Below, in pieces: positions 1 through 64,000 of a DNA stretch of 64,000 nt. Under the pieces are notes generated by a model. It was given only the letters and a program-made list of their open reading frames with translations. It searched no databases and was not told where the DNA came from. A program made the position numbers and the translations under genes. Source of the DNA: Mariprofundus sp. EBB-1 (lineage in GTDB: Bacteria > Pseudomonadota > Zetaproteobacteria > Mariprofundales > Mariprofundaceae). Numbering within the stretch: position 1 is the stretch's first letter; every line of letters starts with the position of its first letter. The stretch covers positions 62,001 to 126,000 of the forward strand of contig NZ_RCFQ01000001.1 of the NCBI RefSeq assembly GCF_003665155.1, in the 5' to 3' direction.

Positions 1-888
1 TTGAATCGCATTGCACTCAATGAGGCTTGTGAATCGGCTGCGTTGCAGATGTCGAATGGCCTGGTGATTGTTGGTGATCTGGGTGGAACAATTTACGCCC
101 TGGATATAGATCAGGCAAAAGTGATCTGGTCTGTGGGTCTGTCAGCGGCGCTGATTGGCAGTCCGATTGCATATGGCGATGGTTTTATTATTCAGACATC
201 GAATAATCAGCTTTATCGTTTTAGTCATGATGGTAAAAAAATATGGAGTTATTCGGACGCGCTTGGTGGCCTGAGTATGCATTTATCTCCGTCACCTGTT
301 GTTTATAAAGGACGTGTCTTTGCAGCGCTGAGTAATGGCGATGTGGTCGCCTTGAATGCGGATACGGGTAGTTTTATCTGGAAACGCCAGCTGTTATTGA
401 GCAATAAAGCATCGGTGATGAGCGAATTGAAAGTGCCAGTTGCGATGCCTTTGTTGATCACGGCTAAGCAATCCGGTCGTGATGAAGATGTGTTGCTGGT
501 TCCTGTGTTTCAGGGGCAGTTGTCATTCCTCTCTTTGCTTGATGGAAGTACATTGAGTAATCGCAAAATTTCGTCTAAATCCTCACCTCTATTGGTTGGT
601 GATCAGGTGTTTGTTGCTGATACATCGGGCGCATTAAGTGCTTTGAATGCCCTGGATGGAGAAACGACCTGGAAACAGCAGTTGAGTGATGGTGAATTGA
701 CTGGCCCGGTGTTGTGGCAGGGCAGTCTCTGGGTAGCCGATGATCAGGCTACGGTTTATCGCCTGAGCCAGTCAGGTAAATTATTAGCCAGCAAAGATCT
801 GGATGGGCGTATTGATCGTTCTCCAGTAGTTGGTAAAAACGGTATATTGGTGCGCAATAATCTGGGCTCCATCTACATGCTGCGTTAA
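1..888 (+). CDS. bamB: BamB-like outer-membrane assembly beta-propeller, 5' truncated
   Basis: The reading frame is open from the first base, so the N-terminus (signal peptide and lipobox expected) lies outside the window. The visible 295 residues are successive beta-propeller blades of PQQ/WD40-like type, with recurring patterns such as ALDIDQAKVIWS and ALNADTGSFIWK. BamB is the lipoprotein subunit of the BAM complex that inserts beta-barrel proteins into the outer membrane, and is usually about 380-400 residues. The gene lies just upstream of der, which is the classic bamB-der order and supports the call. A generic PQQ-propeller protein is the only real alternative. Confidence 0.85.
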   Translation: MNRIALNEACESAALQMSNGLVIVGDLGGTIYALDIDQAKVIWSVGLSAALIGSPIAYGDGFIIQTSNNQLYRFSHDGKKIWSYSDALGGLSMHLSPSPVVYKGRVFAALSNGDVVALNADTGSFIWKRQLLLSNKASVMSELKVPVAMPLLITAKQSGRDEDVLLVPVFQGQLSFLSLLDGSTLSNRKISSKSSPLLVGDQVFVADTSGALSALNALDGETTWKQQLSDGELTGPVLWQGSLWVADDQATVYRLSQSGKLLASKDLDGRIDRSPVVGKNGILVRNNLGSIYMLR

Positions 889-909
889 AGCGTAGCTGGA
901 AGGTATATT

Positions 910-2370
910 TTGACTGAAGACATGAATGAAAAGCCCACTGGTGAGATTGGTGAGCATAAGGTGGCCCGACTTCCCGTCGTAGCGATTGTAGGCCGTCCTA
1001 ATGTCGGTAAGTCGACCCTGTTCAATCGACTGGTGGGTAAACGCAAGGCGATCGTTGGTGACCGTCCCGGTGTGACGGTGGATAGGCTAGAATCAGAATG
1101 CGGATTTGGTGCACGTGAAGTGGTGCTGGTGGATACTGGCGGCATTGGTGAAGGCACACATGATGTGATGCAGCCGGCCATTGATGCTCAAGTTGAAGCG
1201 GCTCTTGCCGTGGCTGAAGTAGTGCTGTTTGTGGTAGATGCGCAAGCGGGTTCGACACCTATCGATGATGCCATTGCCGATAAACTGCGGCGTCAGCATA
1301 TGCCGGTGTTGGTGATTGCCAATAAAGCCGAAAAGCCGGGTAGTGAAGTGGAATTTTTCAGGCTTGGTATGGGTGATCCGATTGCCGTATCTGCCGCGCA
1401 TGGTGAAGGCATTCGCCGCTTGGCAGATCTCGTTGAACGGGTGATTCCTGAAGCCCATGGTGATTTCTTATCGGATGCTGAGTGTAATATGCTCGCGTCA
1501 GTTGCCGTAATCGGGCGTCCGAATGTGGGTAAATCCACGCTGATCAATGCATGGCTGGGACGTGATCGCATGGTCGTTAGCGATATCGCAGGTACCACGC
1601 GTGATGCGATTGATAGCACCGTGCCGTTTAAGGATGGCACTGTACGTTTGGTAGATACCGCTGGTCAGCGTAAACATGGTCGCCTCTCCGATATTATTGA
1701 GTTTGTAGCGCGCGTAAAAGCTGTGCAGGCATTCAAACGTGCCGATGTGGCCGTGATGTTACTCGATGGTGGCGAAGGCATTGTTGAGCAGGATATGCGC
1801 TTGATGCAATTGGCTCAGGATGAAGGCTGTGCGCTTATCGTTGCAGTGAATAAACTTGATCTGCTTACATCGGAAGAGTGGAAATATTATGCCGAGCGTT
1901 TGAATTACAGGATGCGTGGTATGGCGGATATTCCTGTTTACCGTATTACAGCCAGCCGTCTAAAAGGTGTTAAACGCCTGCTTGAAGAAGCAGTCAAAGC
2001 AGCCGGGCGCAATAAATTTGAACTTGGTACCGGCCCGCTCAACCGCTGGCTCACCGAGGCCCAGGAAACGCAGCATCCACCATCCGATGGCGGTTCACTG
2101 GTGCGCTTGAAATATGCCTCTCAGATTGGCAGTTGCCCGCCGAGTATTAAAATTTTCTGTAATCGGCCGCAGGGATTGAAAACCAGTTATAAACGTTATC
2201 TGGAACAGTCATTTAGAAAGAGTTTTGCGCTGACCGGTGTACCAATCCGGTTTACATTCTCAGCCAGTAAAAATCCGTATCAAACGGATGCAAGGCCCAG
2301 TCTTAAGAAATCAGCAGAAAAAAGGTCCGGTCATAAAAAATCGCATCAATCAGATAAAAGGCATAAGTAG
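910..2370 (+). CDS. der: Der (EngA) tandem-domain ribosome assembly GTPase
   Basis: Der is an essential GTPase acting in 50S subunit maturation. Two G domains are visible, each with a GRPNVGKS P-loop (about residues 28-35 and 202-209), DTGG and DTAGQ switch II motifs, and G4 motifs NKAE and NKLD; a KH-like domain and a basic Lys/Arg/Ser-rich tail follow. The length of 486 residues is normal. The start chosen is TTG at 910, about seven bases after a GGAAGG ribosome-binding sequence; ATG at 922 is possible but poorly spaced. It follows bamB by 21 bp and is probably co-transcribed with it. Confidence 0.95.
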   Translation: MTEDMNEKPTGEIGEHKVARLPVVAIVGRPNVGKSTLFNRLVGKRKAIVGDRPGVTVDRLESECGFGAREVVLVDTGGIGEGTHDVMQPAIDAQVEAALAVAEVVLFVVDAQAGSTPIDDAIADKLRRQHMPVLVIANKAEKPGSEVEFFRLGMGDPIAVSAAHGEGIRRLADLVERVIPEAHGDFLSDAECNMLASVAVIGRPNVGKSTLINAWLGRDRMVVSDIAGTTRDAIDSTVPFKDGTVRLVDTAGQRKHGRLSDIIEFVARVKAVQAFKRADVAVMLLDGGEGIVEQDMRLMQLAQDEGCALIVAVNKLDLLTSEEWKYYAERLNYRMRGMADIPVYRITASRLKGVKRLLEEAVKAAGRNKFELGTGPLNRWLTEAQETQHPPSDGGSLVRLKYASQIGSCPPSIKIFCNRPQGLKTSYKRYLEQSFRKSFALTGVPIRFTFSASKNPYQTDARPSLKKSAEKRSGHKKSHQSDKRHK

Positions 2371-2372
2371 CT

Positions 2373-2819
2373 TTGCGCAGCTTTGAAGAAACGCGAACGG
2401 TCAACTGTTCGGTAGATGAGATGTTTGATATCGTATTGGATATCGAGGCATATCCGATGTTTCTTCCATGGGTTGCTGGCGCAACACTCTTAACAAAAGA
2501 GTCGGGTGAACTAACCGCAGAGTTGATTGCTGATCTGGCAGGTTCCCGTCACAGTTTTCAAACGATTGATCGTTTTGTAACCAATAAATTGATTGAAATT
2601 CGTCTGTTGGAAGGCCCTTTCCGTTTTTTGGAAAGCATATGGACCTTTGATGCTATGGATGATGGTACCTGTAGGGTACATTTCTCCATCGAGTTTGAAT
2701 TTCGCAGTATGATGCTTGATCTGGTGGCCAGTCCTATTTTTTCTACCGCATGTAAATCGATGGTGTCTGCATTTGAAAAACGCGCCATTGAACTTAAACC
2801 AATTGCAGAGGGAAGCTGA
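2373..2819 (+). CDS. ratA: RatA/Coq10 family START-domain protein
   Basis: This 148-residue protein fits the polyketide cyclase/START (Coq10, RatA) family: a single hydrophobic-ligand-binding helix-grip fold opening with the characteristic DIVLDIEAYPMFLPW segment. Family members help ubiquinone function; E. coli RatA was reported as a toxin blocking 70S assembly, but the conserved role is probably lipid or quinone handling. The start is TTG at 2373, two bases after the der stop. The stop overlaps the next start (TGATG), so it is translationally coupled to the rnfH-like gene, the standard ratA-ratB arrangement. Confidence 0.88.
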   Translation: MRSFEETRTVNCSVDEMFDIVLDIEAYPMFLPWVAGATLLTKESGELTAELIADLAGSRHSFQTIDRFVTNKLIEIRLLEGPFRFLESIWTFDAMDDGTCRVHFSIEFEFRSMMLDLVASPIFSTACKSMVSAFEKRAIELKPIAEGS

Positions 2820-3127
2820 TGCATGTATCTGTGATCTATGCCTTGCCGCAAGAACAATTTATTGAAGAGTTGGATGTGGCTGAAGGGACAACAGCCGAAG
2901 AAGCAGTACTGATGTCCGGTTTGATGGATAAACACCCTGAGATCGATCTGAAGGTCAATAAACTGGGTATCTTTGCCAAGCTGGCAAAAGGCACGCAGGA
3001 ACTTAAAACAGGTGATCGTGTAGAGATTTACCGTGCTCTACCTGCCAAACCTCGCAATGCCCATGCTGCAGATGATAAAAAAGAGCGCATCCGTGCCAGA
3101 AAAGCTTCCCGCGCCACTGCTAAATAA
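2819..3127 (+). CDS. rnfH: RnfH family (RatB) ubiquitin-like small protein
   Basis: The 102-residue product matches the RnfH/RatB family, a beta-grasp (ubiquitin-like) fold. The signature DRVEIYRALPAKPRNA segment near the C-terminus is typical (usually DRVEIYRPL.ADPK), followed by a charged Lys/Arg tail. The biochemical role of the family is unsettled; some members lie beside rnf genes, most beside ratA as here. The ATG overlaps the ratA stop by one base. It ends the bamB-der-ratA-rnfH run. Confidence 0.85.
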   Translation: MHVSVIYALPQEQFIEELDVAEGTTAEEAVLMSGLMDKHPEIDLKVNKLGIFAKLAKGTQELKTGDRVEIYRALPAKPRNAHAADDKKERIRARKASRATAK

Positions 3128-3193
3128 GTGCCGTTACCCTTTTGAACTTTGGGCTATGACGGCTCGCTATCATGTTGAAATAGATAAAGTTAA

Positions 3194-4291
3194 ATGCGTA
3201 TATTGATTGCTCCTGATGCATTTAAAGGGACGTTGACTTCGCGTCAGGCTGCTGCAGCCATGGCGGCTGGCATCGCTTCGGTGAGGCCTGATGTGGAGAT
3301 AATCACTATGCCGCTGGCCGATGGTGGTGAGGGCACTCGGGATATTTTTCAAAACCTCTATGGTGGTGTGGTGGCGCATGACATACTGTTTTTTGATGAT
3401 CATGGCCGATCCTCTGTCTTGATTGAATGCGCTACGTTGATTGGTTTGAATTTGCCATCCATGCAAAAAATCAATGTGTTTGAGCGTGGCAGTAGTGCCC
3501 TTGGAAGAAGCTTGCTGACAGCATTGCAGTCAGGTGTACTGGATGTGCGGGTTGCGTTGGGTGGCAGTGCCACAGTAGATGGTGGCCTGGGTCTGTTGAT
3601 GGCATTGGGTTGTCGCGTACTGGATGGTGATGGACTGCCAGTTTCTGCTGATCTGAATGGATTGATGCAGGCCAGAAGCATTGAAGCTGGTGGGCTGAGT
3701 GCGCTATTCAAGGATGTATCGATCACTATCTTGTCTGATGTTCAGAATCCGTTGTGTGGGCATGATGGGGCTGTTTGCGTGTACGGGGCCCAGAAGGGTA
3801 TAAAAGCCGCTCAACTATCATCTGTCGAGGCTGCAATGCGCCAATGGGGTGCTTTGTGTGAGAAAGTATTTGGACTTTCAGTCCATGAATCTGCAGGAGC
3901 AGGTGCGGCTGGCGGTATTGGTTTTGCGATACAATTGTTGGGGAAATGCTGCAATGTGAAGCGTGTGTCAGGTGCTGAACAAGTAATGTGTGCCAGTCAC
4001 TTTGATCAGTTGGTGCATACGGTGGATTGGGTTGTGACCGGTGAAGGGCGCAGTGATGCGCAGACCTTGCATGGGAAACTGCCGTTCATGGTGGCGCAAC
4101 AGGCAAACAAGGCGGGTGTGCCTACCGTACTGATTGCAGGAGAAATATTGGATAAGCAAGCGTTGCAGGACTATTTTGCTGAGATGATCAGCGCTACCCC
4201 TGAAGGTGTGTCCATAGCGCAAGCTATGCCGCGTGCTGAGGCGTATCTGGCAGATGCTGCGGCGCACTGGGCGCAGGAGGCATTATCATGA
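3194..4291 (+). CDS. Glycerate kinase (GlxK/GarK family)
   Basis: A 365-residue glycerate kinase of the bacterial GarK/GlxK type, phosphorylating glycerate to phosphoglycerate with ATP. The N-terminal APDAFKGTLTS motif and the MPLADGGEGT motif are diagnostic, as are the Gly-rich VALGGSATVDGGLG and TGEGRSDAQTL segments. Full length is normal. It overlaps aat in an ATGA junction, so both are probably on one transcript, although they have no known pathway link. Which phosphoglycerate isomer is made cannot be told from sequence. Confidence 0.92.
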   Translation: MRILIAPDAFKGTLTSRQAAAAMAAGIASVRPDVEIITMPLADGGEGTRDIFQNLYGGVVAHDILFFDDHGRSSVLIECATLIGLNLPSMQKINVFERGSSALGRSLLTALQSGVLDVRVALGGSATVDGGLGLLMALGCRVLDGDGLPVSADLNGLMQARSIEAGGLSALFKDVSITILSDVQNPLCGHDGAVCVYGAQKGIKAAQLSSVEAAMRQWGALCEKVFGLSVHESAGAGAAGGIGFAIQLLGKCCNVKRVSGAEQVMCASHFDQLVHTVDWVVTGEGRSDAQTLHGKLPFMVAQQANKAGVPTVLIAGEILDKQALQDYFAEMISATPEGVSIAQAMPRAEAYLADAAAHWAQEALS

Positions 4292-4908
4292 TTGAGTTTC
4301 CTGATCCTTCACATGCCGATGAAAATGGTTTGCTGGCAGCCGGTGGAAATTTGCAGCCGCAAACATTATTGGCGGCGTATGCCAAAGGGATATTTCCGTG
4401 GTATGCTGAAGATCAACCGATTTTGTGGTGGGCACCCGATCCGCGTATGGTGCTGTTCCCGGCCGAGTTTCACTGTTCAAAACGACTGGCGCGTCGTATG
4501 CGGAAGGATATTTATACGGTCTCTTATGATGAGGGTTTTGATGCGGTGATTGCTACATGTGCCGATATTCCGCGCAAAGAGCAAGATGGCACATGGATTT
4601 TGCCTGAAATGCTCACAGCTTATCGTCGAATGCATGAGCTTGGCCATGCTCATTCGGTAGAGGTCTGGGAAGGTGACGCGCTAGTTGGTGGCTTATACGG
4701 CGTGCTGTGTAATCAGATCTTTTTTGCCGAGTCGATGTTTAGTAAACGCATTGATGCATCAAAAGTGGCGCTGGCCACACTGTGTGAAATTGCCTTGCGG
4801 GAAAAGTGGAAGTTGATTGATTGCCAGTTTCATACAGATCACCTGCAAAGCCTAGGTGCGAGAGAAATTTCGCGCGATGAATTTATAAGCCGGATCACTT
4901 GCGAATAG
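4288..4908 (+). CDS. aat: Leucyl/phenylalanyl-tRNA-protein transferase
   Basis: Aat transfers Leu or Phe from its tRNA to proteins with N-terminal Arg or Lys, marking them for ClpAP through ClpS (the N-end rule). The 206-residue length is a little short but normal. Conserved family segments are present: FPDPSHADENGLLAAGG, KGIFPWY, WWAPDPRMVL, SVEVWEGD and GGLYGV. The start ATG at 4288 overlaps the previous stop (ATGA) and has an AGGAGG eight bases upstream. It is the last plus-strand gene before the minus-strand accessory island. Confidence 0.95.
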   Translation: MIEFPDPSHADENGLLAAGGNLQPQTLLAAYAKGIFPWYAEDQPILWWAPDPRMVLFPAEFHCSKRLARRMRKDIYTVSYDEGFDAVIATCADIPRKEQDGTWILPEMLTAYRRMHELGHAHSVEVWEGDALVGGLYGVLCNQIFFAESMFSKRIDASKVALATLCEIALREKWKLIDCQFHTDHLQSLGAREISRDEFISRITCE

Positions 4909-4985
4909 TGAGCATGTTTTATGAAACATACCACGTTGAATGAGGGGATGGAGTGAAACGGAAGTCCTTCGCTAAGCTTATTGGA

Positions 4986-5252
4986 TTAACCTTTTTCATA
5001 ATGATATTTACAGGCAATTACTGTGATATGAGTGTCATTAACGGCGTAAACCAATCGATTAGCATCATCAATTCTGCGTGACCAGAAACCTACCAGATTT
5101 TCTTTCAATGCCTCTGGCTTTCCAATGCCTGAAAAAGGACTCCGAAGTGTATCGTCGATCAACCTATTGATGCGTTTCAATGTTTTTCTATCTTGACCCT
5201 GCCAGTACAGATAATCTGACCATGCGGCATCGGTCCAGGCTAAATGTCTCAT
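4986..5252 (-). CDS. yoeB: YoeB-type mRNA interferase toxin
   Basis: An 88-residue RelE-superfamily toxin very close to E. coli YoeB. It cuts mRNA in the ribosomal A site after activation by stress proteolysis of its antitoxin. The catalytic set is intact: Glu47, Arg66, His84 and Tyr85 line up with E. coli E46, R65, H83 and Y84. The DYLYWQ, GFWSRRI and KYHYE motifs are all present. The gene overlaps the upstream antitoxin gene by four bases (ATGA), giving the standard coupled order antitoxin then toxin. It converges with aat. Confidence 0.95.
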   Translation of the reverse strand: MRHLAWTDAAWSDYLYWQGQDRKTLKRINRLIDDTLRSPFSGIGKPEALKENLVGFWSRRIDDANRLVYAVNDTHITVIACKYHYEKG

Positions 5253-5503
5253 TCGCTCAATAAATCTTTTTCTTGCGCTTTTCCTTGTCTGAATTGCTCA
5301 ATGGATCTGCTTAGATGCTCAGCATTTGCGGGAGATTTTAGCAAATAAACTGTTTCCATCAGGCTATTGTAGTAATCCAATGACATGACAACTGCATCTT
5401 CACTGTCTCGTCTTGTAATAACAGTGCAGTCAGCGTCATCTATGACGTGATTCAATACAGATTTAAGATTATTCCTTGCTTCAGTAAATGAGACTATATT
5501 CAT
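5249..5503 (-). CDS. yefM: YefM antitoxin (Phd/YefM family)
   Basis: The antitoxin partner of YoeB and, by family precedent, the DNA-binding autorepressor of the pair. The N-terminal FTEARNNLKSVLNHV segment and the VITRRDSEDAVVMSLDYYNSL segment match the Phd/YefM fold; the C-terminal tail, including LLKSPANAEHL, is the toxin-binding part. The frame extends to a GTG at 5512, but the ATG at 5503 is preferred: it has GAGGT eight bases upstream and gives 84 residues, the usual YefM length. Paired TGTACA operators lie just upstream. Confidence 0.93.
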   Translation of the reverse strand: MNIVSFTEARNNLKSVLNHVIDDADCTVITRRDSEDAVVMSLDYYNSLMETVYLLKSPANAEHLSRSIEQFRQGKAQEKDLLSE

Positions 5504-5518
5504 TTTAAGCACCTCACA

Positions 5519-5575
5519 TGTACAACTTATAGGGCAAGTGTAGGACTTGCAGTATGTTGTGCAACTTATTGTACA
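5519..5575 (-). promoter_or_regulatory. Probable yefM-yoeB autoregulatory operator (paired TGTACA)
   Basis: Two TGTACA hexamers sit at 5519-5524 and 5570-5575, directly upstream of yefM, the first ten bases or so before its ribosome-binding site. TGTACA is the core of the palindromes bound by E. coli YefM and YoeB. Position and motif identity support an operator; the precise promoter between them is not resolved. Confidence 0.7.
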
Positions 5576-5691
5576 TGTTGAATGGTTTTATCATATAAGG
5601 TTAACGGCTTTTAAGGGGCTACATGCGCAGTAAGTTTAGGAGACATAACACCTAATAAGTTGATGGTTATGGAATTGAGTATTGCGTCCCT

Positions 5692-5708
5692 AGAACTTGC
5701 GAAGTTCT
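5692..5708. repeat. Perfect 7-bp inverted repeat in the yefM-HNH gap
   Basis: AGAACTT and AAGTTCT arms flank a GCG loop in the gap between the yefM control region and the 3' end of the HNH gene. There is no T-run, so it is not a convincing intrinsic terminator. The rest of 5576-5810 shows no gene. Confidence 0.5.
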
Positions 5709-5810
5709 CATTGTCAGATCAAGTCAGAACTAATACAAATAATTATTAAGTGAACGAAATGTCATTGCTGTTATGCATCAATGATAGACCTGACCCTACT
5801 TATCCTATAC

Positions 5811-6470
5811 TCACAAATTACTTTTCCCTAAATTACATTTTGAACATAATGTTTGTAAGTTTTCTAAAACTGTATCCCCACCTTTGCTCCATGCAAGAAT
5901 ATGGTCAATGTGTAGCTCCACACTTTGGTCTTTTGCGGGGCTTGCACCGCATTGATTGCATGTGAAATTGTCTCTTTGCATTACCTTAAAACGTAACCTC
6001 AATGATGGGTCTCGACCTGTTTTTCTTTGTTGTTGTTTTGGTTCGGCCATATCAGGTGCTGTAAGTTCCTCACCGTTAGCCCAGATAACAAAGCTTTGGA
6101 GCGCATTTGTCCATGTTGTAAAAGCACGATTATAAGGACTCTGTGAATATGATGAAATTTCGTTGGTTAAATCAGAGCGTCTAGGTTGGCGACCTAAATG
6201 CTCCCAAAGATTTAGAATGTTTTCAAAAAGCTTCTCATTTGGAACGTTGTTTACATTTGATGTTTTAAGTCCAGATTTTTCAAGAGCTTTATTCCATGTA
6301 CCAAATTTACGGCTCGCTGTTGTAACATCATACTTACCATGCTCACCATAAAGGCGCTGTGTTACTTTTTCGTTACTTAACTCCTTTGCGACTCTCTTTA
6401 GGTCATCAATTATTTTTTGCTCACTTACAGGAGTATTCGGAGCTTTTATAAATGTAAATTGATTATCCAT
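5811..6470 (-). CDS. HNH endonuclease with homing-endonuclease-associated repeats
   Basis: A 219-residue protein. Residues about 18-68 and 80-130 look like two copies of the homing-endonuclease-associated helical repeat, each with a basic residue-F-x-TW-x-NA-type core (KFGTWNKAL, AFTTWTNAL). Residues 160-219 form an HNH nuclease with paired zinc knuckles (C171/C174 and C209/C212), H187-x-D-H190 and N204. ATG at 6470 has AAGGA close upstream. The gene is AT-rich compared with the core genes and the TIR gene beside it, which suggests separate acquisition. It could be a mobile-element nuclease or part of a defence locus; the substrate is unknown. Confidence 0.8.
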   Translation of the reverse strand: MDNQFTFIKAPNTPVSEQKIIDDLKRVAKELSNEKVTQRLYGEHGKYDVTTASRKFGTWNKALEKSGLKTSNVNNVPNEKLFENILNLWEHLGRQPRRSDLTNEISSYSQSPYNRAFTTWTNALQSFVIWANGEELTAPDMAEPKQQQRKTGRDPSLRLRFKVMQRDNFTCNQCGASPAKDQSVELHIDHILAWSKGGDTVLENLQTLCSKCNLGKSNL

Positions 6471-6481
6471 AATTCCTTATT

Positions 6482-6555
6482 GGGCTAACGACTAAGCTAA
6501 GGGGCGACAAAAGACGAGAGCCTTTTGTCGCCCCGCTTAAGCGTCTTGTTAGAAC
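6482..6555 (-). repeat. Candidate integron attC recombination site
   Basis: Thirteen-base perfect arms (6501-6513 and 6522-6534) form a hairpin. It is framed by weaker complementary blocks and by outer CTAAC (6485-6489) and GTTAG (6548-6552), the complementary ends expected of R'' and R' core sites in attC. Read on the minus strand it begins 14 bases after the TIR stop and ends about a dozen bases before the HNH start codon, as for a gene cassette boundary. The core sites deviate from the textbook RYYYAAC/GTTRRRY consensus, and no integrase gene is in the window. A plain hairpin terminator is the alternative. Confidence 0.55.
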
Positions 6556-6569
6556 ATAAGACCACAGAG

Positions 6570-7265
6570 TTAAATCTCAACTAACTCTGCGATTTTTTTT
6601 GCGACAACTTCCATTGAATCTTCAGAAGTATCCAGGCCAGTTCTAGAGGCTAGCATGGGGCTGACATTTCGTAGAGCTTCATAAGAAGTGTCGTGTACGA
6701 TAGGAATGAGCTGATTACCGGCCAATAGTGTTGAAAGCTCTTTGTCGGCAACACTCTCTTTTGGTAGGCGTTCCAGCATTGCGGGGGTCACCAGCACAAG
6801 CCCTATTCGGGATTTCGCTAAGCCCTTGTCGATGGCGCGCATCATTGGCACACCAAGTCCAAGGTCCTTCTCGCTGAACCAAACTTTGACACCAGAAGCC
6901 TCAAGCAAATCGTGCAGCTCTTTGGCTACTCCTTTACGGTCGCCCCAAGCATGACATAGAAAAACATCACGAAGATCAGGTTGCAGCGCTGCTCGAGACT
7001 CAACGGCTTCTCGGATTGGTGTGAGTGACTGCACTTGGGACGTCGTATACGACACGGACGAACCCGCTTTCGACCAGCGCGGCCTTGAACTGCTGCTGGA
7101 CCTGCCTCCGCCGGTACCATAGCTACCCCTGCTGCTGCCCGACGAGGAGTAGGACGGGGACGATCCGAAGCTGCTGTAGCGGCCATAGCGGCCACCGCAT
7201 GCAGGACAGGCCGCTGCCCCGCTCGCTGTGCGATGTCCATTTACTGGTGCTGTGCATCTAGCCAT
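6570..7265 (-). CDS. TIR-domain protein with Ser/Gly/Tyr-rich N-terminal region
   Basis: A 231-residue protein. Residues 1-25 hold a short Cys/His motif (C4, H11, C20, C23) that could bind zinc; residues 26-70 are low-complexity Ser/Gly/Tyr/Arg sequence; residues about 99-225 are a TIR domain (VFLCHAWGD, KVWFSEKDLGLG, GLAKSRIGLVLVTPAML). Glu176 in the KELSTLL helix is the candidate NADase catalytic residue. Bacterial TIR proteins of this kind often deplete NAD or make NAD-derived signals in antiphage defence. There is no fused sensor domain. GC content is visibly higher than in neighbours, a sign of transfer. The ATG has AGAGGA eight bases upstream. Confidence 0.85.
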   Translation of the reverse strand: MARCTAPVNGHRTASGAAACPACGGRYGRYSSFGSSPSYSSSGSSRGSYGTGGGRSSSSSRPRWSKAGSSVSYTTSQVQSLTPIREAVESRAALQPDLRDVFLCHAWGDRKGVAKELHDLLEASGVKVWFSEKDLGLGVPMMRAIDKGLAKSRIGLVLVTPAMLERLPKESVADKELSTLLAGNQLIPIVHDTSYEALRNVSPMLASRTGLDTSEDSMEVVAKKIAELVEI

Positions 7266-7509
7266 GTCGTAATCCTCTCATTTTGTAATAGTTATTTCAT
7301 CTACTCTTCTAGCCCAGCTTATTAGTAGGTATAAATATCTTTTTGATTGATGCACCTTTTGTATACCTCCAAGCAACCCTTTCATGTTTTAGCGTAGACG
7401 ATAATGCTCCATTGTCAAAGTGTTGCTATAGCGGTTCATTGCAAAAATGGGTGTTTTGAGATAACAATTGGGAAGCTTTGTTTATTCTCTCAAACCAAAA
7501 GGAATCTTT

Positions 7510-8391
7510 ATGAGTCTGAAAAATAATCGTGAACAACTGGTCAAAACTGCTGTGCAGGGGGCTGTTGCACCGGCGCATCAATGGGCGCCGTTTGAAGTGG
7601 GGGCGGCAGGCGAGGTCTTTGCCTGGCCATCGACTGGCGGCATCACCTATAACGTTAAGATTGGTGATTCGGTGTTTGGTTGGGCCGGTGAACATATCGA
7701 GCCGGGTGTTTCTTCGACCATGACCCATAAAAATCGTAAGTGTGAATCGGGTTATCAGTTTTTGTCCTGCTGTGGCAATGAGGCTATGGTGATCTCCGGA
7801 GCGGCGAAAGGAGCTAAGGGTACGGTGTTGGGGCATCACGGTGGTGTTGAACATTTGATGCTCGATTTTCCTGATCAGACGCTGGATCAGCTTACCTGCG
7901 ATGATAAGTTCTTGATTCGTGGTTATGGACAGGGCCTGAAGCTTATGGATCACCCTGATGTTTATATTTACAACCTGGATCCGGATGTGCTGGAGGCGTG
8001 GGGCCTGAAAGAGCTGGAAGATGGTAAAATTGAAGTGCCGGTGCATGTGATTGTACCGGGTCATGCTATGGGCTCAGGCATTGGCGCATTGTCAGTTGTG
8101 ACTGGTGATTACGATATTCTCTGTCACGATGAGGAGACAGTGAAAGAGTATGGCATGAATAAGTTGCGTTTCGGTGATTTTGTGGCTGTACTGGATCATG
8201 ATAATCGTTATGGACGCACCTATCGAAAAGGAGCTATCACGATTGGGGTGGTTATTCATTCTGATTCACCATTGGGCGGCCACGGACCGGGTATGATGAC
8301 CTTGATGAGTGCATGTGAGGGTAAGCTGGTGCCGGTCTTAAGTGATGATGCGAATCTTGGCGTACTCAAGGGTATTGGTCGTTTTGCATAA
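7510..8391 (+). CDS. DUF4438-like protein of unknown function
   Basis: A 293-residue soluble protein that I match to the DUF4438 family, recognisable from the GHHGGVEHLMLDFP, HVIVPGHAMGSGIGAL and GVVIHSDSPLGGHGPGMMTLM segments. The family has a structural-genomics member in Thermotoga but no known activity; the conserved His, Asp and Gly clusters would suit a metal-dependent enzyme, which is inference. The start is ATG at 7510 with AGGA six bases upstream; the frame runs further upstream without a good start. It ends 33 bp before the nitrilase gene on the same strand, so the two may be co-transcribed. Confidence 0.7.
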   Translation: MSLKNNREQLVKTAVQGAVAPAHQWAPFEVGAAGEVFAWPSTGGITYNVKIGDSVFGWAGEHIEPGVSSTMTHKNRKCESGYQFLSCCGNEAMVISGAAKGAKGTVLGHHGGVEHLMLDFPDQTLDQLTCDDKFLIRGYGQGLKLMDHPDVYIYNLDPDVLEAWGLKELEDGKIEVPVHVIVPGHAMGSGIGALSVVTGDYDILCHDEETVKEYGMNKLRFGDFVAVLDHDNRYGRTYRKGAITIGVVIHSDSPLGGHGPGMMTLMSACEGKLVPVLSDDANLGVLKGIGRFA

Positions 8392-8424
8392 GATGTTCTC
8401 TGTCGTGATAGTGGGGCTGATGAT

Positions 8425-9222
8425 ATGCGTGTAGCGTGTATTCAAATGTGCTCAGGCATTAATCGCGATGAGAATCTTGCCACTGTGGAAAGGTTATTGG
8501 TTCAGGCGTGCGAGCAAGGGGCAGAGCTGGTTGTGCTGCCGGAGACATTCTCATTTATGGGCGGTTCTGAAACAGAGAAGCGAGCCATGGCTGAGCCGCA
8601 GTCAGATTCGATAGTGTTGAGCTTTTTATCGGAACAAGCAGCCAAGCATGAGATGATGATTATTGGCGGTTCAGTGCTGCTGAAAAGTGAATCGAATCAT
8701 ATTCGAAATGCATGCCCTGTCTTTGACGCAAAAGGATCATTGTTGGCGGTGTACAATAAGATGCATCTCTTTGATATGGAATATGAAGGCGAAGTTTATC
8801 ATGAGTCCGACTTGATCAAAGCAGGTAATCTTCCTGTATCAATACCGGTCGGTGCTTTTAAGGCTGGCTTGAGCATCTGTTATGATCTTCGTTTTCCAGA
8901 ACTGTTTCGTCATTATGTCGAAGATGGCTGTGACCTGTTGTGTAATGTGGCTGCGTTTACAGCGGTGACCGGACGTGTGCATTGGCAGGTATTGCTGCAA
9001 GCCAGAGCCATCGAAAACCAATCATATGTGCTGGCTTCTGGACAGGCTGGAACTCATCCGGACGGGCGACACACGTGGGGGCATAGTATGGTCATAGACC
9101 CATGGGGAAGGGTGCTTTGTGAACTGGCCGAAGGGGAGGGTGTGATCGTGGCTGATTTATCGAAAAAATATCTGGAGCAGGTGCGAAAATCACTGCCTGC
9201 TTTGCAGCATCGCCGCCTGTAG
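8425..9222 (+). CDS. Carbon-nitrogen hydrolase (Nit1/deaminated-glutathione-amidase type)
   Basis: A 265-residue nitrilase-superfamily enzyme with the Glu-Lys-Cys triad at E40 (VVLPETFSF), K112 (YNKMHLFD) and C152 (SICYDLRFPE). Overall similarity is to the Nit1/NIT2 branch, whose best-known activity is repair of deaminated glutathione; other omega-amidases cannot be excluded. It is cytosolic, with no signal peptide. It is 33 bp downstream of the DUF4438-like gene and converges with trmL across the DnaA-box gap. Confidence 0.88.
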   Translation: MRVACIQMCSGINRDENLATVERLLVQACEQGAELVVLPETFSFMGGSETEKRAMAEPQSDSIVLSFLSEQAAKHEMMIIGGSVLLKSESNHIRNACPVFDAKGSLLAVYNKMHLFDMEYEGEVYHESDLIKAGNLPVSIPVGAFKAGLSICYDLRFPELFRHYVEDGCDLLCNVAAFTAVTGRVHWQVLLQARAIENQSYVLASGQAGTHPDGRHTWGHSMVIDPWGRVLCELAEGEGVIVADLSKKYLEQVRKSLPALQHRRL

Positions 9223-9302
9223 GTTAGCTGGATTGCAGGCTTGAATTGTGCATAAAATTGCTTGACTCTGTCCAACGCCTTGCGTTTAAAGGGCTTTTTC
9301 CA

Positions 9303-9337
9303 CTATCCACAGAAGCTGTGGATAACTTAGTGGATAA
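9303..9337. other. Cluster of three DnaA-box-like 9-mers beside AT-rich DNA
   Basis: One perfect DnaA box (TGTGGATAA, 9317-9325) and two 8/9 matches (CTATCCACA, 9303-9311, inverted; AGTGGATAA, 9329-9337) lie within 35 bp. The first two form a perfect 9-bp inverted repeat, TATCCACAG and CTGTGGATA, with a 3-base centre; boxes two and three start 12 bp apart in the same direction. An AT-rich tract (about 9391-9460) follows. The gap 9223-9521 holds no gene and both flanking genes converge on it, so it is not their promoter. This may be a replication origin or a DnaA-titration site. Confidence 0.55.
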
Positions 9338-9521
9338 CAATCCGCTTTGTTATAAGTAGCTTGCCTGACTGAATACGTTACCCTGTATGCCTAAAATATA
9401 ATCAGTATAATAAGTTTATGTAAATCATATATTTACAATATTAATGTAATGTTGATTTTAACCTGCGGCTGTAATTGTTAAAGAATCTTAATCAGCTTGT
9501 CGTGGCGGTGGATAGTTTCCC

Positions 9522-9989
9522 TTATTTCAATGAATTCAGTTGTCTGAGTGCTTCAAAGGTAACAATTGAACATGCCGATGAGAGATTTAAAGATCTAACC
9601 GGCGCATCCTTGCGCATGGGGATGGTTAAGCTTTGCAGGTCGCCTAACACTTCGGCACTGAGTCCGCGTGTCTCTGGCCCGAAAACCAGCACATCACCGG
9701 CCTGGAAACTGGCATCCCAATAGCTGTTTTCGACCTTGGAGCTCAGGCCGAACCAGTTGCGATCTAAACCAATTGCCTGGCGTGCTTCCTGCCAGTTTTG
9801 ATGTTCTTGAACATCCATGTGTTGCCAGTAATCCAAACCGGCTCGCCTGAGCTGTTTATCGGTGATTTCAAAACCCAATGGATGAATGAGATGTAGCTTG
9901 CAGCCAGTACAAGCGCATAGCCGCGCGATATTACCTGTGTTGGGCGGAATTTCAGGCTCAAAGAGAACGATGTGTAAAGGAGTTTTCAT
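9522..9989 (-). CDS. trmL: tRNA (cytidine/uridine-34-2'-O)-methyltransferase TrmL
   Basis: A SPOUT-class methyltransferase that 2'-O-methylates the wobble base of leucine tRNAs using S-adenosylmethionine. The PNTGNIARLC segment near the start, LVFGPETRGL, and the C-terminal knot segment IPMRKDAPVRSLNLSSA are diagnostic. The frame extends to 10127, but the family starts at the MKTPLHIVL of ATG 9989, giving 155 residues, the usual TrmL length. No strong ribosome-binding site is visible. It lies downstream of the unknown gene and rnd on the same strand. Confidence 0.92.
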   Translation of the reverse strand: MKTPLHIVLFEPEIPPNTGNIARLCACTGCKLHLIHPLGFEITDKQLRRAGLDYWQHMDVQEHQNWQEARQAIGLDRNWFGLSSKVENSYWDASFQAGDVLVFGPETRGLSAEVLGDLQSLTIPMRKDAPVRSLNLSSACSIVTFEALRQLNSLK

Positions 9990-10095
9990 GATTACCCAAG
10001 ACTTAGTCAGCCACAGCAAGAGTGCAACTATCAGTATCTTTAGCGGGGCTAAGATGACTATTACAAGGTCACCGAAGGTAATAAGTGTTGAGTGC

Positions 10096-10728
10096 TTACT
10101 GCTCGTGTTGCCAGTTGCAAATGGCACCTATGGTTTCATCGTGTTCGGGTAATTTTTCCAGATCAGGCACAAACACATTCATGTTTGAAGACTTTAAATG
10201 CTCTAACCAACCAGCCAGAAATTGACGGTAAAGATCATCCATCATCTGCGCGTTGGCAGCAGCTACTGGACCAACGTAATCTTCACTGGAAGCGATCTCT
10301 CCACGCACAGCAATATCGAGGTTGTTCATGATTGAAGTCTGTTGTGTGTTTAGTGCTTTGAACTGACCTGCAATGTTGAGGTAGACAAGCCATGGGGTGC
10401 CTGCTTGAAGCTGTTTGAAGCAGGCTAGCATTTGTGCTTTGTCGGGTAGTGCGGCAGAAGACAGGCGGTGCAGTACGGTATGCGCATATGTACCACGCAT
10501 TAAAAAGTCGAATCGTCCGGCTTTCTTCTGCGCAGTGAAAACAAGCGCCTTGTCTTTTTTGAGTTTAAGATTGACCCAGGCTTCGGCAGCTTTTTTATCT
10601 GTAATACGGGCATCACCAGCTTGTAGCGCTTCCGCATAGATGCATGGGCGCCACTGTTGATTCTCCTGTAAACGCCAGGCATTGGCCCCGGACGGGGACA
10701 GTGCATCAATGGAGAAGCAGAACATCAT
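10096..10728 (-). CDS. Uncharacterised protein coupled to rnd
   Basis: A 210-residue soluble protein that I do not recognise. It has no signal peptide or membrane segment. The middle is Lys/Ala-rich (KKDKALVFTAQKKAG) and the C-terminal half has a helical LYRQFLAGWLEHLKSS segment. Its ATG overlaps the rnd stop in an ATGA junction, so translation is coupled to RNase D and it is very likely a real gene. Two adjacent ATG codons (10728 and 10725) are possible starts. The coupling hints at an RNA-related or housekeeping role, but no function can be given. Confidence 0.75.
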   Translation of the reverse strand: MMFCFSIDALSPSGANAWRLQENQQWRPCIYAEALQAGDARITDKKAAEAWVNLKLKKDKALVFTAQKKAGRFDFLMRGTYAHTVLHRLSSAALPDKAQMLACFKQLQAGTPWLVYLNIAGQFKALNTQQTSIMNNLDIAVRGEIASSEDYVGPVAAANAQMMDDLYRQFLAGWLEHLKSSNMNVFVPDLEKLPEHDETIGAICNWQHEQ

Positions 10729-11930
10729 GATAGTTCATCTGCCTTGAATGGTGTGATGGTGGGGAGGCCTGTTTTTGGATTTAAGTGCAGGCATATTTGC
10801 CCACGCAGCAGTTTCAACAGATCGTCTCCTACAAGTTCATAGCGCCATCCTTGCAGGCAGGCAAGCTCTGGTGGCTCTGCTTTGCAGCGATAGCCCCATG
10901 AGGCCAGTTCAGAGAGATCCGATTTGCTCGATAAGATAGATGCAGAGATTTCACCCTCTTCAGCTTTAAGGCGCACCAATGTATCAAGCATCTCTAATCT
11001 GAGATCGGTGCCGGCATGGTTGTGTCGGCGAGCCTGTTGCTTAGGCCAATCGGCTTCATCGGAGTCCATGCCCTGTTGCCAAACTTGAATAATTTCCTCA
11101 CCAAAACGTTTGACGAAGCCGGCATTGATGCCGCGCATGCGGGTCATGCAGTCCATGTCTAAAGCATCACGACGGGCAATTTCAAGCAAGGGTTCATCTG
11201 CAATCATGCGGCGGCGTGGGATATCTCTTTTGCTGGCCATGCGTTCACGCCATGCGGCCAGTTCGCGCAGAGTGGCAAGATTGCGGCCTTTGAGTTTATT
11301 GACTCCTTTGACACGCCAGAAAACGGTTGATTCATCATATGCATAGGTGGCGGGGTTGGTGAGGACGCTCTGTTCCTCATCCAGCCACAAAGTGCGACCA
11401 GTGGCTTCCAGACGTTGCTGTAGGTGTTGATACACCGGCATGAGCCAGATGACATCATCAGCGGCGTATTCGAGTTGTTTTGCAGTGAGTGGGCGTGCTT
11501 TCCAGTCTGTGAACGATTCACCTTTTGCCAACGCCTTCTTCGTAATGCGTTGTACCAGATTGCCAAAACCAACCTGTTGTCCATAGCCCAACAGTGCAGC
11601 GGCAACCTGGGTATCAAACAGCGGGGTGGGCAGACGGCCCGATTCTTTGACGAATATTTCAATGTCCTGACGGCCTGCATGAAACACTTTTAAAACATTT
11701 GGGTCGCAAAGGATATCCCATAGCGGAGATAGGTCTTCAATACCGATGGGGTCGATGATCCAGCACTGACCATTGCCGTATATCTGCATTAGCGCAAATT
11801 CAGCATAGTAGGTGGATTCTCGATGGAATTCGGTGTCGATGCATAGCACCTGACATGCCGCCATATCAGAACAGGCGGATACGAGTAGTGCATTTGTATT
11901 AATAAATGGAATAGTAGGTGATTTGGACAT
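10725..11930 (-). CDS. rnd: Ribonuclease D
   Basis: A DEDDy 3'-to-5' exoribonuclease that trims tRNA precursors and other small RNAs. The catalytic residues are D32 and E34 (IDTEFHRE), D89 (HAGRQDIEI) and Y155-x3-D159 (YAADDV). The region around residues 210-290 (PRRRMIADEPLLEIARRD) is the HRDC domain. The length of 401 residues is normal. It heads a minus-strand run, rnd, unknown gene, trmL, and is divergent from the exported propeller protein gene. Confidence 0.93.
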   Translation of the reverse strand: MSKSPTIPFINTNALLVSACSDMAACQVLCIDTEFHRESTYYAEFALMQIYGNGQCWIIDPIGIEDLSPLWDILCDPNVLKVFHAGRQDIEIFVKESGRLPTPLFDTQVAAALLGYGQQVGFGNLVQRITKKALAKGESFTDWKARPLTAKQLEYAADDVIWLMPVYQHLQQRLEATGRTLWLDEEQSVLTNPATYAYDESTVFWRVKGVNKLKGRNLATLRELAAWRERMASKRDIPRRRMIADEPLLEIARRDALDMDCMTRMRGINAGFVKRFGEEIIQVWQQGMDSDEADWPKQQARRHNHAGTDLRLEMLDTLVRLKAEEGEISASILSSKSDLSELASWGYRCKAEPPELACLQGWRYELVGDDLLKLLRGQICLHLNPKTGLPTITPFKADELS

Positions 11931-12028
11931 GCCGACACACTATCAATGCCGATGCTGTAATAACACCATCGGCTATTATTGGCCGAAGGCATTGTTCTTT
12001 GTGAGGCATATGAATTAATTTTTTTATT

Positions 12029-12044
12029 GGTGACCTGGATCACA
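12029..12044. promoter_or_regulatory. CRP/FNR-family-like palindrome
   Basis: GGTGA-N6-TCACA lies between the divergent rnd and propeller genes, one base from the CRP consensus TGTGA-N6-TCACA. An AT-rich stretch with TATACG follows at about 12060. Position fits regulation of the gene starting at 12112. The assignment rests on motif similarity only. Confidence 0.35.
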
Positions 12045-12111
12045 AACAACATGAACATTATACGCTAGTGTTGCGGACTTTATGAATAAAATTCCAGTTG
12101 CAGGGGTAAAC

Positions 12112-13200
12112 ATGAAAATGAAAGTATTATGGGCAGCGTTGCCGATATTGATGTTATCAGCACAGTCAGGAATTGCTTCAAGTATGAGTAAGGGTGTTCA
12201 GACACCACTCTATTCCGTATCTCCATTGATTGTAAAAAAAGGTGTGGATAGCACTTACCCTTCAGTGGCGGGTGATTTTTTGGTATTCAGTACGGGTGAT
12301 GGCACTGAATATCGTGTGGAACGTGTTTCAAAACATTCGCCGGCATCTGCTTCACGTGTCATGAAAACAATGGTATTGAATGAAGCCATTCGTTTTGGTG
12401 TGGCTGTGAATGATGGATCGGTGGGCTATGTGAGTAATCGCACAGGGCCAATCGCTTCCTGGATGTGGTTGGGAAACGGTGAGAGCCATGCGGCAATCGC
12501 TCACATGGGCGGTTTCTCCGGCAATGCTGCGCCATTTCATTTGAATGCATCACAGGATGGTAAAGTCTGGTGTTTCGATACCAGTTTGCAAAAATTGCGT
12601 CAGAATACCATGTTGTCTGAATTTATAAAAAACACCAATTTTGAACTGAGCGGTCAGGCGTGGCGCACCTATGACTCGGATAACTTTCGTTATAAACAGG
12701 GTTACAATAACACCGAGACGGGTAAAAAGAATAAATTTGATGCACCTGTTCTGTATGTGTTTAATCGTGTGACATCTCAGCTGAACATGATTCCGAATGC
12801 TTTTAATGGAACCCTTTCTTCAGATGGAAAGCACGTGATCTTTGTACGTGAAACAAACGGCAATTATGATTTGTGGATGCAGACGATTAATGGTGAAGAG
12901 TTGGTGCAGTTGACCGATTCTAAATATGCTGATTTAGAGCCTCAGTTTAACCCTGATGGTAATAAAATACTGTTTGTATCCAATCGTGCATACGGTGGAG
13001 CAGTGACCAAAACATCCCTGTATATGATGGATCTGAAAAGCTATAAAATCACACGCTTAACGAATGCTAAGGGCGCGACTGATGGAGGCCCTGCATGGTT
13101 GGATGATCATACGGTTGTATTCCATTCAAATCGTAATCTTAAAAAGCCCCAGTCTGGTGTGGGCTCCAGCTGGAATATTTGGCAATTAAAACTTAAGTAA
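12112..13200 (+). CDS. Exported TolB-like (PD40) beta-propeller protein
   Basis: A 362-residue periplasmic protein with a signal peptide (basic MKMK, then WAALPILMLSAQSGIASS). Later residues hold PD40/WD40-like blades seen in TolB: GTLSSDGKHVIFVRE, EPQFNPDGNKILFVSNR, VVFHSNR. The N-terminal domain of true TolB is absent and there are no tol-pal genes nearby, so it is a TolB-related propeller of unknown role. The frame begins at 12082, but ATG 12112 has AGGGG upstream and a proper signal peptide. It is followed directly by a second propeller gene. Confidence 0.8.
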   Translation: MKMKVLWAALPILMLSAQSGIASSMSKGVQTPLYSVSPLIVKKGVDSTYPSVAGDFLVFSTGDGTEYRVERVSKHSPASASRVMKTMVLNEAIRFGVAVNDGSVGYVSNRTGPIASWMWLGNGESHAAIAHMGGFSGNAAPFHLNASQDGKVWCFDTSLQKLRQNTMLSEFIKNTNFELSGQAWRTYDSDNFRYKQGYNNTETGKKNKFDAPVLYVFNRVTSQLNMIPNAFNGTLSSDGKHVIFVRETNGNYDLWMQTINGEELVQLTDSKYADLEPQFNPDGNKILFVSNRAYGGAVTKTSLYMMDLKSYKITRLTNAKGATDGGPAWLDDHTVVFHSNRNLKKPQSGVGSSWNIWQLKLK

Positions 13201-14286
13201 GTGAACTTCACTATGCATCGAATTGTAGGAATCATGGTCATGCTTTTGTGCTCTGCGCCATCAGTGCATGCAGAAGATTTCCTCAATTGGCTGGAGACAG
13301 CTACGGGTTCTCAACATAGAGATGAGGAGTTCGTTGAGGTTGATGGGGCTGAACTGATCACTCTTGAAAGCAGAGAAAGTGAAATGTATCCCAAGGTTTC
13401 ACCTGACGGAAAATATTTTTTAACGCTATCTACCAATAAACATCATCATATCATTACGCGTCGATTGGTGGAAAATGGTGATCCGATCAATGTTGTGATT
13501 GAACATGATGCACAGGCATTGGATTCTATTGCATGGTATGGCGATGATATTGTGACATTTCTATCATATCGTGCTGATAGTCTTGGCTTGTGGCAGAAGC
13601 CGGTTGATCGCGGTGTGGTCAAGCGCTTGCACGGTCGTTTGGATGGTGAGTTAATAGACCCTGTCTTGCTGGGGGATGGCAGCATTATTGCAGTGCGTTT
13701 GCATGCTCCTGAGCAGCGACTGCATTCTAAATATAAGAAATCGAAGCAACCCAATTTGGCTTTTGATAATTGGAACATAAAAGGCAAGCAACCGCATCTG
13801 GTTAGAATTAGTGCAAACGGGGCGGAGGAAGAGCTTGCCGCAGGCCTGAATCCTTCACTGTCTGCCGATGGTGAACGTGTGGTGTTTTCGATGCAGTCAG
13901 AACGTAATTGGCACCTGTTTATGATGAATGTGGATGGTTCTGATCTGATTCAGTTGACAGAAGGTCATAGCATTGATGTGCAGCCGACCTGGAGTCCAGA
14001 TGGCAAGTCGGTGGCTTTCACTTCCAATCGTGCTGATGAAGATGAAGATGACCGTCATGGTGCTAAAGCTAACTGGGATGTCTGGATGATCAGTTATGAT
14101 GGACGCAATTTGACGCGATTGACAACGGATAAAGCAAGAGATGGTGCGCCTGAATTTGCTAAAAATGGCAGAATTTATTTTCATTCAGATCGTAAAGTAG
14201 ATAAAGCTGCGCGTGCTGATCATCAGGTGCGTGGTTCTACAAAGGGTTTTCATGTCTGGAGTGTGATGTTGCCAGCTATTAATTAA
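13201..14286 (+). CDS. Second exported TolB-like (PD40) beta-propeller protein
   Basis: A 361-residue protein with a signal peptide (MHRIVGIMVMLLCSAPSVHA) and PD40 blades: YPKVSPDGKYFLTLST, NPSLSADGERVVFSMQ, QPTWSPDGKSVAFTSNRAD. It starts at a GTG immediately after the previous stop; ATG 13213 is an alternative that gives a cleaner signal peptide. It resembles the gene before it in size and architecture, so the pair probably arose by duplication and works together in the periplasm, possibly as sensing or protein-binding scaffolds. A terminator overlaps its stop codon. Confidence 0.78.
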   Translation: MNFTMHRIVGIMVMLLCSAPSVHAEDFLNWLETATGSQHRDEEFVEVDGAELITLESRESEMYPKVSPDGKYFLTLSTNKHHHIITRRLVENGDPINVVIEHDAQALDSIAWYGDDIVTFLSYRADSLGLWQKPVDRGVVKRLHGRLDGELIDPVLLGDGSIIAVRLHAPEQRLHSKYKKSKQPNLAFDNWNIKGKQPHLVRISANGAEEELAAGLNPSLSADGERVVFSMQSERNWHLFMMNVDGSDLIQLTEGHSIDVQPTWSPDGKSVAFTSNRADEDEDDRHGAKANWDVWMISYDGRNLTRLTTDKARDGAPEFAKNGRIYFHSDRKVDKAARADHQVRGSTKGFHVWSVMLPAIN

Positions 14287-14301
14287 TGGCTGGCTCTTTT
14301 T
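14271..14301 (+). terminator. Intrinsic terminator after the propeller pair
   Basis: GCCAGC (14271-14276) pairs with GCTGGC (14289-14294), and the ATTAAT bases inside can extend the stem. A T-rich run follows. The hairpin includes the stop codon of the upstream gene. Confidence 0.65.
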
Positions 14302-14353
14302 CAAGCATTGTTGGAATGCGCTGGTCGGCCACATTTACGCTAGGAAAGTATCC

Positions 14354-14599
14354 TTATTTTATGGCGTTCAGATTATTGTGTAGTTGCTGACGTTGTTTCT
14401 CAGACAGGCGTGTTTGACCGTAATCGGTTGTATGCATCATGGCAGTGACTTTATGAATAAGTTTGATGTTATGATCAAAATCCCTGCAGTGACTGCACAT
14501 CGAAAGGTGTAGTTTGAATTTCAGGCGCTCTAATAATGATAGTGGTCGATCAAGGCTGTCAGATGCCAGTTGACTTATTTTCTTACAGGCGTGTCTCAT
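14354..14599 (-). CDS. Soluble zinc-finger anti-sigma factor
   Basis: An 81-residue protein with the ZAS signature H-x3-C-x2-C (HLSMCSHC) of zf-HC2 anti-sigma factors. It has no membrane segment, so it is of the soluble class (ChrR- or RsrA-like in topology), which often senses oxidants or metals through the zinc site. Its start overlaps the sigma factor stop by four bases (ATGA). By family precedent it binds and inhibits the neighbouring ECF sigma factor. Confidence 0.82.
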   Translation of the reverse strand: MRHACKKISQLASDSLDRPLSLLERLKFKLHLSMCSHCRDFDHNIKLIHKVTAMMHTTDYGQTRLSEKQRQQLHNNLNAIK

Positions 14600-15168
14600 G
14601 ATCTATTTCCTCGCTCAAACCAGTGAATGTTTAAACATGTGCGTAAAGCAAGTCGTGCTCTGTGTAGCAAGACGTGAAGATGAGTCGATGTAACATCGCA
14701 TGTCTTACAAGTGGTTTCAGTATCTTCACCTGTAATGTCACGCATGCGGAATACGATCTGCTGTTTTTCCGGTAGTTTGTTGATGCATGATTCCAGTGTT
14801 TTATAAAACTGTTCATTGCTGAACAGGTCTTCGGGATTCTCTTTCCATGCAGCGGGGGCGTCACTCCAGCTGCCATTGCTATTGAAATAGGCTGAAGTCG
14901 GATCATTCTCCACAGCCTCGCTGAGATTGCGTCCGCGAATTTCACGACGAATATGATCAATGATTTTATGTTTTAAGATGCCGACAAGCCAGGTGCGTAT
15001 TGAGGATTGGCCGGCAAATTTATCAAAGCCTTTCCAGCCAGCCAGCAATGTTTCCTGTAGCATGTCAGCGGCAAGGTCTTCATTGTGAAGGCGGGACATA
15101 GCAAAACGATATAGGTAATCACCGTGTTCATGTAACCAGCTATGTGGACCATCATCAACTTTTTTCAT
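14596..15168 (-). CDS. ECF-type RNA polymerase sigma factor
   Basis: A 190-residue sigma-70 family protein with region 2 (ADMLQETLLAGWKGFDKFAG, SIRTWLVGILKHKIIDHIR) and region 4 (LPEKQQIVFRMRDI, STHLHVLLHRARLALR), and no region 1 or 3: an ECF sigma factor. The linker is rather long. The frame extends to an ATG at 15195; ATG 15168 (MKKVDDGPH) gives typical length, but neither has a good ribosome-binding site. It is coupled to the zinc anti-sigma factor downstream and divergent from murI. Its target promoters are unknown. Confidence 0.88.
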   Translation of the reverse strand: MKKVDDGPHSWLHEHGDYLYRFAMSRLHNEDLAADMLQETLLAGWKGFDKFAGQSSIRTWLVGILKHKIIDHIRREIRGRNLSEAVENDPTSAYFNSNGSWSDAPAAWKENPEDLFSNEQFYKTLESCINKLPEKQQIVFRMRDITGEDTETTCKTCDVTSTHLHVLLHRARLALRTCLNIHWFERGNRS

Positions 15169-15271
15169 GTAGGGTACTCTGCCCAAAGCATGCATCTCTT
15201 CAAGCGTGGTGTATGAGAAGTGAGGAAGTTATTGTTAGTCTTCCGACCAGTTTAAAGGTGATGAGGATTGC

Positions 15272-16084
15272 ATGGAACTAAAAGAACAAAGTATTGGTGT
15301 GTTTGATTCAGGTGTGGGTGGGCTATCAGTGCTTACCCATATTCATGCGTCTTTGCCAGATGAGCGACTGCATTATGTTGCAGATTCAGCCTATATGCCT
15401 TATGGCTGTAAGTCGGATCAGTTGGTTGAAAGTCGCTGTATGTCTATTGCTGATTTTTTTGTTGAGCAGGGATGTAAAGCGATCGTAGTGGCCTGTAATA
15501 CGGCAACGGCTGTGGCAGTGCAGCAGCTACGTCTGAAGTATGATATTCCTGTCATTGGTATGGAGCCGGCTGTGAAACCGGCCGTTAATAGTAGTCGAGC
15601 TGGCGTGGTGGGGGTGCTTGCAACCAGCGCTACGATTGCCAGTGATAAGTTCAAACAACTTGGCTTGCGGCATGGTTCAGAAGCACGATTGATTGTGCAG
15701 GCTTGTCCGGGCCTGGTTGAGCAGATTGAGATGGGTGAACTGAATACAGCGAAAACGCGATCAATGTTGCAGTCGTATCTTGACCCGTTAATGCAAGCAG
15801 GCATGGATAGGCTGGTGCTGGGTTGTACGCATTATCCTTTTGTGTCGCCGTTGATTCGAGAGATCATTGGTGAAGAGGTTACCATTGTAGATAGCGGAGA
15901 TGCCATTGCCCGTGAATTGGAGCGTCAGCTATCGGCGAATGGACTGCTATCATTGGCCAATATTGATGCGCAGGACGAATCGGCTTCGATTGTGTTCTGG
16001 AGTAGTGGGGATATTCAAAAAGTAGAGCCATTGATGTCCAAGCTGTGGGGAAAAGCCACAGTACCAAATCAACTTTTGTTTTGA
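15272..16084 (+). CDS. murI: Glutamate racemase
   Basis: MurI makes D-glutamate for peptidoglycan. The two catalytic cysteines are visible in VVACNTAT and LGCTHYP, with the N-terminal FDSGVGGLSVL motif holding the conserved Asp and Ser. The length of 270 residues is typical. A GAGGA ribosome-binding site lies before the ATG. It is divergent from the sigma/anti-sigma pair and shows no obvious operon partner. Confidence 0.95.
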   Translation: MELKEQSIGVFDSGVGGLSVLTHIHASLPDERLHYVADSAYMPYGCKSDQLVESRCMSIADFFVEQGCKAIVVACNTATAVAVQQLRLKYDIPVIGMEPAVKPAVNSSRAGVVGVLATSATIASDKFKQLGLRHGSEARLIVQACPGLVEQIEMGELNTAKTRSMLQSYLDPLMQAGMDRLVLGCTHYPFVSPLIREIIGEEVTIVDSGDAIARELERQLSANGLLSLANIDAQDESASIVFWSSGDIQKVEPLMSKLWGKATVPNQLLF

Positions 16085-16162
16085 TTTCTTGCACTTAGGC
16101 GATTGAACGATAATATGCGCCGCAATTAATATAATTAAAAATAAAATTCAAGGGAAAAAATC

Positions 16163-16357
16163 ATGAGTACAAAGAAAGTCACCAAAAAAGAGTTGCTGGT
16201 AACAGCTAAAGAGTTGAGCCTGAAAAGTGCTGCCAAACTAAGCAAGAATGATCTGATTCATGCTATTCAAATTGCTGAAGGCAATGTCGATTGTTTCGGC
16301 CGTATTGAAAACTGCGACGTTACACCATGTTTGTATCGCGCTGAGTGCCAATCTTAA
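16163..16357 (+). CDS. Small SAP/Rho-N-like protein with a four-Cys tail
   Basis: A 64-residue protein. Residues 1-38 are Lys-rich and helical (KKELLVTAKELSLKSAAKLSKNDLIHAI), resembling a SAP or Rho N-terminal helix-extended-helix DNA/RNA-binding motif. Residues 44-62 hold four cysteines (C44, C51, C56, C62), which could bind zinc or an Fe-S cluster. AGGG lies a few bases before the ATG and a strong terminator follows, so it looks like a complete single-gene unit. The role is unknown; nucleic-acid binding is inference. Confidence 0.78.
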   Translation: MSTKKVTKKELLVTAKELSLKSAAKLSKNDLIHAIQIAEGNVDCFGRIENCDVTPCLYRAECQS

Positions 16358-16386
16358 TTCTAACACTCTCTTTTCTGATTAATCTG

Positions 16387-16416
16387 CGTGGGCCCTTTGT
16401 GGCCCACGTTTTTTTT
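16387..16416 (+). terminator. Intrinsic terminator after the small SAP-like gene
   Basis: CGTGGGCC (16387-16394) and GGCCCACG (16401-16408) form a perfect 8-bp stem with a CTTTGT loop, followed by eight T. Confidence 0.92.
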
Positions 16417-16597
16417 GGGGTATGCGGACTGTTTTCCTGTATGGGTCATGGGCAAAGTTGACCCCCCTGTATGCCGCTATAGAGTGCCCTCGCACTTCAC
16501 GAAAGTGTGAATTGACGTTCCTCTGTGATGAGCCTGAATCTTCTTTCGTTGGCGTTTTTTTCATTGATGAATAAGTGTTGTGTAGAAGGGGGGCTTG

Positions 16598-18190
16598 ATG
16601 CCTAAAGTTTGGATAGCAGATAAGATGTCTTCTCGTGCGGTTGAAGTATTCAAGATGCGCGGTATTGATGTGGATTATAAACCAGGTCTTTCTGATGAAG
16701 AGAAACTGGCTATTGTTGCTGATTATGATGCGATTGCAGTACGCTCTTCTACGACATTAAAAGGCGAGTTGCTTGCGGCCGCCAAGCGTGTGAAAGTGAT
16801 TGGTCGAGCAGGTATTGGCGTTGATAACGTGGATGTGGAAGGTTGTTCTCGCCGTGGTGTCGTGGTGATGAATACACCATTTGGTAATACAATCACGACT
16901 GCTGAGCTGGCGGTGGCCCATATTGTGGCAGCTGCACGTATGATTCCTCAGGCATCAGAGTCCACCCGCAAGGGGTTGTGGGAAAAGTCCCGATTTATGG
17001 GTATGGAACTTACCGGTAAAAAAGCTGGTGTGATTGGTGCAGGTAATATCGGTGCTATTGTTTGTGATCGTTTGAAAGGACTGCACATGTCTGTGTATGT
17101 TTATGATCCATTTATCTCCGATGAGCGTGCCGGAGCGATGGGCGTGACAAAAGTGGAAACCGTGGCTGAGCTGGCTGAAATTGTAGATGTAATGACCATT
17201 CATGTGCCGCTGCTGGATGTGACCCGTAACCTGATCAATGCCGATATCATCGGACGCATGAAAAAAGGCTCGATCATCGTCAACTGCGCTCGTGGTGGTA
17301 TTGTGGATGAAGATGCCTTGTATGCGGCCTGTGAGTCCGGTCATTTAAGGGCTGCGGCACTAGATGTGTTTGCCAGTGAACCGGCGCTCGAAAATCGCTT
17401 GTTTGCATTGGAAAATGTCAGTTTTACACCGCATATTGGTGCCTCGACCGATGAAGCGCAGGAAAATGTGGCTGTGCAGGTAGCTGAACAGATGTCTGAT
17501 TATTTGCTTTCTGGCACTGTAACGAATGCAGTAAATGTGCCGTCACTATCGGAAGAGGAACAGCGCTTGCTGGCTCCTTATCTGTTGCTGGCAGAACGTA
17601 TGGGCCGCTTTATCGGTCAGACCATGAAGCCGGGTTATTCGCGTGTGAAAGTCAGTTTTGAAGGCAGTGCATCTCATATTAATCGTAAACCATTGATCAA
17701 TACCATGTTGCAGGGATTGTTGTCGCACAGCATGGAAGATGTGAATGCCGTTAATGCAGGTATGCTGGCCAAAGATCGTGGTATTGAATTATCTGAGTTT
17801 GCCTGTGAAACACCGGATCATTTTGCTACATTGATCAAGCTGGAAGTTGAAGGTGATGAGGGTGTGCGTTGTGTCTCAGGCACCTTGTTTGATGATTCAC
17901 GTCCGCGTTTTGTAAGTTTTGATACGTGTGAAGTGGAAATGGCACCAGAAGGTAATTTGATTGTCATTCATAACGAAGACAAGCCGGGCATGATTGCCGC
18001 GATGGGTGCTGTACTGGCTGACGCAGGCATTAACATCGGTGATTTCAGACTTGGACGCAGAGAAGATTCAGCCAATGCCGTTGCGATGATTCAAGTGGAT
18101 ACACCACCGTCTCAGGATGTGATGGACAAGTTGGAAGCGTTGCCTGATATGTTGATGGTGCGTTATGCAGAACTAGGGGATATGAATTGA
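16598..18190 (+). CDS. serA: D-3-phosphoglycerate dehydrogenase (long form)
   Basis: SerA oxidises 3-phosphoglycerate to phosphohydroxypyruvate, the first step of serine synthesis. The Rossmann GAGNIGAI motif, NCARGGIVDEDAL and HIGAST (catalytic Arg/Glu/His region) are present. After the dehydrogenase come an intervening (ASB) domain and a C-terminal ACT domain (VIHNEDKPGMIAAMGAVLAD), which in this long type binds serine for feedback control. The ATG at 16598 follows an AAGGGGGG ribosome-binding sequence. hisZ begins 15 bp downstream. Confidence 0.96.
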   Translation: MPKVWIADKMSSRAVEVFKMRGIDVDYKPGLSDEEKLAIVADYDAIAVRSSTTLKGELLAAAKRVKVIGRAGIGVDNVDVEGCSRRGVVVMNTPFGNTITTAELAVAHIVAAARMIPQASESTRKGLWEKSRFMGMELTGKKAGVIGAGNIGAIVCDRLKGLHMSVYVYDPFISDERAGAMGVTKVETVAELAEIVDVMTIHVPLLDVTRNLINADIIGRMKKGSIIVNCARGGIVDEDALYAACESGHLRAAALDVFASEPALENRLFALENVSFTPHIGASTDEAQENVAVQVAEQMSDYLLSGTVTNAVNVPSLSEEEQRLLAPYLLLAERMGRFIGQTMKPGYSRVKVSFEGSASHINRKPLINTMLQGLLSHSMEDVNAVNAGMLAKDRGIELSEFACETPDHFATLIKLEVEGDEGVRCVSGTLFDDSRPRFVSFDTCEVEMAPEGNLIVIHNEDKPGMIAAMGAVLADAGINIGDFRLGRREDSANAVAMIQVDTPPSQDVMDKLEALPDMLMVRYAELGDMN

Positions 18191-18205
18191 ATCAGGAGAT
18201 AATGA

Positions 18206-19165
18206 ATGCCAACGCATAAACCGATTATTGGTCTGAATGACGCTTTTGGCTCGCAAGCGAAAGCACTGCGGAGCTTACAGGGTAGAATTTTGAACCTGTT
18301 TGATGATGCTGGTTATGAAGAAGTGATTCCACCGATGCTTGAGCGTCCAGATTCGATGAATTCTGGAGCAGGCCGTTTTCTGGCTGATCAAACTGTTGTC
18401 TTTTCTGATCCTGCCGGTGCTGGCTCGTTGGCGATCCGTTCGGATATGACACCTCAGATTGCGCGTATCGCAGCCACCAGATTACAACATGAGAAAGAGC
18501 TCAAACTCTGTTATTCAGGGACTGTTATGCTGGCAAGGCCTGATGTGCGTGGTGGTTCGCGCCAGCAGTGGCAGACCGGTGTGGAGTGCCTTGGTATTAA
18601 AGGTAGTGCCGGTGACATTGAAGTGATGCATCTGGCCGCGCGTACGATGCTTGCTGCTGGTTTTAATAAGCCTGTCTTGCAAGTGGGGCACATTGGGCTG
18701 TTAAAAGCCTTGGTGAACTGCAGTACACATGCACTGGATGTGTGGACCAAACGCATTTCCCGTCGTTCTCCGGATGATTTGATTGAATTGCTGGCTACTG
18801 AATCTCTGCCCGAGGCTTCTGCAAAAGCACTTGTTGAGATGGTTTCAGGTGTTGCTGATCAGCAGTGGCTGAAGGCCAATATCGGTTGTATTAATGATGA
18901 CTTTGATGCTGCAGCGAATGAGTTGTTGGCGTTGGTGGACGAGGTCGGTGATAAGATGGAAGGGCATGTCTCTGTGCATGCGGATGCGGCTGTGATGCCA
19001 CGTTTTCTCTATCACAGTGGTATTTTGTTTGCCGGGTATGCCGAAGGGGTTGCGCATGCGGTGCTGCATGGTGGTCGTTATGATGCCATGATGTCGGCAC
19101 ATGGGCGTGATATGGCAGCAACTGGTTTTTCATGTGATTTATGGACGTTGATTAACGCAGGATAA
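18206..19165 (+). CDS. hisZ: ATP phosphoribosyltransferase regulatory subunit HisZ
   Basis: A 319-residue class II histidyl-tRNA-synthetase paralogue without the anticodon-binding domain. Motif 2-like (SDMTPQIARIAATRL) and motif 3-like (LHGGRYDAMM) segments are seen, but no aminoacylation signature. HisZ forms a complex with a short HisG to start histidine synthesis and confers feedback control. The hisZ-purA neighbourhood is common in betaproteobacteria and relatives. hisG is not in the window. Confidence 0.92.
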   Translation: MPTHKPIIGLNDAFGSQAKALRSLQGRILNLFDDAGYEEVIPPMLERPDSMNSGAGRFLADQTVVFSDPAGAGSLAIRSDMTPQIARIAATRLQHEKELKLCYSGTVMLARPDVRGGSRQQWQTGVECLGIKGSAGDIEVMHLAARTMLAAGFNKPVLQVGHIGLLKALVNCSTHALDVWTKRISRRSPDDLIELLATESLPEASAKALVEMVSGVADQQWLKANIGCINDDFDAAANELLALVDEVGDKMEGHVSVHADAAVMPRFLYHSGILFAGYAEGVAHAVLHGGRYDAMMSAHGRDMAATGFSCDLWTLINAG

Positions 19166-19171
19166 AATTTT

Positions 19172-19250
19172 AACCACAAAGGCACAGGGTCACCAAGTAA
19201 AGACAGAAATTGAATATGTTTGATCTTTGTGCCTTCGAGTCTTTGTGGTT
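19172..19250. repeat. Palindromic intergenic element between hisZ and purA
   Basis: AACCACAAAG (19172-19181) and CTTTGTGGTT (19241-19250) are perfect outer arms. Inner AAAGGCACA and TGTGCCTT segments are also complementary, with shifted register. The inner sequence AAGTAAAGACA recurs in the elements near 31.8 and 33.4 kb. It looks like one member of a dispersed palindromic repeat family. Confidence 0.75.
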
Positions 19251-19273
19251 TTAATAATAAGTTGGGGTTGAAA

Positions 19274-20569
19274 ATGACAAATACAGTAGCGATTGGAATT
19301 CAATGGGGTGATGAGGGTAAAGGCAAAATTGTTGATTTGCTGGCACCTGAAGTTGATGTGGTGGCACGTTTCCAGGGGGGGCCGAATGCAGGCCATACAC
19401 TGGTGATCGGTGATCAAAAGACAGTACTCAATCATATCCCATCCGGTATTTTACATGATGATACCCTTTGCCTGATTGGTAATGGTACGGTGGTAGATCC
19501 GTTCCATTTGGTAAAAGAGATGGATATGTTATTGGCGGCAGGTATTCCTGTTGCGGACCGTCTGAAAATTTCTGAACGTTGCCAGTTGATCCTTCCCTAT
19601 CATCGTGCGCTTGATGCAGCCCGTGAAGTGGCCAAAGGCGAAGGTAAAATAGGCACTACTGGTAAGGGTATCGGCCCCTGTTATGAAGATAAAACTGCGC
19701 GTCGTGGCATCCGTTTGATCGATCTGCTTTCAGATGATCTGGATGCGCGTATTGATGCAAACCTCGAATATGTAAACTTTATGCTGACGCAATATTTGAA
19801 AGCTGAGCCAGTAAATCGTACCGATATCGATGAAGCGCTGGACTTGGCCAAAGCGCGTCTGCTGCCTCTGGCTGCTGATGTGCCGTTGATCCTACAACGC
19901 TGTATTAAAGCCGGTGATCAGGTGCTCTATGAAGGCGCTCAGGGTTCTATGCTGGATGTTGATCACGGTACATACCCGTTTGTAACTTCATCCAATACCG
20001 TGGCCGGTGCAGCCCTTGCTGGGCTCGGCGTAGGCCCGGGTCAAGTTGATGCAGTTTTGGGCATTTGTAAGGCTTACACGACCCGTGTTGGTGCTGGCCC
20101 GTTCCCGACTGAATTGTACAATGCCGAAGGCATGTGTGATGCGGAAAATGCCGGCAAGCATATGGCTGAGCGTGGTCAAGAGTTTGGTGCCACAACCGGT
20201 CGTCCGCGTCGTACCGGTTGGTTTGATGGTCCGGTTGTACAGCATGCTGTTCGGATTAATGGTGTGACAGGTCTTGCTATCACCAAACTGGATGTCTTGG
20301 ACGGTCTGGAAGAAGTGAAACTGTGTACAGGTTATGCGTTGAATGGCGAGGTGTTAGAATCGATACCTGCATGTTGTAATCAGCTGGAAGCGATCACGCC
20401 TGTGTATGAAACCCTGCCGGGTTGGGATGAAAATACCTTTGGCGCAACCTCAATGGATCAGTTGCCAGCTAATGCTAAAGCACTGCTTAAACGCATTGAA
20501 GAAGTATGCGAATGCCCGATTACTATGCTTTCCACAGGTCCTGACCGTGGACATATCATTCACCTGTAA
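19274..20569 (+). CDS. purA: Adenylosuccinate synthetase
   Basis: PurA joins IMP and aspartate with GTP hydrolysis, the first committed step to AMP. The N-terminal IGIQWGDEGKGKIVD P-loop-like motif, GPNAGHT, GTTGKGIGPCYEDK and STGPDRGHII are diagnostic. The frame runs from 19220, but the family start is the ATG at 19274, giving 431 residues, the standard length. A repeat element separates it from hisZ and a strong terminator follows. Confidence 0.97.
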   Translation: MTNTVAIGIQWGDEGKGKIVDLLAPEVDVVARFQGGPNAGHTLVIGDQKTVLNHIPSGILHDDTLCLIGNGTVVDPFHLVKEMDMLLAAGIPVADRLKISERCQLILPYHRALDAAREVAKGEGKIGTTGKGIGPCYEDKTARRGIRLIDLLSDDLDARIDANLEYVNFMLTQYLKAEPVNRTDIDEALDLAKARLLPLAADVPLILQRCIKAGDQVLYEGAQGSMLDVDHGTYPFVTSSNTVAGAALAGLGVGPGQVDAVLGICKAYTTRVGAGPFPTELYNAEGMCDAENAGKHMAERGQEFGATTGRPRRTGWFDGPVVQHAVRINGVTGLAITKLDVLDGLEEVKLCTGYALNGEVLESIPACCNQLEAITPVYETLPGWDENTFGATSMDQLPANAKALLKRIEEVCECPITMLSTGPDRGHIIHL

Positions 20570-20593
20570 GGGGTAGTGAATCGATGATGAAAA

Positions 20594-20619
20594 GGGGAGG
20601 CTTCGGCTTCCCCTTTTTT
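20594..20619 (+). terminator. Intrinsic terminator after purA
   Basis: GGGGAGGC (20594-20601) and GCTTCCCC (20606-20613) pair around a TTCG tetraloop, followed by six T. Confidence 0.92.
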
Positions 20620-20697
20620 ATGATTCATCGCGGAAGTCTGGGAATGCCGCATTGAGCATACGAGGAAAATGGAACTGTGACGTGATCGATAAGCTGG

Positions 20698-20892
20698 CCA
20701 CGAATACACACGAATTATCACGAATTACAAGATATTCATTGTTTCAACTCATCGATTTGACAAACATCAGCTACCCAGTAAATAGTGACGCTGGAGAGAT
20801 CTTTCTCGGGATAATAATTTCACAAGCTACACTGATTCGTACTCGTGTTTATTCGTCCCCAAGGGAGCCCTCTCCAGCTTCGCTATTCACCT
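20698..20892. repeat. Complex inverted-repeat element upstream of the diguanylate cyclase gene
   Basis: Three CACGAAT copies with a 10-bp period (20699, 20709, 20719) have an inverted counterpart at about 20834-20856. A second imperfect inverted pair, sharing the core GCTGGAGAG, joins about 20776-20810 to 20858-20890. The two pairings interlock, so alternative stems are possible. No coding sequence is supported in 20620-20988; one frame through it is low-complexity shadow. Confidence 0.65.
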
Positions 20893-21030
20893 TCTGGCTG
20901 GATGTTTTTATGATTGAGTAACATCGAACAGTTACCATACATTGTTGTTCCCCGCTAATCCGCGGTGAACCTTTTTTATTGCGTATGATTGTCTGGGTTA
21001 GTAGTGGCACCTTGTTTGCTATTGCGCGTT

Positions 21031-21921
21031 ATGTTTCGTTTCTCTGCATGGTTGCAGAAAAAAACTGATATCATCAAAAGATCGCTGGCGCTTCGGGTTG
21101 CATTGTTACTGATGCTTTCATATGTGGCGGCGATGCTTGTGTTGGTTTTGCTTATACCTCACTGGAGTCAAATCGCCGTGGTGTTGCTGGTGCTGTTGTT
21201 GATGATATTGACGCAGTGGATGTTGCTCAGTCACATGGTTGTTACACCGATTCAGCATTTACAACGATTAGCACGGAAAAATGCGGTGCCTGATGCATTG
21301 ACCGATGCACGTTTAGCCGCACGCGGTGATGAAATTGGTAGTTTGCGATTGACTATGCTTGCCACCGATCAAGAGGTGCAATCTCAGCAGCAGGCAATGC
21401 AAACGTTGACTGAGAAAATGGATAAAGATCGCCGTCATGATCCATTGACCAAGTTACATAATCGACGTCATCTATATCTGGAAGGCCCAGCCCAGTTTGA
21501 AATGGCGCATCGTCTCAATTATCCCGTATCGGTGATGATGATTGATCTGGACCTGTTTAAACATATTAATGATACATATGGACATAGCGCCGGTGATAAG
21601 GTGCTTGTCGATGTTGCTCTGGCGCTTGGTGAACATAGTCGGGTGTATGATATATTGATCCGTTTTGGCGGCGAAGAGTTTACATTGATTTTGCTCAACT
21701 GTAACCAACAACAATCCATGCAGATTGCTGAACGCATTCGTGAAGATATTGAAATGCTGAACGTCTCGTTTGATCAAATGATAATCCCTGTAACATGCAG
21801 TATTGGTGTTAGCAGTGCTACTCAGATGGATATGGAACAGATGATTCCGTTGGCCGATGAAGCAGTATATAAAGCCAAATCAGCAGGCCGAAATTGTGTG
21901 CGCCATGTTGATGATCGTTGA
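21031..21921 (+). CDS. Membrane diguanylate cyclase (GGDEF)
   Basis: A 296-residue protein with two N-terminal membrane helices (about LALRVALLLMLSYVAAMLVL and a second hydrophobic stretch ending at WMLLSHMV), a HAMP-like or coiled linker, and a C-terminal GGDEF domain. The active site is RFGGEEF, and the inhibitory I-site RVYD sits five residues upstream, so it should make c-di-GMP under product feedback. There is no periplasmic sensing domain to speak of. The start is uncertain: TTG 20989 is also open and neither start has a clear ribosome-binding site. Confidence 0.88.
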   Translation: MFRFSAWLQKKTDIIKRSLALRVALLLMLSYVAAMLVLVLLIPHWSQIAVVLLVLLLMILTQWMLLSHMVVTPIQHLQRLARKNAVPDALTDARLAARGDEIGSLRLTMLATDQEVQSQQQAMQTLTEKMDKDRRHDPLTKLHNRRHLYLEGPAQFEMAHRLNYPVSVMMIDLDLFKHINDTYGHSAGDKVLVDVALALGEHSRVYDILIRFGGEEFTLILLNCNQQQSMQIAERIREDIEMLNVSFDQMIIPVTCSIGVSSATQMDMEQMIPLADEAVYKAKSAGRNCVRHVDDR

Positions 21922-22077
21922 ATGCAATTGAAGGGTGGGGCTGAACCTGTGTTTCTACTTGCTTTCATGCTTTCCACAGATCCTTGATTGCGGACAGGTC
22001 TTTATTGATGCCTGGAAGCGATGCTTACTTTGTTTTGCATTCGGTAAATATTTTTGTATTGAAGTGATTTTTCGCCT

Positions 22078-22479
22078 CTATGCAGTAACGCACGATAGCT
22101 GCATAGATGCAATATGTTCAGCCAGAGCTTTCATCCTGACAGGTTTCGTTATCACCATAGTTTGGTCTATTTCTATCTGTAGAAGGTTCACATCATTCGG
22201 ATGGCCGGTAAGAATAATGGCAGGGGTCTTGATCCCTAGCGTGCGAATATGATCTAATAATTCAGCCCCATTCATTTCTGGCATATGAAGGTCTGTAATG
22301 ATCAAATCAATTTGCTCGTGGGCGGTTTTAAGGTAGTGAATGGCATCGCTAGCTGATCTGAACGAAACAACAGCATGGCCAATCAAATTGACCATTTTGT
22401 GGTGTACTTTTAAGACCTCTTTATCATCGTCAATGAGTATGATTTCGAGTGATTCTTTCGCGCTTGTTTCATTATGCAT
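22078..22479 (-). CDS. Single-domain response regulator (REC)
   Basis: A 133-residue receiver domain with no output domain. The acidic pair (IDDD), phosphoacceptor Asp63 (ITDLHMPEMNG), Thr (LTGHP) and Lys (TKPVRM) are all present. The ATG at 22479 has GGGGAG about eight bases upstream; longer starts are less likely. It is divergent from the LuxR-hydrolase gene, with about 107 bp between starts, so the two may share control. CheY-like partner interaction is expected; no histidine kinase is in the window. Confidence 0.9.
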   Translation of the reverse strand: MHNETSAKESLEIILIDDDKEVLKVHHKMVNLIGHAVVSFRSASDAIHYLKTAHEQIDLIITDLHMPEMNGAELLDHIRTLGIKTPAIILTGHPNDVNLLQIEIDQTMVITKPVRMKALAEHIASMQLSCVTA

Positions 22480-22538
22480 ATTACACACTCCCCACATCAC
22501 ATGGGACAATTATCGTTAATGAAAAAAAAGGCGCATCA

Positions 22539-22548
22539 CCCATATGGG
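22539..22548. promoter_or_regulatory. Palindrome in the divergent REC / LuxR-hydrolase promoter region
   Basis: CCCATATGGG is a perfect 10-bp palindrome, and the wider TACCCCATATGGGTG (minus strand) resembles paired NarL/LuxR-type half sites. It lies about 40 bp before the LuxR-type gene start and 60 bp before the REC start, a natural place for an autoregulatory operator. Evidence is positional. Confidence 0.4.
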
Positions 22549-22586
22549 GTATGCGGAGCAGATATTTTTGTTTTAGGGTACGATGT

Positions 22587-24329
22587 ATGGAAAAAGAGAA
22601 AGATTTTAACCCTGTTGATTATTCAAAGCTGATAGCTTTGATTTATGACACAGCAGAGGACACTTCTCTGTGGCCAGAGTTGTTGGAACAGATATGGGAT
22701 TATGCCAATAGTGATTCATCTCATTTCCATGATAAAGATGCGATCTTTGAACCACATGTTGCCCGCGCAGTAGCGCTCAATCAGCGTATTTCAAAATTGA
22801 AAGCTAAAAACTATACAAGCAATCAGATTCTTAACCGTCTGCCAATCGGTGTGCTTGTGGTTAATGAGGCGTTGAAAATATTGGCTGTAAATGAGCGGGC
22901 ATCCATGGTGTTAAATCATGGAAAGGTGATATCCAACAAGTATGGTTTTATTGAATCTCATTCAATAAAAAACACCCAACAGCTACAAAAATTAGTCGCA
23001 ACTTATGCATCGTCCAGTTCCTTTGAGAGAGGCTCATCACTTTTTCTGGAAGGAAGTGATGGTGCCCAAATATCCCTATGGGTTACAGCATCGGATAATC
23101 AGGCAACAGAAATTACTGGAAGCTCAGATGTCGCCATTATTTATATTGCCTCACCATTGATTCAGCCCGAGTTTGATGTGCAGAATATTCAGGATCAGTT
23201 TCACCTCACCCTTGCCGAAGCAAAATTGGTGAAAGCTTTGGCCAATGGTTGCCATAATCTCAATGATGCAGCGATAAAGCTTGGTGTGAGTATTCATACT
23301 GTGCGCACGCAGATCAAACGTACCTTTGAAAAAACAGATACGACCAGCCAAATGGAGTTGGTCAAGAAGGTGCTTACCAGTCCCTCTGCCATCTTTGGTG
23401 AAACACAACTTCCACAATCTTTGATCAGCCATGCAGATGCTGAGAAAGATGTGCTCTTTAAACCTTATCATACGATTCGCTTGATGGATGGACGAGATTT
23501 GTCTTACGAAGAGTATGGTGATCCAGAGGGGATACCGGTATTGCTGTTCCACGCGGCATTTGGTTCAAGGTTGCAATATCCAGCAGATGATACGACAGCG
23601 CATCGCTTAGGATTGCGGTTTATTGTGCCAGATCGACCTGGTCATGGTTATTCCTCCATGCAGAAAGATCGAAAGCTGCTGGACTGGCCGAATGATGTCA
23701 TAGCGCTGGCTGATCAATTGAACCTGGAGACGTTTTCTGTCATGGGTTATTCAGGCGGAGGCAGCTATGCACTGGCTTGTGCTTACAAAATCCCTGAACG
23801 TATTGATCAGGCAGTGCTTGTTTCATTTGGAAGTCCGAATATTAGCTTTTATGAGAATAGTTTAAGGTGGAGTTATTCTTTTCTGAGAATGGCACAAAGT
23901 TCCCCTAAATTATTCTCACAATTTGTGAAAATATTAGCTAGTAGCTTTCAGAAAGACCCTATCAAGGCCTTAGAGAGGCGTTTTAGTCAAATGGCTCCAG
24001 TAGATATGGCCTGTATAGAAAATGATCCTGCAAATAGAGAACAATACGCATTATCTCTGAATGAATCGTTACGACAGGGGGGCGAAGGCGTTGCACAGGA
24101 TATGATGACGATCATGGACTGGGATTTCACACCCAAGAACGTTTCCATGCCCATTCGATTCTGGCATGGCGTGGAGGATCAACAGTTTCCATTGCGTGCA
24201 GCCAAACAACTGGTTGAAGAGCTACCCGACTGTGAAGCAACCTTTGTTCCGAAAGCCGGGTCAATGCTGATTATTCAACATTGGGATGAAATTCTTATCG
24301 ATCTGGCTGGACGGTTAAGTATCAGATAG
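22587..24329 (+). CDS. LuxR-type regulator fused to an alpha/beta hydrolase domain
   Basis: A 580-residue protein. Residues about 80-190 are PAS-like; residues 206-264 are a LuxR/NarL-type helix-turn-helix (LTLAEAKLVKALANG, LGVSIHTVRTQIKRTF); residues about 295-580 are an alpha/beta hydrolase fold. The nucleophile Ser389 (MGYSGGG) and acid Asp531 (WHGVEDQQF) are present, but the position of the catalytic His in the usual AGH motif is Ser559 (PKAGSML). The enzyme domain may therefore be a ligand sensor. The start is ATG 22587 with AGGG eight bases upstream; longer frames overlap the divergent gene. Confidence 0.87.
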   Translation: MEKEKDFNPVDYSKLIALIYDTAEDTSLWPELLEQIWDYANSDSSHFHDKDAIFEPHVARAVALNQRISKLKAKNYTSNQILNRLPIGVLVVNEALKILAVNERASMVLNHGKVISNKYGFIESHSIKNTQQLQKLVATYASSSSFERGSSLFLEGSDGAQISLWVTASDNQATEITGSSDVAIIYIASPLIQPEFDVQNIQDQFHLTLAEAKLVKALANGCHNLNDAAIKLGVSIHTVRTQIKRTFEKTDTTSQMELVKKVLTSPSAIFGETQLPQSLISHADAEKDVLFKPYHTIRLMDGRDLSYEEYGDPEGIPVLLFHAAFGSRLQYPADDTTAHRLGLRFIVPDRPGHGYSSMQKDRKLLDWPNDVIALADQLNLETFSVMGYSGGGSYALACAYKIPERIDQAVLVSFGSPNISFYENSLRWSYSFLRMAQSSPKLFSQFVKILASSFQKDPIKALERRFSQMAPVDMACIENDPANREQYALSLNESLRQGGEGVAQDMMTIMDWDFTPKNVSMPIRFWHGVEDQQFPLRAAKQLVEELPDCEATFVPKAGSMLIIQHWDEILIDLAGRLSIR

Positions 24330-24362
24330 AGCGTTCAGTCTCTATTCAAGACACATTGCAGT

Positions 24363-24977
24363 TTAAAAGTTATAACTTATCGATCCAACAATGCCCCACA
24401 CGCGCGCTTTGGATGTGCTTCCAGTTTTTACGTCGGTCCAGTATTGCACCCATTCCGCACCTGCGTTTAAACGTTCTGCAAATGTGTATGCTGCTCCTGC
24501 GCCATAGCTGAGGCCGCTGGTAGTCCCGCTAGTACCTTTAATGCCAGGTACAGAGAATGTGCCTTTTACCTTGATGGTAGTGCCGCCAACTAATCCGTAG
24601 AGGTGAACGTTCTGAGCCACTTCGTAGCGAAGTCTGGTCAGGTATGAAGCAAAGTAGCTTGCTTTCATGGAATAGTTGAAGCTGACAGGGCTTGGGAACG
24701 TGCCCAGTGCGGTAGTGATTGGCGTTCCTGCTGAATAGGAAGAGGTGCCGGTTCCTGTACCGCCAATACGCAATTCAGCGGCAATAAAATGATTAAAATT
24801 CACACCGAATTTTACATATTCACCAACAACCGTGTTCTTCTGGGTTACACTGGGTGTTTTTAGTTCCAGGCCGAATATGCCGACACCAAAACCGGCGTAT
24901 GGATCAAGGTCTTGTGCTTGAACTGCAGTGCTGGTGGATAAATAGATTGCAACAGATGCAATAAAACGTGTTTTCAT
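24363..24977 (-). CDS. Outer-membrane beta-barrel protein
   Basis: A 204-residue protein with a signal peptide (ending AVQAQD) and alternating strand patterns typical of an eight-stranded OmpA/OmpW-like barrel: YAGFGVGIFGLEL, YVKFGVNFNHFIAAELRIGG, SYGAGAAYTFAERLNAGAEW. It ends in aromatic-rich SISYNF with a terminal Phe, the BAM recognition signal. The precise family and function are unclear. It converges with the LuxR-hydrolase gene and lies upstream of nothing obviously related. Confidence 0.82.
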   Translation of the reverse strand: MKTRFIASVAIYLSTSTAVQAQDLDPYAGFGVGIFGLELKTPSVTQKNTVVGEYVKFGVNFNHFIAAELRIGGTGTGTSSYSAGTPITTALGTFPSPVSFNYSMKASYFASYLTRLRYEVAQNVHLYGLVGGTTIKVKGTFSVPGIKGTSGTTSGLSYGAGAAYTFAERLNAGAEWVQYWTDVKTGSTSKARVWGIVGSISYNF

Positions 24978-25114
24978 GATCCCTCCCCAGAGTTCATGCC
25001 GAAGAGTAAATCAACTTCTATGATGCAAGTCAATGTCTGTTTGTAGTCTTTTGCAGTAGATGCATGGCTGAAATGCTTGTTGCGTTCCTTCCAGATGGGG
25101 CGTTATTGAAATGG

Positions 25115-26170
25115 CTAACTATGGTTTTTTACCGTTGGTGGAATGACATCACCACTGGCTTGCAGGGCAAGAGCATCGGGGTGGGAGATGTAGTGCTCAC
25201 GCACGACATTGGCTAATTTCTGCTTCACTGGCTCATCAATCAGCGATGGGGACTCTTCTGGAAGTGCTGCAATAAGGGCGCTGAGCAGCTGATCCTGTGG
25301 TGGCTGCATGTTTGGTAACCACGACGTTAACAGATCCTTGTCCACATAGGCGGGTATAGAGCCTAAAATACCGACATCATTCTGGTCATGAACAAGCAGG
25401 CCTGAGGTGGTGCCACGATCGAGTGTGAGTACCTGGAGAAAATAGAGTGTGTGATAGGCTAGTTGCGTCTGTTGTTGCTCGGCGGTTGGTGCATCCGCAT
25501 CAGTCAACGCATCCCTGAGGATATTCAGATAGGTATCAATAGCTGTTTCACCAACCGTGGTAGCCAGATCGAGATCAGCCTGCACATCACCGCTGTTATA
25601 GGCTTCCAGATAAAAGTGGGCTACACCGCGATGGCGTTCCAAAGCAGGGATCAAGAAATAACGTTCGCCCTGGGCAACGGCTGCATCAAATTGTTCGGGA
25701 GCCGCTTTTCTGAGGGCATCAAAATACTGCCCTGTCGCAGTCGGATTTTCATGCGATGGGTTAAGGTCTGCCATGATGCGCCAGTAACCCTTGCCGTTTC
25801 TCATCTCTGTCCAGCTCAGGTGAATATGCACTGAAGGGGCCATCGGATGGCAGGGGTGAATAATGGTGGAGATCGCTGTGGCTGATGCAAGCTGCTTAGC
25901 CGGGTTATCATCATAATGAACCTGTGACACATTGACCGAACCGCGCCCAAATAGTGGGCCATCTGCTGTTTCATAGCGAAGACCACCACCATGGATGCCA
26001 TTGTCGCGAAACCATTCAACGGCATTGAATGGTTGGACTGTGCCAAGGTCGCGAGATAGTGATTCCAAACCCTGAGTGAAACGTTGTTGCAGGGCAGAGA
26101 CCAGTGCCAGTGCTTGTGCCGATTTACCTGAAGTGGCGGGAGTGCGCTGCTTGATGCTTTGTTGTGTCAT
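25115..26170 (-). CDS. hemF: HemF-like oxygen-dependent coproporphyrinogen III oxidase, divergent
   Basis: A 352-residue protein with recognisable HemF landmarks: a Gly-rich segment (GGGLRYE), HPCHPMAPSVHIHLSW, which matches the HP-x2-P-x2-P-x2-H-x3-R region, ERHRGVAHFYLEAY, and DRGTTSGL followed by GSIPAYV. HemF converts coproporphyrinogen III to protoporphyrinogen IX using O2. Several usually strict residues differ, for example the GGGGRSR loop. The N-terminal ~50 residues have no HemF counterpart. The ATG at 26170 has GAGGTT six bases upstream; the frame extends further without support. Confidence 0.78.
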   Translation of the reverse strand: MTQQSIKQRTPATSGKSAQALALVSALQQRFTQGLESLSRDLGTVQPFNAVEWFRDNGIHGGGLRYETADGPLFGRGSVNVSQVHYDDNPAKQLASATAISTIIHPCHPMAPSVHIHLSWTEMRNGKGYWRIMADLNPSHENPTATGQYFDALRKAAPEQFDAAVAQGERYFLIPALERHRGVAHFYLEAYNSGDVQADLDLATTVGETAIDTYLNILRDALTDADAPTAEQQQTQLAYHTLYFLQVLTLDRGTTSGLLVHDQNDVGILGSIPAYVDKDLLTSWLPNMQPPQDQLLSALIAALPEESPSLIDEPVKQKLANVVREHYISHPDALALQASGDVIPPTVKNHS

Positions 26171-26525
26171 GTTCAACCTCGTAGTGGTTATAGATAGGGA
26201 AACCTGAATGAGTGCGTCTTGCACTGATTCAGAACGTAAAGCAAAAAACGTCGTTTTTCCTTCACTCACAAAATCAAACACTTGCGTGCATGGTTTTGGC
26301 AGGCCGTCCATTGCCTGCACAGATACGCTGACTTTTTTCAGGGTATCCTTGAACGTGAACTATGAGCAGCAAAGCCTTGTGGTTCAATGCCTGATTGCAG
26401 CTTGTGTGAGGGGCGCTTTGAAATGATGTCCGGGTGGCTGTTCTTTCCGTGCAACTTGGTTAGAGTGCCGCTCCCGCAGCAGAATGCTGCGTGGTTATCT
26501 ATGAGTTAAAATAGGGGAACCTTAC
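26171..26525. other. Gap between hemF and ndk with an ndk leader hairpin
   Basis: No gene is supported here. A perfect hairpin, CGCAGCA (26475-26481) and TGCTGCG (26485-26491) with a GAA loop, lies 35 bases before the ndk start and has no T-run. Divergent promoters for hemF and ndk must lie here, but I cannot place them. Confidence 0.5.
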
Positions 26526-26951
26526 ATGCCAGTTGAACGTACACTATCCATTATTAAACCAGATGCGGTCGCTAAAAATGTCATTGGAGACATTATTCGT
26601 CGTTTTGAAGAAAACGGTCTTTCAGTGATCGCTACCAATATGACGCATCTTTCTGCTGTAGAAGCAGGTCGTTTTTATGAAGTTCATGCTGAGCGTCCAT
26701 TCTATGGTGATTTGTGTGAATTCATGAGTTCAGGTCCCGTTCTAGCAATGGTTCTGGAAGGCAAAAATGCTATTACATTGAACCGTCAATTGATGGGTGC
26801 TACCAACCCACAAGAAGCAGAATCCGGCACTATCCGCGCTGATCATGCAGACTCTATTGATGCCAATGCCGTTCATGGTTCTGATTCAGCAGAAAATGCT
26901 GCCATTGAAATCGCATTCTTCTTTTCCGGCCTGGACCTGCACAGCCATTAA
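26526..26951 (+). CDS. ndk: Nucleoside diphosphate kinase
   Basis: Ndk exchanges phosphates between nucleoside di- and triphosphates. The 141-residue length, [12 protein letters not shown] start, and active-site NAVHGSDS with the phosphoryl-carrying His are diagnostic. A GGGGAA ribosome-binding site precedes the ATG. lysS starts three bases after the stop, so the two are probably one operon. Confidence 0.97.
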
Positions 26952-26954
26952 ATA

Positions 26955-28505
26955 ATGACTGATACAACGTTGGACTCAAACACTACTGAAACAAATGAAC
27001 CGGTTGCTTTAACGCAGCCAACTGTACAACAGGATTCCGAGCAGATCAGGGTACGTCGGGAAAAGCTAAGTCGCATCCGTGATGCAGGACTTGCTTATCC
27101 GAATACCTGGCGTCCGGATCACTCTACTGGCGATATTCATGCCAATCATGCTGAGCACGATACCGAGCGGTTGGCTGAACTGTCGCATAAGGTGCGCGTC
27201 GCTGGCCGTATTATGGCCCATCGCGTGATGGGTAAATCGAGTTTTATCAAAATTCAGGATGGCTCGGATCAGATCCAGCTGTTTTTGAATCGCGATGAAA
27301 TCGGTGGTGCCGAAATCTATAATCCGACCAAAAAGTGGGATTTGGGTGATATTGTGGGTGCTGAAGGTGTTGTTTTCCGCACCAAAACGGATGAACTGTC
27401 TGTACGTGTTTCATCGATTGAAATGGTAAGCAAGTGTTTGCGCCCACTGCCGGAAAAATGGCATGGATTGAGTGATATCGAAACCAGATATCGCCAGCGC
27501 TATGTGGACTTGATGGTAACGCCGGAATCGCGTCAGACATTCAAGACGCGTTCCAAGGTGATCTCTCTGTTGCGCAGTGGTCTGGAAAATCGTGACTTTA
27601 TTGAAGTGGAAACGCCGATGCTGCAATCGCAGCCCGGTGGTGCTGCGGCTCGTCCGTTTACAACGCATCATAATGCACTGGATATGCAGTTGTTTCTGCG
27701 TATTGCACCCGAACTTTATCTAAAACGTTTGTTGGTGGGTGGTTTTGAACGCGTGTTTGAAATCAACCGGAACTTTCGCAATGAAGGTTTGGATGCCACA
27801 CACAATCCGGAATTCACCATGGTGGAATTTTATCAGGCTTATGCCGATTTTACCGATGCTATGGATACAACCGAAGCCCTGATTCGTAATATCGCGACTG
27901 GTTTAAATTTGAGCGAAGCAGTCTGGGAAGGGGTTACGATTGATCTGACGCAACCCTTTAAACGCTTGCGTATGGATGAATCTGTATTTGAGAAACGTCC
28001 GGACTTGCGTGGGCATGCCAATGATAAAGCATTGTTGGCGACGGTCTGCTTGCAGGAAATCCCTGATATTAAACCATTGATTACCTGGAAGGCAGGGCAC
28101 TATCTGCTGGCGCTGTTTGAAGCCTTGGTAGAACCCGAGTTGTCTCAACCTACATTTATTACCCATTACCCTGTTGATGTGTCGCCATTGGCGCGCCGCA
28201 ATAATGAAGAAGAGACCGTTACAGATCGTTTCGAACTGTTTATCGCCGGACGTGAAATTGCCAATGGTTTCTCTGAATTGAATGATCCGGACGATCAGCG
28301 TGGTCGTTTTGTGGCTCAGGCGCAAGCTAAAGCAGCAGGTGATGCTGAAGCGACTGGTGTGGATGAAGATTATCTGCGTGCGCTGGAGTTTGGTATGCCT
28401 CCTGCGGCAGGTGTAGGCATTGGTGTAGATAGATTGGTGATGATGTTGACAGGCCAGCATTCAATTCGCGATGTGCTGCTGTTTCCTCATATGCGACCTG
28501 AATAA
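26955..28505 (+). CDS. lysS: Lysyl-tRNA synthetase (class II)
   Basis: A class II LysRS of 516 residues: N-terminal OB-fold anticodon domain (VAGRIMAHRVMGKSSFIKIQ), motif 1 (FIEVETPMLQSQPGGAAARPF), motif 2 (RNFRNEGLDATHNPEFTMVEFYQA) and motif 3 (GVGIGVDRLVMMLTG). An acidic, poorly conserved extension of about 35 residues precedes the OB fold; a later start cannot be excluded. The cognate tRNA-Lys gene is at 62.25 kb in the same window. Confidence 0.97.
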   Translation: MTDTTLDSNTTETNEPVALTQPTVQQDSEQIRVRREKLSRIRDAGLAYPNTWRPDHSTGDIHANHAEHDTERLAELSHKVRVAGRIMAHRVMGKSSFIKIQDGSDQIQLFLNRDEIGGAEIYNPTKKWDLGDIVGAEGVVFRTKTDELSVRVSSIEMVSKCLRPLPEKWHGLSDIETRYRQRYVDLMVTPESRQTFKTRSKVISLLRSGLENRDFIEVETPMLQSQPGGAAARPFTTHHNALDMQLFLRIAPELYLKRLLVGGFERVFEINRNFRNEGLDATHNPEFTMVEFYQAYADFTDAMDTTEALIRNIATGLNLSEAVWEGVTIDLTQPFKRLRMDESVFEKRPDLRGHANDKALLATVCLQEIPDIKPLITWKAGHYLLALFEALVEPELSQPTFITHYPVDVSPLARRNNEEETVTDRFELFIAGREIANGFSELNDPDDQRGRFVAQAQAKAAGDAEATGVDEDYLRALEFGMPPAAGVGIGVDRLVMMLTGQHSIRDVLLFPHMRPE

Positions 28506-28527
28506 TAATACCTGATCAGGAGGGGTT

Positions 28528-28989
28528 ATGTTAGCCGAAAATATCATGGTCACGAATATTGTGACTGCGCATGTTGATGAAACTGTAGATATCATTCTGG
28601 AGCGCATGCGTAACGCCAAGTTGCGTATGATCCCGGTGCTCGATAGTGAAAAGGTTATTGTAGGTGTGGTATCCACGTTTTCAGTGTTGGAAAAAGTTGT
28701 GCCATCATACATTGTGACGGGGGATTTGAACCAGATCTCTTATGCCCCCGATATCGGTATATTATTACGCCATTACGATGAAATTTCCAAGTTGAAAGTG
28801 ACGGAAGTAATGGATGATAAACCGTTGACAGTGAGTAGGAATGAATCGTTACTATCTGTTGCTGCTGCCATGATCTCATTTACCAAACATGAATATGCCA
28901 TGGTGATTGATGACCACCGACATTTGCTCGGAATTGTGTCTGCTGGTGATGTGCTTGATCGCATGCAACTGGGGGGCAACGATGCATAA
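28528..28989 (+). CDS. CBS-domain pair protein
   Basis: A 153-residue protein made of two CBS motifs (MVTNIVTAHVDETVDIILERM...LRMIPVLDSE and VMDDKPLTVSRNESLLSVAAAM...YAMVIDDH) and nothing else. CBS pairs bind adenosyl nucleotides and regulate partner proteins. AGGAGG lies before the ATG. The gene overlaps the ion-transporter gene by eight bases, so it probably regulates that transporter. Confidence 0.85.
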   Translation: MLAENIMVTNIVTAHVDETVDIILERMRNAKLRMIPVLDSEKVIVGVVSTFSVLEKVVPSYIVTGDLNQISYAPDIGILLRHYDEISKLKVTEVMDDKPLTVSRNESLLSVAAAMISFTKHEYAMVIDDHRHLLGIVSAGDVLDRMQLGGNDA

Positions 28990-30328
28990 TGTGTCTGAAC
29001 ATGCTGCTTCCGTGATCTTTGGCATGGACCCTACCTGGGTAGCTGTATCTATTTTATTGGTTGTATATGGCTTCATTATGGCTGAAAAATTCAACCGTGC
29101 GGTACTGTCATTGATTGGTGCTGGTTTGATGATTCTTTGTGGTGTTCTTACGCAAGAGCAAGCCATAGCAGGTGTTGATTTTAATACTATTGGTCTGTTG
29201 ACAGGAATGATGGTGATTGTAGCCATTAGTCAAAAAACCGGCATGTTTCAGTATGTGGCGATTAAAGCTGCTAAGGTGGTGAAGGGGAGCCCATGGGGTA
29301 TTCTTGTCATGCTCGCCATTGTAACCGCTGTATTTTCGGCCTTCCTTGATAATGTGACCACTGTGCTGCTGATTGCGCCGGTGACACTATTGATTACGGA
29401 TGCGTTGGGGGTGCGTCCATATCCCTATCTGTTTGCACAGATTCTGGCCTCCAATGTTGGCGGTACGGCCACGCTGATTGGTGATCCTCCAAATATCATG
29501 ATCGGTTCTGCTGCAAACTTGAGTTTTACCGATTTCCTGTTGAACCTGGCACCGATTACGCCGGTGATTTTTACCGTTATGATTGTAGCTATCTGGTTCA
29601 TGTTTGGTCGTGATCTGCATGCAACGGATGAGAATAAAGCACTGGTGATGCGTTTTGATGAAAATGAAGCGATCAAAGATGTCCCATTGTTAAAGAAATG
29701 TCTTTTGGTGCTGTTTTTAGTGATTTCCGGTTTTACGGTGGCGCATACGTTTCACCTCGAGCCTGCAAGCATCGCGATGTTTGGTGCCGCTATACTGTTG
29801 CTGTTACAGACATTTGGTCAGTCTTTGCATGATAAAGATCATGCTTACGAAGGCATTATGGCTGAGGTTGAGTGGACAACGATATTTTTCTTTGTCGGTC
29901 TGTTTATTGTAGTGACCGGTGTTGAACATACGGGTGTGATTGAAATGTTGGCGACCAAAACACTTGAACTTACCGGTGGTGATTTTAATGCCACGGTAGG
30001 AGCGGTGTTGTGGGTGTCAGCGATTGCATCTGCCCTGATCGATAATATCCCCTTTGTCGCCACCATGATTCCTTTAATTCAAAGTATGGCACCGACATTT
30101 GGTGGTCCTGATGCTTTGGTGCCGTTGTGGTGGGCGCTTGCGTTGGGGGCATGTCTTGGAGGTAATGGGTCATTGATAGGGGCGTCGGCCAACCTGATTG
30201 TGGCAGGCTTTGCGCAACGTGCCGGTCATCCCATTCAGTTTCTGGTGTTCATGAAACACGCTTTTGTGCTGATGCTGATCTCCATTGCCATTGCTCACAC
30301 CTATATATATTTCCGTTATTTGAGCTGA
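28982..30328 (+). CDS. ArsB/NhaD-type ion transporter (SLC13-like)
   Basis: A 448-residue inner-membrane protein with about eleven helices, of the ion transporter superfamily that includes ArsB, NhaD and CitM. The repeated re-entrant-loop motifs AFLDNVTTVLLIAP and ALIDNIPFVATMIP, and GGTATLIGDPPNIMIG with GGNGSLIGASANLIV, are typical of NhaD/P-protein-like transporters. The substrate (Na+/H+, dicarboxylate or metalloid) cannot be assigned. The frame starts upstream, but ATG 28982, behind GGGGGG and overlapping the CBS gene, is the likely start. Confidence 0.85.
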   Translation: MHNVSEHAASVIFGMDPTWVAVSILLVVYGFIMAEKFNRAVLSLIGAGLMILCGVLTQEQAIAGVDFNTIGLLTGMMVIVAISQKTGMFQYVAIKAAKVVKGSPWGILVMLAIVTAVFSAFLDNVTTVLLIAPVTLLITDALGVRPYPYLFAQILASNVGGTATLIGDPPNIMIGSAANLSFTDFLLNLAPITPVIFTVMIVAIWFMFGRDLHATDENKALVMRFDENEAIKDVPLLKKCLLVLFLVISGFTVAHTFHLEPASIAMFGAAILLLLQTFGQSLHDKDHAYEGIMAEVEWTTIFFFVGLFIVVTGVEHTGVIEMLATKTLELTGGDFNATVGAVLWVSAIASALIDNIPFVATMIPLIQSMAPTFGGPDALVPLWWALALGACLGGNGSLIGASANLIVAGFAQRAGHPIQFLVFMKHAFVLMLISIAIAHTYIYFRYLS

Positions 30329-30378
30329 AAATCGATATCTGGTGCGGTCGATATGACATATCCAATGGGTAGGTGTTT

Positions 30379-31629
30379 GTGAACAAGGGTTTTTTCCGTT
30401 CCTATGAGTGGATGTTGGCGCGCCGTTATTTGCGTTCCCGTCGCAGTGAAAAGTTTGTGTCCCTTATCAGCTGGAGTTCTGGTGCAGGCATCGCTATTGG
30501 TGTGATGACATTGATTGTCGTGCTGTCGGTGATGAATGGAGCTGCAGTTGAAATTCGTGATAAAATATTAGGTTTTTCATCGCATGTTGATGTTCAGGGG
30601 CCTGGTGATGCCTTGACCGACTGGCGAAGCTGGCTGGCTGAAACAGAAAAGCTGGAGGGTGTAGAGCGTGCGGCTCCGTATATTTCTGCACAAGTGCTTG
30701 CCTCTTTTGGTTCTAAAGCTTTGGGTGGTATTCTAAAAGGCATTGATGTGAAGCGCAGTGATGATATTGCCAGGCATATTACGCAAGGTCGTTTTGTGAA
30801 TGATGATGCATCACCATTTCAAATGGTGATGGGTAAGAGCCTGGCCAGAAAGCTTGGTGTTGGTGTGGGTGATCAGGTGCGTTTGATGTCCCCCTCCGGC
30901 GGTATTAGTCCTTCAGGTGCGGTGCCACGCATGCGTGCTTTCAAGCTGGTCGGTATTTTTGATTCCGGATTCTATGAGTACGATGCCGGTATGATGGTCA
31001 CACCGCTGGAGGCGATTCAGCGCTTGAATAAAATGGGTGATAGCGTGACTGGTATCGAGCTGTTTTTACATGATAAAGATCAAGCTGGGCGCGTCTCTCA
31101 ATTGGCGCGTGAGAGTTTGCCTATGGGCGCCTGGGTGACTGATTGGCAACATCGTTACCGCTCATTTTTTCAGGCTATGAAAACAGAACGCATTGCTATG
31201 GGCGTTATTTTATCGCTGATCATCATGGTGGCAGTATTTAATATGGTGGCATCGTTGGTGATGGTTGTGATGGAACGTCGCAAAGAGATAGCCATTCTGA
31301 AAACCGTTGGGGCTACCCATGCTTCTGTGATGCGGGTGTTTCTATTGATGGGCTCGCTGCTTAGTGGCATAGGTACATTGGTGGGGGCTTCTCTGGGCCT
31401 GTTGTTAGCTTGGCAACTGGATACATTGATGGCATGGATTGAAGGCATTACAGGTGTGCAGTTCATGTCCAGTGATGTCTATTATATCGATCATATTCCT
31501 TCGGTGATAGATCCGGTTTCGGTCTCAACCATTATTATTGTTAGTTTGATTATGGGTGTGTTGGCCACATTTTATCCGGCCTGGCGAGCTGCCAGCGTGC
31601 CACCAGCTGAAGCACTAAGGTACGAATAA
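30379..31629 (+). CDS. lolC: LolC/LolE-type lipoprotein-release ABC permease
   Basis: A 416-residue MacB-like permease with four membrane helices: one near the N-terminus after the FRSYEWMLARRYLRSRR start, a large periplasmic domain (about residues 50-265), and three at the C-terminus. The coupling motif ERRKEIAILKTVGAT and C-terminal YPAWRAASVPPAEALRYE are diagnostic for LolC/LolE. LolCDE releases lipoproteins to LolA. No lolD ATPase gene follows, which is unusual. GTG 30379 is preferred (GGTAGG five bases upstream) over GTG 30373. Confidence 0.9.
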   Translation: MNKGFFRSYEWMLARRYLRSRRSEKFVSLISWSSGAGIAIGVMTLIVVLSVMNGAAVEIRDKILGFSSHVDVQGPGDALTDWRSWLAETEKLEGVERAAPYISAQVLASFGSKALGGILKGIDVKRSDDIARHITQGRFVNDDASPFQMVMGKSLARKLGVGVGDQVRLMSPSGGISPSGAVPRMRAFKLVGIFDSGFYEYDAGMMVTPLEAIQRLNKMGDSVTGIELFLHDKDQAGRVSQLARESLPMGAWVTDWQHRYRSFFQAMKTERIAMGVILSLIIMVAVFNMVASLVMVVMERRKEIAILKTVGATHASVMRVFLLMGSLLSGIGTLVGASLGLLLAWQLDTLMAWIEGITGVQFMSSDVYYIDHIPSVIDPVSVSTIIIVSLIMGVLATFYPAWRAASVPPAEALRYE

Positions 31630-31717
31630 TTTCAATATGTAGCTGTGTTTTATTATTCAGTATTTTCACAGCAGTCCCCCAGCAGGGTAGTCTCTTTTGT
31701 GTAAACACACTCATCTT

Positions 31718-31848
31718 TAGGGCACAAAGTTATGCAGAGAAATTAGTACAATGATCAGAAAAACAATGCTTGCCGGAGAGTAAAGGGTGAGGAATTACAT
31801 CTTTTTTTGTCTTTACTTTGCGAAACTCTGCGGTAAACGATTTTCAAT
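31718..31848. repeat. Palindromic intergenic element downstream of lolC
   Basis: A GCACAAAG-TTAT-GCAGAG arm at about 31719-31738 faces an inverted ACTCTGCGGTAAA arm ending at 31838. The element contains TTGTCTTTACTTTGCG (31807-31822), an exact 16-base match to 33368-33383. The gap 31630-31946 holds no gene apart from this element and the toxin-antitoxin control region. Confidence 0.6.
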
Positions 31849-31906
31849 ATTTTAATGTAATTGCCCTTCAACTCTGTTGAGCTGGCTTGTCTCTATCTTT
31901 ATGGTA

Positions 31907-31928
31907 ACATATACTTGCATGTATATGT
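31907..31928. promoter_or_regulatory. Operator palindrome of the vapBC-like module
   Basis: ACATATAC (31907-31914) and GTATATGT (31921-31928) are perfect 8-bp arms around six bases, ending 18 bases before the antitoxin start and just ahead of its AGGAG ribosome-binding site. This is where ribbon-helix-helix antitoxins bind for autorepression. Confidence 0.7.
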
Positions 31929-31946
31929 GCAGATAGGAGATGAGTT

Positions 31947-32177
31947 ATGGGCCAAGTCACAGTATATCTTGATGATAAAACAGAAGATGAAATGAATTCA
32001 GCCGTAAAAGCTTCAGGCCTGTCAAAAAGTAAATGGGTGGCGCGTGTAATACACGAAAAAGCAGGTAGTGAATGGCCTGAAACAGTTGCTCAATTGGCGG
32101 GGGCCTGGCCTGATTTCCCGTCGCAAGATGAAATTCGACGCACCTCCGGAGAAGATGCCCCGCGTGAACCCTTCTGA
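31947..32177 (+). CDS. Ribbon-helix-helix antitoxin (VapB-like)
   Basis: A 76-residue protein with an N-terminal ribbon-helix-helix (VTVYLDDKTEDEMNSAVKASGLSKSKWVARVIHEKA) for DNA binding and a flexible acidic C-terminus (SQDEIRRTSGEDAPREPF) that would wrap the toxin. AGGAGATGAG lies before the ATG. The stop overlaps the toxin ATG by one base. Its palindromic operator is just upstream. Confidence 0.88.
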   Translation: MGQVTVYLDDKTEDEMNSAVKASGLSKSKWVARVIHEKAGSEWPETVAQLAGAWPDFPSQDEIRRTSGEDAPREPF

Positions 32178-32569
32178 TGTACATTCTCGATACAAATACG
32201 CTGATCTATTATTTCAAAGGAATGGGTCAAGTAGCTGAACAATTATTAAATGTTCCCCCGAGAGATGTAGCTATTCCATCTATCGTGTTATATGAATTGG
32301 AAGTGGGTTTGGCTAAATCTTCATCTCCTGAGAAACGTCGCCAACAACTCGAAACATTAACGGGCGTGGTCACTGTTTTGCCGTTGGGAGTTAAGGAGGC
32401 CAGGTGTGCCGCGATGGTTCGTGCATCTATGGAGATGGCTGGGACTCCGATTGGTCCGATGGATACATTGATTGCTGGCACTGCATTGGCACAGCAGGGC
32501 ATACTTGTAACACATAACACAAAAGAGTTTTCACGCATTGATGGTTTACAGCTTCATGACTGGTATTGA
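32177..32569 (+). CDS. vapC: PIN-domain ribonuclease toxin (VapC family)
   Basis: A 130-residue PIN-domain protein. The conserved acidic residues are visible: Asp in YILDTNTLIYY, Glu in LYELEVGL, Asp in PMDTLIAGTA and a late position near HNTKEFSRIDGL. VapC toxins cut tRNA or rRNA when freed from VapB. It overlaps the antitoxin gene by one base, a typical coupled module. recO follows after 40 bp. Confidence 0.9.
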   Translation: MYILDTNTLIYYFKGMGQVAEQLLNVPPRDVAIPSIVLYELEVGLAKSSSPEKRRQQLETLTGVVTVLPLGVKEARCAAMVRASMEMAGTPIGPMDTLIAGTALAQQGILVTHNTKEFSRIDGLQLHDWY

Positions 32570-32609
32570 TGGAAACGTCGGTACTAAGCAATTGAAAGAA
32601 GAATAACTG

Positions 32610-33281
32610 ATGGCTGAGATGCATGATCATGCCTTATTGCTCAGGCGCATTCCTTATGGTGATACCTCTTTGATTTGTCATTTTTTAACAGAACAACATG
32701 GACGCATAGCCTTGATGGCGCGTGGTGCCAAACGACCCAAGAGTGTTTTTCGCGCTAGTTTGGAACCACTGTATGCATTGAACATTACGTGGCGTCCCGG
32801 CCGTAGTGGTATGGGTACGCTAACAGATGTGCAGCGAGGTTCTGCCTGTCTGGCGGTGAGCCAGTCCATGGATGGTCTGGAGTTGTTGGCCATTGCGTCG
32901 CGTTTGTTCCACGAAGGTGACCATCAGGGGTTTGAGGAAGTGAATGCATCATTGCAACTGCTCGCAAGCAGTCATGCGCAGAGATTGTTGATGGCGGTGT
33001 GGCAATTGTTGGATGCCGCTGGCTGGCTTGGAGATTTATCCCACTGTTGGCAGTGCGGCAGTAGTGTTGATCAGGAGATGTATTGGAGGCAGGCTCAGCT
33101 TGTCTGTGCTCCGTGTGGTGGTGGTATGACAATATCGACGGGCTTACGCAAATCGATTGTTGCAGTATTGTCTGGTCAACAGGTTCGATTCAGTATCGCC
33201 GATGCAAGCAGCTGGTCTGAAATGATTCGACAGGTGTTGATGCGACATGATATTCGGCTGACAGATAGTTTTAGAAAATAG
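32610..33281 (+). CDS. recO: DNA repair protein RecO
   Basis: RecO anneals DNA and loads RecA with RecF and RecR. The 223-residue protein has the N-terminal OB fold (ALLLRRIPYGDTSLICHFLTEQHGRIALMARGAKRPKS) and a C-terminal zinc finger with C-x2-C pairs (CWQCGS and CAPCGG). Length is slightly short but normal. It lies directly after the toxin-antitoxin pair and upstream of pdxJ, a common recO-pdxJ order. Confidence 0.93.
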   Translation: MAEMHDHALLLRRIPYGDTSLICHFLTEQHGRIALMARGAKRPKSVFRASLEPLYALNITWRPGRSGMGTLTDVQRGSACLAVSQSMDGLELLAIASRLFHEGDHQGFEEVNASLQLLASSHAQRLLMAVWQLLDAAGWLGDLSHCWQCGSSVDQEMYWRQAQLVCAPCGGGMTISTGLRKSIVAVLSGQQVRFSIADASSWSEMIRQVLMRHDIRLTDSFRK

Positions 33282-33367
33282 ATTTTTTGTGCCTTGTTGC
33301 GAAGGGGCTGAAACTTCGAAAAGGTAAGATATGCATTTGGATCTGCGTGTGTTGCTTCTTTTCGGTG

Positions 33368-33383
33368 TTGTCTTTACTTTGCG
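33368..33383. repeat. 16-base copy of the dispersed element core
   Basis: TTGTCTTTACTTTGCG here is identical to 31807-31822 and related to the hisZ-purA element. The surrounding recO-pdxJ gap (33282-33466) shows no gene. The copy looks truncated, with no clear inverted partner. Confidence 0.55.
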
Positions 33384-33466
33384 TACGCTGTGATGGGCAG
33401 GGTGTACGAATGCGCAAGAACAGCCTGTGAAAGGTTTTGACTATAGTTTATGAAGGAATTTAGAAC

Positions 33467-34180
33467 ATGATAAATTTGGGTGTAAATATTGATCATATTG
33501 CCACGATCAGGCAGGCACGAGGAACATCATATCCTGATCCTTTGGATGCAGTTCCCCTCTGTCTGGCTGCAGGTGCTGGCAGCATTACAGCACATTTGCG
33601 TGAGGATAGGCGCCATATTCAGGATCATGATATCGAGCGTTTGGCTGCGATGGATGGCTTGCACCTGAATATGGAGATGGGGGCGACCGATGAGATGGTG
33701 CGTATTTGTGAACGCTTGCGCCCGGCGGCTTGTTGTCTGGTGCCTGAAAAACGCGAGGAATTGACAACGGAAGGTGGGCTGGATGTGGTCGGCCATCAAC
33801 GCCGATTGGCCGATGTGGTGGCGCGGTTATCTGCAGTCGGTGTGCGTGTGTCGATGTTTATTGATCCTATTGAGGCCCAGATTAGAGCAAGTAGCGAGAT
33901 TGGTGCACCGGTCATTGAATTGCATACTGGGCACTATGCTAATTTGTGTGGAGCAGAGCAGGCTGTGGAACTCGTAGCGATCCGCGATGGTGCAGCGTTG
34001 GCTGCAGGGATGGGGTTGATGGTGCATGCAGGTCATGGCCTGACGGTGGAGAATACGCCGGCCATTTGTAGAATTCCTGAAATTGAAGAGTTGAATATTG
34101 GTCATGCCATTGTTGCCGATGCCTTGTTTAAGGGGCTGAAGCAGGCCGTCATTGATTTTCGTGCAGTGATGATACGTTGA
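33467..34180 (+). CDS. pdxJ: Pyridoxine 5'-phosphate synthase
   Basis: PdxJ condenses deoxyxylulose 5-phosphate with 3-amino-2-oxopropyl phosphate to pyridoxine phosphate. The 237-residue TIM barrel carries [36 protein letters not shown] and the C-terminal [22 protein letters not shown] precedes the ATG. Its TGA overlaps the acpS start (TTGA), the classic pdxJ-acpS coupling. Confidence 0.97.
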
Positions 34181-34560
34181 TTACAGGTATTGGTGTTGAT
34201 CGCATTGCGATCAAGCGGGTTGAAGCTGCAATTGCGCGCCATGGTGAACGTTTTATCACGCGTCTTTTTACGGCAGGAGAAATCGCTCAGGCTCGGGCTA
34301 AGGGCAATCCAGTCAGGCGCTTTGCCATGCTGTTTGCTGCTAAAGAAGCTGTCTCTAAGGCGCTGGGTACAGGCCTTAGACAAGGCGTGACATTGCAGGG
34401 GATTGAAACGATCCATCAGGCTTCAGGTAAGCCTGAGGTGACACTGTATGATGGAGCAAAAAGCATAGCCGATGGTTTGAATATTCGTTCAGTGCATCTT
34501 TCTCTGACCGATGATGATGGTGTGGCGATGGCATTTGCTGTGGCTGAAACAGCCGATTGA
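34177..34560 (+). CDS. acpS: Holo-[acyl-carrier-protein] synthase
   Basis: AcpS transfers phosphopantetheine from CoA to apo-ACP. The 127-residue protein has [11 protein letters not shown] with the metal-binding Asp and [15 protein letters not shown] with the catalytic Glu and Lys. It starts at TTG 34177 overlapping the pdxJ stop, and its own stop again overlaps the next TTG start, so three genes are chained by TTGA junctions. Confidence 0.95.
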
Positions 34561-34967
34561 TCTTCAAACCACAGTTTCGGAATGTGTGGACGGTTGCATT
34601 GATCGTCTATTGCGGGTTTATCTATTATCTGTCTGATCAAAGTCGGTGGATTATTCCTGTTCCGGATCTGTTTGATATGCAGGATAAGCTGATTCATGCA
34701 ACGGCTTATGCCGTAATGGCTTTTCTTTTTTGGCAGGCGGGTAGGTGCTGGATGCTCTTTTATGGGAAGATGCAATGGCATGCTCTGGCTGTGACCTGTG
34801 TATTGTTTTGTACTCTTTATGGCATGTCAGATGAGTGGCATCAATCCTTTGTGCCGGGTCGGGATGCCAGTTTTTTTGACTGGGTGGCAGATACTTTTGG
34901 TGCTTTATTGTTGACAATCATGCTTATAAAAAGGGAGTTTACGTTATCACGCGCAAGTAGTAATTGA
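34557..34967 (+). CDS. VanZ family membrane protein
   Basis: A 136-residue inner-membrane protein with about four hydrophobic segments and VanZ-like motifs (DKLIHATAYAVMAFL, GMSDEWHQSFVPGRDASFFDWVADTFGALL). The family is named for a teicoplanin-resistance protein, but chromosomal members are of unknown, possibly envelope-related function. The start is TTG 34557 overlapping the acpS stop (TTGA). Confidence 0.85.
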   Translation: MIFKPQFRNVWTVALIVYCGFIYYLSDQSRWIIPVPDLFDMQDKLIHATAYAVMAFLFWQAGRCWMLFYGKMQWHALAVTCVLFCTLYGMSDEWHQSFVPGRDASFFDWVADTFGALLLTIMLIKREFTLSRASSN

Positions 34968-35017
34968 GTTGAGCGCGGGTTTGCTGGTTTTAATCAGTAG
35001 TATGAAGAGGGGGTTGA

Positions 35018-36583
35018 ATGAGTGAAACACGCATCCTGACTACTGCTCAAATGCGATGGGCTGATGAGCAGACAATCACATCTGGAACATCTGCTTTTAC
35101 CCTGATGGATCGAGCCGGCCGAGCCTTATCCGCAACTATTCTTGAATTGATGCCAGATTATGGACGTATCGTGATTGTTACAGGCAGTGGCAATAACGGC
35201 GGCGATGGTTTTGCTGCGGCGCATTATCTGCGCCAGCGTCGTATCCCGGTCACTATTGTCTCTCTTGTACCGCTTACGCAATTGAACGACGAATGTAAGC
35301 AACACGCTGATCTGGCCAGTGCGGCTGGCGTGAAAATACGTGAGGCCTGTGCTGATGACTGTATTGAAGAGCTTAGCCGCTGGTTACTCAGAGCAGTGTT
35401 GGTTGTTGATGCCATCTTCGGCGTGGGGCTGAACAGATCGTTAAACAGCGCAATGATGGATGTCATCCATCGTATTAATCAAAGCGATAGGCCTGTTCTG
35501 AGTGTTGATATTGCATCTGGTCTTTGTGCGGATACTGGTGTTGTGATGGGGGCTGCTGTTCAGGCCGATTATACCTTACCTGTTGCAGCCTCGAAGTGGG
35601 GTCATTGGTTGAGCGAAGGGCGCGATTATACCGGGCGTCTGCTTAAAGTAGCCGAGATCGGTATTGCTGAAGAGACCATTAACCTATCCTGGCAATATAC
35701 ATGTTCCGTTGAGGGATCGTTTTGTGTGCATAGCACCTGTTTGATTACTGATGCATTTCTTGCTTCTGCATGGCCCGGGCGTTCACGGCTTACGCATAAG
35801 GGCAGTTATGGGCATGTTTGTGTGTTTGGCGGTTCTGTCGGACATACAGGGGCACCTCAATTGGCTGCTTTGGGAGCGTATGCGGCAGGCGCAGGTCTGG
35901 TTAGCCTTTTATGTCCTGATGATGTGTGGCCAGTGATTGCCACCGCCAATTTGGAAGTGATGAGCTACCCTCAATCGACAGAGCATTGGCAGCAAGCTGA
36001 TGTTGTTGTTGCAGGTCCTGGTTGGGGTTTGGATCAGGGGGTGCTGTTGCAGACGCTATTGGATAGCGATAAACCATTGTTACTCGATGCTGATGCGTTA
36101 AATATTATAGCTGCTGATGCTGCTTTACAGCAGCAACTTGCAGGGCGCTGTGAACAACGCGGTGCAATGACTGTGATGACACCACATCCGGGTGAAGCTG
36201 CAAGATTACTCGATAGCTCCAGTACAGAGATTCAGGGTAATCGTAAGGAATCCATACTTGCTTTGACTACACGTTATGCCTGTTGGGTGGTTTTGAAAGG
36301 TTCTGAAACCTTGATTGCTTCTCCTGCTGGAGATGTATATCTCAATCCATTCGGTTCAGCGCAGCTGGCGGTGGCCGGTTCCGGTGATGTGTTAGCCGGA
36401 GTTATTGCAGCCCAGCTGGTAAAAGCAGATGATAAGCAAGTTGATCTGGGTGTGTTGATCTCATCCGCAGTAGCTCTGCATGGAAAAGCAGGCGAAAGTA
36501 GTGGTTGGTATCTGGCTGGTGAGTTGGTAAAACAGATTGCACAGATGCGTCAGCGTATAGAACAGGATGGAAAGGTTTTATAA
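35018..36583 (+). CDS. nnrDE: Bifunctional NAD(P)H-hydrate epimerase/dehydratase
   Basis: A 521-residue fusion repairing hydrated NAD(P)H. Residues 1-215 are the YjeF_N epimerase (VTGSGNNGGDGFAAAHYL, VDAIFGVGLNR, SVDIASGL). Residues about 235-515 are the ribokinase-like ADP-dependent dehydratase (HKGSYGHVCVFGGS, GPGWG, DADALNIIA, TPHPGEAARLL, AVAGSGDVLAGVIAAQL). The order and length match E. coli Nnr (YjeF). GGGGG lies before the ATG. Confidence 0.95.
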   Translation: MSETRILTTAQMRWADEQTITSGTSAFTLMDRAGRALSATILELMPDYGRIVIVTGSGNNGGDGFAAAHYLRQRRIPVTIVSLVPLTQLNDECKQHADLASAAGVKIREACADDCIEELSRWLLRAVLVVDAIFGVGLNRSLNSAMMDVIHRINQSDRPVLSVDIASGLCADTGVVMGAAVQADYTLPVAASKWGHWLSEGRDYTGRLLKVAEIGIAEETINLSWQYTCSVEGSFCVHSTCLITDAFLASAWPGRSRLTHKGSYGHVCVFGGSVGHTGAPQLAALGAYAAGAGLVSLLCPDDVWPVIATANLEVMSYPQSTEHWQQADVVVAGPGWGLDQGVLLQTLLDSDKPLLLDADALNIIAADAALQQQLAGRCEQRGAMTVMTPHPGEAARLLDSSSTEIQGNRKESILALTTRYACWVVLKGSETLIASPAGDVYLNPFGSAQLAVAGSGDVLAGVIAAQLVKADDKQVDLGVLISSAVALHGKAGESSGWYLAGELVKQIAQMRQRIEQDGKVL

Positions 36584-36631
36584 GCTGGTCTAGTATGTAG
36601 CATCATTGTTGAAGGGCAGGAGGTGTTTTAT

Positions 36632-36649
36632 ATGGGTAAACATATATGA
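36632..36649 (+). CDS. Candidate five-codon leader ORF coupled to sdhC
   Basis: ATG at 36632 encodes MGKHI and stops at TGA 36647-36649, which overlaps the sdhC ATG (36646-36648) in an ATGA junction. A consensus AGGAGG (36618-36623) lies eight bases before this ATG but 22 bases before sdhC, which has no other good site and an in-frame stop at 36637. The ribosome-binding site therefore fits the leader, with sdhC translated by reinitiation. It could also be chance. Confidence 0.45.
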   Translation: MGKHI

Positions 36650-37038
36650 ATGAACAGCCAGTGAAATATCACCGCCCGTTGTCTCCCCGAATTTCGATCT
36701 ATCGCTGGCGCGCTCCGATGCTTGCAAGTATTGCGCATCGTGCCAGTGGAGTGGCATTGGTTCTGTTTGTTCCCCTCTATTTATGGTTATTGCATGGCAT
36801 GACCAGTAGTCCCGATCATTATGACGCTACATTGACCTGGTTGCATTCATTGCCCGGAAAATGTTCTTTATGGTTGGTGGGGGTGGCGCTTGTGTATCAC
36901 TTTAGTAACGGTCTTCGTTTTCTTCTGATTGATGTTGGCTGGGGAGAAAGTCGAGATATGATGCGTTTCAGCGCGCTTGTGGTGTTGCTTATTGCTGTAT
37001 TTGCTTCGCTGTTGTTTGCATGGCTGTTGTTTCTATGA
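36646..37038 (+). CDS. sdhC: Succinate dehydrogenase cytochrome b556 subunit
   Basis: A 130-residue three-helix membrane anchor of complex II. The N-terminal RPLSPRISIYRWRAPMLASIAHRASG carries the quinone-site Ser and Arg, and LVYHFSNGLRFLLID contains the heme-ligand His. It starts the sdhCDAB cluster. An in-frame stop at 36637 fixes the start at or after 36646. It overlaps sdhD by four bases (ATGA). Confidence 0.94.
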   Translation: MNEQPVKYHRPLSPRISIYRWRAPMLASIAHRASGVALVLFVPLYLWLLHGMTSSPDHYDATLTWLHSLPGKCSLWLVGVALVYHFSNGLRFLLIDVGWGESRDMMRFSALVVLLIAVFASLLFAWLLFL

Positions 37039-37394
37039 GAACGGTTAAAGAGCCGGGCTCAGCCCATAGCGGGTTATCTGACTGGTACTGGCAACGTCTT
37101 TCTGCTGTGGTGTTGGCATTTTTGCTGCCACTACCCTTTTTCCTGATGTTGATGGTGTTCAGTGGCGCTGTTGATCAGCAGGGCTTACTGGATATTCTCG
37201 ACCACGTTGCATCCCGCGTGTTGCATACCTTGTTGATTCTGGCCTTGATGGTGCATGCGTATATGGGGCTGAAAGTGATTCTGGAAGATTATGTGCATAT
37301 GCTGGCCTGGCGTATTCCATTGATCGCCACGATGTTGGTGGTGATGGGTGGATTCGGCATCTGGTGGCTTGCACTTATTTGGGCCTGGGCCTGA
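37035..37394 (+). CDS. sdhD: Succinate dehydrogenase membrane anchor subunit
   Basis: A 119-residue three-helix anchor. SGLSDWYWQRLSAVVLAFLLP near the start and LMVHAYMGLKVILEDYVH, with the heme-ligand His, are typical of SdhD. The frame begins at 37020, but ATG 37035 in an ATGA overlap with sdhC is the natural start. sdhA follows after nine bases. Confidence 0.92.
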   Translation: MRTVKEPGSAHSGLSDWYWQRLSAVVLAFLLPLPFFLMLMVFSGAVDQQGLLDILDHVASRVLHTLLILALMVHAYMGLKVILEDYVHMLAWRIPLIATMLVVMGGFGIWWLALIWAWA

Positions 37395-37403
37395 GGAGCG
37401 ATT

Positions 37404-39203
37404 GTGACATATTTATCAAACGATAAAGTCGAAAATCATTTTCACGATGTTGTGATTATTGGCTCCGGTGGAGCAGGTATGCAGTGCGCTCTGGATCTGG
37501 CTGATGCTGGCCACAGGGTGGCCATTGTTACCAAAGTGTTGCCAACACGTTCGCATACAGTAGCGGCGCAAGGAGGCATTAATGCCTCACTGGGTAATGT
37601 GGACTCTGATCACTGGCACTGGCATATGTATGACACTGTCAAAGGTTCGGATTACCTTGGTGATCAGGATGCCATTGAATATATGTGCAGGGCTGCGCCG
37701 CGCATCGTGCGCGGACTGGAACATCAGGGTGTGGCGTTCTCGCGGTTGAAAAATGGCACGATTTATCAACGTCCGTTTGGTGGTCAGTCACGCGGTTTCG
37801 GTGATGGTGGTCAGGCTTCACGTACGTGCGCTGCAGCCGATCGAACCGGACATGCGATTTTGCAGACCCTTTATCAGCAGAATTTGCGCGCCGGCACACA
37901 TTTTTATCAGGAGTTTTTTGCCCTTGATCTGATTACCGATGATGATGGCTGTCATGGTGTGATGGCGTGGGATATCGCCAATGGCACCTATCATATGTTT
38001 CAGGCTAAGGCCGTGATTTTGGCAACCGGTGGTGCTGGTCGGATTTTCAAAATTACCACCAATGCCCATATTTGTACCGGTGATGGCGGCGCATTGACCC
38101 TGGGGGCTGGCTTGCCAGTTGAAGATATGGAGTTTTTCCAGTTTCATCCTACTGGCATTGCTGATGTTGGCCCATTGATTACGGAGGCAGTGCGCGGAGA
38201 GGGTGGTTATTTACTTAACTCTGAGGGTGAGCGCTTTATGGAGCGTTATGCACCGAAGGATAAGGATCTGGCCTGTCGTGATGTGGTATCCCGTGCTATT
38301 GCTGTGGAAGTCCGGGAAGGGCGTGGCTGTGGCCCGAATAAAGATCATGCTTTACTTAAACTTGATCATTTGGGTGAAGAATTGATTTTGAAACGCTTGC
38401 CCAATATTCATGAGTTGGCATTGCGTTTTGCTGGTGTGGATTGTACCAAAGTACCGATTCCGGTACAGCCGACCATGCATTATACCATGGGTGGCATTCC
38501 TACCAACAGGAGTGCTGAAGTAGTCTATCGTCAGGGTGATGACCCAGAAAGGGTGTTTCCAGGTTTGTTTGCAATCGGTGAAGGTGCTTGTGTATCTGTA
38601 CATGGTGCGAATCGCTTGGGCGGTAATTCGTTATTGGAAATTGTTGTGTTTGGCCATGCTTGTGGCGTGCGGGTGCAGGCGTATCTGCAAGAACAGCATT
38701 ATCATCCTCCACTTGATCCTGATTGTTGGAAGAAGGGCGTGGATCGTGTTGAACGCTGGTTTAAATCCACGCAACATGGAGATGAAAAACCGAAGGTGGC
38801 GCAAGTGCGGGCCCGGATGCAATCGATCATGCAGGATCATTTCAGTGTGTACCGCACCGAGGATGTCATGTCCGAAGGTGTGGATGCAATTGAAGCCTTG
38901 GTTGATGAGCTGGAAAACGCCCGCATTGAAGATGCAGGGCGAATATTTAACACCGACCTTATCGAAGCGCTGGAATTAGAAAATATGATGGCGCTGGCTC
39001 GGGTGACAGCGGCAGGCGCGCATGCGAGAACGGAATCCCGAGGGGCGCATGCCCGTGATGATTATCCTGAGCGTGATGATCAGAACTGGCAGAAACATAC
39101 GCTGGCCACAATTAAGGCGGGTAAGGTTGAACTTGATTACAAGCCGGTGCGTACGATTCCCATGACGGTGGAATCGTTTCCACCCAAAAAGCGGGTGTAT
39201 TGA
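37404..39203 (+). CDS. sdhA: Succinate dehydrogenase flavoprotein subunit
   Basis: SdhA oxidises succinate to fumarate with covalent FAD. The 599-residue protein shows the dinucleotide fold [17 protein letters not shown], the FAD-linking His in [17 protein letters not shown], the catalytic HPTGI and [19 protein letters not shown] region, [13 protein letters not shown] and [13 protein letters not shown]. It starts at GTG 37404 behind GAGGAG. Uniquely here, 210 bp of structured non-coding sequence separates it from sdhB. Confidence 0.97.
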
Positions 39204-39213
39204 TGCACAACTT

Positions 39214-39400
39214 CGTCTTTTCATCCAATACTGCGTTGCTGAAACTACTGCACTGCTCACAATTCATCAGGACAGATGAATTGGACGATTCTGCATCGGG
39301 GCGTAGCCCTGACAGGCATGGATGCCTGGAATCACATATTTTTCATATGCTCCGCTGCTTGCACCATCAGCGTCTTGTCTTGAATGAAAATACTCGCTGT
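39214..39400. repeat. Palindromic, multi-hairpin element between sdhA and sdhB
   Basis: Two perfect hairpins are seen: CAATTCATC/GATGAATTG (39260-39268, 39275-39283) and CAGGCAT/ATGCCTG (39313-39319, 39322-39328). The ends are imperfectly complementary: TTTTCATCCAATACTGCG near 39218 against a region ending in GAATGAAAATACTCG near 39400. This gives a cloverleaf-like element of about 190 bp, like a MITE or a RUP/ERIC-type intergenic repeat. Confidence 0.65.
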
Positions 39401-39413
39401 GTTGGGAGTGGAT

Positions 39414-40124
39414 ATGAGTAAGATGATCACGCTTTCAGTATTTCGTTATGAGCCCGGCAAAGATGAAAAGCCATCGATGCAGACGTTTGAAGTGCCGATG
39501 TTAAAACCCGGCATGAAATTGCTCGATGCACTGAATTATATCAAATGGGAGATTGATGGTACGCTAAGTTATCGCCGTTCCTGTGGTGAAGGTGTGTGTG
39601 GTTCCGATGGCCTGAACATCAATGGTGTCAATGGTCTTGCATGCATTACGCCGATTGAAGGTTTAAAACAACCGATTCATGTGCGCCCGCTGCCATCTAT
39701 GCAGGTGATTCGTGATCTGGTCGTGGATATGGATCATTTCTTTGATCAATATCGACAGATTAAACCGTGGTTGCAAGCCGAGTCACCTTTGCCTGAGCAT
39801 GAGCGTTTACAGTCACCGGAGGATCGAGAGCTGCTGGATGGTTCTTACGAATGTATTCTGTGTGGTTGTTGTACAACGTCCTGTCCATCATGGTGGTGGA
39901 ATGGTGATCGTTTCTTAGGTCCTGCTGCTTTATTGCAAGCCAATCGCTGGATTGTAGATTCACGTGATGAAGCGACCGGTGATCGTCTGGATCAGGTAGA
40001 GGATGCTTTTAGATTGTATCGCTGCCATCAAATTATGAATTGTATGGACGCCTGTCCGAAAGATCTGAATCCAACGGCCGCCATAGGGCATATCAAACGG
40101 AAACTTGTTTCCCGAAAATCGTAG
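39414..40124 (+). CDS. sdhB: Succinate dehydrogenase iron-sulfur subunit
   Basis: A 236-residue electron-transfer subunit. The [2Fe-2S] motif is in RSCGEGVCGSDGLNING...LAC; the [4Fe-4S] and [3Fe-4S] motifs are CILCGCCTTSCPSWWWN and CHQIMNCMDACPKDLNP. The frame begins at 39384, but ATG 39414 (MSKMITLSVF) has GGGAG five bases upstream. It is separated from sdhA by a structured element and followed closely by sdhE. Confidence 0.96.
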   Translation: MSKMITLSVFRYEPGKDEKPSMQTFEVPMLKPGMKLLDALNYIKWEIDGTLSYRRSCGEGVCGSDGLNINGVNGLACITPIEGLKQPIHVRPLPSMQVIRDLVVDMDHFFDQYRQIKPWLQAESPLPEHERLQSPEDRELLDGSYECILCGCCTTSCPSWWWNGDRFLGPAALLQANRWIVDSRDEATGDRLDQVEDAFRLYRCHQIMNCMDACPKDLNPTAAIGHIKRKLVSRKS

Positions 40125-40131
40125 CCAATAC

Positions 40132-40353
40132 ATGCACGCATCTGAAATTGCTGTTCGTCGCTTGCGCTATCGTTTGAATCGACAGGGTATGCTGGAGCTG
40201 GATGCCTGGTTGAGTCCGCTGTTGCATGCGGATTTTGATGATGATGGTGTGATGGATGCCATCAATCTGTTGTTACAGTGCGAACCTCCGGAATTACAGG
40301 CTATGATGCGTGGCGAAAAAGATGTGCCGGAGTGTTTGAAAATATGGTTGTGA
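40132..40353 (+). CDS. sdhE: SDH assembly factor SdhE (FAD-assembly factor)
   Basis: A 73-residue protein of the SdhE/SDHAF2 family, which promotes covalent FAD attachment to SdhA. The helical start RRLRYRLNRQGMLELDAWL contains the family core (usually RRGMLELD; here one Arg is Gln, giving RQGMLE). The frame extends into sdhB, but ATG 40132, eight bases after the sdhB stop, fits the family. Location directly after sdhB is typical. Confidence 0.9.
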   Translation: MHASEIAVRRLRYRLNRQGMLELDAWLSPLLHADFDDDGVMDAINLLLQCEPPELQAMMRGEKDVPECLKIWL

Positions 40354-41093
40354 AAAGTCTTGGATTAAGTTGTGTTGTTGTTTGGTTATTGTTTGTTTCT
40401 GCATGTTCGCAGCTTGATCATCATCAGTCCGTTGTCTTGCCAGCAACTGTTGAAGTGAAATCAGCACTGGTGTTTGAGCCTGATCATGTTGACATGGGAA
40501 CGGTTAAAGAGGGCCATGAGGCAACGGTATTTTTGCGCGTGCGTAATGCCGGAGATGTAATGGCCAATATCGTCGCGGTGGAAACGTCTTGTGGCTGTAG
40601 TGTGGCGGAACCTGAAGATCACCTGTTGATGCCGGGTGCTTTTACGCGTATCAAGGTGGTGGTAGATACCTTCGCCAAGCAAGGAGATGCGAAGAAATGG
40701 GTCTCGCTGACAGATGATCTTGGCCGTAGTAGTAAGGTGTGGCTTACGTTGAATGTGCAGGCTAATCCCCATTTAAATGTCGGGTCACGCAGTATTTTTA
40801 ATGGAAAGTGTGCAGCGTGCCATTTTGATACAGCCAAAGATCAGGTGAAAGGGCCACAGATTTATGCTGCTGTTTGCAGTATGTGTCATGGCGATAATGG
40901 GCAGGGGGCGGTGGCCCCATCGCTGAAACACCACAACGATGCAGGGGTATTGGCATTGTTGATTGCGAATGGCACAGGATCTCAGCACATGCCGGGGTTT
41001 GCTCTGCAACAGGGTGGCCCGTTGAGTGATTCTCAAATAACAGCGTTGAGTGAATGGTTATCTACGCTGGACGAAACAGGTCAAAAAAGGTAG
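40344..41093 (+). CDS. DUF1573-cytochrome c fusion lipoprotein
   Basis: A 249-residue exported protein with a lipoprotein signal (LLFVSAC, lipid Cys21). Residues about 40-140 are a DUF1573 immunoglobulin-like domain (MGTVKEGHEATVFLRVRNAG, ETSCGCS). The C-terminus is c-type cytochrome with two heme-attachment motifs, CAACH (C156-H160) and CSMCH (C178-H182), and a late Met216 as a possible axial ligand. It overlaps the end of sdhE. A role in periplasmic electron transfer is likely; the exact partner is unknown. Confidence 0.82.
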   Translation: MVVKSLGLSCVVVWLLFVSACSQLDHHQSVVLPATVEVKSALVFEPDHVDMGTVKEGHEATVFLRVRNAGDVMANIVAVETSCGCSVAEPEDHLLMPGAFTRIKVVVDTFAKQGDAKKWVSLTDDLGRSSKVWLTLNVQANPHLNVGSRSIFNGKCAACHFDTAKDQVKGPQIYAAVCSMCHGDNGQGAVAPSLKHHNDAGVLALLIANGTGSQHMPGFALQQGGPLSDSQITALSEWLSTLDETGQKR

Positions 41094-41124
41094 AAAGCCA
41101 CCACTCAAATCAGGGAGTTTTTTC

Positions 41125-41796
41125 ATGAAAAAAGATACAGTTATTGCACCATCCATTTTATCGGCCGATTTCGCTCGTCTGGGTGAAGAGATTAAGGCTA
41201 TTGATGATGGTGGCTGCGATTGGGTTCATTTTGACGTAATGGATGGTTCATTTGTACCACCAATTACTATTGGCGATAATATCTGCAGTGCAATCCGTTC
41301 GTATACCGACAAACCGATCGATGTACATTTGATGGTGAATCATCCGGATACGCAGGTAGAATCGTTTGCTAAAGCTGGCGCAGATATTATTACTGTGCAT
41401 CAGGAAGCATGTGTACACCTTGAACGTACGCTGCAGTTGATTCGTTCATACGGTAAAAAAGCAGGCGTGAGCCTGAATCCGTCAACGCCTGTTTCTACTA
41501 TTAAAAATGTATTGCACTGCACGGACTTGGTGTTGTTGATGAGCGTGAATCCGGGTTATGGTGGCCAGTCTTATATTCATGCGGTTACTGATAAAATCCG
41601 TGAAGCACGTCAGATGCTTGATGATGCAGGTTCAGATGCATGGCTGGAAGTAGATGGCGGCGTGAATATTAAAACAGTTGAAGAAGTGGCTGCGGCTGGT
41701 GCTGATGCACTGGTGGCGGGTTCGGCAGTGTATGGTACAGATGACTATGCCAAAGCAATCAAAGATATTAGGGATCTTGCTAATAACGCATCTTAA
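41125..41796 (+). CDS. rpe: Ribulose-phosphate 3-epimerase
   Basis: Rpe interconverts ribulose 5-phosphate and xylulose 5-phosphate in the pentose-phosphate and Calvin cycles. The 223-residue TIM barrel shows APSILSADFARLGEE, HFDVMDGSFVPPITIG, VHLMVNHP, SVNPGYGGQSY and VDGGVN. ATG 41125 behind CAGGGAG is chosen over an upstream open frame. Confidence 0.96.
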   Translation: MKKDTVIAPSILSADFARLGEEIKAIDDGGCDWVHFDVMDGSFVPPITIGDNICSAIRSYTDKPIDVHLMVNHPDTQVESFAKAGADIITVHQEACVHLERTLQLIRSYGKKAGVSLNPSTPVSTIKNVLHCTDLVLLMSVNPGYGGQSYIHAVTDKIREARQMLDDAGSDAWLEVDGGVNIKTVEEVAAAGADALVAGSAVYGTDDYAKAIKDIRDLANNAS

Positions 41797-41909
41797 TAAG
41801 ATTGATGAGGGTCCATAGCTGCAGTGCAATGGTTGACCAATAACTGTGGCGCTGCTAGCTATGCGGCCTTATTTTCATATATGAAAGACAATCAGAGGGG
41901 GGAATAACT

Positions 41910-42509
41910 ATGACAGATCAAGCAAATCAGTCGCGCCGTAACTTTCTTTACGTTGCAGCGGGTGGTTTAGGAGCTGTTGCAGCAGGTGGAATGGTGGTGC
42001 CGTTTATCGGTAGCATGTTACCAGCCGCAGATACGCTGGCCGCATCAAAAACAGAGTTCGATTTATCAACCGTTGAGGCGGGGCAACTGGTAACCATCCA
42101 GTGGCAAGGTAAGCCTGTATTTGTTGTGCACCGTACAGCAGAGCTTCTAAAACAAGTCGATGGGCATGATGACATGCTTAAAGATAAGGATTCAAAAGCC
42201 ATTGATGAAGTTCAGGAAGAGTGGATGGATACGCCTGAAAAACGTAAATACCGCGCTATTAAGCCGGAGTACCTCATTGTGGTTGCCAGTTGTACACATC
42301 TGGGTTGCATCCCTCTATTTAAACCATCAGCAGGAAGAAAAGAGTGGGGCGATTCTGTCCCTGAAAACTGGCCTGGTGGATGGCATTGTCCATGCCATGG
42401 TTCATTGTACGATGTCTCGGCACGTGTAATCAACGGATCACCGGCACCGCATAATCTTCATGTGATGCCATACCAATATAAAACCGACACTACTGTAGTG
42501 ATCGGCTAA
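41910..42509 (+). CDS. petA: Rieske iron-sulfur subunit of the bc1 complex
   Basis: A 199-residue ubiquinol-cytochrome c reductase subunit with a twin-arginine start (SRRNFLYVAAGGLGAVAAGG) and single membrane anchor. The [2Fe-2S] ligands lie in CTHLGC and CPCHGS. It opens the petABC operon behind an AGGGGGGAA ribosome-binding site. Confidence 0.96.
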   Translation: MTDQANQSRRNFLYVAAGGLGAVAAGGMVVPFIGSMLPAADTLAASKTEFDLSTVEAGQLVTIQWQGKPVFVVHRTAELLKQVDGHDDMLKDKDSKAIDEVQEEWMDTPEKRKYRAIKPEYLIVVASCTHLGCIPLFKPSAGRKEWGDSVPENWPGGWHCPCHGSLYDVSARVINGSPAPHNLHVMPYQYKTDTTVVIG

Positions 42510-42526
42510 TCCAGGGGGAGGGAAAC

Positions 42527-43744
42527 GTGATAGAAAAAATGATGAAAACACAACTGTTCGCCTGGGTTGATAAGCGAACAGGTGCTGAGGCGATTATTAA
42601 ATCTCAGCTGACTGAATATCCGGCACCAAAGAATTTGAACTATATGTGGAACTTTGGTTCATTGGCTTTGCTGATGCTGGTACTACAAATTGTCACAGGT
42701 ATTTTCCTGGTGATGTATTATAAACCATCTGCTGAAGCTACATTTGGTGGTTTTACGGTCGCCTTTGATTCAGTAGAACGCATTATGCGTGATGTGAACT
42801 TCGGTTGGCTGATTCGTTATATGCATGCAGTTGGTGCATCGATGTTCTTCGTTGTGGTTTATCTGCACATGGGGCGTGGTTTTTACTACGGCTCATTTAA
42901 AGCACCACGTGAATTACTTTGGATTATCGGTGTTGTCATTCTGTTGATTATGCAAGGTGCAGCATTCTTCGGTTATCTACTGCCTTGGGGTCAGATGTCT
43001 TTCTGGGGTGCAACGGTAATTACCAACTTGTTCGGAGCGATTCCGGTCTTGGGTGAATATGTATCCCAGGTACTGGTTGGTGGTTTTGCGGTTGGCGATC
43101 CAACCTTGAACAGATTCTTCTCATTGCACTATCTGTTCCCACTATTGTTGGCAGCGATTGTTGGTGGTCACGTACATGCATTGCATGTTGTGCATTCCAA
43201 TAATCCTGAAGGCATTGATCTTCATAAACCTGAAGAGATGATTCCTTTCCATCCATACTATACGATTAAAGATGCATTCGGCGTAGCATTCTTCCTGACT
43301 ATCTATGCTTACATCGTATTCTTTAATCCACAGATGGGTGGTTACTTCATTGAAGTGGATAACTATGTGCCAGCAAACAATCTGTCCACACCAGCACATA
43401 TTGCGCCGGTTTGGTACTTGACGCCTTGGTACACCATTCTACGCTCGTTTGAGTCTAAATTGATTGGTGTGTTGGCAATGGGTGGTTCATTGGCAATCTT
43501 GTTCTTGTTGCCATTCTTATGCCGCTCAGCAGTGCGCTCCGCACGCTTCCGTCCGGTATATAAGATCATGGTAATCATGTTCTTCATCGATGTGATCGTA
43601 TTGGGTTATTGTGGTCATTCTGCGCCTACACCAACACTTAAAATTGTAGGCCAGTTATCTACCGCTTATTACTTCCTGTTCTTCGTGGCTCTGCCATTCT
43701 TACCGAAGTTCGAGAAGACCAAGCCTGTTCCGGAGGGGATTTAA
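42527..43744 (+). CDS. petB: Cytochrome b of the bc1 complex
   Basis: A 405-residue cytochrome b with eight expected helices and both heme sites. GWLIRYMHAVGASMFFVVVYLHMGRG and GGHVHALHVVHSNNP carry the paired His ligands, and the Qo motif region (GYLLPWGQMSFWGATV) is present. It is fused, not split, as in proteobacteria. It lies 17 bp after petA and one base before petC. Confidence 0.96.
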   Translation: MIEKMMKTQLFAWVDKRTGAEAIIKSQLTEYPAPKNLNYMWNFGSLALLMLVLQIVTGIFLVMYYKPSAEATFGGFTVAFDSVERIMRDVNFGWLIRYMHAVGASMFFVVVYLHMGRGFYYGSFKAPRELLWIIGVVILLIMQGAAFFGYLLPWGQMSFWGATVITNLFGAIPVLGEYVSQVLVGGFAVGDPTLNRFFSLHYLFPLLLAAIVGGHVHALHVVHSNNPEGIDLHKPEEMIPFHPYYTIKDAFGVAFFLTIYAYIVFFNPQMGGYFIEVDNYVPANNLSTPAHIAPVWYLTPWYTILRSFESKLIGVLAMGGSLAILFLLPFLCRSAVRSARFRPVYKIMVIMFFIDVIVLGYCGHSAPTPTLKIVGQLSTAYYFLFFVALPFLPKFEKTKPVPEGI

Positions 43745-43745
43745 T

Positions 43746-44438
43746 ATGAAACTGACTAACACAATGATGGCAATTATTGCTGCAGCTGTGCTGGGCTTTT
43801 CAGTTCCTGCCATTGCAAACGAGGGAGGGGCTCATCTCAAGCATGCTGAAGTAGATGCTAGCGATCAGGCTCAGATCCGTCGTGGTCTGGGTGTGTTTAC
43901 TGATGTCTGTATGGGTTGTCACTCTGCTAAGTATATAAGGTATCAAAGTTTGATGGCTTACCCTGAAATCGGCTTGACACGCGCAGAAGTTGATGAATTG
44001 CGTGGAGATAGATCCTTGATGAGTGGTATGATCTCGGATATGGCGATTGAAGATGCAATATCATCTTATGGTAAAGCTCCGCCAGATCTTTCATTGATCG
44101 TACCTGGTCGCCGTGGTGGTGCGAATTATATCTATTCGCTACTGACTGGGTTTGAACATGATCCTGAAGGCAAGGTTCCCGATGGTAACTACAACCCGAT
44201 TTACCCGGGTGGTCGTATTGCTATGCCGGATCCACTGTCATGGCTTGAGCACGATGAAGCGGATACTGCTGAGATAGAAAAACAGGCACAGGATGTGGCT
44301 GCATTTCTAACGTTCATCGGTGATCCGCATCAGAACGAACGTCGCGCTATTGGTTGTTGGGTAGTGGGCTTCCTGATTCTTCTTACACTAGTGCTATGGC
44401 GCTTGAAAGTTGAAGTATGGAAAGACGTAAAACATTGA
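43746..44438 (+). CDS. petC: Cytochrome c1 of the bc1 complex
   Basis: A 230-residue protein with a signal peptide (ending AIANEGG), heme motif CMGCH (C55-H59), the APPDLSLIVPGRRGGANYIYSLLTG segment, and a C-terminal membrane anchor (CWVVGFLILLTLVLWRLKVEVW). It completes the bc1 complex. A strong terminator follows. Confidence 0.95.
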   Translation: MKLTNTMMAIIAAAVLGFSVPAIANEGGAHLKHAEVDASDQAQIRRGLGVFTDVCMGCHSAKYIRYQSLMAYPEIGLTRAEVDELRGDRSLMSGMISDMAIEDAISSYGKAPPDLSLIVPGRRGGANYIYSLLTGFEHDPEGKVPDGNYNPIYPGGRIAMPDPLSWLEHDEADTAEIEKQAQDVAAFLTFIGDPHQNERRAIGCWVVGFLILLTLVLWRLKVEVWKDVKH

Positions 44439-44458
44439 TCTGATTGATCAGTAATCTT

Positions 44459-44490
44459 AAGGGCTCGCCATATGGCGAGCCCTTTTTTTT
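44459..44490 (+). terminator. Intrinsic terminator after petABC
   Basis: GGGCTCGCCAT and ATGGCGAGCCC (44461-44482) form a perfect palindromic hairpin followed by eight T. Confidence 0.93.
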
Positions 44491-44565
44491 GATACATGGG
44501 AATTCTAACCGGTTGTTTTTTGTGCCGGTTTCGCTGTGTTAAAGTGACAAGGAGTGGGCAAGAGC

Positions 44566-44635
44566 AAGGTCTCTGGCGATGAATATTGCGTACTTTACGG
44601 TGAGACCTTTCATGCGATTGCCATGTTGTGACATG
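44566..44635 (+). other. Structured leader upstream of the aminotransferase gene
   Basis: AAGGTCTC (44566-44573) and GAGACCTT (44602-44609) are perfect arms enclosing 28 bases, followed by CATGT-TGTG-ACATG. Both could form in an untranslated leader about 90 bases before the start. I match it to no known riboswitch. No gene is seen in 44491-44723. Confidence 0.4.
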
Positions 44636-44723
44636 AGCATTCCTTGACCAAAAAGAAGGTGCTTCGTAGTCTATCCATTCCCTTCACAGGGCTACTACTA
44701 TTCTTGGAGTTTTTACCTGACTC

Positions 44724-45902
44724 ATGCTTGAATTTGAAAAAATTAAACGTTTACCTCCATATGTGTTTGCGGCAGTAAACCAGCTAAAAATGGAGCTTCG
44801 TCACGATGGCGAAGATATTATTGATTTGGGCATGGGTAATCCTGACCAGCCTACACCACAGCATATTGTCGATAAGCTGTGTGAGGCCGCACAAGATGGT
44901 CGCAATCACCGTTATTCCATGTCCAAAGGTATTCCTGGTTTGCGCAAGGCTATTTGTGGTTGGTATAAGCGTAAGTTTGATGTCGATCTGGACCCTGAAA
45001 CTGAAGCGATTGCTACCATTGGCTCTAAAGAGGGGCTGGCTCATCTGGCTGTAGCGATTACATCACCAGGTGATCTTATTTTGACTCCGAATCCGGCGTA
45101 TCCGATTCATCCGTATGGTTTTATTATTGCCGGTGCAGATATTCGCCATGTGCCAATGGGTGCAGATCGCGATTATTTTGCAGACATTGAAAAGGCGGTG
45201 AAAGATTCATGGCCACGGCCGAAGATTCTTGTGGTGAATTTCCCTTCCAATCCAACAGCACAAGTCGTTGATCTCGATTTTTATGTGAAACTGGTTGCTT
45301 TTGCGCGTGAGAATAAACTGATCGTTATTTCAGATATTGCTTATGCAGAGATTACGTTTGATGATTATGTATGTCCGTCGATTATGCAGGTGCCGGGTGC
45401 CAAGGAAGTAGCGGTTGAATTCTATTCGCTATCCAAGAGTTATAATATGCCGGGCTGGCGCATGGGTTTCATGGTGGGCAACAGAGAAATTGTTGCTGCA
45501 CTTGCCAAGATTAAATCATATCTGGATTATGGTACTTTTCAGCCCTTGCAGATTGCTTCATGTGCGGCTCTGAACGGTCCTCAGGAATGTGTGGAAGAAA
45601 TTCGTCTGATGTATCAGTCGCGTCGTGATGTGATGATTGATGGCATGCATAAAATGGGTTGGATGGCTGAGAAACCGAAAGCATCGATGTTTATCTGGGC
45701 AGAGATTCCGGATGAGTTTAAACATATGGGGTCGTTGGAATTTTCCAAACGTATGTTGAAAGAGGGCGGTGTAGCGCTTTCTCCTGGTATCGGTTTTGGT
45801 GATTATGGTGACGACTTTGTGCGCATTGCACTGATTGAGAATGAACATAGAACCCGGCAAGCCCTGCGTGGTATGCGTAACTTTCTGCACGCAGGTGCAT
45901 GA
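44724..45902 (+). CDS. alaC: PLP aminotransferase (alanine transaminase AlaC type)
   Basis: A 392-residue class I/II aminotransferase. [40 protein letters not shown] and the PLP-lysine segment [16 protein letters not shown] place it in the AlaC branch, which makes alanine from pyruvate and glutamate. The alaC-hom-thrC order is widespread in proteobacteria and supports it. An LL-diaminopimelate-type or aspartate aminotransferase is less likely. Confidence 0.85.
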
Positions 45903-45913
45903 AGAAGTCAGCC

Positions 45914-45968
45914 GTGAGGGGTAAGAAGTGAGGCGGAGTCTCCTTACTTCTGACGCTTTCCCCCTTAC
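45914..45968. repeat. Nested hairpin element between the aminotransferase gene and hom
   Basis: GTGAGGGG (45914-45921) faces CCCCTTAC (45961-45968), 7/8 complementary. Inside, AGAAGTGAGG (45924-45933) faces CCTTACTTCT (45942-45951), 9/10. The GAAGTGAGG-type sequence resembles dispersed intergenic palindromes and has no T-run. Confidence 0.6.
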
Positions 45969-45988
45969 AAATATTGGAGATATTTATA

Positions 45989-47314
45989 ATGAGTGAAATA
46001 AGAGTTGGATTGCTTGGCCTGGGCACGATTGGTACGGGTGTAGCCCGTATATTGATCGAGCAGCAGGAGCTAATGTCACGCAGGCTCGGCAAAACAGTGC
46101 GTTTGGTTGCAGTAGCGGATCGTGATATTTCACATGATCGTGGCCTTGATCTCACCGGTGTACGCCTGTGTGATGATGCCAATGCTCTGGTAACAGCAGA
46201 TGATGTTGATCTTGTTGTTGAGTTAATCGGTGGTTATGAACCGGCTCGTACGTTTGTTGCCGCAGCACTTGAGCATGGCAAACATGTTGTCACTGCTAAT
46301 AAAGCACTGGTCGCCAAACATGGTGAAGAGTTGTTCCCGCTGGCAGCGAGTAAAAATGTAGCGATTGGTTTTGAAGCGGCTGTAGGTGGTGGTATTCCTT
46401 GCCTGAAAGCACTGCGTGAAGGTTGTGCTGCTAACGCCATTGAATCTGTTTATGGTATTTTAAATGGTACTTGTAACTTCATATTGACCAAAATGGAAAA
46501 TGAGGGTGCAGATTATGCTGATGTGCTGAAAGAGGCACAGGAGCTTGGTTACGCTGAAGCTGATCCAACCTTTGATGTTGAAGGCATCGATACAGCCCAT
46601 AAATTATCGATTCTTGCAGCCATGGCTTTTGGTTCAAAAATAAAGTTTGATGAAGTGTTTACCGAAGGAATCAGTAAAATTACTGCAGCAGATATCGAAT
46701 CTGCATCTGAGCTGGGTTACCGCATCAAGTTATTGGGTATTGCCAAGCCGCATGGAGAGAATGGTGCGGTTGATCGTGTTGAGATGCGTGTACATCCGAC
46801 GTTGGTACCCATGCATTCACAGATTGCGCAGGTGTCTGATTCATACAATGCAGTACAGGTATCCGGTGATTTTGTTGAACATACCTTGTATGTCGGTCGT
46901 GGTGCGGGTGAGAGGCCAACGGCTTCTGCCGTTGTAGCTGATATCATGGATATTGCCCGTGTAGCACCCGATGGTGTTCAGCATCTGGCTCCGCCAATGG
47001 GTTTTGTCGAAGCTGAACGTCGTGCCTTGCAGACATTACCTGTAGCCGATATTGAGTGTGAATATTATTTGCGTCTGATGGTTCAGGATGAGCCGGGCGT
47101 CATCGCATCTGTGACCTCCATTCTGGCTGATCATCGTATTAGTCTGGAAGCGCTGAGCCAGAAAGAACGTCATGCATGTCATGCAGTACCGATTGTGATG
47201 TTAACGCATGAAACAACAGAAGGAAATTTACAGGCTGCGATCAGCCGTATTATTAGCTTGAAAGCAGTTGAAGAAGATGTGTTGATTCTACGTAAAGAAT
47301 CAGCCGTAGCTTAA
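45989..47314 (+). CDS. hom: Homoserine dehydrogenase
   Basis: A 441-residue monofunctional enzyme reducing aspartate semialdehyde to homoserine. The NAD(P) motif GLLGLGTIGTGVARIL, catalytic-domain ANKALVAKHG, GGGIPCLKALREG and NGTCNFILTKM are present. A C-terminal ACT domain (DEPGVIASVTSILADH) suggests threonine feedback. ATG 45989 follows GGAG; the frame's TTG at 45974 overlaps that site. thrC follows after nine bases. Confidence 0.96.
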   Translation: MSEIRVGLLGLGTIGTGVARILIEQQELMSRRLGKTVRLVAVADRDISHDRGLDLTGVRLCDDANALVTADDVDLVVELIGGYEPARTFVAAALEHGKHVVTANKALVAKHGEELFPLAASKNVAIGFEAAVGGGIPCLKALREGCAANAIESVYGILNGTCNFILTKMENEGADYADVLKEAQELGYAEADPTFDVEGIDTAHKLSILAAMAFGSKIKFDEVFTEGISKITAADIESASELGYRIKLLGIAKPHGENGAVDRVEMRVHPTLVPMHSQIAQVSDSYNAVQVSGDFVEHTLYVGRGAGERPTASAVVADIMDIARVAPDGVQHLAPPMGFVEAERRALQTLPVADIECEYYLRLMVQDEPGVIASVTSILADHRISLEALSQKERHACHAVPIVMLTHETTEGNLQAAISRIISLKAVEEDVLILRKESAVA

Positions 47315-47323
47315 GGAATTATT

Positions 47324-48382
47324 ATGCCTAGATATGAAGGAATTATTAACCGATACCGTGCTTTTTTACCTATAGCAAAAGATGATGCGGTCATCACCCT
47401 GTATGAAGGGAATACACCACTGCATGAGTCCCATAACCTGCGCAATGCGATCAACCCTGAACTGAATATTTTTCTTAAGTTTGAAGGGTTGAATCCAACC
47501 GGTTCGTTCAAGGATCGCGGAATGACCATGGCTGTGACGCAGGCGTACAATGCCGGCTCACGTAAAATCATCTGTGCTTCAACCGGTAACACCTCCGCAT
47601 CTGCCGCTGCCTATGCCGCCAATTCTGGCATGGAAGCGTATGTGCTGATTCCCGATGGCAAGATTGCGCTGGGTAAAATGAGCCAGGGTATGCGCTATGG
47701 TGCCAAGGTGATTCAGATTCGCGGAAACTTTGATGATGCACTGGAACTGGTACGTGAGATTAGTGCTGATGGATCTATTTCGTTGGTGAATTCAGTCAAT
47801 CCATACCGTATTCAGGGACAAAAAACAGGTGCGTTTGAGATTGTAGATGAGCTCGGTTTCGCACCTGATTTCCATGCTTTACCTGTTGGAAACGCGGGTA
47901 ATATCACTGCTTATTGGTTGGGTTATAAAGAATATCATGAAAAACGAATCAGTAAGTCGTTGCCAAAAATGCTTGGTTTCCAAGCAGCTGGATCGGCACC
48001 CATTGTGAATGGTGCGCCGGTAGAGAACCCGGAAACTATAGCGACAGCGATTCGTATCGGTAAACCAGCATCATGGAAGCAAGCAGAAGCGGCCCGTGAT
48101 GAATCCGGTGGTGTTATTGATGCAGTGACTGATGATGAGATCCTACAAGCTTATGATATGTTGGCATCCTTGGAAGGGGTGTTCTGTGAACCTGCATCGG
48201 CTGCATCGGTAGCTGGTATTATCAAATTGAATAAAGCCGGTTATTTCCAGCCAGGCCAGAGCATTGTCTGTACATTGACTGGTAATGGTTTGAAAGATCC
48301 GGATACCGCGATGATGGGTATTCCGACACCGATTACCATTGATGCTACCGAGGACGCTGTACGCAGGGCTCTTGATTCCTAA
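47324..48382 (+). CDS. thrC: Threonine synthase
   Basis: A 352-residue PLP enzyme converting O-phosphohomoserine to threonine. The PLP lysine is in [16 protein letters not shown], and [16 protein letters not shown] and [13 protein letters not shown] are typical. The length marks it as the short type common in many bacteria. It forms a hom-thrC operon. Confidence 0.96.
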
Positions 48383-48395
48383 AGCAGTCCGAAGC

Positions 48396-49343
48396 ATGAC
48401 TGCTTCAACCCTGATTGTAACTCAGGCTTTATTACCACATCAGGATGGAGTTTCGCTCCATCCTGATCTTTTTTTATGGGAAAAATATCTTAGTAAATAT
48501 CGGCAAACATGGTTCCGGTGCAGTGATAAAAATCCATTAGCATGGTATGCAGCATTGTCTGAACGCCCTGCGGCGTTGTTATTGGCTGAGAAGTGTTCAG
48601 CATTTCCTGAGCATATTCGCCAGTGTTGGGTGGTTTCACCATATCATGCATTTTTAGCACAGCACATGGTGCGTGTTCATCCTGAAGGCCTATTTTCATG
48701 GTCGGCTGAAGATGCCCGAGACCTTTGCGAAACGGTAAATCCATTCATTGCTGATGATGGCATGACGTTGGTTGCGACCGGGGCTGCATTATTGCTGTGT
48801 TGCCGCGAACCCATGCAGGCCTACCCGCAAGGGTTTGCTGCGGTATCGGGTAAGATGCTACCGGATCGTGATCATGAAGGTGAAGATGGAGGACGACTGA
48901 ATCGTCTGTTATCTGAGATTCAAATGTTACTTTTTCAACATCCCTTGGCTGCAAGACAAGAGCGTGGCGACGTAGGTGTGAGCGGCATCTGGGTATGGGA
49001 TCCGGTTGATATGAAAGCTGATGTGTCCATGCATATTGAAGTTGCTAACGGTGTATCCGGGCATAAACAGTTCGCTGTTGCTACCCGTAACCCTCTTTTG
49101 CAATCTATTGTTGAACCTAGAGATGCTGATCTGATTATTTCGGAGCCCGAACGCATGCATGAATTATTGCAACATGATGAAACGCTGCCAAAAACGATTA
49201 TATTGGCTGGAGAGGGGCATGCTGTATTGCTGAAACAATCAATGATGCCAAGCTTCACTAAAGGCATCTGGAAATCGAAGCTCAAACGTGAATCGCAGAA
49301 AGAAGAAGCGACATTATTGGCTTATCTTGTGGGTGATCTTTAA
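48396..49343 (+). CDS. RpfE-like protein (phosphoglycerate-mutase-related, recJ-linked)
   Basis: A 315-residue protein similar to the RpfE family: SGIWVWDPVD near residue 200 corresponds to the family's (S/N)-x-LW-x-WG-x-G-type segment. RpfE-type proteins lie beside recJ in Xanthomonas and many beta/gammaproteobacteria; their function is unknown. The frame opens within thrC, but ATG 48396 after its stop is more likely. Its stop is directly followed by the recJ ATG, so the two are coupled. Confidence 0.65.
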   Translation: MTASTLIVTQALLPHQDGVSLHPDLFLWEKYLSKYRQTWFRCSDKNPLAWYAALSERPAALLLAEKCSAFPEHIRQCWVVSPYHAFLAQHMVRVHPEGLFSWSAEDARDLCETVNPFIADDGMTLVATGAALLLCCREPMQAYPQGFAAVSGKMLPDRDHEGEDGGRLNRLLSEIQMLLFQHPLAARQERGDVGVSGIWVWDPVDMKADVSMHIEVANGVSGHKQFAVATRNPLLQSIVEPRDADLIISEPERMHELLQHDETLPKTIILAGEGHAVLLKQSMMPSFTKGIWKSKLKRESQKEEATLLAYLVGDL

Positions 49344-51059
49344 ATGTCTGAGATAGAGCCACAGGATTTACCTGCTGGCAGAAGTGCAAAGGGAAAGGTT
49401 CTGGTTTGGCGACATACTCCGTTGTTTGCTGAGGACCCGGTAAGTGCCTGGCAAGGCGTGCTTGAAGCCAGAGGCTTGAGAGAGACTGATGCATACTTTT
49501 CACCACGTTTAGCGGATCTACCTGACCCATTTCTAATGGTGGATATGGAAAAAGCGGCGACCCGCATAGCTGCAGCCATTCAACATGCAGAAAAAATACA
49601 CATCTTTGGTGACTTTGATGCCGATGGTGTGAATGGCACAGCGATATTGCTTGAAGCGTTGTCTGCAGCAGGTGCTACTGTTTCATATTCCATTCCACAC
49701 CGTGCTGATCAAGGGCATGGAATTGGTGTGCAGCCGGTGCGAATGGCAGTGGATGATGGCGCTAAACTGGGCTTAAGTGTGGATACAGGCACCACATGTT
49801 TTGATGCATGTGATGAGGCAAAAAAAATCGGCTTTGATTTGATTGTCAGTGATCATCATCTACCTGATAGCACGCTTCCCAATGCATTTGCTTTGCTGAA
49901 TCCAGCCCGTGAATCGTGTGGCTTTGCAGATAGAAAGCTGTGTGGGACAGGTGTTGCATTTTTTCTGTTGATGGCAGTTTGGAAAAAGCTTGCTGAACAA
50001 CAGCTTCGCCCTGGCTTTGATTTGCGCCTGTTGCTGGATCGGGTAGCTGTTGCAACGATTGCTGATGTGATGGATTTGGTTGGTGTGAACCGGGTTCTGG
50101 TTTACCATGGTCTGCAGAAGTTGAACAGAGATCCATCGATTGGCATGAAAGCCTTAATGAAGATTGCCAAGGTTAAAAAAGCTGTGACTGCTGAAACTAT
50201 CGGCTTTTATCTGGCTCCGCGCATTAATGCTGCAGGTCGTTTACAACATGGCGAAGCAGCCATGCGCATGCTCTCTACTGGTGATGCCGATGAGGCAGCT
50301 ATGTTGGCAGCGGAGCTTGATGCGACCAATAAAGAGCGCCGCAAGGTTGAAGTTGAGGTGCTTAAACAGGCTGAACTTAAATTGGGCGATTCAGATATTT
50401 TAGCTGTTTACGATGACAGTTGGCATGCCGGTGTCGTGGGCCTGGTTGCTGGTCGTCTGGCCAGAAAACATGGCAGACCCGCGGCTGTCGGTTTTGTCAC
50501 GCCGGATGGCGTGGTACGCGTATCTTTGCGTGGCATGCCGGGATTTCATATTGGCAAGCTGTTAAATGCTTGTAGTGAGCATCTGGAGGGCTTTGGTGGT
50601 CATGCGGGAGCTGGTGGTGGTGGTATAAAACCAGGGCAGTGGCATGCATTTACCAAGACGTTCGCAGCATGCATCGAAAATCAGTCGATAGATGTTTCTG
50701 ATCATTTGAGGCTTGAAGTGGATGGCATTCTTGGTCTGGGCTGCATGCATATTGCTTTAGCTGATCGTTTGGCGCGTTTTGAACCTATTGGTCGTGGTAA
50801 CAGTGCTTGTGCATGGTTGATTGAAGGGGTGCATATTGCAGATCGTCGTGATTTGAAGGGCGGAGTGGTGCGTCTGAAACTCACGGATGGCAGTCGTTGG
50901 ATCGATGGTATTGTGTTTGGTGCAGGTGCCATCTCCGATGATATTCAACCGGGTTTAACGGTTTCAATAATCGGCCAGCTACAAAAAGATGATTACCGTG
51001 GTGGGGCTGCTGTACAATTTGTTATCGAGGATGTTATTTCGACCGCTGTGGATAACTAA
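49344..51059 (+). CDS. recJ: Single-stranded-DNA exonuclease RecJ
   Basis: A 571-residue DHH-family 5'-to-3' exonuclease used in RecF-pathway repair and mismatch repair. Motif I FGDFDADGVNGTA, motif III SDHHLPD and the DHHA1 segment GGHAGAGGGGIKPG are present, followed by an OB domain. The ATG immediately follows the stop of the RpfE-like gene. It converges with the response-regulator gene. Confidence 0.95.
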   Translation: MSEIEPQDLPAGRSAKGKVLVWRHTPLFAEDPVSAWQGVLEARGLRETDAYFSPRLADLPDPFLMVDMEKAATRIAAAIQHAEKIHIFGDFDADGVNGTAILLEALSAAGATVSYSIPHRADQGHGIGVQPVRMAVDDGAKLGLSVDTGTTCFDACDEAKKIGFDLIVSDHHLPDSTLPNAFALLNPARESCGFADRKLCGTGVAFFLLMAVWKKLAEQQLRPGFDLRLLLDRVAVATIADVMDLVGVNRVLVYHGLQKLNRDPSIGMKALMKIAKVKKAVTAETIGFYLAPRINAAGRLQHGEAAMRMLSTGDADEAAMLAAELDATNKERRKVEVEVLKQAELKLGDSDILAVYDDSWHAGVVGLVAGRLARKHGRPAAVGFVTPDGVVRVSLRGMPGFHIGKLLNACSEHLEGFGGHAGAGGGGIKPGQWHAFTKTFAACIENQSIDVSDHLRLEVDGILGLGCMHIALADRLARFEPIGRGNSACAWLIEGVHIADRRDLKGGVVRLKLTDGSRWIDGIVFGAGAISDDIQPGLTVSIIGQLQKDDYRGGAAVQFVIEDVISTAVDN

Positions 51060-51106
51060 CCGCTGAGCAGGCTCCATCCAGATACGTGTAGATACAGCAT
51101 TGATTT

Positions 51107-53254
51107 TCAATCCAACAATTTAAGCATGGATTTCATGTTCTTTAGCTGTTCAGCAATGGTATTGGCTGGAACAGGTGGGCTTGAGAGAAAACCCAGAATG
51201 CCATCTGAATCATGCTTGCGTAAGAATTGTAATTGATCCTCAGTTTCGACACCTTCAGCCACGACTTGATGATTAAGAATATGCCCCATCGAAATGATCG
51301 CATTGGCAATTTGGGCACTGTCACCGCCTTGGCCAATTTGATGGATCAGTGATCGATTCATTTTCAATTCGTGCACAGGCATAGATTTTAGAGACTGTAA
51401 TGAGAAGAAACCGGCGCCGAAATTATCTATGGTGATTTTAACACCCATTGCATCGAGTTCATTCAATGATATCAATACAGCAGAAGCATGTTGCATCAGA
51501 TCACTTTCACTGATTTCAAGTTGCAACATGTCGGCATCAAGATGGTTGTCGCGTAATGTTTGAGCAACGAGCTTGCTGAAATCAGCATGTCTTAATTGCT
51601 CGGCTGTAACATTGACAGAAACAGGTACAATGGGAAGCCCCATCTCCTTCCATTTTCTATTTTGGGTGCAAGCCTGTCGTAATACCCACTCACCAATCTG
51701 CACAATAAGGCCAGTTTTGTTGGCCAGTGGCAGGAACTGATCGGGTAATATGATGCCTGTCTCGGCATTGTTCCAACGTAAGAGTGCATGTGTGCCAGTG
51801 ATTAAACCGTTTTTTAGCTCAACTTTGGGTTGGTAATAGATGAGCAATTCATCATTTGAAATCGCTTGCCGTAATGCTTTCTCCAGTTTTAATTCAGCAT
51901 TGATTTCACTGAAAACCCCTGACTCTTTATCACGATAGATACAGTAACGATTACGGCCCAGTTCTTTGGCTTGATACATAGCGTCATCAGCCAATCTCAT
52001 GATGGTTTCGACATCACGATACTCATGAGAATTGAGGTTGATGCCGATACTAACGCCAAGCACATACTGGCTGTTTTTTAATATCATAGGCTCTTGAATA
52101 AGATGAATAACTTTTTCAGCAAACATACAAGCAGACTCTTCTGATTCAATATTATCAAGAATAATACTGAATTCATCACCGCCAAGCCTGGCTACGGTAT
52201 CGGTCTCACGTATGCAGTTTTGCAGTCTTCTGGCGACTTCAATCAGAGCTATATCACCCCATTCATGACCAAGCTCATCGTTGATGGGTTTAAAGTAGTC
52301 CAGGTCCATGAACAGAACGGCCATATTTGTATGGTTACGATGTGATTGGGCAATGGCCTGTTTCAGGCGATCATAATAAAGGCTTCGGTTAGGTAGTCCT
52401 GTGAGTAGATCAGTATAGGCCATCTCTCTGATCTTTTCTTCACTATGTTTGTGTTCGGTGATATCCGATAGGAAGCCCAAGAACTCCAGTGTGCCATGCT
52501 GGTTTTTGTCTATCCTTATTTCATCACCCACCCATACATAGTGGCCATCCTTATGCTGGAAACGGTATTCAAATCGGTTGCTGCCACGTTCAAGCCCTTT
52601 TTTTAACGAATTTTTGACATGCTCTACATCATCCGGATGCACGCACCCAAGACGGAAATCAGCACTGCTGGTAAATGCTTCAGCCTCATAACCACACAGC
52701 CGTTTAATGTTATCACTGATAAAAGTTGTAGCGTAATGGTCAGAAATATCTGAGGCATAAATGACGGCAGAGGTTGATGTTAGCAGGAAGTTCAGTCGTT
52801 CATTTGCCATGCGGATCTGTTGTTCATTTTCCTGCAATCGTCGATGCATGGCTTGAAAATCTTGTAAGCGATGATTCTCTTGTTTGGTAGCATGGTAATC
52901 CAGCCAATGTTTAATGCTATGAACCAGTTCATGTGGGTTGATTGGTTTTTCAAGGTATTCAACAGCGCCCTGACGCAGTGCTTCAATCGTACTTTTTTTG
53001 TCTGCGAATCCGGACATCATGATGACAGGGCAGGCGGGCCGGTGCTTGCGCAGATAAGCAAGTACATCCAGTCCAGAATGACCTTCGAGTTTTACATCGA
53101 GCAGGGCAATATCAATAGATGAATCTATCTGCTCGACAGCCCCATCGTAATTTTTAGCTTTAACGACAATAAATCCTGCATTCTCAAGGAACTCAGCATA
53201 TAGGTCTCTGAGTTCTTTATAATCATCAACAATAAGGATTTTAGATGGTTGCAT
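51107..53254 (-). CDS. Response regulator REC-PAS-GGDEF with degenerate EAL
   Basis: A 715-residue protein: REC (residues 1-120, phosphoacceptor Asp53), coiled linker, PAS/PAC (about 150-270), GGDEF (about 280-440) and EAL (about 455-705). GGDEF is intact (358-362) with an I-site RETD at 349-352. The EAL domain looks inactive: the EAL Glu is His489 (HAL), the second Asp of DDFG is Asn611, the Asp of KID is Asn633, and the late QGY motif is LGF. It is probably a phosphorylation-controlled c-di-GMP synthase whose EAL half may only bind c-di-GMP. Confidence 0.92.
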   Translation of the reverse strand: MQPSKILIVDDYKELRDLYAEFLENAGFIVVKAKNYDGAVEQIDSSIDIALLDVKLEGHSGLDVLAYLRKHRPACPVIMMSGFADKKSTIEALRQGAVEYLEKPINPHELVHSIKHWLDYHATKQENHRLQDFQAMHRRLQENEQQIRMANERLNFLLTSTSAVIYASDISDHYATTFISDNIKRLCGYEAEAFTSSADFRLGCVHPDDVEHVKNSLKKGLERGSNRFEYRFQHKDGHYVWVGDEIRIDKNQHGTLEFLGFLSDITEHKHSEEKIREMAYTDLLTGLPNRSLYYDRLKQAIAQSHRNHTNMAVLFMDLDYFKPINDELGHEWGDIALIEVARRLQNCIRETDTVARLGGDEFSIILDNIESEESACMFAEKVIHLIQEPMILKNSQYVLGVSIGINLNSHEYRDVETIMRLADDAMYQAKELGRNRYCIYRDKESGVFSEINAELKLEKALRQAISNDELLIYYQPKVELKNGLITGTHALLRWNNAETGIILPDQFLPLANKTGLIVQIGEWVLRQACTQNRKWKEMGLPIVPVSVNVTAEQLRHADFSKLVAQTLRDNHLDADMLQLEISESDLMQHASAVLISLNELDAMGVKITIDNFGAGFFSLQSLKSMPVHELKMNRSLIHQIGQGGDSAQIANAIISMGHILNHQVVAEGVETEDQLQFLRKHDSDGILGFLSSPPVPANTIAEQLKNMKSMLKLLD

Positions 53255-53610
53255 GGTTCCGTCCCAGTTTTAAAATGTGCAATGTTCTAATACAATAATC
53301 ATGCCGTCTTTGATTATTACTGAGTGAATCAATCCGAAATCACATTTGAGCATAGCATGAAATAGATGGTTCTTCAAACATAAGGCGGTTTTTTAGACAG
53401 AAAGGCGCATTCAAACCCCCTATATCTACTATCATTCATTATATTTTTTACCGACAGTTACGCAGGGCGAAAAATAAACTATATATGTTAATTGGAGCCT
53501 CTTCTTTGGGAGATAGGGATGAGTGTTTTGATGCATTCAAACGCAATTGAACTACTGTTTTTGATCATCTGATGGTATATATTGTAGGGATTGAATTACT
53601 GATGATGAAT
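53255..53610. other. Gap upstream of the REC-GGDEF-EAL gene
   Basis: No gene is supported. The minus-strand promoter of the response regulator should lie here but cannot be placed. I looked for a c-di-GMP riboswitch and saw none. A 17-codon plus-strand frame from 53518 is not convincing. Confidence 0.4.
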
Positions 53611-53637
53611 AAAAAAGCCCTCCGGATGGAGGGCTTT
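53611..53637 (-). terminator. Intrinsic terminator after the small basic protein gene
   Basis: On the minus strand GCCCTCC and GGAGGGC (53617-53634) pair around a four-base loop, followed by a T-run (A at 53611-53616 on plus). Confidence 0.88.
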
Positions 53638-53657
53638 GCCAATGTCGATGAACAGTT

Positions 53658-53834
53658 TTAAGTCGTTTGAAGCAGATCGTGATTGATCTCCATCTTATTA
53701 TTATGACGCATGCGTTTATTCATGGCTCTTTTTAAACGTTTTTTCTGCTGTGTGTGCCACTGATGCATTTTTTTCCACTCTACATTGATGAGTGTGGTTT
53801 CCTCAGGTGAGGTGTGCTGGTGTCTTCCTAGCAT
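53658..53834 (-). CDS. Small basic protein of unknown function
   Basis: A 58-residue, strongly basic, His/Lys/Arg/Met-rich protein (HQWHTQQKKRLKRAMNKRMRHNNK). ATG 53834 has an excellent AAGGAG seven bases upstream, and a good terminator follows, so it is likely expressed as a single-gene unit. No family is recognised; nucleic-acid binding is only a guess from charge. Confidence 0.65.
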   Translation of the reverse strand: MLGRHQHTSPEETTLINVEWKKMHQWHTQQKKRLKRAMNKRMRHNNKMEINHDLLQTT

Positions 53835-54015
53835 ATGCGTTCTCCTTTGTATGAACATGCTTTTTTCTTCTCCAAGCAGACTATTTATACCATGAATTGA
53901 TGCTGTTTACAAGTGTGTTGGTGGCTATTGTTGGTGGCTATCGGAAGGGATATATTTTCGAATGAAATGGCGAGATGAGCGGAATGATTTTTTTGCAGCG
54001 TTCATGAGCATTTTT

Positions 54016-54057
54016 AACCAAAAAAAGGGGCTGCAAATAGCAGCCCCTTTTTTGGTT
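54016..54057. terminator. Bidirectional terminator after gltD
   Basis: A long hairpin, GGGGCTGC and GCAGCCCC with A-run and T-run arms and outer AACC/GGTT, runs 54016-54057. The T-run on each strand lets it work both ways; it ends 16 bases from the gltD stop. Confidence 0.92.
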
Positions 54058-54073
54058 GTCGTTATTACTTTGC

Positions 54074-55510
54074 TTAGCGTGGAAGCGTAGTTGATCCCAT
54101 TAGAAATTCATCCACAGCACGTGCGCATTGACGTCCTTCACGGATGGCCCAAACAACCAGTGATTGCCCACGACGCATATCACCAGCAGCAAAGACTTTG
54201 TCGATGCTGGTAGCGTAATCGGAGTCGTTGGCAGCGACGTTGCCGCGACCATCTTTATCTACACCAAGCTCTTCAAGCATGCCTTCATGTACAGGGTGCA
54301 TAAAGCCCATCGCCAGCGTGACCAGTTGCGCAGGTAGCTCAAATTCAGATCCTTCGATCTCATGAAGTTTCCATTGTCCGTTTTCCTGTTTCCATTCAAC
54401 ACGAACACATTCAACAGCCTGAAGATTACCATCTGCATCACCGATGAAACGTTTGGTGGACACTTCCCAGTCACGATCACAACCCTCTTCCTGAGAGGTG
54501 GACGTACGCAGCTTCATCGGCCAGTTAGGCCATGTGACCAGTTTATTGGGCTCTGCTTCCGGTTTTGGCATGATCTCGATCTGGGTCACTGATTCAGCGC
54601 CATGACGATTGGATGTGCCAATACAGTCAGAACCTGTATCACCACCACCAATAACCACAACATGTTTACCTTCAGCGGAAACAAATTCATCTTCAGGGAT
54701 ATTATCACCAAGTACCCGTTGGGTGTTCTTGGTTAGAAATTCCATGGCGAAATGCACGCCTTTAAGTTCACGTCCCGGTATGGGTAGATCGCGTGGTTTT
54801 TCAGAGCCGCCGGTGAGAAGCACTGCGTCAAAGCGGTTCAGAAGGTCTTTAGCATCAACATTGTCACCAACAGTTGAGTTGATACGGAATTCTACACCTT
54901 CAGCACGCATCTGAGACATGCGACGATCAATGACTGATTTCTCAAACTTGAAGTTCGGAATACCATAACGCATCAGACCACCAATACGGTTATTCTTTTC
55001 GAAAACAACCACATCATGACCAACACGAGCCAATTGCTGTGCTGCAGCCATGCCTGAAGGGCCTGAACCTACAATAGCTACGCGTTTACCAGTTTTATGC
55101 TCAGGAATCTGTGGCGTAATCCAGCCTTCTTCCCATCCTTTTTCAACGATCGAGAGTTCGATATTTTTAATCGAAACAGCATCACCAATCAGATTGACCG
55201 TGCACGCTTCTTCACAAGGGGCAGGACAGATGCGACCAGTGAATTCAGGAAAGTTGTTGGTGGAGTGCAATACATCCAGTGCTTCACGCCAGTTGCCATT
55301 ATAAACAGCATCATTCCAGTCAGGGATAATGTTGTTGATCGGACAGCCGTTATGACAGAAGGGGATACCACAATCCATGCAACGCGCACCTTGGGTGCTC
55401 ATATCCTCCGGTAGTTTGGAGAACTCTTTAAAATGTGTAATACGATCCGCGACAGGCGCATAACTCAGATTCTCACGAGTATATTCTTTAAATCCGGTAG
55501 CCTTACCCAT
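54074..55510 (-). CDS. gltD: Glutamate synthase small subunit
   Basis: A 478-residue NADPH-dependent subunit that feeds electrons to GltB. N-terminal Fe-S cysteines lie in [17 protein letters not shown] and [12 protein letters not shown]; the FAD motif is [17 protein letters not shown] and the NADPH motif [11 protein letters not shown]. The C-terminus has [15 protein letters not shown]. Its start overlaps the gltB stop by eight bases. Confidence 0.96.
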
Positions 55511-58500
55511 TTGCAGTCTCCTTAGCTTCTGCTGTTTTTAGCGCTTCCATTTCTGCCAGTGCACGGCGGTAATCCACCGGAATAACCTTGACGAATTGGC
55601 CAAGGTAGTCGCTCCAGTTATCCAATATTCGTTTACCAACGGCAGAGTTGGTATAATGCACATGGCGTGTGATGATTGTGTTTAGAATTTTCTGATCATT
55701 TTGGCTCAGTGTATGTTTGATGTTTACCCGACCATGCGTTTCAAGGTCGGCGCCCTGATGGTCAAGTTTTTCAAGTGCATCTGCTTCAGAAGTAATGGGC
55801 TCCAGAGCAACCTGCGCCATATTGCAACGGCTTTCAAAGGTATCATCCGCATCCAATACATAAGCAATACCGCCAGACATACCTGCGGCGAAGTTACGCC
55901 CCGTCTCACCGAGGACCACAACAGTACCCCCGGTCATGTATTCACAACCGTGATCACCAACACCTTCAACCACAGCTACAGCACCGGAGTTGCGCACTGC
56001 AAAACGTTCACCTGCTACACCATTGAAGTAACATTCACCCTCTACAGCGCCAAAGAGTACAGTGTTACCAACGATAATATTCTCTTCAGCAATCAGCTTG
56101 GACTCTTCCGGAGGACGAATAGCAATGCGACCGCCCGACAGGCCCTTACCAACGTAGTCATTACCTTCACCGGCAAGATCAATGGATACACCACGCGTCA
56201 GCCATGCACCGAGAGACTGACCTGCAGTACCCTTGGCTTTAATAGCGATAGTGTCTTGAGCCAGGCCTGCATGACCGAAACGTTTGGCCACTTCACCGGA
56301 AAGCATGGTGCCAAAACTACGATCCACATTGCAGATAGGAGTGTTGATAATCACTGGGATTTTGTGTTCCAGTGCAGGCATGGCCTGTTCAATCAATTTG
56401 TTATCAATCAGTTTATCCAAACCATGATCCTGAGAATCGGTATGGGAAACAGATGTGCCGTTTGCTTCGACCTGATGCAGGATAGGGGAGAGATCAAGAC
56501 CTTCAGATTTCCAGTGCTTCACTGCTTCATTGGTATCGAGCATGTCAGCACGACCAATCATTTCAGCAAAGGTGCGGAAACCAAGTTCAGCCATAATTTC
56601 ACGAGCTTCTTCTGCCAGATACATAAAGAAGTTTACTACATCTTCCGGTTTACCTACGAACTTCTTGCGGAGTTCCGGATCCTGGGTTGCAACACCAACA
56701 GGACAGGTATTCAGATGGCATTTGCGCATCATGATACAGCCTTCCGCAATCAGTGCGATAGTTCCGAATGCAACTTCGTCAGCACCAAGCAGGGCAGCAA
56801 TTACAACATCGCGACCTGTACGCATCTGGCCATCCGCTTGCAGGACAGTGCGGCCACGCAGGCGATTGAGAACCAGAGTCTGCTGCGTTTCAGCTAATCC
56901 CAACTCCCAGGCAGAACCGGCATGTTTAATAGAGGTCAGTGGTGATGCACCAGTACCACCATCGTGTCCGGCAACCACAACATGGTCGGCATGTGCTTTG
57001 ACCACACCTGCTGCTACGGTACCAACGCCGATTTCCGATACCAGTTTCACAGAAATATCGGCGCGTGGATTGGTGTTCTTGAGATCGAAGATCAGCTGTG
57101 CCAAATCTTCAATGGAATAAATATCGTGATGCGGTGGTGGGGAAATCAGACCAACACCCGGTGTAGAGTGACGTACACGGCCAATGCGTTGATCCACTTT
57201 GTGACCAGGCAGTTGCCCGCCTTCACCCGGTTTTGCACCCTGAGCCATCTTGATCTGAATCTGATCAGCGTTGGCCAGATATTCTGCAGTTACACCGAAA
57301 CGACCCGATGCCACCTGCTTGATAGCAGAGCGCATAGAATCACCATTTTCCATCGGTGTGAAACGCGCAGTTTCTTCGCCGCCTTCACCGGTATTGGATT
57401 TACCACCAATACGATTCATGGCGATAGCCAGTGTACTATGTGCTTCATGGGAGATAGAGCCGAAACTCATCGCGCCGGTTGCAAAGCGTTGTACAATTGA
57501 ACTCGCAGGTTCAACTTCTGCAAGGGGAATGGCATTGCCACCTTTGAATTTGAACAGACCACGCAGCGTTTTCAGTTTGCCAGCCTGATTGTTTATTTCA
57601 TCGGCATACTCTTTATAAAGTGTGTAGTTGGATGTGCGTACAGCATGCTGGACTTTAGCAATAGCACCCGGTGTTAAGGTGTGTTCATCACCACGGACGC
57701 GCCATGCATAGTCGCCACCAACATCGAGTGCGTTTTTATAGATCATAACACCACGGAATGCATCGATATGACGCTGTGTAGCTTCCTGGGCAATCTGGGC
57801 AAGGCCAGCGCCTTCGATCTGTGTTGCTGTACCTGTGAAATATTTATCTACAAATTCAGAAGCCAGACCAACCGCTTCAAAGATCTGCGCGCCACAGTAT
57901 GACTGGTAGGTGGAGATGCCCATTTTGGACATGACTTTGAACAGCCCTTTGCCAATGGCTTTGATGTAACGGGATTCGATCTCTTTGCTACTCAGGTCAT
58001 CAGGCAGTTGACCCTGACGTTTCATGTCTACTAATGTTTCAAAAGCGAGATAGGGATTGACTGCTTCAGCACCAAATCCAGCCAGACATGCAAAGTGATG
58101 AATTTCACGTGCAGAACCTGTTTCAATGACTAGCCCGGTTTCAGTTCTCAGACCAGTACGAATCAGGTGGTGGTGAACAGAAGATGTAGCCAGCAAAGCT
58201 GGAATAGCAACATTCTCTGCATTCATGGCACGATCAGAGAGAATGATAATATTATAGTGATCACGGACAGCCTGCTCTGCCTGTTGGCATAGCTCATTGA
58301 TGGCTGTTTCCATGCCGCAAGTATCCTGATCTACTGCATAACAGGTTGACAGGGTAATGGTGCGGAAACGGTTGTCAGTGTACTGATCAATATGACGAAT
58401 CTTCTCAACGTCAACATTGGAGAGAATAGGCTGATGCGCTTCGAGTCTGAGTTGTGGTTCACTCTCTTCCAGTCCCAGCAGGTTAGGGCGCGGACCAATG

Positions 58501-60158
58501 ATGGAGGTCAGGCTCATCACCATCTCTTCACGGATAGGGTCGATTGGCGGGTTGGTTACCTGTGCAAAGAGTTGGCGGAAGTAATTATATAATGGCTTGG
58601 CACGATTGGAGAGTACAGCCAGCGGGCTATCATTCCCCATTGATCCCGTACCTTCCTGACCGGAAACGGCCATCGGTGTCATCAGAAATTTAATATCTTC
58701 CTGTGTGTAACCGAAGGACTGCTGGCGATGCAACATAGTGTCATGATCGGGAGCCTGAGGAGCCACTTCTTCCGGCAGATCTTCAAGCTGAATCTGGGTT
58801 TTAGCCAGCCATTCCTGATACGGTTTAGCTTTAGAGAGCTGTGTTTTGATCTCAGCATCATCAATGATGCGTCCTTCTTCGAGATCAATCAGTAGCATTT
58901 TACCTGGCTGTAGGCGCCATTTCTTGATGATTTTTTCTTCTGGAATATCCAGAACACCCATTTCGGATGCACCCAGCACCAGATCATCTTCAGTAACGAG
59001 ATAACGGGTAGGGCGCAGGCCGTTTCGATCCAGGGTTGCACCAATCTGACGGCCATCGGTAAATGCTACGGCCGCGGGACCATCCCATGGTTCCATCAAT
59101 GCTGCATTATGCTCGTAAAATGCACGACGCATCTCATCCATCTGTTTGTTGCCAGACCAAGCTTCAGGGATCATTAGCATGGCGGCATGAGCGAGTGAAT
59201 AACCACCAGCTACAAGCAGTTCGAGTGCATTATCGAAACATGCGGTATCTGACTGACCCTCAGCACTGATCGGCCACAGTTTAACCAGATCATCACCGAG
59301 CAGTTCAGATTGCATCGACTGACGACGGGCATTCATCCAGTTGATGTTGCCACGTACGGTGTTGATCTCACCATTATGCGCCATCATGCGGAATGGATGT
59401 GCCAGCTCCCATGAAGGGAAGGTGTTGGTGGAAAAGCGCTGATGTACCAGCGCCAGTGCCGAGGTCATACGGGCATCGCGCAGATCTTCATAATACGGCG
59501 ATACCTGATGCGAGTGGAACATACCTTTATATACAATAGTACGACTGGAAAGGGATGCGGTATAGAAGTTGGCAGCGCCATCACGAGCAAGGGCCGTAAC
59601 CGCGTTGCTGGCTACCTTACGAATCACAAACAGTTTGCGTTCAAAGGCATCCTGGTCGGCACAGTTATCACCTTTAGCAATAAACAGCTGGCGGATCACG
59701 GGTTCACATGCACATACACTTTCCGGCAGGTCAGCACGGATTGCATCGGTTGGCACATCGCGCCAGCCCAGCAGAATTTGACCTTCATCCGTGACTGCTT
59801 TTTCGTAAATATCCTGACAGGATTGACGATAACTTTCATCCTGTGGAAGGAAGATCATGCCTACGCCATATGTGCCGACGGCTGGCAGATCGAAGCCGGA
59901 ATCAGCAGTGACTGCTTCGAAAAACTGATGAGGGATTTGTATTAATATACCTGCACCATCACCTTCACGCGGGTCAGCACCTGCTGCACCTCGGTGGGTT
60001 AGGCGTTCAAGAATTTCCAAGCCTTTTTCAACAATATCATGGCTTTTCTCATTCTTAATATGGGCAACAAAACCAACACCACATGCATCATGCTCATGCT
60101 TCGGGTCATATAAGCCTTGCTTGGCTGGCTTGCGACTAACATCTGATAAACGACTCAT
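55503..60158 (-). CDS. gltB: Glutamate synthase large subunit
   Basis: A 1551-residue glutamine amidotransferase/synthase making two glutamates from glutamine and 2-oxoglutarate. The mature N-terminal catalytic Cys is C26 (HDACGVGF), so about 25 residues should be removed. The central and FMN-binding domains carry [22 protein letters not shown] and [10 protein letters not shown]; the [3Fe-4S] motif is [15 protein letters not shown]; the C-terminal beta-helix repeats end it. GAGGATA lies before the ATG. gltB is upstream of gltD in one operon. Confidence 0.97.
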
Positions 60159-60492
60159 CTAATCTATCCTCATTGGTTCCTGACACCGAGGGAAAATGAA
60201 CACTCGTGTGGCTGAACATGTTTGCCTTAAGGCATTAAAACGTATAAATCACTCTCCCCAGAGCGAAAAGGGGCGCGCAGACTAGCGAAAGTGAAGAGAT
60301 TTCTCCACTGATGATTGCTCTTTTTTGTCTTGTCAGGTTTAAATTAAGCTGTGATGTCGAAACTAAGGGTATTAAAGGGGTATCTCACGCGTTCGTTAAT
60401 CGTTTGCCTGCAACAAATATAGCTAAAGTATACCGTGTTTAGGGGGTGAATTTTAGACATTGAGGTCTGCTGCTGGTTTTTCATCGCTGTCG
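60159..60492. other. Gap upstream of gltB
   Basis: No gene or clear terminator is seen between gltB and the SDR gene, which read the same way. The gltB promoter must lie here or further upstream; no convincing sigma-70 or sigma-54 match could be placed. Confidence 0.4.
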
Positions 60493-61287
60493 TCAGGAAC
60501 GCATCTGTTTGGCCATAATACGCATACCAATGGCTCTGGGAATGGTTTTTTGCATGACGTATAGCAGTTTATGTCGCCAGCCGGGAATGCAATAACCGCC
60601 GCCCTGATCCAGTGTGTTCAAGGCTGCATCGATGATGATGGGAATAGGGGTGCGGAAAAAACTACCCGTACTGTTTGGCATGCCTGATATTTCGCGAAAG
60701 CCCGTTGGGGAAGGCCCTGGAGCAAGTGTGACTATGCGGATTTTATTTCTCAACTCTGTGCGTAAGGCTTCACTCCAGTATGTTAAACCAGCTTTGGCTG
60801 CGGCATAAGTGCTCATATAGGGTAGGGGGTATTCACCTGCTAATGATGACACATTGATGATAAATCCTTTGTTTTTTAATAAACAGGGTAACAGCGCATG
60901 TGCCAGGGCGATGGGAGCTTTTAGATCGGTTTTAAGGACATCGATTTGTGGCACTATGCCTGTTTGTTCAAATCCACCCCAGATGCCAAAGCCAGCATTG
61001 TTGACCAGGCCGATGAGTGTTTTGTTTTCAAATGTATTTAGTAGTGTTGCCAGTCCATGTTTGAGGTTGAGGTCTGCCTGTACAATGCAGTGGCGGTCAG
61101 GGTGTTTGAGTGCGTTCATAGTCATTTGCAAACGTGCTTTGTCGCGTCCATGCAATATGAGATTGTAACCAGATCGCTCTAGTTGCTTGGCAAACTCCAG
61201 ACCAAATCCACCGGATGCTCCGGTGATGAGTACCGTGTTAGCTTTTTCATTTCCAATCATGTCGGTTTGTTCCTTGGTTTCAGGCAT
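60493..61287 (-). CDS. Short-chain dehydrogenase/reductase (SDR)
   Basis: A 264-residue classical SDR with TGASGGFG (NADP/NAD binding), NNAGFG, and the catalytic Ser (NVSSLAGEYPLP) with Y-x3-K in STYAAAKAGLTYWS. The C-terminal part is basic and hydrophobic, suggesting a membrane-associated ketoreductase. The substrate is unknown. The first start overlaps the PHP gene by eight bases; ATG 61260 has a better ribosome-binding site (AAGGA) and is a real alternative. Confidence 0.88.
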   Translation of the reverse strand: MPETKEQTDMIGNEKANTVLITGASGGFGLEFAKQLERSGYNLILHGRDKARLQMTMNALKHPDRHCIVQADLNLKHGLATLLNTFENKTLIGLVNNAGFGIWGGFEQTGIVPQIDVLKTDLKAPIALAHALLPCLLKNKGFIINVSSLAGEYPLPYMSTYAAAKAGLTYWSEALRTELRNKIRIVTLAPGPSPTGFREISGMPNSTGSFFRTPIPIIIDAALNTLDQGGGYCIPGWRHKLLYVMQKTIPRAIGMRIMAKQMRS

Positions 61288-62104
61288 AATTTAACGGCAA
61301 CATGGTCATCTTACGCTCTTTGAAACTGGCGATTTCTTTGACTCCAAACGATACCAGCGTCTTTAAACAAGCATCCATACCATGGCCCACCTCGGTGGGT
61401 GAGTGGGCATCAGAACCATAAGAGAAAGGGATACCGAGTGCTGCTGCGCGTTTTATAATGCGTTCATGCGGGTACATTTCACTCACTGGTTTACGCAAAC
61501 CGGCTGAGCTGATTTCCAGCGCAGCGCCGGATGATAACACGGCTTGTAACATCGACTCTTCCGATGATTGAACACGTTTGTCATTCGGGTCTGCGCGATG
61601 ACCGAATTTTTTAATAAGATCAGGGTGCCCGATAATATCAAACAGGCCGGTTTGAGCCGATTGGGTAACCAGTTCAAAATAGGCGCAATATGCATCTTCA
61701 ATCTTCCACGTATCCCAAATCTGAATGCAATCGGGATTATCAAAACCCCAGTCCTTAATATAATGTACTGAACCGATCACGTAATCCCATTTGTAGCCTG
61801 TAATCATCTCTTCAACATAGGCTTCTGTGCCGGGGTGGTAGTCAGCTTCAAGGCCAACCCGAATGGTTAATTGGTCGGCAAGTGCATCGCGGGTGATTTC
61901 AATCTCATGTAAATAAGAAGGGAGTTCAGACTTATTCATGCGCCATGCTTTGTCGAAACCACCCGGCATAGGAGAGTGGTCAGACATGCCAATCTCTTTC
62001 AGTCCGCATTGGATTGCCGCATCGGCGTACTCGCGTATGCTACCTGTAGCGTGATTGCAGCGGGGTGTGTGCATGTGGTAGTCGGGAACAGGATTGAATT
62101 TCAT
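61280..62104 (-). CDS. PHP-family histidinol-phosphatase
   Basis: A 274-residue PHP-domain phosphohydrolase with metal ligands in DYHMHTPRCNH, EIGMSDHSPMP, GLEADYHPG, GSVHYI, IGHPDLIKKFG and SYGSDAHSPTEVGHG. It matches the HisK/HisJ histidinol-phosphatase type that removes phosphate before histidinol dehydrogenase; related PHP phosphatases are possible. It overlaps the SDR gene downstream by eight bases. hisZ is elsewhere in the window. Confidence 0.85.
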   Translation of the reverse strand: MKFNPVPDYHMHTPRCNHATGSIREYADAAIQCGLKEIGMSDHSPMPGGFDKAWRMNKSELPSYLHEIEITRDALADQLTIRVGLEADYHPGTEAYVEEMITGYKWDYVIGSVHYIKDWGFDNPDCIQIWDTWKIEDAYCAYFELVTQSAQTGLFDIIGHPDLIKKFGHRADPNDKRVQSSEESMLQAVLSSGAALEISSAGLRKPVSEMYPHERIIKRAAALGIPFSYGSDAHSPTEVGHGMDACLKTLVSFGVKEIASFKERKMTMLPLNYA

Positions 62105-62188
62105 AGGCCAAGTCTAAAGCAGGAAGTGATCGCTGCAACGTATTCAAAGCAGAATCATATCACATAAAATTAAATCGAAGAAAAGCTG

Positions 62189-62217
62189 TTGACAGCGGCT
62201 CTGAAATTGTGACACTT
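62189..62217 (+). promoter_or_regulatory. Candidate tRNA-Lys promoter
   Basis: A perfect TTGACA (-35) lies at 62189-62194. A weak -10 (GACACT or ACACTT) is 16-17 bases further, followed by a GC-rich CGCGCCGC discriminator typical of stable-RNA promoters. The -10 match is poor. Confidence 0.45.
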
Positions 62218-62251
62218 CGCGCCGCAACAGGAGAATCTTCTCCTTGCAGAT

Positions 62252-62327
62252 GCGCCTATAGCTCAGTTGGTAGAGTAGCGGACTTTTAATCCGTGGGCCG
62301 ATGGTTCGAGTCCATCTGGGCGCACCA
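62252..62327 (+). tRNA. tRNA-Lys (UUU)
   Basis: A 76-base tRNA with acceptor stem GCGCCTA/TGGGCGC, D arm with GCTC and GAGT, anticodon loop CTTTTAA (62283-62289, anticodon TTT at 62285-62287), T arm GATGG-TTCGAGT-CCATC and encoded CCA. It reads AAA/AAG codons and is charged by the LysS at 26.96 kb. A terminator follows. Confidence 0.97.
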
Positions 62328-62357
62328 TATAAAGCTAGTAATAGCTTCAAAAGTGAA

Positions 62358-62386
62358 GGGTCAGACTTAACGGTCTGGCCCTTTTT
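62358..62386 (+). terminator. Intrinsic terminator after tRNA-Lys
   Basis: GGGTCAGAC (62358-62366) and GTCTGGCCC (62373-62381) form a 9-bp stem with one G-T pair and loop TTAACG, followed by TTTTT. Confidence 0.85.

Positions 62387-64000
<1,614 letters not shown>

Follow-up and report, generated by a model that had tools for sequence, protein, structure and literature searches.

A 64,000-nucleotide stretch of Mariprofundus sp. EBB-1 DNA (the window) encodes a protein in which a LuxR-type regulator is joined to an alpha/beta-hydrolase domain, and this raises the question of whether the hydrolase part is still an enzyme or has become the sensory part of the regulator. Both primer sites specific for Zetaproteobacteria (primers from PMC7466744) occur without mismatch in the 16S gene of the genome, which makes a zetaproteobacterial host most likely. 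The open reading frame is genuine (Table 1), and a Pfam scan of its product matched Abhydrolase_1 at residues 317 to 561 with an E value of 1.4e-13. The PAS and GerE matches are weak in this protein alone, with a GerE (PF00196) score of 13 of 23.5 bits, below the cut-off, and the relatives back both domains. We assigned the helix-turn-helix (HTH) to the GerE type through alignment with relatives that match GerE and through HTH positions L207, E211, A229, T238, and K249, which are invariant in the relatives' alignment. Pfam and the relatives thus confirm the domain order given in the initial annotation, with a PAS-like region and an HTH ahead of a full alpha/beta-hydrolase domain. The scan found no autoinducer-binding domain before the HTH of the fusion protein, a place taken by the PAS-like region, so the protein does not belong to the quorum-sensing LuxR group.

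Table 1. Features of the fusion gene and its surroundings in the window
Feature	Coordinates	Strand	Basis or remark
Diguanylate cyclase (GGDEF) gene, just upstream of the receiver/fusion pair	20989-21921		
Divergent neighbor: stand-alone response-regulator receiver protein (PF00072), possible target	22078-22509	-	Pfam
24-bp dyad CGCATCACCCATATGGGGTATGCG, 10 of 12 pairs, candidate operator in the 77-bp divergent gap	22532-22555	.	Shuffle test
PAS-like/LuxR-HTH/alpha/beta pseudo-hydrolase fusion gene (putative)	22587-24329	+	580 amino acids plus stop; full-length relatives exist
N-terminal helical region, residues 11-73	22617-22805	+	L15, Y20, W29, H57, and R60 conserved among relatives; low-confidence full-length model
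PAS-like region, residues about 79-190	22821-23156	+	PAS_GdpP E = 0.032 here; PAS_8 E = 1.5e-4 in same-genome paralogue L002
LuxR/GerE-type HTH, residues about 203-262	23193-23372	+	GerE E = 0.08 here; 12 of 18 aligned relatives match at E <= 0.01
Alpha/beta-hydrolase domain, residues 295-575	23469-24311	+	Pfam, domain model, and PDB match
H322, oxyanion-loop HG motif (HA here)	23550-23552	+	H in 37/37 stand-alone and 94/121 fused
Ser389, nucleophile position, kept	23751-23753	+	Sequence, relatives, and domain model
Asp531, acid position, kept	24177-24179	+	Sequence, relatives, and domain model
Ser559 (TCA) in the catalytic-His position	24261-24263	+	Sequence, relatives, domain model, and codon
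His565, rejected replacement triad His	24279-24281	+	Relatives' alignment
Convergent downstream neighbor: outer-membrane beta-barrel protein (PF13505)	24363-24977	-	Pfam

In the hydrolase domain, the positions of the Ser-Asp/Glu-His triad are held by Ser389 (in GYSGG), Asp531 (in HGVED), and Ser559 (in PKAGSML), exactly the residue numbers that the initial annotation had given. The codon of Ser559 is at least two base changes away from every His codon, so one sequencing error cannot account for this residue. In triad-intact relatives, the catalytic His aligns with Ser559 and a second His often aligns with H565, as in GHYLLFSHW of the same-genome paralogue and GHLSLLQHQ of L016. All 37 stand-alone enzymes have His at position 559 and differ from one another at position 565, and the closest relative, L032 (the sister, with 58% identity across the whole domain), has Ala at 559 and Ser at 565. 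We therefore rejected H565 as the replacement His, since a His there coexists with the triad His in relatives whose triad is complete, and since the sister carries Ser and the enzymes carry various residues at that position. H322 of the oxyanion loop and H527 (WHG) occur in triad-intact relatives too. Because no other His could be assigned, the triad of the fusion protein is incomplete.

A hydrolase-domain model, built from three sequences, has a mean pLDDT of 72, a pTM of 0.76, and an alpha/beta-hydrolase fold; its top PDB match is 9wlv, with a TM score of 0.85, and from the model and this match together we identified the eight-stranded sheet and nucleophile elbow of the fold. Model residue S98 (S389) lies right behind a strand, at the elbow, D240 (D531) lies behind the next-to-last strand, and S268 (S559) lies in the loop behind the last strand, which is the canonical place of the His. 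The loss of the triad His claimed in the initial annotation, which had named structure prediction as a check, therefore holds in both the relatives and the domain model: S389, D531, and S559 occupy the three triad places, and no other His fills the triad. The lid region of the domain model is low in confidence, and the full-length AlphaFold model (pLDDT of 48) is too poor to use or to reveal an allosteric route.

With profile searches, 22 of 78 genomes from the same order yielded relatives, and LuxR-hydrolase fusions came to light across Pseudomonadota, some of them on named plasmids of Ruegeria, Aliiroseovarius, Martelella, Paracoccus, and Pseudosulfitobacter. A single-protein search of the genome contigs returned only one stand-alone hydrolase. 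On viral contigs, neither the alignment A2 profile nor the single fusion protein as the query found a relative. After removal of sequences more than 90% identical, the Ser-Asp-His triad was intact in all 37 stand-alone hydrolases, which come largely from two families, versus 14 of the 117 LuxR fusions with a C terminus present. The Ser nucleophile was kept in only 27 of 121 fusions. The losses take several forms among the fused sequences in the tree set: Ser is lost and His kept in 21 with Asp and 4 without it, His is lost with Ser and Asp kept in 12, the fusion protein among them, Ser and His are both lost with Asp kept in 48, and all three residues are lost in 17. The replacements at the His place are clade specific rather than random, with Gln in 39 nonredundant sequences, Asn in one three-member zetaproteobacterial clade, and Phe in another clade. 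The idea that Ser is fixed at 559 across the fusions was thus not borne out, and we rejected it; position 559 is Ala in the sister and Asn, Phe, or Gln in other clades, and often it is the Ser nucleophile that is lost instead, for example in WP_011536845 of the cultured Ruegeria sp. TM1040. Judged from these sequences, predicted catalytic loss, rather than Ser at 559, is what recurs in LuxR-hydrolase fusions.

On a large tree computed without the three triad columns, in which deep branches are weakly supported, the minimum numbers of state changes were 12 for Ser, 10 for Asp, and 15 for His. A tree of Zetaproteobacteria with stand-alone outgroups gave minima of 3, 3, and 5, respectively, and one His-to-Phe fusion (L012) lies within a fully supported four-member clade whose other three members are intact. 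The fusion state itself changed just about twice on the tree, so the comparison of fused with stand-alone proteins amounts to few independent contrasts, and too few independent pairs are available to relate fusion to triad loss by a paired sign test. The same genome also carries a second fusion copy (G000:C18; L002 and L070), which has 27% identity and a full triad, and this paralogue is an ideal natural control for the triad-broken fusion.

For pairs of broken-triad fusions, dN/dS in the hydrolase domain was about 0.03 to 0.18, and for a triad-intact fused pair it was 0.08; in the pair containing the window fusion, the synonymous sites were saturated. Long uninterrupted frames are found in nearly all fusion members. 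These ratios indicate that domains of relatives predicted to be catalytically broken are kept under purifying selection, and such selection, together with recurrent triad loss, fits a hydrolase fold that may have been reused as a sensor.

Individual loci also vary in architecture and setting. L041 (G012:C3) and L087 to L089 have two tandem LuxR-type HTH segments ahead of the hydrolase. A second fusion copy, at L066 (13586 to 15393; G074:C16), is divided between two overlapping frames and has the look of a broken gene. At L250 (4001 to 5821; IMGVR_UViG_3300025522_000004), a PAS-LuxR-hydrolase fusion gene lies a few bases behind a Mu-like virion morphogenesis gene (PF05069), which is itself preceded by Mu_F and Portal_Mu genes, and this fusion regulator appears to be phage cargo.

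We also looked at the surroundings of the fusion genes. The score of the dyad in the divergent gap was equaled in 7 of 300 mononucleotide shuffles, which is only mildly significant. A genome-wide search for further copies of this candidate operator found one exact site, at its own locus, and sites with three mismatches that form no convincing pattern. L056, L062, and L071 (G014, G094, and G009, respectively) make up the whole His-to-Asn clade, and in each of them a Phenol_MetA_deg-type gene on the same strand abuts the fusion gene's 3' end or overlaps it; PF13557 was confirmed for L062 and L071, and the L056 gene was placed through a shared BLAST cluster. This Phenol_MetA_deg family gene is probably an outer-membrane channel gene, and channel genes adjoining three fusions hint at hydrophobic or aromatic ligands. 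Across the relatives' loci, we found no neighborhood conservation beyond the Phenol_MetA_deg linkage.

We favor, with moderate confidence, the reading that the fusion protein is a one-component regulator whose HTH is controlled by a pseudo-hydrolase pocket that detects a ligand or partner. The C-terminal domain would be a pseudoenzyme that has kept the fold, the nucleophile Ser, and the acid Asp and has lost the general-base His, and with that His missing it should not turn over esters. The evidence for this reading lies in the S-D-S positions, the lack of a substitute His, the difference in intact triads between fusions and stand-alone hydrolases, the repeated losses with their clade-specific replacements, the low dN/dS in relatives, the precedent of GID1 described below, and the probable channel genes beside three fusions. 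Against it weigh the 14 fusions with a full triad, the modest significance of the palindrome, and the small number of independent fusion contrasts. Because triad loss is usual in more than 100 fusion relatives, the old enzyme pocket is probably now a small-molecule sensor; a protein partner is a possible signal instead. Binding in the former active-site pocket would cause a lid or domain movement that may be passed to the adjacent LuxR-type HTH, perhaps via the PAS-like region, and would alter DNA binding. The likely first targets would be the fusion gene itself and the divergent receiver gene, through the palindrome between them.

The closest working analogy is the plant gibberellin receptor GID1, a convergent case to which the fusion protein does not belong. 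GID1 is described as a descendant of hormone-sensitive lipases, from an esterase that lost the active-site His, and its Ser and Asp contact the hormone (PMC3531792). The likeness is a hydrolase fold with His lost and with Ser and Asp kept, as in the S-D-S positions here and S-D-A in the sister. In contrast to the fusion protein, GID1 works through DELLA and SCF and has no DNA-binding domain. The closest bacterial system, although a distant one to which the fusion protein does not belong, is RsbQ with its PAS partner. RsbQ and the PAS protein RsbP make up a stress-sensing module of Bacillus and relatives, in which the hydrolase is separate from the PAS protein and has a conserved and required triad; the outputs described for modules of this type are a phosphatase, a histidine kinase, and a diguanylate cyclase, with no mention of a LuxR output (PMC3183031). 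Both systems have an alpha/beta hydrolase that acts with a PAS domain on a signaling output, but that module consists of two genes with a conserved triad, whereas here a single polypeptide has a broken one.

The strigolactone and karrikin receptors D14/DAD2 and KAI2 have kept the triad, and hydrolysis is tied to signaling (PMC3531792). These are alpha/beta-hydrolase receptors with a ligand-induced conformational change and are a plausible analogue of the 14 intact fusions, which by this analogy may be enzyme-receptors of the D14/KAI2 sort. With LuxR-family one-component regulators, the fusion protein shares a GerE-type HTH and a sensory region upstream of it; it differs in having the HTH in the middle of the protein, an added C-terminal hydrolase, and no autoinducer-binding domain in the Pfam scan. 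Stand-alone hydrolases of the same subfamily (such as 9wlv, L016, and L100) have the same fold and motifs, at about 26 to 40% identity, but lack the regulator part and have Ser-Asp-His in all cases examined.

Three other explanations have to be weighed against the pseudoenzyme sensor. The hydrolase domain could be a protein-interaction or dimerization module; a partner protein would then be the signal, or the domain would do no more than shape the dimer. One form of this would be a hydrolase that docks, in the manner of RsbQ, onto the PAS region of the same chain. Neuroligins and NDRG are triad-less hydrolase-fold examples of interaction modules. RsbQ directly contacts the PAS domain of RsbP (PMC3183031), one chain here carries both a PAS-like region and a hydrolase, and the triad residues have been replaced in many different ways among the fusions, all of which would suit such a module. 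A pure scaffold, however, need not retain Ser389, Asp531, H322, and pocket motifs, which are enzyme-like in both the fusion protein and the sister, and we consider this explanation unlikely.

Still less probable is that the protein remains an enzyme, such as a slow esterase, lactonase, or acyltransferase, in which Ser389 works with another base or by substrate-assisted catalysis and turnover is needed for regulation, as it is for D14/KAI2 or RsbQ. D14-type receptors hydrolyze their hormone (PMC3531792) and RsbQ requires its triad (PMC3183031), Ser389 and Asp531 are retained here, and 14 fusions are intact; however, no reachable His replaces residue 559, the variability of H565 speaks against its use, and most fusions have lost the Ser as well. 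The presence of a full triad in those 14 fusions, the same-genome paralogue included, means that for some of the class catalysis may still be relevant, and they suggest a continuum from enzyme to receptor. We regard it as very improbable that the hydrolase domain is ballast in decay or that the whole gene is a pseudogene: the many ways in which catalytic residues have been lost and the split gene in one relative genome (L066) would agree with decay, but nearly all members have long intact frames, the dead domains have low dN/dS, and the hydrolase domain is similar to that of the sister over its whole length.

In the open-access literature, we found no published account of the LuxR-hydrolase fusion class or its catalytic decay, and term searches of two LuxR surveys turned up no alpha/beta-hydrolase fusion. 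Database annotations of the fusions mix alpha/beta hydrolase and LuxR C-terminal regulator, and the former label, attached to several fusions, is probably wrong as to function. To our knowledge, plant hormone receptors supply most of the known cases of hydrolases converted to receptors, and few intermediates are among them. We give about even weight to the broader reading that these fusions are a widespread class of bacterial one-component regulators without prior description, in which hydrolases have repeatedly turned into noncatalytic receptors coupled to a LuxR HTH. The family would then be a prokaryotic counterpart of GID1 that still shows its enzymatic relatives, its intact intermediates, and its dead receptors side by side. 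Within this one fusion family, triads range from intact through half-broken to fully broken across many lineages, and the adjacent DNA-binding output would offer an easy readout, so that the order and reversibility of the hydrolase-to-receptor conversion would become testable. The same reading predicts that many small-molecule signals are still to be found in Zetaproteobacteria, Roseobacter-type Alphaproteobacteria, and other Pseudomonadota.
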